Source of the DNA: Desulfarculus sp.
GTDB taxonomy: Bacteria > Desulfobacterota > Desulfarculia > Desulfarculales > Desulfarculaceae
Length of the DNA stretch: 46,992 nt
Assembly (NCBI GenBank): GCA_016218705.1
Contig: JACRDC010000020.1
Location: 1 to 46,992 of the forward strand
Reading direction: 5' to 3'
Notes under the pieces: model-generated
What the model was told of the DNA's origin: nothing
Databases searched by the model: none
What the model saw: only the letters and a program-made list of their open reading frames with translations
Program-made: the position numbers and the translations under genes
In this document: positions 1 through 46,992 of the stretch, piece after piece
Layout of the letters: each line of letters begins with the position of its first letter
Numbering within the stretch: position 1 is the stretch's first letter

Positions 1-1
1 G

Positions 2-415
2 GCCATGCTCTCCTTCAGCAACTTCGGCGGCACGCCCCACCCCGACGCGCACAGGGTGCAGAAGGCCCTGGCCCTGGCCCAAGCCTCGCGGCCGGACCTG
101 GTCATGGACGGCGAGATGCAGGCCGACACGGCGGTATCGGCAGAGGTGCAGGCCAGGCTGTTTCCCTTCAACAAGCTGGGCGGCCCGGCCAACGTGCTCA
201 TCTTCCCCGAGCTGGCCGCGGGCAACACCTCCTACAAGCTCCTGGACCGCCTGGGCGGGGCCAAGGCCGTGGGTCCCTTGCTAATGGGCCTGACCAAGCC
301 CTTCAACGTGCTGCAACGCGACGCCGACATGGAAAACGTCGTAAACGTCATCGCCATCACCGTCGCCCAGGCCCAGGACATGGAAAGAAAGAAACGCCTC
401 AACGGCAATTCCTAA
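2..415 (+). CDS. maeB: NADP-dependent malic enzyme, C-terminal phosphate acyltransferase-like part (5' truncated by window)
   Basis: Only the last ~137 codons are in the window; the reading frame is open to the left edge. The visible part has the signature of the phosphotransacetylase-like domain that ends MaeB-type malic enzymes: LSFSNFG near the start, then DGEMQADTAV, then GPANVLIFPELAAGN, and an end of the form NVVNVIAITVAQAQ. MaeB converts malate to pyruvate and CO2 with NADP+; its C-terminal domain is regulatory and usually not a working transacetylase. A free-standing Pta is the alternative, but the FSNFG and LQRDADMENVVN stretches are closer to MaeB. It is the only + strand gene before 17070 and converges on the minus-strand block, with a strong hairpin between them. 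Confidence 0.75.
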   Translation, partial: AMLSFSNFGGTPHPDAHRVQKALALAQASRPDLVMDGEMQADTAVSAEVQARLFPFNKLGGPANVLIFPELAAGNTSYKLLDRLGGAKAVGPLLMGLTKPFNVLQRDADMENVVNVIAITVAQAQDMERKKRLNGNS

Positions 416-429
416 ACCGCCTAAAAGCC

Positions 430-465
430 ACATGGGCCGCCGGAAGCGATTCCGGCGGCCCATGT
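430..465. terminator. 16-bp perfect hairpin between convergent genes
   Basis: Positions 430-445 and 450-465 are exact reverse complements, closed by a GCGA (GNRA-type) tetraloop. There is no U tract on either side, so it is either a Rho-assisted or bidirectional terminator or an RNA 3'-end stabiliser for the malic enzyme gene on one side and the ten-gene minus operon on the other. Confidence 0.7.
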
Positions 466-502
466 CCTATTCAATGAGCCAAGCGCAGGCGCGCCAACGG
501 GC

Positions 503-1357
503 CTAGCCAGTCAGGAAGTCCAGGATGGCCCGGTCGCGGGCCGGATTGGGCTGAAACACCAGCGAGAAGTGGTCGCTGTCCGGCAGGTCCACCACCCGCG
601 CCTGGGCCATGGCCTTGAGCATGTTCGCAAGGGCATCGCCAGGCAGGAGCAACTCGTCAGCGCCTAGCATACCCTTGACAGCGCGCAAGATCAAAACAGG
701 GCATTTGACCAAAGGATGTAACTGCGATGGTGATACCTTGGCCAGGTTGGCCCGTTCCTCGGCGACGTTCTGGGAATTCACGCGCGAGCGCACTCCGCCC
801 GGCACCGCTTCCGCATCATAACGGAAATAGTCTTCTATGACCTGGTTCCAAGGTTTGCCATAGGGAGACCGGCGGGCCATGTCCAGGTAGGCCTCCAAGG
901 AGGGCAGGACTTTGCCCAGCCTGTCCACCGAAGCCTGGATACCCGCCGCTACCTTGACCCACTGGGGAGGCGAAAGCTCGGCGCCTCCATCCAGGAGTAT
1001 CAGCCCAGCCGTCTTGTCGGGATACCAGGCGGCAAAAGCCAGGCCGATGTAGGCCCCCAGGGAATGCCCCATGACTACGGCCTTGGGCAAACCCAAGCCG
1101 TCCAGCACCGCCTTGATGTCGCGGCAGTGGTGCTCCAGGGAGTAGCCCGTGGCGGGTTTATCGGAGAGACCCCGGCCTCTCAAATCCATGGCCAGCAGGC
1201 GGTGATGCCCACCGAGGCCGGCGGCGATGTACTCGTAGCATCGCAGGTTGGCGGTGAGTCCGTGCAGGGCCAGAATGCTCTGGCCAGTGCCCGGCCACTC
1301 GCCCACCTGGATGGCGACCTCGCCGGTCTGCACGCTGAAGGCGCGGGTTGGTTCCAT
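503..1357 (-). CDS. Alpha/beta-hydrolase fold protein
   Basis: A 284-residue protein with the canonical fold markers: oxyanion-hole HG at residues 32-33 (LALHGLTAN), MDLRGRGLSDKP after strand 4, nucleophile elbow GHSLG with Ser99, and a late catalytic His in DSDHFSL. It has no signal peptide and is cytoplasmic. It closes the ten-gene minus operon, 10 bp after the MaoC gene. Placed with CoA ligases and hydratases it could be an esterase, lactonase, ring-cleavage product (C-C) hydrolase or thioesterase; the sequence alone does not choose. The family call is firm, the substrate unknown. Confidence 0.85.
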   Translation of the reverse strand: MEPTRAFSVQTGEVAIQVGEWPGTGQSILALHGLTANLRCYEYIAAGLGGHHRLLAMDLRGRGLSDKPATGYSLEHHCRDIKAVLDGLGLPKAVVMGHSLGAYIGLAFAAWYPDKTAGLILLDGGAELSPPQWVKVAAGIQASVDRLGKVLPSLEAYLDMARRSPYGKPWNQVIEDYFRYDAEAVPGGVRSRVNSQNVAEERANLAKVSPSQLHPLVKCPVLILRAVKGMLGADELLLPGDALANMLKAMAQARVVDLPDSDHFSLVFQPNPARDRAILDFLTG

Positions 1358-1367
1358 GGCTTTCCTC

Positions 1368-1823
1368 TCAGGCCTGGTGTTGGGCGGGCGGAATGATCTC
1401 GGCCTGTCCGCTCAGCACCGTCAGCCCCTCCTGGTTGAGAACAGTAGTGTCCAGGCGCACCCGGTTGCGCTGGGTCATGACTTCCAGCACCGCCAGCGAG
1501 ATGGTCAGCAGGTCGCCGGCGAAGACCGGCTTGACGAACCTCAACTCCTGGGAGACGTAGATGGTGCCCAGGCCGGGGAACTCGGTGCCCAGGGCGCGCC
1601 CGATGAGGCTGGCGGTGAGCATGCCCGGCGCCACCATGCGCCCGAAGAAGGAGCGCTTGGCCATTTCCGGGTCTTGGTGAAAGGACTGGTGATCGCCCAG
1701 CGAGCGCGTGAAGGCGATCATCATCTCCTGGCTCACCGTCACCCGCATCTGGTGGGTCTGGCCTGGCCAGAGATGGTCTATGCTGAGCGAGGCTGGCATG
1801 ACGGTCTTCCCGTATATAGGCAT
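1368..1823 (-). CDS. MaoC-like (R)-specific enoyl-CoA hydratase
   Basis: A 151-residue single hot-dog domain. The hydratase-2 signature is visible: Asp44 and His49 in the D-x4-H arrangement (GDHQSFHQD), followed by FFGRMVAPGML, the usual active-site helix. Such enzymes add water to trans-2-enoyl-CoA to give (R)-3-hydroxyacyl-CoA. The adjacent operon also contains a crotonase-type enoyl-CoA hydratase, so two hydratases of opposite stereochemistry, or acting on different intermediates, are encoded together. An internal ATG at 1799 with GGAAG upstream is an alternative start that would remove eight residues. Confidence 0.85.
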   Translation of the reverse strand: MPIYGKTVMPASLSIDHLWPGQTHQMRVTVSQEMMIAFTRSLGDHQSFHQDPEMAKRSFFGRMVAPGMLTASLIGRALGTEFPGLGTIYVSQELRFVKPVFAGDLLTISLAVLEVMTQRNRVRLDTTVLNQEGLTVLSGQAEIIPPAQHQA

Positions 1824-1899
1824 GGCCTTGCCGTTGCCAGGCGCAATGCGGTCAAATCGGCGGCCGTCACGACGAGGGCGCTGGTTGGCCAGCGGCCGG

Positions 1900-3009
1900 T
1901 CATGGGCGGCCCAGGCGGCGCAGGCGGCGGGCCTCGGCCTGGTCGCGCAAGGTGCCGACTACTCCCTTGGGGAAAAACAGCACCGACAATATGTATAAGA
2001 TGCCGAAGAGCAAAATCCAGCGCTCGGCCAGGCGGTGCATCAGTTCCATCTTGGGAAAAAGGCTCAAGGCCAGCTTTTGCAGATCAGGCAGCCAGGTCTC
2101 GGCGATCTTGATGAAGGCCGCGCCCAGGATGCCGCCGTAGACCGTGCCCAGGCCGCCGATTATCACCATGAGCAGGATGTTGAGCATCAGCGGTGTGCCC
2201 AGCACGGTGTCGGGATTGACGTAGCTCAGCCACATGGCGAACAACGCGCCGCACAAGGAAGAAACCAGCGAGCCGAAGACCGTGGAGAGCACGCGGTAGC
2301 GGAAGACCCGGTAGCCCAGGGCCGTGGCCCTTTGTTCGTTGTCGCGGATGGCCTTGAGCACTCGGCCCACCGGCGAGCGCACGAAGCGCACCAGCCCCAC
2401 GAACAGAAGCGCGCAGACCACCAGAATGAGATAGTACACTAGGAGCCGTCCGTTGATCTGGGTGCCCCACAGGGCGCCGCCCGACCAGTCGGCGCTGAAG
2501 ACGCCCGGCAGCTTGAAGGATACTCCGTCCTCGCCCTTGGTCAGGCTGGACCACTGGTAGCCCAGGATGTGGCAGAACTCGGCCACGGCCAGGGTGACCA
2601 TGGCGAAGAAGATGGCCTTGACCCGTAGCGACAAGGCCGAGATCACCACCGCCACCACCGTGCTGATCAGCGCCGCCAGCACTCCGGCCAGCAGGAGATG
2701 ATGGTACTGCACCGGCTGGGAGTAGTGACAGATCAGCGCCACGCTGTAGGCCCCCAGACCAAAGAACATGCCGTGGGCGAAGGAGATGATGCCGGTGTAG
2801 CCCAGGATGATGTCGAAGGAGGCCACCGCCACGGCGAAGATCATGATCTTGGCCACCAGGTCCATGACCCGAAAGGAGGGCATGACCAGAGGGCCGGCGA
2901 TAAGGCAGGCCAAGAGGGCCAACTGGATCAAGAACCCCGGCCGGGTGAAGCGTCGCGAGCGTTGGTGCAGGCGCTCCATTTGCACGGGGGTGGGTTCCCG
3001 GCCGGTCAT
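1900..3009 (-). CDS. livM: LivM-type ABC transporter permease
   Basis: A 369-residue polytopic membrane protein of the branched-chain amino acid (HAAT) ABC family. The LivM signature is clear: DIILGYTGIISFAHGMFFGLGAYS in the first third, then RVLKAIRDNEQRATALGY, the cytoplasmic loop that contacts the ATPases. It has about ten hydrophobic segments and ends in a basic, Arg-rich tail. It starts 1 bp after the livH stop with GGGAGC as ribosome site, so the two permeases are translationally coupled and should form the heterodimeric channel. In an operon with CoA ligases this transporter class usually imports aromatic or other carboxylic acids rather than amino acids (inference). Confidence 0.92.
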   Translation of the reverse strand: MTGREPTPVQMERLHQRSRRFTRPGFLIQLALLACLIAGPLVMPSFRVMDLVAKIMIFAVAVASFDIILGYTGIISFAHGMFFGLGAYSVALICHYSQPVQYHHLLLAGVLAALISTVVAVVISALSLRVKAIFFAMVTLAVAEFCHILGYQWSSLTKGEDGVSFKLPGVFSADWSGGALWGTQINGRLLVYYLILVVCALLFVGLVRFVRSPVGRVLKAIRDNEQRATALGYRVFRYRVLSTVFGSLVSSLCGALFAMWLSYVNPDTVLGTPLMLNILLMVIIGGLGTVYGGILGAAFIKIAETWLPDLQKLALSLFPKMELMHRLAERWILLFGILYILSVLFFPKGVVGTLRDQAEARRLRRLGRP

Positions 3010-3010
3010 G

Positions 3011-4033
3011 TCACTGCTCCCGGCCCATCAGGCCCCAGGGCTTGATGAACAAGATGACCACCATGATGAGAATGTTGGCCCCCAGGGCCAGCTTGGGCAC
3101 CAGGTAGGCCACGTAGTTGAAGGCCAGCCCCACCATGCAGGCGCCCAGGAAGGAGCCGGTCACCGAGCCCATGCCGCCGATGATGACCACGATCAGGGCG
3201 AAGATGAGGTTCTCGTCGCCCATGGCCGGCGTGATCTGTTCGCGGAAGATGCCCCACATGGAGCCCCCCACGGCGGCCAGGGCCGCCCCGGCCATGAACA
3301 CCCCGGTGAAGATGCGGTTGATGTTGTAGCCGAGAGTCTGCACCACTTCGCGGTTCTCCACCCCCGCGCGGATGATGATGCCCAGCTTGGTCTTTTGCAT
3401 CACCGCCATCACCCCGGCATACACCGCCAGGCCCACCACGATGGCCACCACGCGGAACTTGTTGATGACCACGTCCATGATGTCGTAGCTGCCGGTGAAG
3501 CTCAAGGGCACCAGCACCGTCTGGTTGTTGGGGCTCCAAAGGACTTTTATCACCTCGGCCAGCACCATGGAGGCGCCCATGGTGATGAGTATCTGCTTGA
3601 GGTGGTCGCCATAGACCCGCTGAATGATGACCCGCTCCAGGAAGAGGCCCAGCACCCCGCCGATGGCCAGGGCCGCCAGCAGGGCCAAGAGCACGCTCAA
3701 TATGCCCTGGCCCAGGGTGCCGGTCTCCACCCAGCCCAGGCCGTTCAGGGCGTTCAGCACCGCGAAGCCGGCGTAGGCCCCCCAAGCGAAGAAGGCGCCG
3801 TGGGCCAGGTTGAGCACGTCCATCAGGCCGAAGATCACGGTGAGTCCGGCGGCGGTGAGAAACAGCAGCATGCCCATGGCAAGGCCGGCCACGGTCAGCA
3901 CCAGGTAGGTGGTGGGGTCTATGGCCAAAAGCGGCAGGAGCCATATGCTCACCGCGGCCAGGCGCGCGGCCCAGCGGCGGCCGGCTTGGCCGGCGTCCGG
4001 GGCCAAGTCCATGGTTGTTGCGGGCCTGCTCAT
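3011..4033 (-). CDS. livH: LivH-type ABC transporter permease
   Basis: A 340-residue permease with the LivH hallmarks: GLTVIFGLMDVLNLAHGAFFAWGAY near residue 65-90, RVYGDHLKQILITMGASMVLAE, and the coupling loop IRAGVENREVVQTLGYNINRIF. A ~30-residue basic N-terminal tail precedes the first membrane segment. GGGGAAG lies upstream of the ATG at 4033. It is the partner of the LivM-type gene that begins 1 bp downstream and follows the ATPase gene livF by 18 bp. Confidence 0.92.
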   Translation of the reverse strand: MSRPATTMDLAPDAGQAGRRWAARLAAVSIWLLPLLAIDPTTYLVLTVAGLAMGMLLFLTAAGLTVIFGLMDVLNLAHGAFFAWGAYAGFAVLNALNGLGWVETGTLGQGILSVLLALLAALAIGGVLGLFLERVIIQRVYGDHLKQILITMGASMVLAEVIKVLWSPNNQTVLVPLSFTGSYDIMDVVINKFRVVAIVVGLAVYAGVMAVMQKTKLGIIIRAGVENREVVQTLGYNINRIFTGVFMAGAALAAVGGSMWGIFREQITPAMGDENLIFALIVVIIGGMGSVTGSFLGACMVGLAFNYVAYLVPKLALGANILIMVVILFIKPWGLMGREQ

Positions 4034-4051
4034 GGTGTCTTCCCCGCCCCT

Positions 4052-4754
4052 CTAGGCGATGCCCAGGTATTTTTGCTTGAGCCCCTCGTCGTCCACCAGG
4101 GCCTCCATCAGGCCGGCATGGACCACGCGGCCGTCGTCCAGGATGAAATAGTCGCTGCCCACTTGGCTGGCCATGTGGAAATTCTGCTCCACCAGGATGA
4201 TGGTGGTGTGCCGCTTGAGCTGGTTGAGCGAGGCGATGAGGTGGTCCACGACGATTGGCGCCAGGCCCTTGGAGGGCTCGTCAATCAACAATAGCTTGTG
4301 GTCGCCAACGAAGGCACGGGCGATGGCCAGCATCTGCTTTTGCCCGCCGGAGAGCACCCCGGCCTTGGCCCGCCAGAATTTCTTGAGGTCGGCGAAGAGC
4401 TCGAAGATGGTCTCCATCTTGGCCCAGGCCTCCGGGCTCTCCTGAAGCATGGCCAGGCGGAAATTCTCCTCCACGGTGAGCCCGCGCAGCACGGCTTGGT
4501 CCTCGGGCACGAAGCCCACTCCAGCCCGGGCCACCGCATGGGGCCTGGCCTTTTCGACGGCCTGGCCGTCGAAGACGATGCTGCCGGCCGAGGCGGGAGT
4601 CAGCCCCATGACCGTGCGCAGGGTGGTGGACTTGCCGGCGCCGTTGCGGCCCAGAAGCACCGTGGCCCGGCCCCGGATGGCTTCCAGGCTCACCCCTTGC
4701 AGGATGTGGTGCTGGCCGATGTGGGTGTGCACGCCGGCCAGGGAGAGGATGGCC

Positions 4755-4762
<8 letters not shown>
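4052..4762 (-). CDS. livF: LivF-type ABC transporter ATP-binding protein
   Basis: A 236-residue single ATPase domain with Walker A GRNGAGKST (about residues 38-46), signature LSGGQKQMLAIAR, Walker B LLLIDEPSKGLAP and switch His in LVEQNFH. SKGLAP after Walker B and the compact length separate LivF from LivG. It energises import from the inner face of the membrane as a heterodimer with LivG. Its start lies inside the 3' end of livG (8-bp overlap), which indicates coupled translation and a fixed 1:1 ratio. Confidence 0.92.
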
Positions 4763-5534
<772 letters not shown>

Positions 5535-5622
5535 GCCTGCGGTGGTCTTGAAAAGCGCCAAGCGTTCATCGCGATCGGCGGGGCGAGGGCAGGCTCCATG
5601 GCCGGCCCCCGCCCGGCGCTCC

Positions 5623-6828
5623 CTAGCGGTTGCGGATGGGCACCTTCATGTCCTTCCAGGTCAGCTCGCGGGTCAGCTCGGGTATGCCCCAGGCCACCTC
5701 GGGCTTGGCGTTGATCTTGAAGGCATACATGGATTGCAGGGCCTGGTGGTCCTCGGCGCGGAAGACCATCTCCCCCTTGGGGGTCATGAAGTGCATGCCC
5801 TCCATGGCCTTAATGAGGGCCTCGCTGTCCGTGGAGCCGGCCTTCTTGAGGGCCTCCACCACGGCGATGCCCGCGCACATGCCCCCGCAGGTGAAGAAGT
5901 CGGGCGGGGCGTTGAAGCGCTTGTGGTGCTCGGCCACCAGCCAGTCGTTGATGGGGTTCTTGGGTATCTCGTAGTAGTAGTAGGTGGCGCCCTCCATGCC
6001 CACCAGCGGCTTGTAAAGCTTCAGCGCGTCCAGGATGTTGCCGCCCGCGGTCAGCTTGATGCCGTTCTTCTCGGTCAGCTTCATGGCGTGCAGCTTGCCC
6101 AGGGGGTTGCCCCCGCCGGCCCAGATCACGAAGAGGTACTTGTCACCCTTGACCCCCTCCAGGGCCTTGATGATGCGTTGGGCTGGGGCCGTGAAGTCGG
6201 TGGCGTTCATGGGAACGTATTCCTCGTGGGCCACCTTGGCGCCCAGGCCCTCGGCCGCCTCCTTGTAGGAGGCCACGCCGTCGCGGCCAAAGGCGTAGTC
6301 CTGGGCCAGGGTGGCGATGAACACCCCGGGCTTCGCGATGGCCATGGCGTTGCTGATGGCGTCCTGGGAGGAGTTGCGGCCAGTGCGGAAGACGTAGCGG
6401 TTCCAGTCCTTGCCGGTGATGGAGTCGGCCACGGCGGGTTCCACCAACAGTATCTTCTTGAACTCCAAGGCCACGGGCAGGCAGGCCAGGGCCACCGCCG
6501 AGGATACCGGCCCCACGGCCAAGTCCACCTTGTCATCCTTGTAGGCCTCGGTGAGAAGCTGTTTGCCCAGGTCGGGCTTGAGCTGGGTGTCCTTGACGAT
6601 GATCTCGATGGGCCGGCCCAACACCTGGAAGCTGCCGCCGGTGGCGTATTCGATGCCCATCTTGAAGCCGGCCACCGACTGCTTGGCGTAGGCCTCCAAG
6701 GCGCCGGTCATGCCGGCCAATTGGGCGATCTTGATGGGCTGGGGCTGATCGGCGGACATGGCCGGCCCCGCCCAAAGCGCCATCGCCAGGGCCACCACCA
6801 GGGCCATGCCCATGCACCTAGTTTTCAT
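5623..6828 (-). CDS. Periplasmic substrate-binding protein of the Liv-type importer
   Basis: A 401-residue type-1 periplasmic binding protein (LivK/Peripla_BP_6). Met-Lys-Thr-Arg followed by a hydrophobic stretch and AMS-AD is a Sec signal peptide. The mature protein begins with KIAQLAGMTGALEAYAKQS, the usual first strand and ligand loop, and includes VGPVSSAVALA. I chose the ATG at 6828 because AGGAGGGGAGG sits immediately upstream; an ATG six codons earlier would read through that ribosome site. It is encoded directly upstream of livG and downstream of a CoA ligase, which argues for a carboxylic-acid ligand. The ligand itself cannot be read from sequence. Confidence 0.9.
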   Translation of the reverse strand: MKTRCMGMALVVALAMALWAGPAMSADQPQPIKIAQLAGMTGALEAYAKQSVAGFKMGIEYATGGSFQVLGRPIEIIVKDTQLKPDLGKQLLTEAYKDDKVDLAVGPVSSAVALACLPVALEFKKILLVEPAVADSITGKDWNRYVFRTGRNSSQDAISNAMAIAKPGVFIATLAQDYAFGRDGVASYKEAAEGLGAKVAHEEYVPMNATDFTAPAQRIIKALEGVKGDKYLFVIWAGGGNPLGKLHAMKLTEKNGIKLTAGGNILDALKLYKPLVGMEGATYYYYEIPKNPINDWLVAEHHKRFNAPPDFFTCGGMCAGIAVVEALKKAGSTDSEALIKAMEGMHFMTPKGEMVFRAEDHQALQSMYAFKINAKPEVAWGIPELTRELTWKDMKVPIRNR

Positions 6829-6906
6829 GCCTCCCCTCCTTGCCATTTGTGTGGGCCATGTAAGAACCCGGCCGTGGCCGGCCGGCGGGGCCGGCCCGGG
6901 CGGCGT

Positions 6907-8424
6907 TCAGGCGTAACGTTCCTTCAAGGCGTTTTTGAGCACCTTGCCGGCGGCGTTGCGCGGCAGGGCCTCGATGAAGACCACGCTCTTGGGGATCTTG
7001 TACTTGGCCAGGCGGCCGGCCAGGTGGGCCAGCAGCTCATCTTGGCCCAGGTCTAGGCCGGGCTTGATCTTCACCAGGGCCTTGCCCACCTCGCCCCATT
7101 TGGGGTCGGCCACGCCGATCACCGCCGCCTCGGCCACGGCCGGCAGCTCGTAGATGGCGTCCTCCACCTCGGCGGGGTAGACGTTCTCGCCGCCGGAGAT
7201 GAACATGTCCTTCTTGCGGTCCACGATGTAGAGGTCGCCGTCCTGATCCATGCGCGCCAGGTCGCCGGTGTGGAACCAGCCGCCGCTGAAAGCCTCGGCC
7301 GTGGCCTGGGGCCGGTTCCAGTAGCCCTGCATCAGGTTGGGTCCGCGTATGGCCAGCTCGCCCACCTGCTCAGGCCCCAGGGGCAGCCCCTGGGGATCAA
7401 CTATTCGCGCCTCGACGTGGAACAGGGCGCGCCCTATGGAGCCGGCCTTGGTTAGGGCCTGGTCCTTGCCCAAGGTGGCGATGGAGGGCGCGGCCTCGCT
7501 CATGCCAAACCCTTGCTGTAAGACGATGCCCGCTTGGTGGTACTGCTTGACCAGGTTAACCGGCAGGGGCGCCCCGCCGCTCATGACCACCCGCGCCTTG
7601 CCGAAGGCCCCGGCCTTGAACTGGGGGTGCTGGATGAGCATCAGGAAGATGGCCGGCACGGCGAAGAACAGGGAGATGTCCTCGGCCTCCAACAGGCGCA
7701 GGCACTCAAGGGGGTCGAAGGCGCGTTGGATCACCACCGTGCCGCCCACGTAGAGCATGGGCAGGGTGAAAAGCCCGATGCCGCCGATGTGAAACATGGG
7801 CAGCACCAAGAGGTCGCGGTCGCCGGTGCTGAACCCCATGTCCAGGTGCAGGTTGAGCGCGTTGTAAAGGCTGGCGCCCTGGCTCAGGACCGCGCCCTTG
7901 GGCTTGCCGGTGGTGCCGGCGGTGTACATGATGATGTGGGGGGTATCCAGGTCCGGCGGTTGGGCCGGCTGGGGGTCGCCGGGAGCCTGGCCGGCCAGGA
8001 GCGTCTCGTAGGGCAGGGCTCCCGGCAGGGCCTGGGAGCCCAGGACCACCATGGTTTCCAGGGCCACGGAGGCCCTGATCTCGCCGGCCAGCTTCTCAAG
8101 CTGGGGATCGAAGACCAGTGCCCCGGTGCCGCTGTCACCCAGGATGAAGCCCAGCTCGGCGGCGGTCAGGCGCCAGTTGAGCGGCACCAGCACCAGGCCC
8201 AGCTTGGCCGTGGCCATGATGACTTCCACGTACTCCAAGCAGTTGTAGGACAACATGCCCAGGCGCTGGCCCCGCTTCAGGCCCAGGCCGGCCAAGGCCC
8301 CGCACAGCCGGTTGACCCGCTGATTGAGCTGGCCGTAGGTCAGGCGGCGCGGCCCGTCCACCACGGCTTCCTTGCCCGGGCAGAGGGCTTGACGTTTGTC
8401 CAGCCAGTATCCTATTCCCCGCAC
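6907..8424 (-). CDS. AMP-forming acyl-CoA synthetase (operon ligase)
   Basis: A 505-residue adenylate-forming enzyme, full length for the family. The P-loop motif YTAGTTGKPKGAV lies near residue 170, then GFGMSEAAP, GWFHTGDLARMDQDG, DRKKDMFISGGENVYPAEVE and the C-terminal catalytic Lys in LPRNAAGKVLK. It activates a carboxylic acid to acyl-CoA through an acyl-AMP. It starts with GTG at 8424, supported by AGGGGGAG upstream. Its place between the importer and the flavoprotein and hydratase genes suggests it traps the imported acid as its CoA ester. Medium/long-chain fatty acids or aryl acids are both possible. Confidence 0.9.
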   Translation of the reverse strand: MRGIGYWLDKRQALCPGKEAVVDGPRRLTYGQLNQRVNRLCGALAGLGLKRGQRLGMLSYNCLEYVEVIMATAKLGLVLVPLNWRLTAAELGFILGDSGTGALVFDPQLEKLAGEIRASVALETMVVLGSQALPGALPYETLLAGQAPGDPQPAQPPDLDTPHIIMYTAGTTGKPKGAVLSQGASLYNALNLHLDMGFSTGDRDLLVLPMFHIGGIGLFTLPMLYVGGTVVIQRAFDPLECLRLLEAEDISLFFAVPAIFLMLIQHPQFKAGAFGKARVVMSGGAPLPVNLVKQYHQAGIVLQQGFGMSEAAPSIATLGKDQALTKAGSIGRALFHVEARIVDPQGLPLGPEQVGELAIRGPNLMQGYWNRPQATAEAFSGGWFHTGDLARMDQDGDLYIVDRKKDMFISGGENVYPAEVEDAIYELPAVAEAAVIGVADPKWGEVGKALVKIKPGLDLGQDELLAHLAGRLAKYKIPKSVVFIEALPRNAAGKVLKNALKERYA

Positions 8425-8446
8425 GTTGACGCTCCCCCTCAGGCTC

Positions 8447-9022
8447 TCAGGCGTAGATTTTGGACATGACCTTGGCCAGGTTGTCGGCGAAGTTGGCCAC
8501 GTGGGTCATGCCCTCGTTGTCGGCTATGGCGTCGTGGGCCCCGCCGGCCCCGGCCATGCCCACGGTCCAGTAGGTGGAGCCGGGAACGGTGATGCCGTTG
8601 ATGAAGAACCACAAGAGCAGTTGCGCAAAGGCCAGGTTGTGCCCAGCCCGCCGGGCCACGGTGATGGGTCCGCCCACCTTGCCGGCCAGGAATTTGCCGT
8701 TCCAGTGGGCCACAAAGGTGGCCCGCGCCAGGAGGCTCATCATCTGGGGCACCACCGAGGACAGGTGCACCGGCGAGCCCAGCACGATGCCCTGGGCCGC
8801 TTCCATCTTGGCCAGGACGGCTGCGAAGTCGTCGTCGTCCTGGGCGCACTTGCGCTCCTTGACGCAGGCGTAGCAGCCCAGGCAGGGCTTGATGACCATC
8901 TCCCGCAGCGAAATCACCTCGGTCTCCAGGCCCCGGTCCTCCAGAACCCCCAGGCAGCGCTTCATGTATTCCATGGTGTTGCTCTGGGGGCGTGGGCTGG
9001 CGCTGATGCCCAGTACCTTCAT
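8447..9022 (-). CDS. Iron-sulfur flavoprotein (NADPH-dependent FMN reductase-like)
   Basis: A 191-residue flavodoxin-like protein. The N-terminus [16 protein letters not shown] is the phosphate-binding loop for FMN. Cys47, Cys50, Cys53 and Cys59 form a CX2CX2CX5C cluster, the compact motif of archaeal and anaerobe iron-sulfur flavoproteins (Isf), which bind a 4Fe-4S cluster next to FMN. GSPVHLSSVVPQM supplies the second FMN loop. It probably moves electrons between a dehydrogenase and a low-potential carrier. It overlaps the upstream hydratase by an ATGA and is preceded by GGAGGAAAACGAG, so the two are translationally coupled. Confidence 0.85.
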   Translation of the reverse strand: MKVLGISASPRPQSNTMEYMKRCLGVLEDRGLETEVISLREMVIKPCLGCYACVKERKCAQDDDDFAAVLAKMEAAQGIVLGSPVHLSSVVPQMMSLLARATFVAHWNGKFLAGKVGGPITVARRAGHNLAFAQLLLWFFINGITVPGSTYWTVGMAGAGGAHDAIADNEGMTHVANFADNLAKVMSKIYA

Positions 9023-9834
9023 GACTCGTTTTCCTCCAGCATCCGGGCCTGGTCCTCGGAGGTGGTCAGGGCGCCGGAGCGAAGCTGCTCCCGCATGAGC
9101 CGTCGAAAAAAGTCGTGGTCATGGCATTGGCTGAAAAGCTGGGCCTCGCGGAACAGGCCCTCGGGCAGCGGCGAGTTCTGCGCCGCCTTGACGGCGCGCT
9201 TGGCCAGGGAGACGGCGTGGGCGGGGTTGCGCAGCATTGGCGCCAGCAGCTCGCCCACGGCCTGGCGCAGTCCTGCTTCCGGGGCCACGCGGTGCACCAG
9301 ACCCAGACGGGCCGCCTGCTCGCCGCCGTAGAGCCGGCCGCTCAGAATCATCTCCATGGCCAGGCCGGAGCCCACCAGGCGCGGCAGGCGCTGGGTGCCG
9401 CCGCCGCCGGGGATCAGCCCCACCTTGACCTCGGGCAGGCCGATGCGGCTGGTGGAGGTGGCCACGCGCAGGTCGCAGGCCAGGGCCAACTCGAAGCCGC
9501 CGCCAAAGCACAGGCCGTTGATGGCCGCCACGGTGATGAGCGGGCTGGCCTCCAAGCGGTCCAAGAGCCCCTGGAAGCGCCGCGAGAAGGCATGTGCCCC
9601 CGCGCGGTCCAGGCGCATCATTTCTATGCCGTCGGCCCCGCCCACGAAGTGGCTGGACCCGGCGCCGGTGAAGACCACGGCGCGCGGGCCGCCCTCCTCC
9701 AGGGCTTGGAGTAGTTCCACCATCTGGGACATGAGATGGCTGTTGATGGAATTGCGGTCCTGGACGCGGTTTATGGTCACCCAGCAGACCTGGCCGTCGT
9801 GCTCCAGCCGCAGATGGGGGAACTTGCTGGTCAT
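9019..9834 (-). CDS. Enoyl-CoA hydratase/isomerase (crotonase family)
   Basis: A 271-residue crotonase-fold protein. It has the CoA oxyanion-hole segment [12 protein letters not shown], the [15 protein letters not shown] helix and [22 protein letters not shown]. Glu residues stand at both positions used for water addition in true hydratases (GGFELA and LPEVKVGL), so hydratase activity on a 2-enoyl-CoA is expected. It is the first structural gene of the ten-gene operon and follows a 159-bp region with promoter-like signals downstream of the double TetR gene. Dienoyl-CoA hydratase or ring-opening hydrolase activity remain alternatives. Confidence 0.88.
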
Positions 9835-9908
9835 GGACGCTCGCTAGGGTGTGGCGGTCATGCCCCGGGCCGAGGGGGGAGGGTAGGCAGTGGGAGCGCC
9901 CGGGCTGA

Positions 9909-9968
9909 GTATTAATATTAAATGAATCACCTGTCAGAATTAAGCCATGAACCATGTCCGGCTGTCAA
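9909..9968 (-). promoter_or_regulatory. Candidate promoter/operator region of the hydratase-to-hydrolase operon
   Basis: Read on the minus strand, a perfect TTGACA (9963-9968) lies 19 bp from TTAATT (9938-9943). A second possible pair, CTGACA (9932-9937) with TAATAC (9909-9914) at 17 bp, lies further down. The spacer of the first pair contains CATGGTTCATG, a short imperfect palindrome that could be the site for the TetR protein encoded just upstream, and a perfect TTAATATTAA palindrome follows. AT content jumps relative to flanking DNA. Exact boxes are uncertain. Confidence 0.45.
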
Positions 9969-9993
9969 GGGAAAATTGCGGGGCAGGAAAAGT

Positions 9994-11292
9994 CTAGGCT
10001 GGATCCAGGCCCCAAAGCACCAGGCTCACGGCGTCGGCCAGCACCTGGCGAGGCACCTCGGGATTGGCGGCAAAGTTCCACACCAGCCAGCGCAGACCCA
10101 GCATGTGGTTTAGCCCCATGAGGGAAGGTACCAGGAAATCCACGGGCAGGGCGCGTACCTCCTTGGCCTTCATGCCGGCCCGCAGGGAGCGGGCGTAGCC
10201 GTCGGCCAGGCGGCCGTAGTAATAGTGGGCCGACGAGGGCACGATGGTTTCGGACTCGGCCACGATGCGATATATCCGCGAGTGCCGGCGCAGGAAGTCG
10301 AAAAAGGCCAGCATGCCCTCGCGCTCCTTGTCGCGGCGGTCGCGGGTCTGGTCGGTGATCCGTCTGAGCTCGCGGCGCAGCTCGTGGCTTAGAAAGCGCA
10401 CCACGCCGTCCATCAACTCTTCTTTGCTGGCGAAGTGCACGTAGAAGGTGCCTTGGGCTACGCCGGCCTGCCGGGTGATCTCGGAGATGTTGGCCCGGCC
10501 GTAGCCGTACTGGCCCAACACCTGCTCGGCGGCCTGGAAGATGGCCCGCTTGGTCTTTTGCCCGGGAGTGTGGTCGGCCTGCCAGGAAAGCTGCTGCTTC
10601 TGGCGCGGGGCCAAGGCGGAGGCCGCCAGGTCGCGGGGGGCGCGCCAGGGCTTGGAGCCGCTGATGCCCCGCCGCAGGAGGTCGCTGGTGGCCTGGGCCA
10701 GGGCCGCGTCGTCCCTGGGCTGGCCTGCCTCATCCCAACGCATCTGCTGGAAACTGGCCATGCCGATAATGGCGTAGGCCACCACGTTGGGGTCCAGGGG
10801 GCGGGCTTGGCCTTGGCTGGCGGCCTGGCGGAAGAAATCACGCAAAAACCTGGCCAGGGCGTCGTAGTAGCCGATGGTCAGGCCTTCGATGAGGTCATGC
10901 TCGTTGAGCACCCGGTGCAGGCCGGAGTTCTGCCGGCAATGCCCCACCACCAGGAGCAGAACTTGGCGCAGGGCCGTGGCGTGGTCCAGTTCCGCCAGGG
11001 AGAGGGCCTGGGCCTTTTGCTCGAAGTCGGACAGCACCGCGTCGGTCAGCTCGCGGAAAACCTGCTCCTTGTTGCTGAAGTATTGGTAGAAGGTGCCTTG
11101 GCTGACCCCGCAGAGCCGGCCGATCTGGCTCACGCTGGCTTGAAAATAGCCCTGCTCCTCGAAGACCTGCCGTGCCGCGGCCAGCAAGGCCTGACGGGTG
11201 CGCTGGCCCTTGGGGGTCAGGGAACGCCGGGGGCCGCCGGGGAGCAGGGCAGGGAGAGCGGGTTTGGTTATGCCTTGTGAATCATGTGTCAT
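9994..11292 (-). CDS. Double TetR regulator: two complete TetR units in one chain
   Basis: A 432-residue protein made of two full TetR-type repressors in tandem. Unit 1 has a helix-turn-helix at about 30-76 (RQALLAAARQVFEEQGY, then QIGRLCGVSQGTFYQYFSNKEQ) and a ligand-type helical domain to about 215. Unit 2 repeats the plan: HTH at about 244-291 (GVAQGTFYVHFASKEEL) and a second helical domain to the end. Ordinary TetR proteins are ~190-220 residues with one HTH and act as dimers; one chain here could mimic a dimer and bind an asymmetric operator. It lies upstream of the ten-gene uptake/CoA operon in the same direction, and its own ATG coincides with a predicted transcription start. Repression of that operon in response to an acyl-CoA is the likely role (inference). 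Confidence 0.9.
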   Translation of the reverse strand: MTHDSQGITKPALPALLPGGPRRSLTPKGQRTRQALLAAARQVFEEQGYFQASVSQIGRLCGVSQGTFYQYFSNKEQVFRELTDAVLSDFEQKAQALSLAELDHATALRQVLLLVVGHCRQNSGLHRVLNEHDLIEGLTIGYYDALARFLRDFFRQAASQGQARPLDPNVVAYAIIGMASFQQMRWDEAGQPRDDAALAQATSDLLRRGISGSKPWRAPRDLAASALAPRQKQQLSWQADHTPGQKTKRAIFQAAEQVLGQYGYGRANISEITRQAGVAQGTFYVHFASKEELMDGVVRFLSHELRRELRRITDQTRDRRDKEREGMLAFFDFLRRHSRIYRIVAESETIVPSSAHYYYGRLADGYARSLRAGMKAKEVRALPVDFLVPSLMGLNHMLGLRWLVWNFAANPEVPRQVLADAVSLVLWGLDPA

Positions 11293-11298
11293 AAAATA

Positions 11299-11304
11299 AT
11301 TATA
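11299..11304 (-). promoter_or_regulatory. TATAAT box placing transcription start on the TetR ATG (leaderless)
   Basis: On the minus strand a perfect TATAAT (within TGTATATAAT) ends six nucleotides before the ATG at 11292. Six nucleotides is the normal distance from the -10 hexamer to +1, so the mRNA would start at the A of ATG. No Shine-Dalgarno sequence exists in this AT-rich stretch. No convincing -35 is seen. Confidence 0.55.
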
Positions 11305-11385
11305 TACAATAACCCTGGGGCCGGGTCCAGGGGCAGATGCCCCAAAGGCATGGAATAGCAGTGGCAGAAGACGGGATGACTCTCA

Positions 11386-11506
11386 TGCCAAGTTGCGATC
11401 AAACGAATAGTTTGATCGCAACTTGGTATGCGGGCCGGGCAAAATCACGCTTTTGCCCGGCCGGTCAGCAATCAAAGCCATGGATGGCTTTGATTGCATA
11501 TTGGTA
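11386..11506 (-). repeat. Repeat family B, copy 1: three-hairpin modular element
   Basis: This 121-bp element has related inverted ends of the form TACCAAnnTGCnATCAAA. Inside it are three successive perfect hairpins: 11388-11404/11410-11426 (17 bp), 11433-11444/11451-11462 (12 bp, GGCCGGGCAAAA arm) and 11468-11479/11486-11497 (12 bp). It begins directly after the stop codon of the molybdopterin oxidoreductase gene and fills most of the gap to the TetR gene. A longer second copy lies at 22561-22762, and the outer modules match almost base for base when this copy is read on the minus strand. Confidence 0.85.
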
Positions 11507-13744
11507 TCAGACGGCCCGCACCCTACAGGGCACGTAGCGGTGCAGGGGCGTGCCCAGTGGGTCGCGGTGGGTGCTTTTGGTCAGCCGGTTGACGTTAAGG
11601 CCAAAAACCTGGCCGTCGTAATTGAGGCCGAAGCCGTGGGGGATGAGCACCATGCCCTGGCGTACCTGGCCTGAGACTTGAAGCTCGCCCTCTTCGCTGC
11701 CCGCCTCAGTGGTCACTCTGACCCGCTGGCCGTCCACCAGGCCCAGCCCCTGGGCGTCGGCCGGGCTCATGGCCACGGTGCAAGCCCGCTTGCCCTGGTT
11801 CCACTGGGGGTCGCGCATGAGGGTGTTGGCGTTGTAGTCCATGTGCCGGCCGGCGTTGAGGATCAGGGGATAGCCGCTGGGCAGGCGCAGGTCCCGGGCC
11901 TCGCCGGCGGCGTCCAAGGCCTGGACCTCTTCGGCCAGTTCGGGGATGAGCACCTCGATCTTGCCCGAGGGCGTCTTGATGCCCGCCATGGGCTTGGCGG
12001 CGTCGGCCAGCCCCACCCAGAGGCCCTGGGGCTGGTCCAAGAGGGCCTGGAAGATGCGGTCGCCCTGGTCCAGGCCCGGGGCGAAGCCGGCCCGGACGGC
12101 GTTCTCGCGGAAGGCGCTGGGCGCTGTCATCAAGAGGCCCCACAGGGCCGCCTTGGCCGCGCTGTCCCACTCCTGGCCCAGGGTCTTTGCCAGCACGAAG
12201 GGCATGGCCTTGAGCACCCTGGGCTCCTGGCGCGCCCAGGCCATGAGGAGCGCGCCAAAGGCCAGCCTGCCGGCCCGGGCCGCCTGGGCAACCTGGGGTG
12301 GGATGGCTGGGATCAGGCCCAGACGCTCGGCCAGCATGGTGTGGATTTGCGCGGCTTCCCGGCATTGGGGCGGCGGGTCCACCAGGGGGCGCCGCAGTTG
12401 GAAATACACCTCGGGGTAGGTGTTGGGGAAGAAGCACCCGTCCCAGGCCTCGTAGAAGGTGCGGCAGGGCAGCACGTAGTGGGCCAGGCGGGCGGTCTCG
12501 CTCATGACGATGTCGTTGACCACCAAGAGGTCGAGCTTGGCGAAGGCCCGCTCAAAGGCCGTGGTGTCCGGATAGGCCCGCAGGGGATTGCAGGCGCTGA
12601 CCAAGACCGCGCGCAGGCGTTGGGGATGGTCGCTTAAAATCTCCTCGGGCATGACGGCTGGCGGGAAGGAGCCGGCGGCCACCGGCGGCAGATCGCTGGC
12701 CACGGTGCGCCAGGTCTTGGGGTCGCGCTCGTCGGCGTGAAAACCCAAGGGCATGACGAAGCCGGGGATGACATTGCCTCCCCTCACGCCCAGCCGGCCG
12801 CAGGCCGCGGCCAGCAGGTGCAGCAGATAGGAGCTCAGCGTGCTGTGCCGGCCCATGTAGAGACCCAGGTCCGGGTGCACGCACCAGCGCTTGCTGGCCA
12901 TGAGGCGGCACAACTCCAAGACCTGGCCGTGCTCCAATTGGCAGACCTCCAGGGCCGCGCCGATGTCCACGCCCCGGAACCAGAGGCTGACCTTGTCCCA
13001 GCCCTCCACGTGCTCCTGGAGGTATGTCCTGTCCTCCCAGCCCTGCTCCAGGATGATGGCCAGCATGGCCTTCATGAGCAAGGCGTCAGAGCCTGGGCGC
13101 ACCGGCAGGTGCAGGTTGGCTATGGCGGCGGTCTCGCTGCGGCGGGGGTCAATGGCCACCAAAAGGCGGTCCGGGTGGTTGCTGATTTCCTTGAGCACCC
13201 GGCGGGCCTGGGGCATCTGGTGGCTCATCATACCGTTCCAGCCCCAGGCCACCAGCATCTCCGTGGCCTGCTCGTCGGGGATGGCGATGCCGTACTGTTT
13301 GCCCAGCACCCGGCCCGTGACCCACCAGTGGCCGCTGAACTCCTGGCCGGCCGATGAATAGTAATACTGGGACCCCAGGGCGCGTATCAGGCTCAGGCCA
13401 AAGGCGGCCTCCATCTGCCCCCCCTGGGCCGCGCCGCCCATATAGGCCAGGCAGCGGGGGCCGTGTTCATCCACCAGCCCGCGCAGCCTCTGGGCGATCT
13501 CCTCCACCGCCTGGTCCCAGCCTATGGGCTCGAACCCCGAGCCCACCCGCTTCAGCGGCTGGGTCAGGCGGTCCTGGGGGTATTGGTGATAGATGACGTT
13601 GAGCCCCTTGCGGCAGACGTAACCCTGGCTGCGGGGGTTGTCCTTGTCGGGCCGCACGCGGCGCAGGCGGCCTTCCTCCACCAGGATTTCCAGCCCGCAG
13701 TTCTGGGCGCAGAGCACGCAGCCGGTCTTCTGCCACTGGGACAT
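11507..13744 (-). CDS. Molybdopterin-dependent oxidoreductase (BisC/formate dehydrogenase-like), cytoplasmic
   Basis: A 745-residue catalytic subunit of the DMSO-reductase superfamily. Cys9, Cys12, Cys16 and Cys44 (CX2CX3CX27C) bind an N-terminal 4Fe-4S cluster and are followed by RKG. Later segments VAWGWNGMMSH, VAIDPRRSETA, LHLPVRPGSDALLMKA and the C-terminal dinucleotide-binding domain (LNAGRHMDYNANTLM) are standard. There is no Tat signal, so the enzyme is cytoplasmic. At the usual metal-ligand site (around residues 130-142, SSAGQEFSGHWW) I see neither Cys nor Sec, so the ligand and the reaction cannot be assigned. The start at 13744 is preceded by GGGAGGTAGCG; the frame stays open to 14152, but that part overlaps the ferredoxin gene out of frame and is not coding. 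Confidence 0.88.
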   Translation of the reverse strand: MSQWQKTGCVLCAQNCGLEILVEEGRLRRVRPDKDNPRSQGYVCRKGLNVIYHQYPQDRLTQPLKRVGSGFEPIGWDQAVEEIAQRLRGLVDEHGPRCLAYMGGAAQGGQMEAAFGLSLIRALGSQYYYSSAGQEFSGHWWVTGRVLGKQYGIAIPDEQATEMLVAWGWNGMMSHQMPQARRVLKEISNHPDRLLVAIDPRRSETAAIANLHLPVRPGSDALLMKAMLAIILEQGWEDRTYLQEHVEGWDKVSLWFRGVDIGAALEVCQLEHGQVLELCRLMASKRWCVHPDLGLYMGRHSTLSSYLLHLLAAACGRLGVRGGNVIPGFVMPLGFHADERDPKTWRTVASDLPPVAAGSFPPAVMPEEILSDHPQRLRAVLVSACNPLRAYPDTTAFERAFAKLDLLVVNDIVMSETARLAHYVLPCRTFYEAWDGCFFPNTYPEVYFQLRRPLVDPPPQCREAAQIHTMLAERLGLIPAIPPQVAQAARAGRLAFGALLMAWARQEPRVLKAMPFVLAKTLGQEWDSAAKAALWGLLMTAPSAFRENAVRAGFAPGLDQGDRIFQALLDQPQGLWVGLADAAKPMAGIKTPSGKIEVLIPELAEEVQALDAAGEARDLRLPSGYPLILNAGRHMDYNANTLMRDPQWNQGKRACTVAMSPADAQGLGLVDGQRVRVTTEAGSEEGELQVSGQVRQGMVLIPHGFGLNYDGQVFGLNVNRLTKSTHRDPLGTPLHRYVPCRVRAV

Positions 13745-13794
13745 GATCGCTACCTCCCTGGGGTCCGGGTTGGCCGGTCTTGCCGCGCCTGGCC

Positions 13795-14880
13795 TTACAG
13801 GTTCTGGTGCCTGGCCAGCTTCTCCGCCAAGGCCTGGCGGGTCTTGGCGCGAAGGACCATGGCCTCGCTGACCGTGCGGGGCACCTGGGGCTGCTGGGGC
13901 TTGCGCTCCAGGCTCAAGGCCTCGCCGGCGCAGGTGCCCACGCACAGCCCGCAGCCGATGCAGCGCTTGGCGTCCAGCACGGCCTTGTCGTCCTCCATGC
14001 TGAAGGCCCCCATCTGGCAGCGGTCCACGCACACCTCGCAGCCGATGCAGGCCTCGCCGTCCAACTTGGCCGCAAAGGGGCTGACCACCACCTGGGCCGG
14101 CACCGGGTGGCGCTTGAGGTGCAGCAGGGATTGGCAGCAGTCGCCGCAGCACAGGCAGATGTTGACGATGTCCTGGCTGTTGCTGGGCTGCACCACCAGG
14201 CCCTCCTCCTCGGCCTTGGCCAGGATACCCAGGGCCTCATCCTGGGTGATGAAGCGGCCCAGGTTGTTGCGGTCGTAGTATTCGGCGCCCCAGCCGAAGA
14301 CCAGGCAGGCCTCGGAGAGCTTGCCGCAGCCGCCACCCTTGATCTGGTGCTCCTTGCGGCAGATGCAAGGCGCCACCAGGATTTTTTCCTGCTGGCGGAT
14401 CAGGGCCTCGGCCGACTCGTAGGCCAGCACCTCGGGCGCCGCGCTCAGGCTCTTGCCCACGGGTATGGTGCGCAACTGGGGCAGCACGCCGAAGGCCGCC
14501 TGGGACAGATGCGGCATGTAGGCCTCCACGTCGGCCACGAACTGGGGTGTCAACCGGTTGAGGTTGTACTCCCAGATGCCCACCACGAACTGGGAGGCCA
14601 TGTACACCGGCGGCCGCTCCGGCGACTCGATGCTGAAGATCAGCCCCTGGCGCGACATCTCTTGCAGCCGCTGGGCCGTCTCCTCAAGAGGCAGGCCCGC
14701 GCGTTCCGCGATGGCCTCGGCCTTTTCCAGCTTGAGCCTCAGGTGCACGGCCAAGGCGGCCTGCTCCGGCGTGAAGAGCTGCTGGAGGATGCGCAGCTCC
14801 ACGCCGTCCTCGGTGGCGGGAAAGCCGGCGGGCAGGCTGTCCAGATGACGGGCCAGTTTTTGGTAGGCTTCTTGGCTCAT
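13795..14880 (-). CDS. Multi-cluster ferredoxin-type electron-transfer subunit with N-terminal winged-helix-like region
   Basis: A 361-residue protein. The C-terminal part has two ferredoxin motifs, CIGCEVCVDRC (278-288) and CIGCGLCVGTC (307-317), each completing a 4Fe-4S cluster with a following Cys-poor partner stretch. Additional Cys groups at 172-174/185/192 (PCICRKEH...GGGC...AC) and 242-249 (CLCCGDCC) suggest further metal or cluster sites. Residues ~25-85 look like a winged-helix bundle (LEKAEAIAERAGLPLEETAQRLQEMSRQGLI). It lies 50 bp upstream of the molybdoenzyme gene in the same direction and is probably its electron carrier. GAGGAGGGAG lies before the ATG, and the leader contains a MarR operator. 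Confidence 0.85.
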   Translation of the reverse strand: MSQEAYQKLARHLDSLPAGFPATEDGVELRILQQLFTPEQAALAVHLRLKLEKAEAIAERAGLPLEETAQRLQEMSRQGLIFSIESPERPPVYMASQFVVGIWEYNLNRLTPQFVADVEAYMPHLSQAAFGVLPQLRTIPVGKSLSAAPEVLAYESAEALIRQQEKILVAPCICRKEHQIKGGGCGKLSEACLVFGWGAEYYDRNNLGRFITQDEALGILAKAEEEGLVVQPSNSQDIVNICLCCGDCCQSLLHLKRHPVPAQVVVSPFAAKLDGEACIGCEVCVDRCQMGAFSMEDDKAVLDAKRCIGCGLCVGTCAGEALSLERKPQQPQVPRTVSEAMVLRAKTRQALAEKLARHQNL

Positions 14881-14900
14881 GACTCCCTCCTCTTGGTTGG

Positions 14901-14917
14901 CAAGATATCTTGTATAC
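14901..14917 (-). promoter_or_regulatory. MarR operator in the ferredoxin/molybdoenzyme leader
   Basis: CAAGATATCTTG is a perfect 12-bp palindrome that runs into GTATAC. The 14 bases at 14904-14917 are the exact reverse complement of 15376-15389 in the marR promoter. It sits 20-40 bp upstream of the ferredoxin gene start, within the 58-bp gap after marR, overlapping a TATACA or TATCTT -10-like box. Confidence 0.75.
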
Positions 14918-14938
14918 TAACTAATTGCCCAAAAAAAA

Positions 14939-15349
14939 TTAGCGCAGGTCCTTGAGCAGCCGCTTGAACAATATCCTTTCCTCAAGGCTGAGGGGCTTGA
15001 GTATCTCCGCGTTGCACTGTTGGCGCGTCTGTTTGAGGCTTATCTCCGCCTCGCGGGCCTTGGCCGTCAGGCTGATGCGCACCACCCGGCGGTCGTTGGG
15101 GTCGGTTTCCTTGCTGATCCAGCCGCCATCGGCCAGGCGGTCCAAGGTGCCGGAGACAGTGGCGCTGTCCAGCACCAGCCTTTGGCCGATCTCGCCGGCG
15201 CTCTGGCCGTCCTCCAGGCTTAAGGTCCCCAAGATAAGCTGTTGCAGGGTGGTCAGGCCGTATGGCCTGAGGCGCTCCTTGAGTATGCCATGGGCCTTCT
15301 GATAGGCCTTGGAGAGCAGGAAGATGATGCAGTCCTCGTGGGATTCCAT
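14939..15349 (-). CDS. MarR-family transcriptional regulator
   Basis: A 136-residue winged-helix protein. It has LTTLQQLILGTLSLEDGQSAGEIGQRLVLDSATVSGTLDRLADGGWISKETDPNDRRVVRISLTAKA, the MarR recognition helix followed by the wing with the DRR motif. The start at 15349 (MESHED) has GGAG upstream; an upstream in-frame ATG would lie inside its own promoter. Its two identical operator-like sites indicate autoregulation plus control of the downstream ferredoxin and molybdoenzyme genes. MarR proteins in such neighbourhoods often sense aromatic acids or their CoA esters (family knowledge; ligand not shown here). Confidence 0.9.
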   Translation of the reverse strand: MESHEDCIIFLLSKAYQKAHGILKERLRPYGLTTLQQLILGTLSLEDGQSAGEIGQRLVLDSATVSGTLDRLADGGWISKETDPNDRRVVRISLTAKAREAEISLKQTRQQCNAEILKPLSLEERILFKRLLKDLR

Positions 15350-15375
15350 GGGCGCTCCGGTCCAAAAAATGCTTC

Positions 15376-15410
15376 GTATACAAGATATCATCCCGAGATG
15401 GGGACGTCAA
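15376..15410 (-). promoter_or_regulatory. marR promoter with overlapping operator
   Basis: On the minus strand TTGACG (15405-15410), a 17-bp spacer and TATCTT (15382-15387) form a good sigma-70 promoter. The operator GTATACAAGATATC (15376-15389) covers the -10 box completely, the classic layout for autorepression. Confidence 0.75.
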
Positions 15411-15435
15411 GCGGGGAATCGCCCGGGCCGGAGGC

Positions 15436-16986
15436 TCAGGCCAGGCGGTTTTCTTCCAGGAGCAGGAACTTGCGCACCTTGCCCAGGGGGGTGCGGGGGA
15501 ACTGGCGGCAGAAGGTGACCCGCCCCGGCACCTTGAAGGCGGCCAGGTGCTGTCGGCAGTAATCGCGGATATCCTCGGCGCTGGGCTCCTGGCCGGGGCG
15601 GGGGATGACGAAGGCGTGCCCCGCCTCGCCCCAGGTTTCGTGGGGCTCGCCCACCACCGCCGACTCCTCCACCTGGGGGTGGTTGTTAAGCACCCGCTCA
15701 ACCTCGGCGGGATAGACGTTCTCGCCGCCGGAGATGTACATGTCGCGGAAGCGCCCCACCAGGTAATAGTAGCCGTCCTGGTCGCGGCGGGCCAGGTCGC
15801 CGGTGTGCAGCCAGCCGCCCTTGAGGGCGCGCTCGCTGCGCGCCGGGTCGCGCCAGTATTCCTTCATCACCACCGGCCCCCGGGCCACGATCTCCCCCAC
15901 CTGGCCGGGTTGGTTCACCGGGCGGCCATCCTCGCCCCGCAGCTGCACCTCGGCGTGGAACACCGGCCGGCCCACGCTGCCGGGCCGTTGCAGGCTCTCC
16001 TCCTCCGAGGCCCACAGCAGGATGGATGTCTCCGTCTGTCCCATGATCTGGCGGGCGGTGAAGCCGCCCTGGCGGCACTCCAACAAAAGCTCGGGCGTGA
16101 CCTGCTCGCCGCCGATGGCGCAGACCTTGAGCGAGGACAGGTCGCTGCGCTGGGCGGCGGGCAGGGCCAGCAGGGCACGGTAGACCGTGGGCACCCCCAG
16201 GAACTTGGTCACCCCGTGGCGGGCGATATCGCGGCAGGCCAGGCGGGCGTCGAAGCGCGGGTGCAGGAGCAGGGTGGCGCCCTGGTACAAAGAGGGCGTG
16301 GCCTGGATGAACAGCCCGCCCGAGTGGTACAGGGGCAGGATGATGAGCATCACGTCATCGGCGGCGAGCTGGAAGAAGATGCCGGCGTTGAGGCTGTTGA
16401 AGAAGCTCTTCTGGTAGGTGAGCACCGCGCCCTTGGGGTGGCCGGTGGTGCCCGAGGTGTACATGATGACCTGGGGCTCCTCGGGGTCGGCCGGGGCCAG
16501 GGATGAGGTGAGGAAGGGCTTCTGCCCGGCGCAGGCCGCCACCTGGAGGCTGTAGGAGAGGAACTCGCCGCCTTCCACGGGCTGGCCCACCACGGCGGCC
16601 AGCAGGGGGGGCTGGTGGTTTTTGAGCGCCAGGGGCGCCACCTTGTGGGTCAGGGTCTCCTTGAAGACAAAGAGCCGGGGCCGGCAGTTGCCCAAGAGGT
16701 AATGTATCTCCGGCGCGGCCAGGCGGAAGTTGAAGGGCACGAAGACCGCCCCCAAGCGGGCGCAGGCCAGGTACAGCTCGATGAACTCCAGGCAGTTGTC
16801 CAGGAGCACCGCCACGCGGTCGCCCTTCTCGATGCCCACGCCTTGCAGCCAACTGGCCACGGCCTCGCAGCGGGCGTGCAGCTCGGCGTAGCTCACTTGG
16901 CCGTGCTCGTAGTGGATGGCCGTCTTGGCCGGATTAAGCTCGGCCCAGCGCTGCACCCACCAGGCCACGTTCATGGATTTAATCAT
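15436..16986 (-). CDS. AMP-forming acyl-CoA synthetase (upstream ligase)
   Basis: A 516-residue adenylate-forming enzyme. The P-loop is YTSGTTGHPKGAV, then MGQTETS, GWLHTGDLARRDQDGYYYLVGR, RDMYISGGENVYPAEVE and the C-terminal catalytic Lys in RTPLGKVRKF. It differs clearly from the ligase at 6907-8424 (different motif residues, extra N-terminal helix), so the window carries two non-redundant ligases plus a phenylacetate-CoA ligase. AGGGGAT precedes the ATG at 16986. It lies immediately upstream of marR in the same direction and may share its regulation. Substrate class: medium-chain or aryl carboxylic acids. Confidence 0.9.
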   Translation of the reverse strand: MIKSMNVAWWVQRWAELNPAKTAIHYEHGQVSYAELHARCEAVASWLQGVGIEKGDRVAVLLDNCLEFIELYLACARLGAVFVPFNFRLAAPEIHYLLGNCRPRLFVFKETLTHKVAPLALKNHQPPLLAAVVGQPVEGGEFLSYSLQVAACAGQKPFLTSSLAPADPEEPQVIMYTSGTTGHPKGAVLTYQKSFFNSLNAGIFFQLAADDVMLIILPLYHSGGLFIQATPSLYQGATLLLHPRFDARLACRDIARHGVTKFLGVPTVYRALLALPAAQRSDLSSLKVCAIGGEQVTPELLLECRQGGFTARQIMGQTETSILLWASEEESLQRPGSVGRPVFHAEVQLRGEDGRPVNQPGQVGEIVARGPVVMKEYWRDPARSERALKGGWLHTGDLARRDQDGYYYLVGRFRDMYISGGENVYPAEVERVLNNHPQVEESAVVGEPHETWGEAGHAFVIPRPGQEPSAEDIRDYCRQHLAAFKVPGRVTFCRQFPRTPLGKVRKFLLLEENRLA

Positions 16987-17069
16987 GGCTATCCCCTGCC
17001 CATAAACCCCGCCAGAATGGGTAGAATCTATGTTAGGTTCTAGCCATCGTCAAGACGGGAGCGCGCGTC

Positions 17070-17576
17070 ATGGATTTTCAGGCCTGGTCCAAGCCCGAGC
17101 TTATCAACTATTTGGAGTTCCTGCTGCACGACTACCGGGTCATGGACGCCTTCTGGTTCATCAACATCGAGAAGGCCCACGGCCTGGGCGAGGCCTGCCG
17201 CATCAACGAGCAGGTCTGGGGCAAGGTCTCTGGCCTGGCCGCCCGCGACCTCAAGGCGCGCTTCGGCCTTCATCAGGGCGGGCTGGCGGGCTTTGCCCAG
17301 GCCATGCGCCTGTTCCCCTGGTCCCTGCTGGTGGGCTATGAATATACCGAGCAAGAGGACCAGTTGCTCATCCAGGTGGCCTCCTGCCCGGCCCAGCAGG
17401 GGCGGCTCACCAGGGGCCTGGGCGAGTACCCCTGCCAGGCCATGCACCGCGCCGAGTTCCAGGCCTTTGCCCGCGAGATAGACCCGCGCATCCAGGTGGA
17501 GTGCCTGTTTGCCCCGCCCGACCCCCATCCGCCGGAGACGCACTGCCGTTGGCGCTTCACCCTGGCCCGGGACTGA
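17070..17576 (+). CDS. DUF6125-like protein
   Basis: A 168-residue soluble protein. It resembles a family of Desulfobacterota and Clostridia proteins known as DUF6125, related to L-2-amino-thiazoline-4-carboxylate hydrolase-like proteins: a helical first half (LEFLLHDYRVMDAFWFINIE, RINEQVWGKVSGLAARDL) and a conserved second half with SCPAQQGRLTRGL, CQAMHRAEF, ARE-IDPRIQVECLFAPPDPHP and CRWRF. Three Cys are spread over the second half (CPAQ, CQAM, CLFA) with a fourth at CRWRF. The actual role is unknown. GGGAG lies upstream of the ATG. It is transcribed with yqeB, 16 bp downstream. Confidence 0.65.
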   Translation: MDFQAWSKPELINYLEFLLHDYRVMDAFWFINIEKAHGLGEACRINEQVWGKVSGLAARDLKARFGLHQGGLAGFAQAMRLFPWSLLVGYEYTEQEDQLLIQVASCPAQQGRLTRGLGEYPCQAMHRAEFQAFAREIDPRIQVECLFAPPDPHPPETHCRWRFTLARD

Positions 17577-17592
17577 CGGCGGGGCGCCGTTC

Positions 17593-18390
17593 ATGAAGCT
17601 CGACCTCATGGTACTAATCAAGGGCGCCGGCGAGATGGCCAGCGGCGTGGCTTTTTGTCTGCACCAGGCCCACCTGCGGGTGGTGCTCAGCGAGCGGCCC
17701 CAACCCCTGGCCGTGCGCCGGGCGGTGAGCTTCTGCGAGGCCGTGCACCAGGGCCGCATGGAGGTGGAGGGCGTCACCGCCGTGCGGGTGCCTGGTCTGG
17801 ACGGCCTGGCGGCCATCTGGGCCGCCGGCCAGATACCCCTCTTGGTGGACCCGGAGCTGGCCTACCTGCCGGCCCTCAAGCCCCAGGTGCTGGTGGAGGC
17901 CACCCTGAACAAACAGGGCCTGGACCTGGATATGGGCGACGCGCCCCTTGTCATCGCCCTGGGGCCGGGCTTTTATGCCGGCCGCCAGGCCCATGTGGTG
18001 GTGGAGACCAACCGGGGCCATGATCTGGGCCGGCTGATATATGAGGGCCAGGCCCAGGCCAACACCGGTGTGCCTGGCGATATCGGGGGCCTGACCTGGC
18101 AGCGGGTGCTGCGCGCCCCGGCGGCGGGGGGCTTTGAGCCGTCCCTGGAACTGGGCGCCCAGGTGGCGCTGGGCCAGGAGGTGGCCCGGGTGGCCGGCCA
18201 GCCCCTCCTGGCCGGCACGGCTGGGCTCTTGCGGGGGCTCTTGCGCCCGGGCAGCCTGGTGCACCCTGGCCAGAAGGTGGGCGACATAGACCCCCGGGGC
18301 GATCCTGCTTACCTGCGCACCATCAGCGAGAAGGCCCGCGCCCTGGGCGGGGCGGTGCTGGTGGCCATCATGCGCCAGTTCAACCGCTAG
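17593..18390 (+). CDS. yqeB: YqeB/EF2563-type selenium-dependent molybdenum hydroxylase maturation protein
   Basis: A 265-residue protein with the full EF2563 pattern: LIKGAGEMASGVAFCLHQAHLRVVLSE (Rossmann-like first loop), QPLAVRRAVSFCEAVHQG, LVEATLNKQ, APLVIALGPGFYAGRQAHVVVETNRGHDLGR, NTGVPGDIGG, and a C-terminal half with biotinyl-like DIDPRGD. The family occurs with selenium-dependent molybdenum hydroxylases and is thought to help insert labile selenium or finish their cofactor. None of the usual partners (xdh/ssnA/yqeC/mocA) is in this window. The ATG at 17593 gives a family-sized protein; longer in-frame starts run into the preceding gene. Confidence 0.85.
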   Translation: MKLDLMVLIKGAGEMASGVAFCLHQAHLRVVLSERPQPLAVRRAVSFCEAVHQGRMEVEGVTAVRVPGLDGLAAIWAAGQIPLLVDPELAYLPALKPQVLVEATLNKQGLDLDMGDAPLVIALGPGFYAGRQAHVVVETNRGHDLGRLIYEGQAQANTGVPGDIGGLTWQRVLRAPAAGGFEPSLELGAQVALGQEVARVAGQPLLAGTAGLLRGLLRPGSLVHPGQKVGDIDPRGDPAYLRTISEKARALGGAVLVAIMRQFNR

Positions 18391-18468
18391 GGCGGTGGCA
18401 TGCCCGCCACTTGCCATCTTTGGCCTCGCCGGGCCGTTGGGTCTGCGTTTTTCTTCCAACAAGCCACC

Positions 18469-18656
18469 GTGTCCCGCTCCTTAGCCCGGCCATTCTTAAT
18501 CGCCCTGATGGCGGCGGCGTTATTATGCGCGGCCCTCGCGGCGTGAGGTCATGGCGTGGGCAGAAGCCCCAAGGACTGCGCCGCCTCGATAGGGCCTATG
18601 CAGCGCGGGGGCGCGGTATGGCCGGGCGTGGGAGCGGGACACAAAAGAAACCGCTT
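18469..18656. repeat. Repeat family A, copy 1: ~175-bp element with terminal inverted repeats
   Basis: The core 18469-18642 is bounded by imperfect 27-bp inverted ends (18469-18495 and 18616-18642; 23 of 27 positions pair), each starting GTGTCCCGCTCC and containing GCCCGGCCAT. A conserved tail AAGCGGTTT (read on the minus strand) adjoins the 3' end, to 18656. The 327-bp gap between yqeB and mutM (18391-18717) contains this element and no convincing gene. No target-site duplication is evident. Its interior resembles the copy at the right edge of the window. Confidence 0.8.
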
Positions 18657-18717
18657 AGGCTTTGCTCTTTCTTCTTGGCGGGGTCAAGCCGCGCGGCCCT
18701 GAAATCTCCGGCCAAGC

Positions 18718-19542
18718 CTAGCGTGGCGCCGGTTGGCAGCGCGGGCAAAAGTGGGTGGAGCGCCCGGCCAGCACGATCTTCTCCACCGTCGCGCCGCAGG
18801 CCGGGCAGGGCTGGCCGGTGCGGCGGTAGACCCGGTGGGCCTCTTGGAAGGTGCCCGGCCTGCCTTCGGCGTCCACGAAGTTCCTGACCGAGGAGCCGCC
18901 CCGCTCCAGGGACTCGGCCAGGGTTTCCTGCAACGCCTCATGCAGGCGCAGCAGGTCGGCCCGGTCCAGATCGGCGGCGCGCGCGCACGGCGAGAGCCCG
19001 GCCCGGTGCAGGGCCTCGTCGGCGTAGATGTTGCCCACCCCGGCCAGCGCCCGCTGGTCCAACAGCAAGCTCTTGAGCGGCGTCCTGCGGCCGGCCAGGC
19101 GCTCCACGAACAGGGCGTCCGCCATGCCCAGGGCGTCGGGGCCGTAGTTGGCCAACGGCCCGGCCAACAGCGCCGCGCGGTCGGGGCAAAAGGCCAAAAA
19201 GCCGAAGCGGCGCACGTCGCGGTAGAAGAGGCTCTCGCCGCCGTCCTCGAAGCCGATGACCACGTGCAGGTGGTCGGCCTGGGGGCGGTGGGCGGCCATG
19301 ATGAGCTGGCCGGTCATGCCCAGGTGCACGGCCAGGAAGGCCCCGCCCTCCAGGCCCAGCATCAGGAGCTTGCCCCGGCGCTCCGAGCCCAGCACCTGGC
19401 GACCGGTCAGCCCCTTGCGGAAGACCTTGAGGCTGGGCCGGATCAGCTTGCCCTCCCGGGCCTCCACCTTGGCGATGCGCCGTCCCTGGATGCGGGGCAT
19501 CAGGGTGCGGCGCACGCTCTCCACCTCGGGCAGTTCGGGCAT
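18718..19542 (-). CDS. mutM: Formamidopyrimidine-DNA glycosylase
   Basis: A 274-residue base-excision repair enzyme (Fpg) that removes 8-oxoguanine and other oxidised purines and nicks the abasic site. The N-terminus MPELPEVESVRR supplies the catalytic Pro2 and Glu3; GKLLML holds the conserved Lys; GVGNIYADEALHRAGLSP is the helix-two-turns-helix; the C-terminus carries the zinc finger CX2CX16CX2C (CPAC...CPRC). GGAAGG precedes the ATG. It is monocistronic and divergent from the mreB operon. Confidence 0.96.
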   Translation of the reverse strand: MPELPEVESVRRTLMPRIQGRRIAKVEAREGKLIRPSLKVFRKGLTGRQVLGSERRGKLLMLGLEGGAFLAVHLGMTGQLIMAAHRPQADHLHVVIGFEDGGESLFYRDVRRFGFLAFCPDRAALLAGPLANYGPDALGMADALFVERLAGRRTPLKSLLLDQRALAGVGNIYADEALHRAGLSPCARAADLDRADLLRLHEALQETLAESLERGGSSVRNFVDAEGRPGTFQEAHRVYRRTGQPCPACGATVEKIVLAGRSTHFCPRCQPAPR

Positions 19543-19622
19543 GTGGCGCTACCTTCCGGGGACCGGCCCCGCCGGGGGTCCGTCTCAAGGCCCCCGTGGG
19601 GGTCAACCCCATCATTCGGTGG

Positions 19623-19651
19623 TTGACACTAACTTTAAACCTATATACAGT
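19623..19651 (+). promoter_or_regulatory. Sigma-70 promoter of the Cys-rich/GAF/mreB operon
   Basis: TTGACA (19623-19628), a 17-bp AT-rich spacer and TACAGT (19646-19651) form a credible promoter about 85 bp before the first gene and divergent from mutM. Confidence 0.65.
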
Positions 19652-19733
19652 ATCTTCGACGATCAAGAAAGATTCGGCCCGCGCTTTTCACAGGGCACCA
19701 GCAAGAGAGGGACCTTTGCCCGACTTTGAGAAG

Positions 19734-19934
19734 ATGAAAAAGGGCTGCCCCAATCTCCAGGCCAACCAGGCCTCCTGCACCTGCACCTATTCCTCTTGCG
19801 ACAAGCAGGGCCTGTGCTGTCAGTGCGTGGCCTATCACCGCCGCATGCGGCAGATCCCCGGGTGCTTCTTCAGCCCCGCTGGCGAGCGCACCTACGACCG
19901 GTCCTATGCCAAGTTCTGCGGCGACTGCTCTTAA
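19734..19934 (+). CDS. Small Cys-rich protein (DUF6485-like)
   Basis: A 66-residue protein with ten Cys: 5, 15, 17, 22, 28, 29, 31, 44, 62 and 65. Conserved-looking blocks are CTCTYSSC, GLCCQCVAYHRR, IPGCFF, DRSYAKFC. This spacing fits small metal-binding proteins annotated DUF6485 in anaerobes; binding of zinc or an iron-sulfur cluster is plausible but not shown. The ATG at 19734 is preceded by GAGAAG; the frame is open further upstream but composition there does not look coding. It starts the operon that continues with the GAF protein and mreB. Confidence 0.65.
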   Translation: MKKGCPNLQANQASCTCTYSSCDKQGLCCQCVAYHRRMRQIPGCFFSPAGERTYDRSYAKFCGDCS

Positions 19935-19962
19935 TCTGCACCCTCCCGCGGACCTGGGGTCC

Positions 19963-20910
19963 ATGGACCAACGTCACGAATTGACCGACGCCATCAACCT
20001 GCTGGCCGACCTCACGGAGGCCTTCACGGCGGCGCTTTTCTTGCGCGAGCGCGGCGGCGAGGCCCTCAAGGCCTCGGCCTGGCACACTCTGAGCCGCTCC
20101 TTTAGGGCCGAGGCCGCCATCGCCCCCGGCGAGGGCCTGGTGGGCTACGTCTTCAAGTCCGGGCGCATCGTGGACGTGGACCGCTACCAGCAGGGCTCCA
20201 GCGCCACCCGCCTCTACGACGAGGACGAGGGCGTCAAGGCCTTCCTGGCCATGCCCGTGGGCGAGGTGGGGGTCTTGGTGGTGGACACCAAGAACCGCCA
20301 GGTCTTCGGCGAGCGCGAAAAAAAGGTCGTGCGCGACTTCGCCAAGTTCTTCAATCACCTGGTCATGCACCAGGAGACGTCCAGCCGCGAGGCCATGTAC
20401 GGCCGCATTCTCGACCTGCTTTACGACCTGGAGAACGCCGCCCTGGGCTTCGGCGACCCCCGCGACTACTATGCCGAGGTCCTGGACGCCGGGCGGCGCT
20501 ACACGGGCCTGTCCATGGGCTTTTTGTGCCTGTTGCACCCCGGGCGCAAGCAGTACACCGTGGCGGCGGTGGAGGGGCCGGGCTTGAGCACCCTGCGCGG
20601 GCGCTCCTTCCCGGTGAGCCAGGGTCTGGTGGGCTGGGTTTTCAGGGAGATGCGCCCCCTGGCCCACTCGCGCTTCAACCCGCTCAAGGGAAAATCCTAT
20701 CTCATCTCGCCAGAGGAGCCCATGCGGGGGTACAATGCCTTCGTAGGGGTGCCTCTCCTGGCCTGGCGCAGCCTCACCGGGGTGTGGGCCTTCGCCGGCC
20801 GCAGCGAGAGGCACATCGAGGAGGAGGAGGAGCGGGCCTTGCAGTTGGCCGGCAACCGGGTGGCCTCCACCATAGATCACTACCGCCTCAACTCCGGCAA
20901 GGGGATCTGA
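19963..20910 (+). CDS. Tandem GAF-domain protein upstream of mreB
   Basis: A 315-residue cytoplasmic protein with two GAF-like modules and no output domain. Module 1 (~15-140) contains APGEGLVGYVFKSGRIVDVDRY and VLVVDTKNRQVFGEREKKVVRDFA. Module 2 (~165-305) contains PVSQGLVGWVFREMRPLAH, YNAFVGVPLL and LTGVWAFAGRSERHIEEEEER. These are the strands and closing helix of GAF folds. Module 2 lacks obvious Cys/His heme or chromophore sites. It lies 28 bp after the Cys-rich gene and 30 bp before mreB, so it could couple a small-molecule signal to cell shape (inference). A longer in-frame start at 19906 overlaps the preceding gene. Confidence 0.8.
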   Translation: MDQRHELTDAINLLADLTEAFTAALFLRERGGEALKASAWHTLSRSFRAEAAIAPGEGLVGYVFKSGRIVDVDRYQQGSSATRLYDEDEGVKAFLAMPVGEVGVLVVDTKNRQVFGEREKKVVRDFAKFFNHLVMHQETSSREAMYGRILDLLYDLENAALGFGDPRDYYAEVLDAGRRYTGLSMGFLCLLHPGRKQYTVAAVEGPGLSTLRGRSFPVSQGLVGWVFREMRPLAHSRFNPLKGKSYLISPEEPMRGYNAFVGVPLLAWRSLTGVWAFAGRSERHIEEEEERALQLAGNRVASTIDHYRLNSGKGI

Positions 20911-20940
20911 CGGCGCTGGCATAGGCGAAAGGGCAAGCGC

Positions 20941-21966
20941 ATGTTTTTCAGCAAGCTCCTGGGTCTGTTTGGCAAGGACATGGCCATGGACCTAGGCACG
21001 GCCAACACCCTGATCTACATCAAAGGCAAGGGCGTGGTGCTCAACGAGCCCTCGGTGGTGGCCATCCAGCGCGACAGCGGCAAGACCATCGCCGTGGGGC
21101 ACGCGGCCAAGGAGTACCTGGGCCGCGCCAATCCCACCATCCTGGCCAGCCGTCCCCTCAAGGACGGCGTCATCGCCGACTTCGACCTCACCCGCCTGAT
21201 GATCAAGGAGTTCATCCACAAGGTGCGCTCGGCCGCCGGAGTGGTCAAGCCGCGCATGCTCATCGGCGTGCCCTCGGGTGTGACCCAGGTGGAGAAGCGG
21301 GCGGTGATCGAGAGCGCCGAGCAGGCGGGGGCCCGCGAGATATACCTCATCGAGGAGCCCATGGCCGCGGCCATCGGCGCGGGCCTGCCCGTGGACCGCC
21401 CCCGGGGCTGCATGATCGTGGACATCGGCGGCGGCACCACCGAGGTGGCGGTCATTTCGCTGTTCTCCACGGCCTACTCCGAGTCGGTGCGCGTGGCCGG
21501 CGACGAGGGCAACGAGGCCATCATGCGCTACATCCAGCGCAAGTACCAGATGCTGGTGGGCGAAAATTCGGCCGAGAACGTCAAGATTCAGATCGGCTCC
21601 GCCTATCCCCTGGAGGAGCACCTGTCCATGGACATCAGCGGCAAGGACCTGGTCAACGGCATTCCCCGCACGGTGACGCTCACCGACGACGAGGTGCGCG
21701 AGGCCATGTCCGAGCCGGTCTCGGTGATCGTGGAGAGCGTGCGCCGGGCCTTCGAGAAGACCCCCCCCGAGTTGGCCGCCGACGTGGCCGAGGAGGGCCT
21801 GACGCTCGCCGGCGGCGGGGCCTTGATCCGGGGCCTGGACAAGCTCATCCAGGAGGAGATGCACATCAAGGTGCGCATCGCCGAGGACCCGCTGACCTGC
21901 GTGGTCATGGGGGCCGGCCTGGCCCTGCACGATATTCGCGAGTTCCGGCGGGTATTTATAAATTAA
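20941..21966 (+). CDS. mreB: Rod-shape-determining actin homologue MreB
   Basis: A 341-residue actin-family filament protein. The ATP-binding signatures are present: phosphate-1 MAMDLGTANTLIYIKGKG, phosphate-2 MIVDIGGGTTEVAVIS and the adenosine motif LAGGGALIRGLDK. The N-terminal MFFSKLLGLFG is the amphipathic membrane-binding helix. MreB guides lateral peptidoglycan synthesis. AAGGGC lies before the ATG. It is not followed by mreC or mreD, so this is either the second mreB/mbl-type copy or a separated core gene. Confidence 0.96.
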   Translation: MFFSKLLGLFGKDMAMDLGTANTLIYIKGKGVVLNEPSVVAIQRDSGKTIAVGHAAKEYLGRANPTILASRPLKDGVIADFDLTRLMIKEFIHKVRSAAGVVKPRMLIGVPSGVTQVEKRAVIESAEQAGAREIYLIEEPMAAAIGAGLPVDRPRGCMIVDIGGGTTEVAVISLFSTAYSESVRVAGDEGNEAIMRYIQRKYQMLVGENSAENVKIQIGSAYPLEEHLSMDISGKDLVNGIPRTVTLTDDEVREAMSEPVSVIVESVRRAFEKTPPELAADVAEEGLTLAGGGALIRGLDKLIQEEMHIKVRIAEDPLTCVVMGAGLALHDIREFRRVFIN

Positions 21967-22095
21967 ACCCCCATTGGGGGCGCCTTGGCTGGCGCATTTG
22001 GTCTTTGGTCATTACAATTTGGGTGAGGCAACACCATAAACAACGCCCGGCGCGGCCCCCGGGGGCCGGCGGGCGCCAACCCAGCGAGGAGCCAC

Positions 22096-22287
22096 TTGGC
22101 CAGACGCCTGCAACCCCATGACCTGGAAGACCGCATAGACTGCTTCGGCGAGTTCGAGCGGGGAGACGCGGTGTGCATGCTGCATTGCAGCCTGAACTTC
22201 GAGTGCGCCGCCGCCCGCCAGCGCCTGGCGGACCTGCAACTGCACGACGAGTCCCTGGAGTACCTGGGCTGCCCCCACAGCGCCTAG
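22096..22287 (+). CDS. 63-residue Cys-containing protein, TTG start
   Basis: I do not recognise a family. The frame starts at TTG with GAGGAG six bases upstream and ends 44 bp before a terminator. The protein is acidic to neutral with five Cys (16, 27, 31, 37, 59) and the pattern DCFGEFERGDAVCMLHCSLNFECAAARQRLADLQLHDESLEYLGCP; the first half could bind a metal and the middle is helical. It lies 129 bp downstream of mreB, outside its tight operon. Coding is supported by the ribosome site, GC-rich third positions and the terminator placement. Confidence 0.6.
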   Translation: MARRLQPHDLEDRIDCFGEFERGDAVCMLHCSLNFECAAARQRLADLQLHDESLEYLGCPHSA

Positions 22288-22330
22288 GGCGGGGAGTTTT
22301 TAGCCGGACAGCCAGCCGAAATTAAAGGAT

Positions 22331-22367
22331 TTCGTAGGGGCGGGGTTCATCCCCGCCCTGTCTTTTT
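22331..22367 (+). terminator. Intrinsic terminator made from a family D repeat
   Basis: TTCGTAGGGGCGGGG is followed by its complement: an 8-bp stem 22338-22345/22351-22358, then TCTTTTT. The hairpin is the same short REP-like sequence seen twice at 38517-38598, here with a T tract, and it ends the mreB-side transcript. Confidence 0.75.
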
Positions 22368-22413
22368 GGGGGGCGGCGCGAGGCGTTGGCCCTAGCCTTT
22401 ATCAAGCGATAGG

Positions 22414-22455
22414 GTCGTTGCGAGGAGCATCGTGGGAGGATGCGACGCGGCAACC
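22414..22455. repeat. GTYRTTGCGAGGAGC-type palindromic repeat
   Basis: The stretch opens GTCGTTGCGAGGAGC and closes GCGACGCGGCAACC, with complementary ends GTTGC/GCAAC. It matches a short palindromic repeat type I recall as widespread in unrelated bacterial genomes, including Desulfobacterota. The surrounding DNA at 22368-22560 has no gene I can support. Confidence 0.6.
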
Positions 22456-22560
22456 TTCCATTTCGTGTTTTTCATACGCATTTCAGATCAGACGCATAGT
22501 TTTTCGGCATATTTCATCTGGGTACAGCCCTTACGGTATAGGCGGCCCAAGAAAGCCTAA

Positions 22561-22762
22561 TACCAATATGCAATCAAAGCCATCCATGGCTCTTTGATTT
22601 GCCCTCGAGCGGGCAAAAACGTGGTTTTGCCCGGCCTCCCGGGCGCTTTCGCGCCTGGCGGGCCATCCACCGGGGTCCCCAAAAAAGCGCGGCTTTTTTG
22701 GGGTGGTTCTTGGCCCGCATACCAAGTTGCGATCAAACTACTCGTTTGATCGCAACTTGGTA
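22561..22762 (+). repeat. Repeat family B, copy 2: extended modular element
   Basis: This copy is 202 bp and has inverted ends TACCAATATGCAATCAAA and its partner TTTGATCGCAACTTGGTA. Compared with copy 1 it keeps the same three hairpin modules in the same order (with small changes) but has ~80 extra bases in the middle, which form further hairpins, among them CCCCAAAAAAGCGC with its partner. The right end abuts family A copy 2 with only one base between them. Confidence 0.85.
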
Positions 22763-22763
22763 T

Positions 22764-22951
22764 AAGCGGTTTTTTGTGTCCCGCTAGAGCCGCCCGGCCA
22801 TACTGGCTTGCCGATGCGGGTGCCGGGGCGGGTTGGCTTGGCGCGAAGGCGCGGCGGTCATGGCCCCAGAGGGCCGGCGCTTGGGCGGGCTTGGTTCAGA
22901 CCGGCCCCCTTCCGGTGCTTTGATTCAATGGCCGGGCTAAGAGCGGGACAC
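22764..22951. repeat. Repeat family A, copy 2
   Basis: The conserved flank AAGCGGTTTTTTGTGTCCC leads into a core 22776-22951 (176 bp, against 174 bp in copy 1). The ends match copy 1 (GTGTCCCGCT...GCCCGGCCATAC and AATGGCCGGGCTAAG...GCGGGACAC), but the interior is nearly unrelated. Relative to copy 1 it is inverted. The following 22952-23053 shows no gene. Confidence 0.8.
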
Positions 22952-23053
22952 GGGGTCTGGGGTGAATAGGGGGATCGGGCGCTGCTGGCCCCAGACTTCT
23001 GTGGAGTTCCCTGGAACGGGGGCCGCCAGCCCTGGCCAGCGCCACGGCCCCAA

Positions 23054-23089
23054 CCGGCCCGTATACGCCCGCCGCGGCTCGCGGCCTAG
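23054..23089. repeat. Repeat family C, copy 1 (overlaps a stop codon)
   Basis: Thirty-six bases nearly identical (two differences) to 34703-34738. It contains CCGCGGCTCGCGG, a GC-rich hairpin, next to GTATAC. It covers the stop codon of the minus-strand S24 gene and probably serves as its 3' end. Confidence 0.75.
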
Positions 23090-23523
23090 TGCCGGCGGTA
23101 GTGCCTAATCAGCCCGGCCACCACGCCTAGCACCTTGACTTCCTCGTGGCGCAGGATGATGGGCTCCATCTCGGGGTTGGCCGGCTCCAGGCGGATGTGG
23201 TCGCGCTCCAGGTAGTATTTCTTGAGCGTGACGTCGCTGTGGTTGATGAGCGCCACCACCATCTCGCCGTTGTGGGCGCTCGAGCGCTCCTCCACCACGA
23301 TGACGTCGCCGGGGCGGATGTGGGCGTCAATCATGGAGTTGCCCCGTACCTCCAGCGCAAAGGTGCGGAAGCGCCCCAGCATGTCGCTGGGGATGGCCAC
23401 CGTGCGCTCCTCGGGTATGGCCTCCACGGGCAGGCCGGCGGCCACGGTGCCCAGAAGCGGCACCTCCACCTCCTCCAGGGTTATCTCGTACAGGCCCAGT
23501 TCCTTGAGGCTGGGGACGGGCAT
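23086..23523 (-). CDS. LexA/UmuD-type S24 self-cleaving protein without DNA-binding domain
   Basis: A 145-residue protein that aligns with the C-terminal half of LexA from VPLLGTVAAG onward. All autoproteolysis parts are visible: scissile Ala29-Gly30, nucleophile Ser63 in RGNSMIDAHI and general-base Lys101 in DVTLKKYYLE, spaced as in LexA. The ~70-residue winged-helix DNA-binding domain of LexA is absent; only 19 linker-like residues precede the cleavage region. The size is that of UmuD, but no umuC lies nearby. A near-consensus promoter and GGAGG directly before the ATG show the gene is not a broken LexA. Role open: SOS accessory protein, UmuD-like polymerase partner, or a competitor of LexA. 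Confidence 0.85.
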   Translation of the reverse strand: MPVPSLKELGLYEITLEEVEVPLLGTVAAGLPVEAIPEERTVAIPSDMLGRFRTFALEVRGNSMIDAHIRPGDVIVVEERSSAHNGEMVVALINHSDVTLKKYYLERDHIRLEPANPEMEPIILRHEEVKVLGVVAGLIRHYRRH

Positions 23524-23564
23524 GGCTATCCTCCACTTTAGTCTAGCAGCTACACTTGATGACT

Positions 23565-23594
23565 ATAATATCCGGTCCGGCGGGGCCTTGTCAA
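23565..23594 (-). promoter_or_regulatory. Strong sigma-70 promoter of the S24 gene
   Basis: On the minus strand a perfect TTGACA (23589-23594) and TATTAT (23565-23570) are separated by 18 bp, about 42 bp before the ATG. Leader GTGGAGGATAGCC carries the ribosome site. Confidence 0.8.
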
Positions 23595-23649
23595 GGCCGC
23601 TTGGCGGGCGGGCGCCCAGGGGAAATGAATCACTATCCCTCGGCCAGGG

Positions 23650-23678
23650 TTGGCCGCCAGGCCGGGGCCTGCTATGCT
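23650..23678 (+). promoter_or_regulatory. Promoter of the NYN gene
   Basis: TTGGCC (23650-23655), 17 bp, TATGCT (23673-23678). The -10 and initial transcribed region, TATGCTAGGTTCTAG, recurs with one change upstream of the DUF6125-like gene (17030-17044). Confidence 0.5.
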
Positions 23679-23773
23679 AGGTTCTAGTTCCGCCATGCCC
23701 CCCGCCCCCGGCCGCCTTATTCCCCGGCCAGGAGCGGCCTATGACCAGACATCGCCATAGCCAGGAGAACCCC

Positions 23774-24424
23774 ATGAAAAAGGTCGCCGTATTGTTGGAT
23801 GGAGCCTACGTGCGCTACACCCTCTACCGCTTCCTGGACGGTCCCCCCACCGACACGCACATCGAGCGCTTTGCCCAGGGCTGCGTAAAGCCCGAGGAGG
23901 AGTTGTTCCGCATCTACTATTACGACTGCCTGCCCTTTGACGAGCAGCGCCTCAACCCGGTCTCGCGCACCTACATGGACTTCAAGCAGACCGAGGCCTA
24001 CCGCAAAAGCATAAATCTTATCCAGGGCTTGGAGATCAAGGACTACTTCGCCGTGCGCCTGGGCAACCTGGCCTTCAAGGACTGGCGCCTTAACAACTAT
24101 GCCTTTGGCCGCCTGTGCGACGCCAGCATGGAGGGGCGCACCCCCGAGTCCCTGAGCCCCCAGGATTTGCAGCCCGACTTCACCCAGAAGGGCGTGGACA
24201 TGAAGATCGGCCTGGACATCGCCTGGCTGGCCACCAAGCACCTGGTGGACAAGATCGTCTTGACCACCAACGACAGCGACTTCGTGCCGGCCATGAAGTA
24301 CGCCCGCCGCGAGGGCATCCACGTGGTGCTCATGGCCCTGGGCGAGGTGAGCAACATGCTTAAAGCCCACGCCGACGAGATACGCCCCGTGGACATGGAG
24401 CGCGTGCGGGGGGGCCTGGGCTAG
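23774..24424 (+). CDS. NYN-domain (PIN-like) nuclease
   Basis: A 216-residue protein of the NYN/DUF88 family, PIN-fold RNases found in RNA processing and defence. The acidic metal site is visible: Asp9 in VAVLLDGAYVR, Asp142 and Asp148 in KGVDMKIGLDIAWLA, and Asp167/Asp169 in LTTNDSDFVPAMKYARREG. An insertion at ~55-130 (FDEQRLNPVSRTY, LKDYFAVRLGNLAF) is typical for the LabA-like branch. AGGAG lies before the ATG at 23774. It stands alone and ends 28 bp before a hairpin. The RNA target is unknown. Confidence 0.88.
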   Translation: MKKVAVLLDGAYVRYTLYRFLDGPPTDTHIERFAQGCVKPEEELFRIYYYDCLPFDEQRLNPVSRTYMDFKQTEAYRKSINLIQGLEIKDYFAVRLGNLAFKDWRLNNYAFGRLCDASMEGRTPESLSPQDLQPDFTQKGVDMKIGLDIAWLATKHLVDKIVLTTNDSDFVPAMKYARREGIHVVLMALGEVSNMLKAHADEIRPVDMERVRGGLG

Positions 24425-24452
24425 GCCAAGCCTGATACCAGCGCTGAAGAAT

Positions 24453-24486
24453 CAGGGCCGCGCCTCCGAGAGGGGGCGCGGCCCTG
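24453..24486. terminator. 15-bp hairpin with GAGA loop after the NYN gene
   Basis: 24453-24464 pairs perfectly with 24475-24486 and three more pairs extend it to a GAGA tetraloop. No T run follows. The upstream 16 bases TGAAGAATCAGGGCCG (24445-24460) recur exactly, inverted, at 46082-46097. Confidence 0.65.
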
Positions 24487-24614
24487 GTGTTGGGGCAAGG
24501 CGGGGGAGGGGAGCAGCCCCATCCCTTGCCGCAAAGCCAGGCCATTGGTGACGGAAGCACTTGGCCTGTGACGGCCCGCCCTTTTCGCCTCCACCCTGCC
24601 TACCTTAAAAACGA

Positions 24615-24623
24615 TGCTATAAT
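24615..24623 (+). promoter_or_regulatory. Extended -10 promoter of the CheR/kinase operon
   Basis: TGCTATAAT is a perfect extended -10 element, 48 bp before the cheR-type ATG. The -35 region is poor, as usual for extended -10 promoters. Confidence 0.6.
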
Positions 24624-24670
24624 TTAGTTATTGCCCCTGGGACCGCTCATGACTTGAGCAAGGGGGACCC

Positions 24671-25516
24671 ATGCCTGGCGCCAGCCAACTGGACGCGATC
24701 ATCAGCCTGATGGCCCAGGCCCACGGCCGGGACCTCTCCTGTTTCGACCAGGCCTTTCTGCGCAAGACCCTGCGCCACCGCCTGGCGTCCAGCGGCTCCC
24801 CCAACGCCGAGGCCTACGCCCAGCGCCTGGCGGTCGACCCCCAGGAGGCTGAAGCCCTGTGGCGCGCCCTGGGCATCACCTACAGCGAGTTCTTCCGCGA
24901 AACCCTGACCTTCGCCCTGCTGGAGCAGTTGGTGCTGCCCGGCCTGTTGCAGGAGATGGCCGAGCTGGGACGGCCGGAGCTGCGCCTGTGGTCGGCGGCC
25001 GGCGCCGCCGGCCAGGAGGCCTACTCCCTGGCCATCCTGCTGGAGGAGCTGACCGCCGGCCGGGGCCAGGAGGCCGCCTTCCGCATCTTCGCCACCGACA
25101 TCTGCCCGGACAGCCTGGCCCAGGGCCAGGAGGGCCTCTACGAGGCCCAGGCCCTGCAAAACGTCAGGCTCAGGCACCTGAACGGCTGGTTCACGCGCCA
25201 GGGCGAGGCCTACCGGGTGGTCCCCCGGCTCAGGGAGCGGGTGGCTTTCTCGGTCCACGACCTGCTGGACCAGCGCCTGGCCAGCCCGGCGGCCAGCATC
25301 TACGGCGATTTCGATCTGGTGATGTGCAGCAACCTGCTTTTCTACTACCGCGCCGACATCCGCGGCCTGATCCTGGACAGGGTGGGCCGCTCCTTGCGCG
25401 CCGGCGGCTATCTGGTCACCGGCCAGGCCGAGCGGGCCATGGTGGAGCAGGACCAGGGCCTGCGCGCCCTGGCGCCGGTCACGGCGGTTTTTCGCAAGGC
25501 TGACCAACAGGGGTGA
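24671..25516 (+). CDS. CheR-type protein-glutamate methyltransferase, orphan
   Basis: A 281-residue SAM-dependent methyltransferase. The N-terminal helical CheR domain (FLRKTLRHRLASSG, the basic helix that contacts receptors; GITYSEFFRE, matching the T-x-F-F-R motif) is followed by the SAM fold: LRLWSAAGAAGQEAYSLAILLEE, RIFATDICPDSL and FDLVMCSNLLFYY, the counterpart of CheR's RNVLIYF. It methylates Glu side chains on coiled-coil signalling proteins. No MCP, CheA, CheW or CheB is nearby; instead the stop is followed after 3 bp by a hybrid kinase with an MCP-like sensor. GGGGGA lies before the ATG. Confidence 0.88.
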   Translation: MPGASQLDAIISLMAQAHGRDLSCFDQAFLRKTLRHRLASSGSPNAEAYAQRLAVDPQEAEALWRALGITYSEFFRETLTFALLEQLVLPGLLQEMAELGRPELRLWSAAGAAGQEAYSLAILLEELTAGRGQEAAFRIFATDICPDSLAQGQEGLYEAQALQNVRLRHLNGWFTRQGEAYRVVPRLRERVAFSVHDLLDQRLASPAASIYGDFDLVMCSNLLFYYRADIRGLILDRVGRSLRAGGYLVTGQAERAMVEQDQGLRALAPVTAVFRKADQQG

Positions 25517-25519
25517 GAC

Positions 25520-28129
25520 ATGAGACTCAAGGACCTCAACATAGGCCTGCAACTGCGCCTGGGCTTGGGCCTGATACTGGTGCTGGTGGCCCTTTTGGGC
25601 GCCCTGGCCTGGCAACAGGCCGATGCCCTGTGGCAAGAGACCCGCCGGCTGCACGAGCACCCCTTCACGGTCACCCGGGCCGTGGGGGACATCAAGGCCA
25701 GCGTGCTGGCCATGCAAAAGGGCATGCGCGAGCTGTTCCTGGCAGAGACGGATGAAGAGCGGCGGGGCATCATCCAGGAGATCGAGGCCCAGGCCACCGA
25801 GGCCGACCGGCAGCTCAGCGTGGTGTACGCCCAATACCTGGGCCCCCGCGCCGACGTGGAGGCCACCGCCCGGGCCTTGGCGCAATGGAAGCCCCTGCGC
25901 GAGGAGGTCATCGGCCTATTGCGCGAGGGCCGGCACGGCGAGGCGGCCAGCCGCTTCAAGCAGGTCAGGGCCGGCGTGGGCCAGGAGATCCTGGAGCGCG
26001 TGCAGGTGGTGGCCGAGTTCGCCCGCCAGCGGGCCGAGCGCTTCTACCACGACGCCCTGCGACACAAGGAGGGCCTGTTTAACCGGCTGGGCCTGGTGCT
26101 GGCGGGCATCATCCTGCTGACCCTGGCCATCAGCTACCTGCTGTTGCAAGGCATCCGGGGGCCGCTCAGGGACCTGACCGGCGTGGCCACGGCCTATGGC
26201 CAGGGCGACCTGGCGGCCCGCAGCGGCCATGCCTCGGCCAACGAGTTCGGCGAGCTGGCCCTGGCCTTCAACCGCCTGCTGGACACCGTGCAGGCCCAGT
26301 CCCGGCGTCAGGAAAACGCCGTCCGCCTGGCCCAGGCCATGCTGGGCCAAGAGGATCTGCGGGCCTTTTGCCGCGACCTCTTGCAGGCCCTCTTGGAGCG
26401 CACCGGCTCCCAGGCCGGGGCCGTGTACCTGCTGGGCGCCGGCCAGGAGGCCTTCGAGCACCTGGAGTCCATCGGCCTGGGCGCGGGCGCCCGCGCCTCC
26501 TTCGCCCCCGGCGAGGGCCAACTGGGCCAGGCCATCCTCAGCGGCCAGGTGCAGGTCATCGCCGGCATCCCCGAGGACACGCCCTTTGTCTTCGCCACCG
26601 CCGCTGGCGATTTCAGGCCGCGCGCCCTCATGACCATACCCATCATGGCCGGTGGCCAGGCCTTGGCCGCGGTCTGCCTGGCCAGCCTCAAGGGCTACGG
26701 GCCAGAGGCCCTGGAACTGGTGGGCGACGTGCTGGTGGCCATGTCCGGCCGCCTGGGCGGGGTGCTGGCCTTCCAGCGCATTAGCGAGCTGGCGGCCAAG
26801 CTGGAGGAGCAGAACCGCGAGTTGGAGACCCAGCAGCGGGAGCTGTCGGCCCAGGCCGCCGAACTGAGCGAACAGAACATCGAGCTGGAAATGCAGAAGC
26901 GCCAACTGGACCAGGCCAACCGCCTCAAGAGCAGCTTCCTGGCCAACATGAGCCACGAGCTGCGCACCCCCCTCAATTCGGTGATCGCCTTGTCGGGGGT
27001 GCTGGAGCGCCGCCTGGCCGGCGCCATCCCCGCCGAGGAGCACGGCTACCTGGGGGTGATAGAGCGCAACGGCAAGAGCCTGCTGGAGCTCATCAACAAC
27101 CTGCTGGACCTGTCGCGCATCGAGGCCGGCCGCGAACAGATTCGCCCCAGCACCTTCGCGCTGCCGGAACTGGTGGGCGAGGTCACGGGCTTGATTGAGC
27201 CCCAGGCCGCCGAAAAGGGCCTGGAACTGCGCGCCAGCCTGCCCACCGGCCTGCCCCCCCTTTACAGCGATCCCGAGAAGTGCCGCCACATCCTGCTCAA
27301 CCTGTTGGCCAACGCCGTGAAGTTCACCGACGCCGGCCACGTGGAGATCAGCGCCGCGTGTCAGGACCACTCAATGCGGGTGGTGGTCAGCGACACCGGC
27401 ATCGGCATCGCCGCCGAGCACCTGCCCTACATCTTCGACGAGTTCCGCCAGGCCGACGGCAGCGCCTCGCGCCGCCATGGCGGCACGGGTCTGGGCCTGG
27501 CCATCGCCAAGAAGTACGCCAACCTGCTGGGTGGCCGCATCGCGGTCAAGAGCCAGCCCGGCCAGGGCTCCACCTTCACCCTGACCCTGCCCCTGAGCCT
27601 GCCCGGCCCCAACGGCGGCCAGGCCCCGGCGGCCCCGGGCCGGGGCTGCCCGCCCGGCGGCCAGATGGGGCGCGGCGGCCTTGCGGCGGGCACTTCCCAG
27701 CAAGGCCTGGGCCGGCGCATACTGGTGGTGGAAGACAGCGAGCCCGCCATCGTGCAACTGACCGACATCCTGGCCGGCCAGGGCTACCAGGTGGCGGTGG
27801 CGCGCGACGGCCGCCAGGCCCTGGAGCAAGTGGCCAGCCAGAAGCCCGAGGCCATGGTCTTGGACCTGATGATGCCCGAGGTGGACGGCTTCCAGGTCCT
27901 GGGGGCCATCCGCTCCGCCCCGGGCACCGCCAACCTGCCGGTGTTGATCCTGACGGCCAAGCACGTTACCGGCGAGGAGCTCAGCTTCCTTCAGGGCAAC
28001 AACGTGCATCAGCTCATCCAGAAGGGGGACGTGAGCAAGAACCAGCTCCTGGCCGCCATCGCCGGGATGCTCCCCCCGCGCCCGGGCGCGGGGGACGGCC
28101 CAGACCTCGGGGGGATGCTTGATAGATGA
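25520..28129 (+). CDS. Hybrid histidine kinase 1: 4HB-type sensor, HAMP, GAF, long coiled coil, HisKA, HATPase, REC
   Basis: An 869-residue membrane kinase. Order: TM1 ~12-31; periplasmic helical sensor ~33-185, like MCP four-helix bundles; TM2 ~188-210; HAMP ~211-262; GAF ~275-415; Gln/Glu-rich coiled coil ~420-470; HisKA with His479 in [10 protein letters not shown]; HATPase with [15 protein letters not shown] and GTGLGL; Pro/Gly-rich linker; REC with phospho-acceptor Asp782 in [11 protein letters not shown]. It follows cheR by 3 bp and overlaps the next kinase gene by ATGA, so the three are one operon. The coil between GAF and HisKA contains repeated E/Q pairs, potential CheR targets (inference). 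Confidence 0.92.
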
Positions 28130-31038
28130 ATGCCCAGGACCTGACCATACTGGCCATTGACGACCACCAGGACAACCTCATCACCCTGCAGGCTGTGGTG
28201 GGCGACGCCCTGCCCGGGGCGCGGGTGCTCACCGCCCTGGACGGCTGGCGGGGCATCGAGTTGGCCCGGGCCAACCAGCCCGACGTCATCCTGCTGGACA
28301 TCGTCATGCCCGGCCTGGACGGCTTCGAGACCTGCCGGCGGCTAAAAAACGACGAGGGCTTGGGACACATCCCGGTGGTCTTCCTCACCGCCCTGCGCAC
28401 CGACCGCCAGAGCCGCGTCATGGCCCTGGAGGCCGGCGCCGAGGGCTTTCTGACCAAGCCCCTGGACGAGAGCGAGCTGACCGCCCAGATACGGGCCATG
28501 GCCAAGATCAAGGCGGCCAACGACGCCAAGCACCTCCAGAACCAGCGCCTGGCCGGCCTGGTGGCCCAGCGCACCCGCGAGCTGGAGCGCGAGCTGGCCC
28601 AGCGCCGCCAGGCCGAGGAGTCCCTCCGGCAGGCCAACCAGGAACTGGAGCAGAGCCGGTCAGCCGCCCTGGACCTGTTGGAGGAACTCAAGGCCGAGAT
28701 GCGGGCCCGCGAACAGAGCCAGGCCGCCCTCAAACAGAGCGAGGAGAAATACCGGGGCATCTACGAAACCATCCAGGACATCTACTTCGAGACCGCCCTG
28801 GACGGCACCATCCTGGAACTCAGCCCCTCGGTGGAGCGTCTGAGCCAATTCACCCGCCGGGAGCTGATCGGCGCCTCGATTCTCAACCTGTACGCCAACC
28901 CCACCGAGCGCCAAGAGGTGGTGGCGCGGCTGCTGGGCGCGGAAATTATCAACGACTTCGAGATCAGCTTCCGCGACAAGGACGGCCGGGATGTGCCCTG
29001 CTCGCTCAGCGCCATGCTGGCCATGGACGAGGATGGGCGGCCCAAGAAGATTTGCGGCGTGCTGCGCGACATCAGCGAGCGCAAGCGCAACGAACGGGAA
29101 CTGCGCCAGAGCCAGGCCTTCAACGCCAGCATCATCGCCAGCAGCGCCGACTGCATCAAGGTGCTGGACCTGGAGGGACGGCTCCAGTACATGAGCCCCG
29201 GCGGCGCTCGCCTGATGGCCCTGGCCGACATCAAGACCTTGCTGGGCCTACCCTACCAGCAGTTCTGGCGGCAGCCCGACCTGGAGAACGTGGGCCAGGC
29301 CCTGGAGACCGCCCGCCAGGGCGGCCAGGGACGCTTCCAGGGTTTCTGCCCCACGGCAGACGGCCAGCCCAAGTGGTGGGACGTCACCGTCACCCCCATA
29401 GCGGGCGCCAATGGCCAGGTGGAAAGCCTGCTGGCGGTTTCCCGCGACATCACCGAGAACCGGCGGGCCGAGGAAGCGCTACGCAAATCAGAGGAACTGC
29501 TGCGCCTGGTCACCGATCACATCTACGACTGGGAGTACTGGATCAGCCCCGAGCTGAAGCTGTTGTTCGTTTCGCCTTCCTGCCAGGCCATCACCGGCTA
29601 CCAGCCCGGAGAGGTCATGGCCGATGCGGGGCTGCTGGACCGCATCGTCCACCCCGAGGACCAGGGGCTCTGGCGCGAGCACCTGGAGCAGTACCGCATG
29701 GGGGAGGGATTCCAGCGCCAGGGCCAGGGCGTCGAGCTGCGCATCCTGGCCAAGGACGGCCACACGGTGTGGATCTCCCACCGCTGCCGCCCGGTTTTTG
29801 GCAACGATGGCCGCTTCCTGGGCCGCCGCGTCTCCAACCGCGACATCACCCGGCGCAAGCTGGCCGAGGCCGAGCGGGCCGAGCTGGAAGCCCAACTGCG
29901 CCAAGCCCAGAAAATGGAGGCCATCGGTACCCTGGCCGGGGGCATCGCCCATGACTTCAATAACATCCTGGCCGCGGTGCTGGGCTTCGCCGAGATGGCC
30001 CGCGAGGATGTCCGCACTGGCCCGGTCAATCCCACCGACCTGGACCAGATTATCAGCTCGGCCCAGCGGGCCAAGGAACTGGTGCACAAAATCCTGGCCT
30101 TCAGCCGCAAGAAGGAGCCCGACCTCAAGCCGCTCAGCCTCAACAAGGTGGTGCAGGCCACCGGCGACATCCTGGAGCGCACCCTGCCCAAGATGATCGG
30201 CATCGAGACCCGCCTGGACCAGGACCTGCCCCCGGTATTGGCCGACCCCACCCAGGTGGAGCAGGTGCTCTTGAACCTGGCCTCCAACGCCCAGGACGCC
30301 ATGGCCGAGGGAGGCCGCCTGCTGATCGAGACACAGATCATCTCCCTGGACCAGGAGTACTGCCGCCGGCACCTGGAGGTGCGCCCCGGCGCCTATGTGT
30401 TGCTCATGGTCAGCGACACCGGCGCGGGCATGGACGCCCAGACCCGCGAGCACATCTTCGAGCCCTTCTTCACCACCAAGGACATCGGCAAGGGCACCGG
30501 CCTGGGGCTGTCCTCGGCCTACGGCATCGTCAAGAACCACGGCGGCCATATCCACTGCTACAGCGAGCCCGGCCAGGGCACCGTATTCAAGATGTACCTG
30601 CCGGCCTACCAGGCGGCGGCCAGCCCGCCGCCGCCGCCCGAGGCCCTGGACGAGGCGGCCTTGGCCGGCAGCGAGGGCATCCTCTTGGTGGACGATGAGG
30701 CGGCCTTGCGCGAGTATGGCCAACGGGTGCTGGAGACCAAGGGCTACCGGGTGCTCACCGCCCAGAGCGGCGAGGAGGCCCTGGAAATCTACCGCGGCCA
30801 AGACGGCCAACTGGACCTGGTGCTCATGGACCTGGGCATGCCGGGCATGGGCGGCCACAAGGCCCTCAAGGAGATACTGGCCCAGGACCCCCGGGCCAAG
30901 GTCATCATCGCCAGCGGCTACTCGGCCGGCGGGCAGGTCAAGGAATCCCTGGAATCCGGCGCCGCCGGCTACGTGGCCAAGCCCTTCCGGCGGGCCGAGC
31001 TGCTGGGCACGGTGCGCAAGGTGCTGGACCAGGCATAG
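28126..31038 (+). CDS. Hybrid histidine kinase 2: REC, three PAS, HisKA, HATPase, REC (soluble)
   Basis: A 970-residue cytoplasmic kinase. It opens with REC (Asp58 in [12 protein letters not shown]), then a coiled coil ~135-205, PAS 1 ~206-325, PAS 2 ~330-450, PAS 3 ~458-580, HisKA with His609 (GGIAHDFNN), HATPase ([22 protein letters not shown]), and a C-terminal REC with Asp902 ([11 protein letters not shown]). No membrane segment is seen. The N-terminal REC suggests it receives phosphate from another kinase, most simply kinase 1, whose gene it overlaps by ATGA; the C-terminal REC gives a four-step relay. No output regulator is in the operon. Confidence 0.92.
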
Positions 31039-31302
31039 GCCACCAGCCAGGCAGCGCCGGTTGCCCAACGGCCAATCATCCCCTGGAGGCCCGAGGGTGC
31101 CGCGCCGGCCGTGGCGGGGTATGGCCTTGGGGATTATCTTGGTAATAATTCCATTTACTATCAGCGCGTGAATAATTTAATAATTATCATGAGGTGTTCG
31201 TCAGGGGGCAGGCAATAGGGCCGCTTCCGGCGCGCCCGTGGGGATCGCCAAGCAAGGCAACATGACTTTTGCCCCCAGGATTTGCGTTAGGCGGGAAAGC
31301 GG

Positions 31303-34300
31303 ATGCGTCTTTTCAATAAGCCCAAGACACTCGCCTGGCTGGCGGCCCTGTCGCTACTGGCCGTGTGTCTTTTTCTGCTGGCCTCGGTTTACATCGAGGT
31401 GCGCAAGCAGAACCTTCAACAATGGTCCACCCAGCAATTGTCCCTGGCCAAGGGCATCGCCAGGGGCATGGAGGGCCTGTTCTCGCGCTTTCAAGGCTCT
31501 CTGAACCATCTGGCCGGCAGCGGCCACATCATCGAGATGGACCAGCAGGGCCGGGAAATGCTGGCCAGCTTTTTATCCTTCAACCAAGGCCCGGTCCGCG
31601 CCCTGACCCGCATAGACCAGACGGGCAGGATCATCCACACCTGGCCCCCCAACCCAGCCGTCATGGGCCAGGACGTCTCTTTCCAGGAGCACAACGCCGG
31701 CCTCCTGGCCAGCCACGAGCCAGTGGTCAGCGAGGTTTTTGAGGCCATCCAGGGTTACCGGGCCGTGGCCATCGCGGTGCCGGTCTTCCAGGATGGCGCC
31801 TTCAAGGGCTGCCTGTCGCTGCTCATGTCCTTCGAGGCCATCATCGAGTCGTTCTTGGGGGACATCAGGCTGGGCCAGGGGGAACACGCCTGGGTGTTGA
31901 GCCAACAGGGCCAACTGCTCTACACCTCGGCCGGCGGCCCCGGCCAGGCCGTCATGCAGGAGGCCCTTGCCGGCCCGGCCCTTGCCTCCTTGCGCGACAG
32001 ATTGCGTGAACGCCAGGGGGGCACGGCGGAGTTCAGGCTGCCGGGCGGGGATGGCCAGGGCGCCTCCGGCCCCCTGGAGTTGGTGGTCTTTCACCCCATC
32101 AGCCTGGGCGGCACCTTCTGGTCGCTGGCCATCGCCGCCCCCGAGGAGCATATACTGGCCATCATGAGGGGCTTCACCGTCCGGTGGCTCTTGATAATGG
32201 CCTTTCTGGCCGGCACCCTGGCCTTGGGCTCCTACTATCTCATCAAGGCCTGGGCCATTCTGGCCGAGACCAGAAAGCGGCACCAGGCCGAGGAGGCCCT
32301 GAGGGAGAGCGAGCGGCGCTTCAGGGCCATCTTCGATTCCTCGTTCCAATTCATCGGGCTGCTGGCGCCGGATGGCAAGGTCCTGGAGGCCAACCGCGCC
32401 GCCCTGGAGTTCGCGGGACTCCAGCTGGAGGACGTGATTGGCCGCTATTTCTGGGACACCCGTTGGTGGAGAGGTAACGAGGAGCAAAGGCAATGGCTGC
32501 GCCAGGCCGTGGCCCAGGCGGCCGGCGGCAGCTTCGTGCGCCGGGAGGTGGAGCACCAAGGGGCCGGCGGGGCCAGGCAGACCATGGACTTCTCGCTCAA
32601 GCCCGTGCGGGATAACCAGGGCCGCGTGGTGATGCTAATCCCCGAGGCCCGCGAAATCACCGACCGCAAGAACATGGCCGAGGAGCTGAAGGCCAACCGG
32701 GACCGCCTGCGCAAGGCCCAGCAAATGGCCCAAGTGGGCAACTGGGAGATGGACCTGGCCAGCCAGGAAATGTGGTGGTCCGAGGAGGCCATGCGCATAT
32801 TCGGCCTGGAGGGGCTGCCCCCGGAATCCCTGGGCATCAAGGCCCTGCGCAAGCTGGTGCTGGCCGAAGACCTGCCCCGGTTGGACCAGGCGGCCCAGAA
32901 CATCGTCTCCGACGGCCTGCCCCTCGACCTGGAGTTCAGGTTCCGCCGCTACAACCATGAAGAGACGCGGCATGCCCATTCCAGGGCCGAACTGGTGCGC
33001 GGCGCCCAGGGCGAGCCGGCCAAGATCGCCGCCACGGTGCAGGACGTCAGCGAGCGCAAGCGGGCCGAGGAGGACCTGCGCCTGACCCAGTTCTGCTTTG
33101 ACAACGCCTCGGTGGCCATCTTCCTGGTGGACAGGCAGGCGCGGATACTCAAGGTGAACCACCAGGCCTGCCACAACCTGCAGTACACACCCGAGGAGCT
33201 TTGCTCCCTGACCATCTATGATATTGACCCCGTGGTCCCCCGCGGCGAGGAAGGCTCCATAGCGGATAGCTTCCAGGGCGAGGGGCCATGGGTGTTCGAA
33301 ACGGTTCACCGCCGCAAGGATGGCACGACCTTTCCGGTGGAGATATTTCGCGGCCAGTTCGTGCACCAGGGCGAGCGGTTCGGCATCACCTTCGTCACGG
33401 ACATCAGCGAGCGCAAGAGGGCCGAACAGGAGAAGCAGGATTTGCATGGCCAACTGCTCCAGGCGCAGAAGATGGAGGCCATCGGGCGCCTGGCCGGGGG
33501 CGTGGCGCACGATTTCAACAACATGCTGAGCGTCATCATGGGCTATTCCGAGCTCTTGACGGCCGCCTTGCCCCCCGGGGGGGCGCCCGCCAAATACCTG
33601 TCCCAGATCGCCGACGCCGCCGCCCGCTCGCGGGGCATCACCCGCCAGCTCCTGGCCTTTTCGCGCAAGCAGATCGTGGAACCCCAGCCCCACGTGCTCA
33701 ACGAGCTGATAAGCGGCACCTTCAAGACCCTGTCCCACCTCATCGGCGAGAACATGGTCTTGCAACTAAACCTGATGGAGGGGCTCTGGCGGGTAAAGGT
33801 GGACGCCTCGCAGGTAGACCAGATACTGGTCAACCTGGCGGTGAACGCCCGCGACGCCATGCCCCAGGGCGGCAAGCTGGTGATCGAGACCGCCAACGTG
33901 GCCGTCGAGGAGAGGTACCGCCAGCTCCATCCCGGATGCGACCGGCCTGGCGATTATGTTTTGCTGTCCGTGAGCGACACCGGCATGGGCATGGACCGGG
34001 AAACCATGCGCCGCGTCTTCGAGCCCTTCTTCACCACCAAGGACGTGGGCCAGGGCACCGGCCTGGGGTTGGCCACTGTTCATGGCATCGTCACCCAGAA
34101 CCAGGGCTTCGTGAACGTCTACAGCGAACCGGGACACGGCACCTGCTTCAGGATCTACCTGCCGCGCCTGGAGGGGGAGCACCAGGGGGAGCACAAGGCC
34201 GAGCAGCCCGGGCCGGAGACCGGCAGCGGCGACATACTGCTGGTGGAGGACGACGACCTGGTGCGCGGCATGGCCTCGGCCATGCTCAAGGAGCTGGGCT

Positions 34301-34587
34301 ACGAGGTGGCGGCCTGCAAGACCCCCCGCGAAGCCTTGCGGCTGTGCCGGGAGTCTGCCAGGCGCTTTGACCTGCTGCTGACCGATGTGATAATGCCCGA
34401 GATGAACGGCAAGGAGCTGAGCGGCGGGGTCCGGGAGCTGAGGCCGGGCATCGCCGTCCTGTATATGTCTGGCTACAGCGACGACATCATCGCCCACCAC
34501 GGCGTGCTGGAGGAGGGCGTCTTGCTCCTGCCCAAGCCCTTCAACCTGGGCGAACTGGCCGCCAAGGTCAAGCGGGCCATGGGCTAG
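31303..34587 (+). CDS. Hybrid histidine kinase 3: Cache sensor, three PAS, HisKA, HATPase, REC
   Basis: A 1094-residue membrane kinase. TM1 ~11-31; extracytoplasmic double-Cache-like sensor ~35-285 (ALTRIDQTGRIIHTWPP, VAIAVPVFQDGAFKGCLSLL, WVLSQQGQLLYTS); TM2 ~293-315; PAS 1 ~335-455; PAS 2 ~470-585 (GNWEMDLASQEMWWS, PAS_3-type); PAS 3 ~593-705; HisKA with His736 (GGVAHDFNN); HATPase (NLAVNARDAM, DTGMGM, GTGLGL); REC with Asp1028 (LLLTDVIMPEMNG). It lies 264 bp after kinase 2 behind an AT-rich stretch (31139-31191), so it probably has its own promoter. Cache sensors bind small organic acids or amino acids directly. Confidence 0.92.
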   Translation: MRLFNKPKTLAWLAALSLLAVCLFLLASVYIEVRKQNLQQWSTQQLSLAKGIARGMEGLFSRFQGSLNHLAGSGHIIEMDQQGREMLASFLSFNQGPVRALTRIDQTGRIIHTWPPNPAVMGQDVSFQEHNAGLLASHEPVVSEVFEAIQGYRAVAIAVPVFQDGAFKGCLSLLMSFEAIIESFLGDIRLGQGEHAWVLSQQGQLLYTSAGGPGQAVMQEALAGPALASLRDRLRERQGGTAEFRLPGGDGQGASGPLELVVFHPISLGGTFWSLAIAAPEEHILAIMRGFTVRWLLIMAFLAGTLALGSYYLIKAWAILAETRKRHQAEEALRESERRFRAIFDSSFQFIGLLAPDGKVLEANRAALEFAGLQLEDVIGRYFWDTRWWRGNEEQRQWLRQAVAQAAGGSFVRREVEHQGAGGARQTMDFSLKPVRDNQGRVVMLIPEAREITDRKNMAEELKANRDRLRKAQQMAQVGNWEMDLASQEMWWSEEAMRIFGLEGLPPESLGIKALRKLVLAEDLPRLDQAAQNIVSDGLPLDLEFRFRRYNHEETRHAHSRAELVRGAQGEPAKIAATVQDVSERKRAEEDLRLTQFCFDNASVAIFLVDRQARILKVNHQACHNLQYTPEELCSLTIYDIDPVVPRGEEGSIADSFQGEGPWVFETVHRRKDGTTFPVEIFRGQFVHQGERFGITFVTDISERKRAEQEKQDLHGQLLQAQKMEAIGRLAGGVAHDFNNMLSVIMGYSELLTAALPPGGAPAKYLSQIADAAARSRGITRQLLAFSRKQIVEPQPHVLNELISGTFKTLSHLIGENMVLQLNLMEGLWRVKVDASQVDQILVNLAVNARDAMPQGGKLVIETANVAVEERYRQLHPGCDRPGDYVLLSVSDTGMGMDRETMRRVFEPFFTTKDVGQGTGLGLATVHGIVTQNQGFVNVYSEPGHGTCFRIYLPRLEGEHQGEHKAEQPGPETGSGDILLVEDDDLVRGMASAMLKELGYEVAACKTPREALRLCRESARRFDLLLTDVIMPEMNGKELSGGVRELRPGIAVLYMSGYSDDIIAHHGVLEEGVLLLPKPFNLGELAAKVKRAMG

Positions 34588-34701
34588 GGAGCGGGCGCGG
34601 CGGGCGGCGCGGCGGCAAAGGCGGGGTACGCTTGGCTAACCAGCCCTACATACTGATGTTTAATTGGTTATGAAGAGGCCGGGGCGGATGGGCGCGGCTG
34701 G

Positions 34702-34738
34702 CCCGGCCCGTGTATGCCCGCCGCGGCTCGCGGCCTAG
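34702..34738. repeat. Repeat family C, copy 2 (overlaps a stop codon)
   Basis: Contains the same 36-base sequence as 23054-23089 with two differences, in the same orientation and again covering the stop codon of a minus-strand gene, here the XRE regulator. CCGCGGCTCGCGG forms the hairpin. Confidence 0.75.
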
Positions 34739-35139
34739 CCAGCTTGGCGCTTGATTATCTCCAGGGCCTCCTGGGCCTGGCGGACCTCCAGGTGGCGGCG
34801 CTTGGCCATCTCCTCGGTCTTGCGCTTGAGGAAGTAGTAGAGGTCCTCCAGGCTTTCCTGGTCCAGGAGGGCCAGCAGGCTGGCCACGGCCTGACCCACC
34901 TGGCCGGGGGGGGCGGGGGTTGGCGGGGCCGGGGCGGGGCGGGTGCCCCAGACGACTTCCTGGGGGGCAAGGCCGCAGCGCTGGGCCACGGCCTCGATGA
35001 CCCGGTCGGGGGCCAGGCGCTTGCCGGTTTCGTAGCGGTTGTACTGGGCCTGGCTCAGGCCCAGGCGCTGGGCGAAGTCGGCCTGGGTCTGGCCGCCCCT
35101 CAGCTCCTTGAGCCGTTCGCCCACCCTTAGGGCGATCAT
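34735..35139 (-). CDS. XRE-family helix-turn-helix regulator
   Basis: A 134-residue protein. A Cro/CI-type HTH occupies ~5-60 (RVGERLKELRGG, QTQADFAQRLGLSQAQYNRYETGKRLAP), followed by a Pro-rich linker (RPAPAPPTPAPPG) and a charged helical tail (SLEDLYYFLKRKTEEMAKRRHLEVRQAQEALE), likely for dimerisation. It lacks a sensor or S24 domain. The ATG at 35139 (MIALRVG) has GAAGGGC upstream; the frame is open 21 codons further, without coding character. It is not tightly linked to neighbours. Confidence 0.82.
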   Translation of the reverse strand: MIALRVGERLKELRGGQTQADFAQRLGLSQAQYNRYETGKRLAPDRVIEAVAQRCGLAPQEVVWGTRPAPAPPTPAPPGQVGQAVASLLALLDQESLEDLYYFLKRKTEEMAKRRHLEVRQAQEALEIIKRQAG

Positions 35140-35277
35140 TTCATGCCCTTCGCGAATAAAACACCCCCGCCATGGCACTGGTTTCCCGGCGGCCCTGCCC
35201 ATGCTCTGTTGATCGCCTACAGGCTAACTCATGCGGGCCGCCACGTCCAGACCCCATGAAGGGGTAGGCTTCCGTGC

Positions 35278-35456
35278 GGGGGCCGGCAAGGCCCGCCAGG
35301 GGAGAGCTCGGCCCGGCACGTATTGGGAGCCGAGGCACTCGGCCGGTGGCCGGGTTGTCCCGCAAGGTCGCCACGGGAGCCGGCGAGGCCCGCCAGAGGA
35401 GGCCTCGCCCGACCCGTTTATGGGAGTCGAGGCACTCGACCTCGGTCAGCGGCCGG
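35278..35456. repeat. Imperfect tandem repeat, two ~80-bp units (family C related)
   Basis: Unit 1 (35278-35354) and unit 2 (35375-35456) are 97 bp apart and share GCCGGC-AGGCCCGCCAG, GAGGCACTCG and a terminal GCCGG. Each unit has inverted ends around a central GTATTGGGAG / GTTTATGGGAG. Unit 2 runs into the last codons of the exonuclease gene. The rest of the 306-bp gap (35140-35277, before the XRE gene start) has no gene. A diverged third relative lies near 38635-38705. Confidence 0.7.
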
Positions 35457-36162
35457 TCAGGGAGAAGACCTGGCGCAGCTTGACCACGCCCTTGTGTTCC
35501 AGCTCGGCCAGCAGGCGTTGCAGGACCAGGGCGGTCAGGAGGGCGTCGCCCAGGGCGGTGTGCCTTTCCTCGCGGGGCAGGCCGAAGCGCTTGGCCAGGG
35601 TGTCCAGGGCGCAGCGCTTGGCGTGGCCGGCTATGCCGTAGGGGTCGGAGGGCAAGAGGGCCTGCTGGCACATCAGCACGGTGTCCAGCACCAGGTTTTG
35701 CAGGGGAAAGCCGTAGAGGCTTTGCATGGTGCGGTTGATGAAGTGCAGGTCAAAGGGCGCGTAGTGGGCCACCAGGATGTCGCGGCCCAGAAAGGCCAGG
35801 AAGTCCTGGAAGACATCGCCGGCGTGGCGGGCGTGGGTTAGCATGTCCGGAGTGATGCCGTGCACCTTGATGGCCTCGGCGGGTATGGACCGGCCGGGGT
35901 TTACCAGCTCGGCGAAGCGCTGGCCCAGGCGCACGCGGCCCTCGCGTAGGCGCACGGCGCCCACGCTCACCACGCGGTCGTTCAAGGGGTCCAGGCCGGT
36001 GGTCTCCAGGTCCAGGACCACGTAGGAAAGGGACGAGGCCGGGGCCTCGGGGTCCAGGCCTTCCAGGGCCAGCAGGCTGGCCGCGGCCAGGGGGGGCAGC
36101 TTGCGCCCCCCCAGCCGCGCCCGCAAGAGGCGGTTCTTGAGCCTGGCCTTGGTCAGCCCCAT
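35446..36162 (-). CDS. DnaQ-like 3'-5' exonuclease (DEDDh)
   Basis: A 238-residue protein. The exonuclease domain (~47-220) has motif I VVLDLETTGLDP (Asp51, Glu53), KVHGITPDML, motif II VAHYAPFDLHFIN and motif III HTALGDALLTA with the proton-shuttling His five residues before Asp, so all DEDDh residues are present. The ~45-residue N-terminal basic extension is family-variable. This exonuclease type is commonly next to a cNMP-CBS-DUF294 gene, here found 2.5 kb upstream with three genes between. It could be a proofreading or RNA/DNA-trimming enzyme; the substrate is not evident. Confidence 0.88.
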   Translation of the reverse strand: MGLTKARLKNRLLRARLGGRKLPPLAAASLLALEGLDPEAPASSLSYVVLDLETTGLDPLNDRVVSVGAVRLREGRVRLGQRFAELVNPGRSIPAEAIKVHGITPDMLTHARHAGDVFQDFLAFLGRDILVAHYAPFDLHFINRTMQSLYGFPLQNLVLDTVLMCQQALLPSDPYGIAGHAKRCALDTLAKRFGLPREERHTALGDALLTALVLQRLLAELEHKGVVKLRQVFSLTGR

Positions 36163-36187
36163 GGGTCCCGCCGCTTGGCCCCGTTGC

Positions 36188-36616
36188 CTAGGCTTCCCAG
36201 ACCTGGGGCGCCTGGGACTCGAAGGTCTGGTACTCGATGCGGTAGGGCCTGATGAGCACCACGCAGTAGTTGGGATCGCCGGCGCCGCTGAAATAGGCCT
36301 TGAGGCCGTCGTGCCAGTACTTCTTCTTGATGGCCGGATCGGTGGAGACCTCGGCCCGGCCGGCGATTTGCAGATAGGGCTGGCCCATGTTCTCCAGGGT
36401 GTTGTTACCCACGGTCAGGTGCACCTCGGGGTTGGCGCGCAGGTGGGCGATCTTGCGCGAGCCCACGAAGGTGCAGAAGTGGATGGTCAGGTCGGGGTCG
36501 GCCTGGGGCACCACGTAGCGGGTCCAGGGCTTGCCCTCGGGCGTGACGGTGGCCAGGGCGCCCAGCACCGGCTGGCCGATGATAGCCAGGATCTGATCCT
36601 TGAGGGTCACGGTCAT
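36188..36616 (-). CDS. Pyridoxamine 5'-phosphate oxidase-like flavin-binding protein
   Basis: A 142-residue split-barrel protein of the PNPOx/general stress protein 26 superfamily. LGALATVTPEGKPWTRYVV is the first hairpin, SRKIAHLRANPEVHLTVG the phosphate-binding segment, and YLQIAGRAEVSTD the closing strand. It is too short to be a true PdxH and lacks its substrate residues, so an FMN- or F420-binding reductase of unknown target is likely. GGAGCG lies before the ATG. It follows the alpha/beta-hydrolase gene by 82 bp. Confidence 0.82.
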   Translation of the reverse strand: MTVTLKDQILAIIGQPVLGALATVTPEGKPWTRYVVPQADPDLTIHFCTFVGSRKIAHLRANPEVHLTVGNNTLENMGQPYLQIAGRAEVSTDPAIKKKYWHDGLKAYFSGAGDPNYCVVLIRPYRIEYQTFESQAPQVWEA

Positions 36617-36698
36617 TTAAGATTCGCTCCTTTCCTCAGGCTGCCGCGCCTGACGGGCGGGCCCGCGGGCCCGGGGGTGCGCGGCGGTGGTTTTGGGT

Positions 36699-37493
36699 TC
36701 ATCGCTCCCCGGCCAGCCCCCCAAGGCCTCGGGCCAGGAACCGCTCCAACATGGCGTTGACCTGCGCGGGCACCTCCAAGGTGATGAAATGCCCCGAGCA
36801 GACGGTTTGTCCGCTGATCATCCAGGGGCACAAGGCCCTGAGCTCTTCCATCTGGCTGCGGTGCTGGCTGGCCGAGACCACCAGCACCGGGCAGGTGGCC
36901 CGGGCCAAGGCCGCGCCTCCGTCCCAGCGCTGGAACTCCTCGGCCAAGGACAGCATCACCCATGGGGGGGTGCGGGCCATGCGCTCCAGGATGGCCGCGC
37001 ATGTCTCCGGGTCGTCCCAGGGCGCGAAGAGGGCGGACATGTACTCCCGGTGGACCTCCAGGTAGTCCGGACCGGCCATGCCCGCCACCAGGCGGGGCAG
37101 GGTCTCCTCGCGGCGGCGCTGGTCGGAGAGGATTGAGGTGTCCAGGGCGGCCAGGCCGGCCACCAGGCCTGGGTGGCGGGCGGCCAGTTCCAGGGCCACG
37201 GCGCCGCCCATGCTGTGCCCCACGGCCACCACCCGCTCCAGGCCCAATCGGCCGCACAGCCAGGCGCAGTCATCGGCCAGGCCGGCCATGGTGTAGGCCT
37301 GCCGGGGCTTGCCGCTCTGGCCATGGCCGCGCAGGTCCACGGCCAACGCGCGCCGGCTGGCGCCGAAGTGCTCCATCTGGGCGTCGAAAAAGCCGTGGTC
37401 GCAGGTATAGCCGTGGATGAACAAGACCGGCGGGCCGCCTCGCCCCACCTGGCGATAGGCCAGGCGCACGCCATCGCGGTCCAAAAATTCCAT
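36699..37493 (-). CDS. Alpha/beta-hydrolase fold protein (second copy)
   Basis: A 264-residue hydrolase, distinct in sequence from the one at 503-1357. LFIHGYTCDHGFF gives the oxyanion hole, AVDLRGHGQSGKP follows strand 4, VAVGHSMGGAVALELAARHP holds the nucleophile Ser, LDTSILSDQ lies at the lid base, and SGHFITLEVP contributes the catalytic His. Soluble, no signal peptide. GGAGG lies before the ATG. It starts 12 bp after the channel gene, which suggests co-transcription. Substrate unknown. Confidence 0.87.
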   Translation of the reverse strand: MEFLDRDGVRLAYRQVGRGGPPVLFIHGYTCDHGFFDAQMEHFGASRRALAVDLRGHGQSGKPRQAYTMAGLADDCAWLCGRLGLERVVAVGHSMGGAVALELAARHPGLVAGLAALDTSILSDQRRREETLPRLVAGMAGPDYLEVHREYMSALFAPWDDPETCAAILERMARTPPWVMLSLAEEFQRWDGGAALARATCPVLVVSASQHRSQMEELRALCPWMISGQTVCSGHFITLEVPAQVNAMLERFLARGLGGLAGER

Positions 37494-37505
37494 GCCCTTG
37501 CCTCC

Positions 37506-38453
37506 TCAGCCGCGCCGGGACAGCTTTATGGCCAGTATGGAGATCAGGCCGCCCAGCATGATGTATCCCAGGACCACCTCCAACATCACCAAGCCCGCCG
37601 CCGTCTCGGTGCGCGGGTTTATGTCGCCAAAGCCCAGGGTGGTGAAGGTCACGCCGCTGAAATAGAGCATGGTCGGCAGCGTGAAGGGCAGATTCTCGGC
37701 CTTGAAGTGCTCGGTGCCCATCATGAAGAAGATCAGCCCGAAGACCAGGGCGAAGCAGGCCGACCAGCCGGCCCAGCGAAGCAGGGAGTGGCCGCAGTCG
37801 CTGGTGAGCCACCACAGCCAGAACCAGCCGGGATGGGCCCGGCGGTATTCCTCCAAAAATATCTGCCCCTCGGCGTAGGACTTGAACATCTGGCTGCCGT
37901 AGCAGGTGGACAGGCGCGTGCCGAAAAAGGCCCGCTGGCGGCAGTCTTGACTGAACTTGACGCCGGTGACGTTGGCCTGCTCCAGGTTGGCCGAGCGCAG
38001 ATCAGCCGTCCGCAGGTCGGCCCCCACCAAAAAGGCCCCGCAGAAATCGGCCTCGCGCAGGTCGGCCCCCCGCAGATCGGCCTCCTCCAGGTGGGCGCCC
38101 TGGAAATTGACGCCGTGGCTGGAGGCGCCGCCGTGCCGGTCCACCCAGGAGCCGCCCTCCTGGTTGAAGGCCAGCCAGGAGCCCTTGACCCCCCTGAGGT
38201 CGGCCCCACCCAGGAAGGCCCCTTGCAGGTTGGCCCCCACCAGGGTGGCCTCCCTGAGGTCGGCCTCTTGCAGGTGGGTCCATTCCAGATCGGCGCCGGA
38301 GAGCACCGCCCCTCGCAGGTTGACCTGATTGAGGCTGGCGCTGCTTAAGTCGGCGCCGCTCAAGTCGGGCGTCAAGCCGGGGTTCTCCTGGCGCCATTGG
38401 TTGAAGGCCGGCGCGCCCTGGGCGAGCACGGCCAGATGTTCGCTGTTGGCCAT
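37506..38453 (-). CDS. Pentapeptide-repeat / two-TM potassium channel fusion
   Basis: A 315-residue protein in two parts. Residues ~29-168 are A(D/N)LxxA pentapeptide repeats (LSGADLSSASLNQVNL, LREADFCGAFLVGADL), which fold as a quadrilateral beta-helix; about 30 residues (88-118) interrupt the run. Residues ~226-310 form a channel module: TM1, pore helix, selectivity filter Thr272-Leu-Gly-Phe-Gly-Asp277, TM2. The filter TLGFGD fits K+ selectivity. The start at 38453 is used because upstream codons lie in repeat DNA; its ribosome site is weak. It shares a minus operon with the hydrolase below. Confidence 0.87.
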   Translation of the reverse strand: MANSEHLAVLAQGAPAFNQWRQENPGLTPDLSGADLSSASLNQVNLRGAVLSGADLEWTHLQEADLREATLVGANLQGAFLGGADLRGVKGSWLAFNQEGGSWVDRHGGASSHGVNFQGAHLEEADLRGADLREADFCGAFLVGADLRTADLRSANLEQANVTGVKFSQDCRQRAFFGTRLSTCYGSQMFKSYAEGQIFLEEYRRAHPGWFWLWWLTSDCGHSLLRWAGWSACFALVFGLIFFMMGTEHFKAENLPFTLPTMLYFSGVTFTTLGFGDINPRTETAAGLVMLEVVLGYIMLGGLISILAIKLSRRG

Positions 38454-38516
38454 GAAACTGGTTGTCACTCCGTGGTTGGTTGCTGGTTCCTTGTATGCAT
38501 CAACTCGCCCTTTGTC

Positions 38517-38598
38517 TTCGTAGGGGAGGGGTTTACCCCCTCCCGTCTTGTTATTTCCCGATGCCCTCACGGGCGGGGATAAACCCCGCCCCCACGAA
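38517..38598. repeat. Two inverted REP-like family D repeats
   Basis: TTCGTAGGGGAGGGG with its partner (38517-38544) and, in opposite orientation, GGGCGGGGATAAACCCCGCCC followed by CCACGAA (38571-38598). Each is a short GC hairpin with a TTTA/TAAA loop. They belong to the same family as the terminator at 22331. The surrounding 38454-38711 gap carries no gene. Confidence 0.75.
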
Positions 38599-38711
38599 AA
38601 CCAAGACCAGGCCTTGCCGACCCGCGGGCCCCCAACGGGAGCCGCCGGCCTGGGCCGGAGCGACAGCCCTGCTCGACTCGTATATGCCCCGCGGGGGGCA
38701 CCCCGCCGCGG

Positions 38712-40646
38712 TTATCCTTGCACCATGCGGGCCTGGTAGCGGTACTCCATCAGGTCTTGCAGTTGGCTTATCACGCCGAAGCTCTCCTTGAGCATCTTGC
38801 GTTGCAGGCCGCTCAAGGCGGCCGGGTCCACGAAGTTGTCGGGCACCTCGCCCCGGGCGCGGGCCTCCAGATGGCGGCCGATGCGCAGGATGGTCATGAA
38901 GCTGAAGGCCTCCTTGAGGTCGGCGGCCAGGGAGGGTTTGATAAGGCCGGCCTGGGCCACGGCCTCCAGGCGCTCCAGGGTGTTGGTGATGACCAGCCCC
39001 AGGTCCAGGGCCATGACCCGCACGGCGTCCACCATGGGGGTCAGCCCGCTGAGCTTGAGGTTGAGCTTGTTCTTGTGCTCGCCGCTTTTCTCGACCACGA
39101 ACTGGCGCAGAAAGCCCAAGGGCGGGCGGTTGTACAGGGCGTTCTTGGCCATGTAGCGCAGGAAGAGCCGGTTGCCCTCCAGGCCCTCCTTGAGCTTCTG
39201 TTGCAGGTTCTCGATGAAGTCGGCCTCGGCGTAGATGGCGCGGAAGTCGAAGAAGATGGTGGCCAGGCGCAGGCTCAGGGGCTCGGGGTCCTGTATCCAG
39301 CGCAGGAAGGTCTCCTGCCACTGGCGCTCGGGCTGGCACCAGCGGGGGTTGTTGGCCATGACCTCGCCCAGGCAGCGGGGGAAGCCGCAGGCCTCCAGGC
39401 CGGCCACCACGCGCCCGGCAAAGCCCAGGAACCAGCGCTGCACCGCCTCCAGGCGCTCGGGCGGCAGGTTGGCGAAGATCAGCGCGTTGTCCTGGTCGGT
39501 GCGCAGGGTCTGCTCGCGGCGGCCCTCGCTGCCCAGGGCCATCCACACGTAGGGCACCGGCGGCCGGCCCAGGCCCGAGTGCTCCATCTGCCCCTCCACC
39601 AGCTCCAAAAGCTTGATGGTCAGGCGGTCGTTGAACTCGGTGACCAGCGCCAGCATGGTGGGGGCGTTGCCGCCCTGGCGCAGGAGCATCTCCAGCACCC
39701 GGTCCACCTTTTTGTGCACCAGCACCAGGTCGTCCAGGTTGGCCACCTTCTCTATGTCGCGCACCACGGTCACCGGCGAGGAGCCGGTGAGCCCGCGCAG
39801 GTCGTGGTCGCTGATGAGCCCCACCACGCGGTCCTGCTCCGTGACCACCAAGTGGTTGACGCCGTGGGTGCTCATGGCCAGCAGGGCCTCGAAGATGTGG
39901 CTCTCCGGGCCCAGGGCGTGCACCGGCTGGCTCATGAACTCCAGCACCGGGCGGCCGGCGGAGCGGCCCTGGGCCAGCACCCTTGAGCGCAGGTCGCTGT
40001 CGGTGAGGATGCCCAGCGGGTGCCCCGACTCCTCCACCACCACCACCGAGCCCACCCGGCGCACCATCATCAGGTGGGCGGCGGCCTTGACCGGGGTGGC
40101 CGGCAGGCAGGTGAGCACGTCTTTGGTCATCACCTCGGCCACCCGGCCTTGCACCAGGGAGGCGTCCAGGCCGGCGCCGTCCAAGAGGCCGCCGGCCGGG
40201 TCCTGGCCGGCCGTCCGCATGGCCTGAAGGTTGCGGGCCAGGCCGAAGCCAAAGTGGCGCTCTAGACTGGGATGGCGGGCCACCAGATCGCGGAAGGCGT
40301 CGCCGGACAGGAGGTAGCAGATCAGGTCCTCGCGGGCCGTGACCCTAAACAGGGCGCGGCTGCCCTGAAGAAGGCTCACGGCGCCGAAGTACTCACCCTC
40401 GCCGCGCTGGTCCACCAGGATATCCTCGCCGTCCTTCTGGGGCAGGGATATCTTGGCCGAGCCGGTCTGGATGACGTAGAGGAACTGGGCCGGCTCGCCG
40501 CCGGCCTCGATGACCACCTGCCCCCGGGGGAAGTAGGCGATCTCCATCTGCTCCACCGCGGCCTCGAGTTCCTCGGCGGGCAGGGTGTCGAAGGGCACGA
40601 CCTTGCGAACGAACTCCAACACGCGGGGAAAGGCGGCTTCGGTCAT
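38712..40646 (-). CDS. cNMP-binding / CBS pair / DUF294 nucleotidyltransferase-like regulator
   Basis: A 644-residue cytoplasmic protein. Residues ~20-150 form a cNMP-binding domain (FPRGQVVIEAGGEPAQFLYVIQTG, GEGEYFGAVSLL). Residues ~168-225 and ~233-290 are two CBS domains (EVMTKDVLTCLPATPVKAAAHLM; HALGPESHIFEALLAM). The DUF294 nucleotidyltransferase-like domain (~330-470) has GSEGRREQTLRTDQDNALIF, the GS-x-D-x-D pattern with both acidic residues. A DUF294 C-terminal helical domain closes it. Related to GlnD-type uridylyltransferases in fold, it is thought to regulate partner proteins. The usual neighbour is a DEDDh exonuclease. The promoter has an extended -10. Confidence 0.9.
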   Translation of the reverse strand: MTEAAFPRVLEFVRKVVPFDTLPAEELEAAVEQMEIAYFPRGQVVIEAGGEPAQFLYVIQTGSAKISLPQKDGEDILVDQRGEGEYFGAVSLLQGSRALFRVTAREDLICYLLSGDAFRDLVARHPSLERHFGFGLARNLQAMRTAGQDPAGGLLDGAGLDASLVQGRVAEVMTKDVLTCLPATPVKAAAHLMMVRRVGSVVVVEESGHPLGILTDSDLRSRVLAQGRSAGRPVLEFMSQPVHALGPESHIFEALLAMSTHGVNHLVVTEQDRVVGLISDHDLRGLTGSSPVTVVRDIEKVANLDDLVLVHKKVDRVLEMLLRQGGNAPTMLALVTEFNDRLTIKLLELVEGQMEHSGLGRPPVPYVWMALGSEGRREQTLRTDQDNALIFANLPPERLEAVQRWFLGFAGRVVAGLEACGFPRCLGEVMANNPRWCQPERQWQETFLRWIQDPEPLSLRLATIFFDFRAIYAEADFIENLQQKLKEGLEGNRLFLRYMAKNALYNRPPLGFLRQFVVEKSGEHKNKLNLKLSGLTPMVDAVRVMALDLGLVITNTLERLEAVAQAGLIKPSLAADLKEAFSFMTILRIGRHLEARARGEVPDNFVDPAALSGLQRKMLKESFGVISQLQDLMEYRYQARMVQG

Positions 40647-40701
40647 GGACCACCCGTGGCAAGCTCAGCGTGGGGCAAGGGGCGCGGGGATTGTGCATCC
40701 A

Positions 40702-40710
40702 GTTATAGCA
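40702..40710 (-). promoter_or_regulatory. Extended -10 promoter for the CBS/DUF294 gene
   Basis: On the minus strand TGCTATAAC, 55 bp before the ATG. The -35 region (TTCCCG) is poor. Confidence 0.45.
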
Positions 40711-40749
40711 GGTATGGCCGGGGGCGGGAAGCGGTTTGCGCGCGCGGCC

Positions 40750-40777
40750 TTGGTCCCCTGGTCTGGCAAAGTATTAG
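40750..40777 (+). promoter_or_regulatory. Candidate promoter for the Yip1 gene
   Basis: TTGGTC (40750-40755), 16 bp, TATTAG (40772-40777), about 100 bp before the ATG in the divergent 233-bp gap. Weak match, listed because nothing better is present. Confidence 0.3.
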
Positions 40778-40879
40778 GTGCCACCCGGGGGGCCGACCGG
40801 TAATAATTAGGATATCCTGGGAGGCCCCGGCCCCGGGGCGCGTGGGAGGCACTGGTACCTTAGTTTTCAGGAGGCATTC

Positions 40880-41452
40880 ATGTACCTGTTGGAGCGCGTC
40901 AAGGGCATCCTGCTCAACCCCAAGGCCGAGTGGGAGATCATCGCCGGCGAGCCCGGCAACCCCAAGGACCTCTACCCCGGCTACATCATCCCCCTGGCGG
41001 TCATCGGGCCGGTGGCCAACTTCATCGGCATATCAGTGGTGGGCATAAGCGTGCCCATGGCCGGCACCATACGCATTGGCTTTTGGGGCGGCCTGGCCTC
41101 GGCGATCGCCGGCTTCGCCCTGGCCCTGGCGCTGGTTTATGTGGTGGGTCTGTTGATAGATGCCCTGGCCCCCACCTTCGGCGCGCAGAAGAACCCGGCC
41201 CAGGCCTTCAAGGTGGCCGCCTACTCCATGACCCCCGGCTGGCTGGCCGGGGCGCTGAACGTCTTTCCGGGGTTCTTGAGCATCCTGGTCTTCTTGATCT
41301 CCCTGTATGGCTTCTATCTGCTCTACCTGGGGATTCTGACCCTGATGCGTCCGCCCCAGCAAAAGGCCATGGCCTACACCGCCGTGGTGATCGCCCTGAC
41401 GGTGGTGATCTCCATGATCTTCGGGGCCATCAGCGCGGTGTTCGTGCGCTAG
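40880..41452 (+). CDS. Yip1-domain membrane protein
   Basis: A 190-residue integral membrane protein with the bacterial Yip1 layout: MYLLERVKGILLNPKAEWEIIAGEP, an amphipathic cytosolic N-terminus ending in KAEWE, followed by five hydrophobic segments and a short polar loop (LAPTFGAQKNPAQAFKVAAYSMTPGWLAG). The function of bacterial Yip1 proteins is unknown; a role in membrane or envelope assembly is often supposed. AGGAGG precedes the ATG. It converges with the TAXI gene, 22 bp apart. Confidence 0.85.
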   Translation: MYLLERVKGILLNPKAEWEIIAGEPGNPKDLYPGYIIPLAVIGPVANFIGISVVGISVPMAGTIRIGFWGGLASAIAGFALALALVYVVGLLIDALAPTFGAQKNPAQAFKVAAYSMTPGWLAGALNVFPGFLSILVFLISLYGFYLLYLGILTLMRPPQQKAMAYTAVVIALTVVISMIFGAISAVFVR

Positions 41453-41474
41453 CGCGCGGGGATAAGCGCCGCGT

Positions 41475-42434
41475 TTACTTGATAACGCCCTTTTCCTTGT
41501 AGAAACGCTCCGCGCCGGGGTGCAGGGCCACGGGCGGGTTTTGCGCGGCCTTTTGCAGGGAAAGTTGCTTGAGCAGGGGGTGGGCGTTGGCCATACCCTC
41601 GGAATAGAGCGTCTTGGTGATTGAATAAACTATCTGATTGTCCACCCCGGCGTGGGTGATGAGGAAAATGCTTGTGGCCATGGTGGGCACATCCTGGTCT
41701 TGGCCGGGATAAGTACCTTTGGGGATGGAGTTGGGGTGGTATGAATCATTGGTTGCGGCCATGTTTTGAGAAGCCTCGGGTGTGACGGGAAGCAGAACGG
41801 CGCCCGAGGCCAGGGCTTTGGCCACGAGCTGAGATTGCAGCCCCTGTACCACGATGGCGGCATCAAGCTGCTTTGATTGTAGTTTGCTGGCGTATCCCGC
41901 AACCGGCGAATAGCTGGTCCCGCTCAAATCCTTGGATGTAAAGCCTGCTGATTCCAATAAAGAACCCACAACCGCCGCTGATCCCGAGCCGGCTGGCCCC
42001 AGGGCGATCTTTTTGCCCTTCAAATCCGACAAGTTCTTTATTCCCGCATCATTGCGAACCATCACATGTATAAAGTGGGAGTGCAGCCTGGACACCACCC
42101 GGATGTTTGGCAAGGAGGCATCAAAACCGGCCTTGCGGTTGCCGCCCTTGATGGCCATTCGCAGAGTCTCTTCCTGGGTGAAGCCGATCTCCCGGTTGGC
42201 CATGCCCACTTGCTTACAATTGATATTGGACCCGGAAGTTGTCACGACGGCGAACTTGCGCCCGGGTATTTCTTTTTTCAAGACCGAAACCATGGCCTCT
42301 CCCAGGGTGTTGAAGATCGCGCCTGGCTCTCCAGTGCAAAATGCGATTTCAGGGTGTTCGAGAGCGGCCAGCGCGCCCCCCGCCAGGGAGGAGACCAGAC
42401 CCAAGGTGAAAAGCAACGCCAACATTTTTTTCAT
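41475..42434 (-). CDS. TAXI-family TRAP transporter solute-binding protein
   Basis: A 319-residue periplasmic protein. The signal peptide MKKMLALLFTLGLVSSLAGGALA-AL is clear, and the ATG at 42434 has AGGAGG upstream. Mature motifs match TAXI proteins: FCTGEPGAIFNTLGEAM, TSGSNINCKQVGMANREIGF, HVMVRNDAGIKNLSDLKGKKIALGPAGSGS, and a C-terminal half with TLYSEGMANAHPLLKQLS. No DctM/DctQ or fused TRAP permease gene is in the window. The coding sequence is visibly AT-richer than its neighbours (for example 41620-41660 and 41870-42060), compatible with acquisition from elsewhere. Confidence 0.88.
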   Translation of the reverse strand: MKKMLALLFTLGLVSSLAGGALAALEHPEIAFCTGEPGAIFNTLGEAMVSVLKKEIPGRKFAVVTTSGSNINCKQVGMANREIGFTQEETLRMAIKGGNRKAGFDASLPNIRVVSRLHSHFIHVMVRNDAGIKNLSDLKGKKIALGPAGSGSAAVVGSLLESAGFTSKDLSGTSYSPVAGYASKLQSKQLDAAIVVQGLQSQLVAKALASGAVLLPVTPEASQNMAATNDSYHPNSIPKGTYPGQDQDVPTMATSIFLITHAGVDNQIVYSITKTLYSEGMANAHPLLKQLSLQKAAQNPPVALHPGAERFYKEKGVIK

Positions 42435-42623
42435 GACGACCTCCTGGCTGGATATGATGGGGACCAAGCCTGCCGCAGGGGCCTCATCCGCGGCCGCGCC
42501 CTTGGCCCCCAAGCGCGCTAGGAACAGGCTGGCACAATTCCTTGCCTGGTTCCAGCCTGAAATGCGCTGCCCTGGTGGTGGATTTGCGCGGGGCTGGCGG
42601 CCCAGGGGGCCACGCGTGCAAAC

Positions 42624-42657
42624 AAGCGCCCCGCCCCCATCCGGGGGCGGGGCGCTT
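42624..42657 (-). terminator. 15-bp perfect hairpin after paaK
   Basis: 42624-42638 and 42643-42657 are exact complements with a four-base loop, AAGCGCCCCGCCCCC being one arm. On the minus strand it follows the paaK stop by about 23 bp and is followed by GTTTG, a weak T tract. No gene is seen in 42435-42680. Confidence 0.75.
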
Positions 42658-42680
42658 CACGCCCTGGCGGGCGCTGATTC

Positions 42681-43979
42681 CTACAGCTTGCGGGCGTCGA
42701 AGACGCGCTTGGCCTTGCCCTCGGAGCGCTCGATGCTCTTGGGCGGCACGCAGCGCACCTTGACGCCGATGCCGATGATGCCCCGGATGCGGGCCTCGAT
42801 CTTGCCCTCCACCTCGCGCAGCTTCTCCTCGCCCAGGTCGTAGACCTCGGGCTTGGCCTCCACGTCTACGCTGAGCGCGTCCAGGTAGCCCTTCTTGCGG
42901 ATGATGAGCACGTACTGCGGCTCCACCTCGGGCATCTCCAGCAGGATGGACTCGATCTGGCTGGGGAAGACGTTGACGCCGCTGATGATGAGCATGTCGT
43001 CGGAGCGGCCGTAGACCTTCTTCATCTTGAGCAGGGTGCGCCCGCAGCCGCACTTTTCGCGCTTGAGCTGGGTGATGTCGCGGGTGCGGTAGCGCAAGAC
43101 CGGCATGGCCCGGCGTTGGATGGCCGTGAAGACCAGCTCGCCCTTCTCGCCCAGGGGCAGGACCTCCTCGGTGACCGGGTCAATGATCTCGGCCATGACG
43201 TGGTCCTCGTTGACGTGCAGCCAGCCGTCCTGCATGTCGCAGTCAAAGGCCACGCCGGGGCCCATCAGCTCGGTGAGCCCGTAGGCCTCGCGGGCCTTGA
43301 TGCCCATGCGCTCCTCGATTTCCTTGCGCATCTCCACGGTCCAGGGCTCGGCGCCGAAGCAGCCCACCTTGACCGGCAGCTTGCGCAGGTCCACGCCCAG
43401 GTCGCTGGCCTTTTCGGCGATGGTCAGGGCGTAGGAGGGCGTGCAGCCGATGGCCGTGGTGCCGAAGTCGCGCATCAGGGTGATCTGGCGCTCGGTCATG
43501 CCGCTAGAGGCCGGGATGACCGTGCAGCCGATGGTCTCGGCCCCCTGGTGGAAGCCCAGGCCGCCGGTGAACAGGCCCATGCCATAGGCGTTCTGGTAGA
43601 TGTCGTCCTTGGTTATGCCGGCACTGGTCATGGTGCGGGCCATGCACTGGCACCACTGGGCCAGGTCTTCCTTGGTGTAGGGGCCGGTGATGGGCTTGCC
43701 GGTGGTGCCCGAGGAGGCGTGCACGCGCACCACCTGGTTCAGCGGCACCGCGCACAGGCCAAAGGGGTAGTTGTCGCGCAGGTCGGTCTTGACGGTGAAG
43801 GGCAGCCGTCCCAGGTCCTCCAGGGCCTTGACGTCGCTGGGCTTGATGCCTATCTCGTCGAATTTCTTTTTGTAGAACGGAATACGCTCATAAACCCAGG
43901 CCACGGTTTTCTGCAAGGCGTCTAGCTGGTGCGCCTGCATTTCGTCGGTGGACATGGTCTCGAATTTCTCATCCCACAT
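42681..43979 (-). CDS. paaK: Phenylacetate-CoA ligase
   Basis: A 432-residue ligase of the PaaK subgroup of AMP-forming enzymes. Signature features: VHASSGTTGKPITGPYTKEDL (phosphate loop), GCTPSYALTIAE, AYGLTELMGPGV, RYRTRDITQL, GRSDDMLIISGVNVFPSQIE, and GKAKRV-type C-terminal catalytic Lys. The size and motifs are diagnostic against the ~510-residue ligases elsewhere in the window. It makes phenylacetyl-CoA (or the CoA ester of a related aryl acid such as indoleacetate). AGGAGG precedes the ATG. It is monocistronic; the epoxidase-type paa genes are absent, as expected for an anaerobe. Confidence 0.93.
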   Translation of the reverse strand: MWDEKFETMSTDEMQAHQLDALQKTVAWVYERIPFYKKKFDEIGIKPSDVKALEDLGRLPFTVKTDLRDNYPFGLCAVPLNQVVRVHASSGTTGKPITGPYTKEDLAQWCQCMARTMTSAGITKDDIYQNAYGMGLFTGGLGFHQGAETIGCTVIPASSGMTERQITLMRDFGTTAIGCTPSYALTIAEKASDLGVDLRKLPVKVGCFGAEPWTVEMRKEIEERMGIKAREAYGLTELMGPGVAFDCDMQDGWLHVNEDHVMAEIIDPVTEEVLPLGEKGELVFTAIQRRAMPVLRYRTRDITQLKREKCGCGRTLLKMKKVYGRSDDMLIISGVNVFPSQIESILLEMPEVEPQYVLIIRKKGYLDALSVDVEAKPEVYDLGEEKLREVEGKIEARIRGIIGIGVKVRCVPPKSIERSEGKAKRVFDARKL

Positions 43980-44393
43980 GACGCCGCCCTCCTAAATGTC
44001 GCGTAAACGAAGTTCCGGTACTGGATTCGCCCGACCCGGGACCGCCCGGCCCGCTAATTACCTTAACCAGCCCCAACCGCCCGCCGTAACCGCGCCAAGG
44101 GTAAAACGAGATTGTGCAGGTTCCGCAAGAACTTGTTCACTTTGCCCGACGGTCGTGGCCCTGGCCGGCTTTATCGCCGGTTGGGGCCTGTGCGCCACCT
44201 TGATACTGCCTTGAAGACTGCCAGATTTGTAGCACAAGCCCAGGGCGCGAGGCAAGCTACTTTTTAGCTAAAATGTAACTTTAGTCACCTGGGCCTCGGC
44301 AAGCCTGTGACTGCTTTTTCATGGCATTAAAGGCAATTAGCCCTTGAGCCCCCGCCGGGGGGCCGCTACAATACACGCCCAGGAGGTAGCTTC
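43980..44393. other. 414-bp divergent intergenic region with an AT-rich palindrome
   Basis: Between paaK and the YkgJ gene. TTTTAGCTAAAA (44262-44273) is a perfect 12-bp palindrome in an AT-rich tract that continues with ATGTAACTTTAGTCAC, a plausible operator. An open + frame at 43996-44214 lacks a ribosome site on its strand and I do not call it. No RNA gene is recognised. Confidence 0.5.
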
Positions 44394-44936
44394 TTGCCAG
44401 CCCCCGGCGACGCTCATCTCTGCGCCCAGTGCCACCAGGCCGGCGGCGGCTGCTGCCGCGCCGACGCCGACGGCGTGGAGTACATGTTCGGGCTCACCCG
44501 GGGCGAGATCGAGGGCATGGCCCGGGCCAGCGGGCTGGAGCCCTGGCAGTTCGTGGTGGCCGACCAGGCCAGCCCGCGCTTCCTGGAGTTCCTGGATTCC
44601 CTGCACCCCTTGTTTCGGCAGACCATGCCCCGGGGCCGGCGGCTGCGCCTGCGCCTGGAGACGGATGGCGGCTGCTGCTTCCTGGGGCCCGAGGGCTGCC
44701 GCCTGTCCCGCGAGGCTAGGCCCCTGTACTGCCGGCTTTATCCTTTTTTCGTCAACCCCCATGGCCGGCTGATGGTGCTCTCCAGCCCGGCCTGCCTGGC
44801 CCAGCAGGGCGCCCGCTCCTGGCGGGAGGTGCTGGGGCGCCTGGGCCAGGACGAGGCCACGGTGCGGGAGCTGTTCGGGCGTCTGCAACATCTGGCAACG
44901 GAGCATGAGGCCGCCAGGCCGCTGGAATTGGCCTGA
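44394..44936 (+). CDS. YkgJ-family Cys-cluster protein
   Basis: A 180-residue protein of the zinc/iron-chelating CxxCxxCC family. Cys10, Cys13, Cys20 and Cys21 (HLCAQCHQAGGGCC) form the first cluster; the second half has GGCCFLGPEGCRLSREARPLYCRLYPFF, with the RP-x-C-R-x-YPF motif typical of the family. One metal site, Zn or Fe-S, is expected. The start codon is TTG at 44394, set by AGGAGG eight bases upstream; no ATG is nearby. Function unknown in bacteria; it may be a maturation or metal-trafficking protein. Confidence 0.85.
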   Translation: MPAPGDAHLCAQCHQAGGGCCRADADGVEYMFGLTRGEIEGMARASGLEPWQFVVADQASPRFLEFLDSLHPLFRQTMPRGRRLRLRLETDGGCCFLGPEGCRLSREARPLYCRLYPFFVNPHGRLMVLSSPACLAQQGARSWREVLGRLGQDEATVRELFGRLQHLATEHEAARPLELA

Positions 44937-45047
44937 GGGGGGCGGACCCATCCAGCCCGCCTGGGGGCGCGGCGGCTGGCGGCTTGCGCTCCCGCCCCGA
45001 GAGGACTAGACTAAGCCCCTGTAACCCCTGGCAGTGAGGCGGACCTG

Positions 45048-45536
45048 TTGAGCATCTCCCGGCGAAAATCCTCCCTGTGGCGCGCCTGCCTGGCCACGCT
45101 GGTCTTGGCGGTGGTGGGAGGCTTCTTGTTCAACTGGCTCATGCCCCAGGGCGTAGGCTTCATCCCCCCCGAGGTGGCCAAGCCCCTGTGGAAGGCCATC
45201 GCCCCGGCCCAGGCCAAGGAGCTCAAGGAGCAGGGCGCGGTCTTTTTGGACGCCCGCGAGGCCGGCGACTACGGCAAGGCCCGCCTGCGCGGGGCCTTGA
45301 AGCTGCCCGCCGGCGAGATTGACAAGCTCTACCGCTTCCTGGAGCCCACCCTCAAGCAGGCCCCGGCCCTGGTGGTCTACGGCCAGAGCACCTCGCGCTT
45401 CCCGGCGGCCTACCTGGCCCAGCACCTCAAGCGCCAGGGCTATGAAAAGGTGTATGTGCTGGAGGGCTGCCTGGACACCTTGCGCGGTCAGGGCTTCGAC
45501 ATCCAGGAGATCAAGCGCCAGGGGGCCTCGTCATGA
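45048..45536 (+). CDS. Membrane-anchored rhodanese-like protein without the usual catalytic Cys
   Basis: A 162-residue protein. Residues ~12-33 form a membrane anchor; residues ~48-155 form a rhodanese fold: FLDAREAGDYGKARLRGALKLPAGEI, then LVVYGQSTSRFPAAYLAQHLKRQGYEKVYVLEG. The position normally taken by the sulfur-accepting Cys (V-V-Y-C) is Gly112, while the following loop Arg117 is kept. A Cys occurs at 141, in LEGC where most rhodaneses have LEGG. Either the domain is non-catalytic or the Cys has moved. The TTG start has GAGGCGGA upstream. It overlaps the MauE/DoxX gene by ATGA. Confidence 0.8.
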   Translation: MSISRRKSSLWRACLATLVLAVVGGFLFNWLMPQGVGFIPPEVAKPLWKAIAPAQAKELKEQGAVFLDAREAGDYGKARLRGALKLPAGEIDKLYRFLEPTLKQAPALVVYGQSTSRFPAAYLAQHLKRQGYEKVYVLEGCLDTLRGQGFDIQEIKRQGASS

Positions 45537-46036
45537 AAGCGCGCCTCATGGAGCTGGTTTCCCTGGCGGCGCGCTGGTTCGTGGCCGGGGTGTACATCTT
45601 CGCCGCCTACGACAAGGTCTGGGACCCGGCGGCCTTCGCCAAGTCGGTGGCCACCTACGACCTGTTGCCCCTGTGGGCGGTCAACTCGGCGAGCGTGGTG
45701 CTGGCCTGGCTGGAGATTCTGGTGGGCGCCCAACTGCTGCTGGGCCTGTACCACCGGGCGGCGGCGGTGTGGGCCTCGGGGCTTTTGGTCTTCTTCACCG
45801 GCCTGATGCTCTACGCCGGCTACACCGGCGCCGGCTTCGACTGCGGCTGCTTCCCCGGCGGCGGGGGGGCCGCCGCCCACGAGGCTGGCTACGAGGGCGC
45901 CCTGCGCGACATCCTCTTCCTGATGCCGGCCCTGTGGGTGGTCTGGCGCCCCGGTCGCTGGCTGGCGCTGACCCCCCAGGCCAGCGGCCGCGACGGCGAG
46001 TACCTCTCCGACTCCTGGGGCCGCCATATCTCCTGA
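45533..46036 (+). CDS. MauE/DoxX-family redox-associated membrane protein
   Basis: A 167-residue four-helix membrane protein. WFVAGVYIFAAYDKVWDPAAFAKSVATYDLLP is the family's first helix and loop, and AWLEILVGAQLLLGLY the second. Cys104-Gly-Cys106 in FDCGCFPG is the redox pair typical of MauE-like proteins, which support disulfide formation or sulfur transfer in the envelope. Its four-base overlap with the rhodanese-like gene shows they are made together and probably act together in periplasmic thiol or sulfur chemistry (inference). Confidence 0.87.
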   Translation: MKARLMELVSLAARWFVAGVYIFAAYDKVWDPAAFAKSVATYDLLPLWAVNSASVVLAWLEILVGAQLLLGLYHRAAAVWASGLLVFFTGLMLYAGYTGAGFDCGCFPGGGGAAAHEAGYEGALRDILFLMPALWVVWRPGRWLALTPQASGRDGEYLSDSWGRHIS

Positions 46037-46052
46037 CCGCCACCCACCGGTC

Positions 46053-46098
46053 AAAACGCCAGGGCCGGACCCTGGCGGACCCGGCCCTGATTCTTCAA
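46053..46098. terminator. Bidirectional terminator with alternative stems
   Basis: CGCCAGGG (46057-46064) pairs with CCCTGGCG (46070-46077); on the minus strand it is followed at once by TTTTGA, an intrinsic terminator for the ZraP-like gene. An overlapping alternative pairs 46061-46068 with 46081-46088. TGAAGAATCAGGGCCG (minus strand, 46082-46097) is identical to 24445-24460. Confidence 0.65.
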
Positions 46099-46111
46099 CG
46101 TTTACGTAAGG

Positions 46112-46558
46112 CTAGTTGGCGGGCGCCGCCGGGGGCTGGCCCCGCCTGGGCCGGTCCTTGTCCGCCTTGCGGTCCCAGCCGTCATGGTGGTACTTGTAGC
46201 GCTTGAAGTATTGGGGGTACTTGGCCAGGTACTCGTTGTACTTCTTCATGACCTGGGCCAACAGGTCCACCTTCTCGTCGGCCACGGCCTTGATTTTGGC
46301 CCCGTCGGGGGTGGGCTGGGCCAAGAGGGTCTTCAGTTCCACCCGCTTGGCGGCCAACTGCTGGCGCAGGGCCATGGTGTCGTTGAGAAAATCTGCCTTG
46401 ACCTTCTTGTACTCCGCCCGCTGCTCCGGCGTCATTTTGTGGTGGTAACCTTGGCCACGCTCCGGGCCGGGGGCCTTGGCGGCATCCGCCGCCAGGGCCG
46501 GCAGGCTGAAGCAGACCGCCACGGCCAGGGCCACCAGGATCGTCAGCGCCTTTTTCAT
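46112..46558 (-). CDS. ZraP/Spy-CpxP-like periplasmic protein
   Basis: A 148-residue protein with signal peptide MKKALTILVALAVAVCFSLPALA-AD. The mature part is helical and matches ZraP in MTPEQRAEYKKVKADFLND, MALRQQLAAKRVELKTLLAQ and PDGAKIKAVADEKVDLLAQ. A His-rich start (GYHHKM) and end (YKYHHDGWD) could bind metal. The tail is basic and Pro-rich. ZraP is a zinc-binding periplasmic chaperone. GGAGAGGGG precedes the ATG at 46558; an ATG ten codons earlier would include the ribosome site. The sigma-54 promoter upstream agrees with zraP of E. coli. Confidence 0.82.
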   Translation of the reverse strand: MKKALTILVALAVAVCFSLPALAADAAKAPGPERGQGYHHKMTPEQRAEYKKVKADFLNDTMALRQQLAAKRVELKTLLAQPTPDGAKIKAVADEKVDLLAQVMKKYNEYLAKYPQYFKRYKYHHDGWDRKADKDRPRRGQPPAAPAN

Positions 46559-46625
46559 GGACCCCTCTCCTTCCTGTTCAGGTTGCATCCTTCAGGCACA
46601 ATCTTCCCCTAATTACTAATATTTT

Positions 46626-46641
46626 AGCACCAAGCGTGCCA
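46626..46641 (-). promoter_or_regulatory. Sigma-54 (-24/-12) promoter of the ZraP-like gene
   Basis: On the minus strand TGGCACGCTTGGTGCT: the -24 block TGGCACG is perfect, the -12 block is GTGCT against TTGCT, and GG and GC are exactly 10 bp apart. Predicted +1 falls near 46615, giving a leader of about 57 bases. Confidence 0.7.
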
Positions 46642-46854
46642 GGTGACGCAAAAGAGGCCTTGGCTATTTTATAATGAAATTTCCAGTAAATAAGCTAAAG
46701 GCCTTCGACAAGGGCCAGGGGGCCGCCCAGGGGTGTGTAAAAAATTTATGCGCTCACGTACCGTGCTTGCGTAGTTGTTACTCGCTTGGATTTATGCTTT
46801 TTTCCAGCCGCCGGCCCTGGGCCTGCCTTGGCCAGAAGACAAAAAACGAATACC

Positions 46855-46992
46855 AAGCGGTTTTTTTGTGTCCACGCTCCCACGCCCGGCCATACGGCGC
46901 CCTCGCGTTGCGCAGGCCCCACCGAGGCGGCCTGGTCTTTGGGGTTCTTGCGCGCGGCTGGGCCTCACGCCGCCAGGGCCATGCGTAATACC
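46855..46992. repeat. Repeat family A, copy 3 (cut by the window edge)
   Basis: The flank AAGCGGTTTTTTTGTGTCC leads into inverted-end sequence CGCTCCCACGCCCGGCCATAC at 46868-46895. The interior (GAGGCGGC, CTTTGGGG, CTCACGCCGC) follows copy 1 read on the minus strand closely, so these two form a subfamily distinct from copy 2. The other end lies beyond 46992. The preceding 46642-46854 contains no gene I can support. Confidence 0.75.

Follow-up and report, generated by a model that had tools for sequence, protein, structure and literature searches.

Inspection of the window, a stretch of 46,992 nucleotides that makes up the whole of contig C106 of its Desulfarculus genome, reveals a detached zraP gene, here called zraP2, that is preceded by a sigma-54 promoter and, further upstream, by a pair of activator boxes. 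Judged from the sequence features described below, we assign a probability of about 80% to the reading that this promoter is activated by a ZraS/ZraR-like pair encoded on another contig of the same genome, C93. The circuit is of a known kind in a new arrangement.

zraP2 encodes a ZraP homologue

The zraP2 open reading frame (46112..46558, minus strand) lies near the contig end and encodes a ZraP-like protein of 148 aa. Inspection by eye indicates an N terminus resembling a signal peptide, the His-rich stretches GYHHK and YKYHHDGW, and a Shine-Dalgarno-like AGGAGAGG before the gene (46564..46571, minus strand). Also by eye, the gene is followed by a terminator-like hairpin, GCCAGGG-TCCGG-CCCTGGC then GTTTT (46053..46076, minus strand), so that zraP2 is probably a one-gene transcript; the hairpin is absent from the list of a terminator scan that requires at least 5 T.

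The preliminary description had named a clear ZraP homologue downstream of the promoter, and both profile and structure comparisons uphold that assignment. The product belongs to Pfam Metal_resist (PF13801, 49.2 bits versus a cut-off of 29.2), and its best NCBIfam match is ZraP (NF008584), where a score of 56.4 bits under the equivalog cut-off of 200 makes it a ZraP homologue and not the enterobacterial equivalog by the NCBIfam rule. Salmonella ZraP (PDB 3lay) is matched at the sequence level with an E value of 9.1e-10. An AlphaFold2 model built from 18 family sequences has a mean pLDDT of 73.8 and is confident in the core only. The top Foldseek matches of this model are the 3lay chains (E 4e-4 to 1.3e-3), with a TM-score by target of 0.84-0.90, an rmsd of 1.2-1.8 and an identity of 38-39% over the core. 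The model thus predicts the helical-hairpin ZraP fold of 3lay, and ZraP2 is a putative periplasmic chaperone; a ZraP in the functional sense would also bind zinc or copper and feed back on ZraSR.

A conserved sigma-54 promoter precedes zraP2

The predicted -24/-12 promoter, TGGCACGCTTGGTGCT (46626..46641, minus strand), has exact GG-N10-GC spacing and matches 11 of the 12 consensus bases, the sole departure being GTGCT for TTGCT. A sigma-54 promoter had been proposed here on the strength of that spacing, and the proposal withstands comparison with chance. When TGGCACG-N5-TGCT is searched as the pattern TGGCACGNNNNNTGCW, the single exact match in the window is 46626-46641, and 100 shuffles of the window yield a mean of 0.08 exact matches, with at least one match in 7 of the 100. 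With two mismatches allowed, the window holds no excess of the promoter pattern (34 found versus 41.3 expected), and the information thus lies in the near-perfect form alone. Across the genome, which carries one copy of rpoN, 19 strict sigma-54 sites are found versus 4 for a reversed control pattern. A looser form, TGGCAC-N6-TGCW, was set aside, being weakly enriched in this genome (36 versus 21) and not enriched in several others.

A family search covered 20 genomes, this one included, and returned ZraP-like matches in 19. When the -24/-12 element is counted within 230 bp upstream of the ZraP match, 25 of the 30 fetched ZraP-like loci have it at 10 or 11 of 12 bases, and five (L024, L025, L026, L028 and L031) lack it. 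Among the hits listed, a second site of equal quality occurs in 1 of the 25 element-bearing loci (L022, 10 of 12). Retention of the element in 25 of 30 loci argues that the promoter is not a chance match, and this conservation confirms the predicted promoter as real; exact spacing, a -24/-12 consensus, conservation and the presence of rpoN are all found together. Sigma-54 transcription starts about 12 bases after the -12 GC, and the start of zraP2 is predicted near 46615. A scan of 45950-46992 for sigma-70-type promoters found none, which is weak evidence because shuffles gave just 0.2.

A predicted paired activator site lies upstream of the promoter

An activator site had been expected at 46700-46790, and two predicted boxes fall inside that stretch. 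Box 1, GCGCATAAATTTTTTACAC as read on the minus strand (46735..46753), lies 112 bases upstream of TGGCAC and scores 23.1 under a held-out motif; box 2 (46767..46785) lies 32 bases upstream of box 1 and is weaker, with a score of 9.2. The motif is a palindrome model trained on the upstream regions of 21 ZraP promoters, including that of zraP1 on C93. Left out of training were the window gene, its orthologues L003 and L004, the promoters on contigs C1 and C37 discussed below, and L020, whose upstream DNA is too short. At width 19 the consensus is GTGCATAAAATTTATGCAC and the model score 682.6, compared with 674.9 at width 17 and 586.6 at width 21; the even widths 18, 20 and 22 were rejected for mixed phases and scores of 524-557. 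Apart from L016 (11.0) and L027 (14.7), all training regions, 19 of 21, contain a box scoring at least 18.

Box 1 is the best site among all 46992 bases of the window, where the next separate site scores 13.7. None of 200 dinucleotide shuffles of the window reaches 23.1 (largest 16.6). Shuffling only the AT-rich 300 bp upstream gives values of up to 22.2, so base composition matters locally, and none of 2000 such shuffles reaches the score of box 1 or contains a pair as good at a spacing of 31 or 32. The held-out orthologue L004, from genome G017, has a box scoring 22.1, and the held-out orthologue L003, from G013, has no box under the motif model. By the held-out motif, zraP2 is preceded by an activator site like that before the zraPSR operon, as would be expected of a member of a ZraR regulon.

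A ZraS/ZraR-like pair on contig C93 is the probable activator

The preliminary description had also expected a zraSR pair elsewhere in the genome and a regulator not adjacent to the window gene. Both points are borne out on C93, where profile matches identify such a pair behind another zraP. The cluster begins with zraP1 (8795-9277), which is preceded by the same boxes as zraP2, and continues with a ZraS-like kinase (9360-10961) and a ZraR-like response regulator (10958-12334) with receiver, sigma-54 and HTH_8 domains and the GAFTGA motif. The best of 79 NCBIfam families for the kinase is ZraS (NF007688), at 280.6 bits and under the equivalog cut-off of 479. The regulator scores 473 bits against ZraR (NF007689, cut-off 760), and its top NCBIfam score, 510.1 bits, is for AtoC, again under the cut-off (714). 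Because the pair sits behind zraP1, zraP2 is a second, detached zraP. Of 20 extended regions in the family, 16 have zraS- and zraR-like genes following zraP, one of them (L081) with the zraR-like gene about 3.6 kb further on. The four exceptions are the zraP2 orthologues L064 and L065, a lone zraP-like gene of G002 (L083), and L082 on C40, in which the extended-region search gave no ZraP match. By eye, the tails of the two paralogues differ, that of zraP1 (L066, 8795-9277) being Gly/Met-rich and that of zraP2 (46112-46558) His/Lys-rich, which may mean different metals.

The main competing explanation keeps the sigma-54 promoter and gives it another enhancer-binding protein as principal activator, such that the C93 pair is just the neighbour of zraP1. 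We regard this as improbable, though not negligibly so. The regulator scores higher for AtoC than for ZraR, and PF00158 is matched 35 times in the genome, with scores above 190 bits in at least 31 cases, which makes another activator possible; by the NCBIfam cut-off the C93 regulator is not ZraR. In the excerpted text of PMC3333781, moreover, DVU3384 of Desulfovibrio vulgaris is targeted by a second regulator, DVU0621, as well. Against this, the boxes in the family precede zraPSR operons, that is to say the regulator's own gene; a box recurs before the gene adjoining zraPSR in G015; and boxes are absent from the remaining 15 strict sigma-54 sites. Activation by the C93 pair remains the favoured reading.

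A case bearing on the promoter itself is found in G013, where the orthologue encodes a 92% identical protein and retains the -24/-12 element without the boxes, an alignment gap of about 170 columns covering the box stretch. Upstream of this near-identical gene (L064, G013:C228) the boxes are missing as if deleted. The strong box of L004 in G017 leads us to read this absence as loss, and an assembly fault may also account for it. That the window site is a relic or a chance match, with zraP2 expressed from a different promoter, is very improbable: the boxes lost in G013, the one base off consensus in the -12 element and the 7 of 100 shuffles containing a match would favour it, against which stand the recurrence of the element at this spacing in 25 of 30 loci, held-out boxes in both the window and L004, and the sigma-70 scan, low in power, that found no rival promoter. 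Lone zraP copies with promoter and boxes are also found in other genera, in L029 and probably in L027 and L030.

The promoter and paired boxes recur as a module

Of the 19 strict sigma-54 sites in this genome, four have boxes, those of zraPSR, zraP2, a MacAB-type operon on C1 and a DUF6515-SH3 gene on C37. At these four the box scores at least 20 and has a partner 31-32 bp away, compared with 8.5 or less at the other 15. The paired positions are -144/-113 on C93, -144/-112 in the window, -141/-110 on C1 and -144/-112 on C37. The C1 module precedes genes for an HlyD/MacA-like adaptor, an ABC ATPase and a MacB-type permease; the C37 module precedes the gene for the DUF6515-SH3 protein, then one for a TolC-type outer membrane protein, then an HlyD-like match (C37:34521-35624). 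Since the same paired site precedes the operon of the likely regulator as well as two operons with a probable role in efflux, the whole set is probably switched on by one sensor.

A genome search with an IUPAC box pattern gave 13 strand matches at 9 places versus 0 for the control, and five of the nine places, one each on C106, C93 and C37 and two on C1, are followed downstream by strict sigma-54 sites. The pattern was written after the window box had been seen, so its match in the window is circular, and the independent test is that of the held-out motif. Single-box matches on C25, C46 and C65 were rejected as targets because no strict sigma-54 site is near them; away from any such site, boxes score as well as 18.3 on C25 and 15.7 on C65. 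The C25 box (G000:C25:48231-48249, L087; 18.3) is activator-like and single, with neither partner nor strict site. A strong pair (23.4 and 17.8, 31 bp apart) occurs at G000:C18:18411-18460 (L086), with LolDE-like ABC genes on one side and a substrate-binding-protein gene on the other, and is flanked by weak sigma-54-like sites, AGGCATTGATCTTGCT towards the former and TGGTAACATAATTGCT towards the latter. We treat this pair as a candidate member of the regulon only.

The extent of the module varies across the family. Among macA-like loci examined in detail, box and site occur together in 2 of 10 (this genome and G017), so control of MacAB-type operons is not general; the close G013 macA-like orthologue has neither. 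For DUF6515-type loci, of which 29 were fetched, both are present in 9 of the 18 examined in detail, and a scan of 59 loci (L100-L158) added nothing beyond weak single boxes, one place being L152 and the other the opposite strand of L100. A family-wide box search with three mismatches proved too loose, its yield not exceeding the reversed control in G002, G011, G012, G018 and others. In G015, zraPSR is directly followed by the DUF6515-SH3 gene, and the presence of a separate box (23.6) and a sigma-54-like site (10/12) before that gene provides a second, independent link between box and regulator.

Beyond the family, a regulator scan of named genomes drew on at least 590 stretches and 80 loci, with relatives that are distant (51% identity or less). 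ZraP was found by profile in 4 of the 80 listed regulator loci, from a Desulfobacula, a Desulfobacterales and two Desulfovibrionaceae, with sigma-54-like sites at 10-12 of 12 and weak boxes (scores of 6.2-13.9).

Proposed mechanism and relation to known Zra systems

In the mechanism that we propose, the ZraS-like membrane kinase of C93 would sense a periplasmic or envelope signal and phosphorylate the ZraR-like response regulator through its receiver, which is joined to an AAA+ domain with GAFTGA and a Fis-type HTH. Two regulator dimers would bind GTGCATAA-N3-TTATGCAC palindromes 31-32 bp apart, a distance of about three helical turns that would place the paired boxes on one face of the DNA. 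Bound upstream at distances of about 110 and 142-144 bases from the -24 element, the regulator would open the sigma-54 promoter. The same regulator may act on zraP1-zraS-zraR, zraP2, the MacAB-type operon and the DUF6515-SH3 gene upstream of the TolC-like gene. An E. coli-like ZraSR/sigma-54 envelope circuit had been suggested from the window; its parts stand (ZraP homologue, promoter, activator-like site, rpoN and a ZraS/ZraR-like pair), and it would operate as in this mechanism, with zinc or envelope stress as a candidate inducer.

Common descriptions of ZraPSR make it a small zinc system of debated purpose. On the box matches, zraP2 probably belongs to a ZraR-type regulon that is broader than its E. 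coli counterpart. We see an even chance of a broad envelope and efflux response in the family, in which one pair and its paired enhancer control two ZraPs with Gly/Met-rich and His/Lys-rich tails, a MacAB-type exporter, and a DUF6515-SH3 envelope protein together with a TolC-like channel; a LolDE-like ABC exporter may belong to it as well. If the wiring is right, a distant lineage has placed exporters and envelope proteins under a ZraR-type regulator, the second copy of a chaperone gene can remain in the regulon away from its regulator, and an exact DNA motif and a target list become available for testing. Such wiring, if true, would support the envelope-stress view of ZraPSR.

The portion of PMC7657598 consulted gives zraP, zraSR and mgtA as the direct E. 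coli ZraR targets by ChIP-exo and argues for a broader envelope role of ZraPSR. The E. coli and Salmonella system resembles the present one in the ZraP fold (3lay), a sigma-54-dependent response regulator and zraP as a target (PMC7657598, same portion). In contrast to that system, zraP1-zraS-zraR here form a co-directional cluster with a second zraP located elsewhere, and boxes also precede MacAB-type and DUF6515-SH3/TolC-like genes. Among the zraP/ZraR papers listed by a literature search outside subscription journals, no title or abstract opening describes a ZraR regulon with MacAB.

We take DVU3384 to be a ZraP of D. vulgaris, so that sigma-54 control of a zraP in that species is already published. 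As far as the extract of PMC4641369 goes, the targets of DVU3381, namely DVU3382-DVU3381 and DVU3384, are listed under envelope stress response. That regulon is alike in its GAFTGA-bearing response regulator and sigma-54, and its published sigma-54 consensus, tGGcacg and tTGCt, is also that of the present case; it has two target transcripts listed, compared with the four that carry the module here. Excerpts of PMC3333781 describe the DVU3381 binding site as conserved in close species and call DVU3384 hypothetical. The D. alaskensis gene called zraP falls under copper, according to the available lines of PMC8836040, so the inducer of zraP2 is not to be assumed. In Vibrio cholerae, Zra2 (VC_1314-1316) is likewise a proposed second Zra-like envelope system, whose regulator was compared with CpxR in the sections at hand of PMC10848872; it is a full three-gene system in which the first gene has no zraP similarity, whereas the present case is a lone zraP paralogue.

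Other genes of the window

Convergent with zraP2 on the plus strand (45048-46036) are a rhodanese-like gene and then one for a MauE/DoxX-type membrane protein. Further away, the minus strand encodes a pentapeptide-repeat protein fused to an ion-channel domain (37506-38570; PF00805 and PF07885) and a DUF294 nucleotidyltransferase with cyclic-nucleotide-binding and CBS domains (38712-40646).
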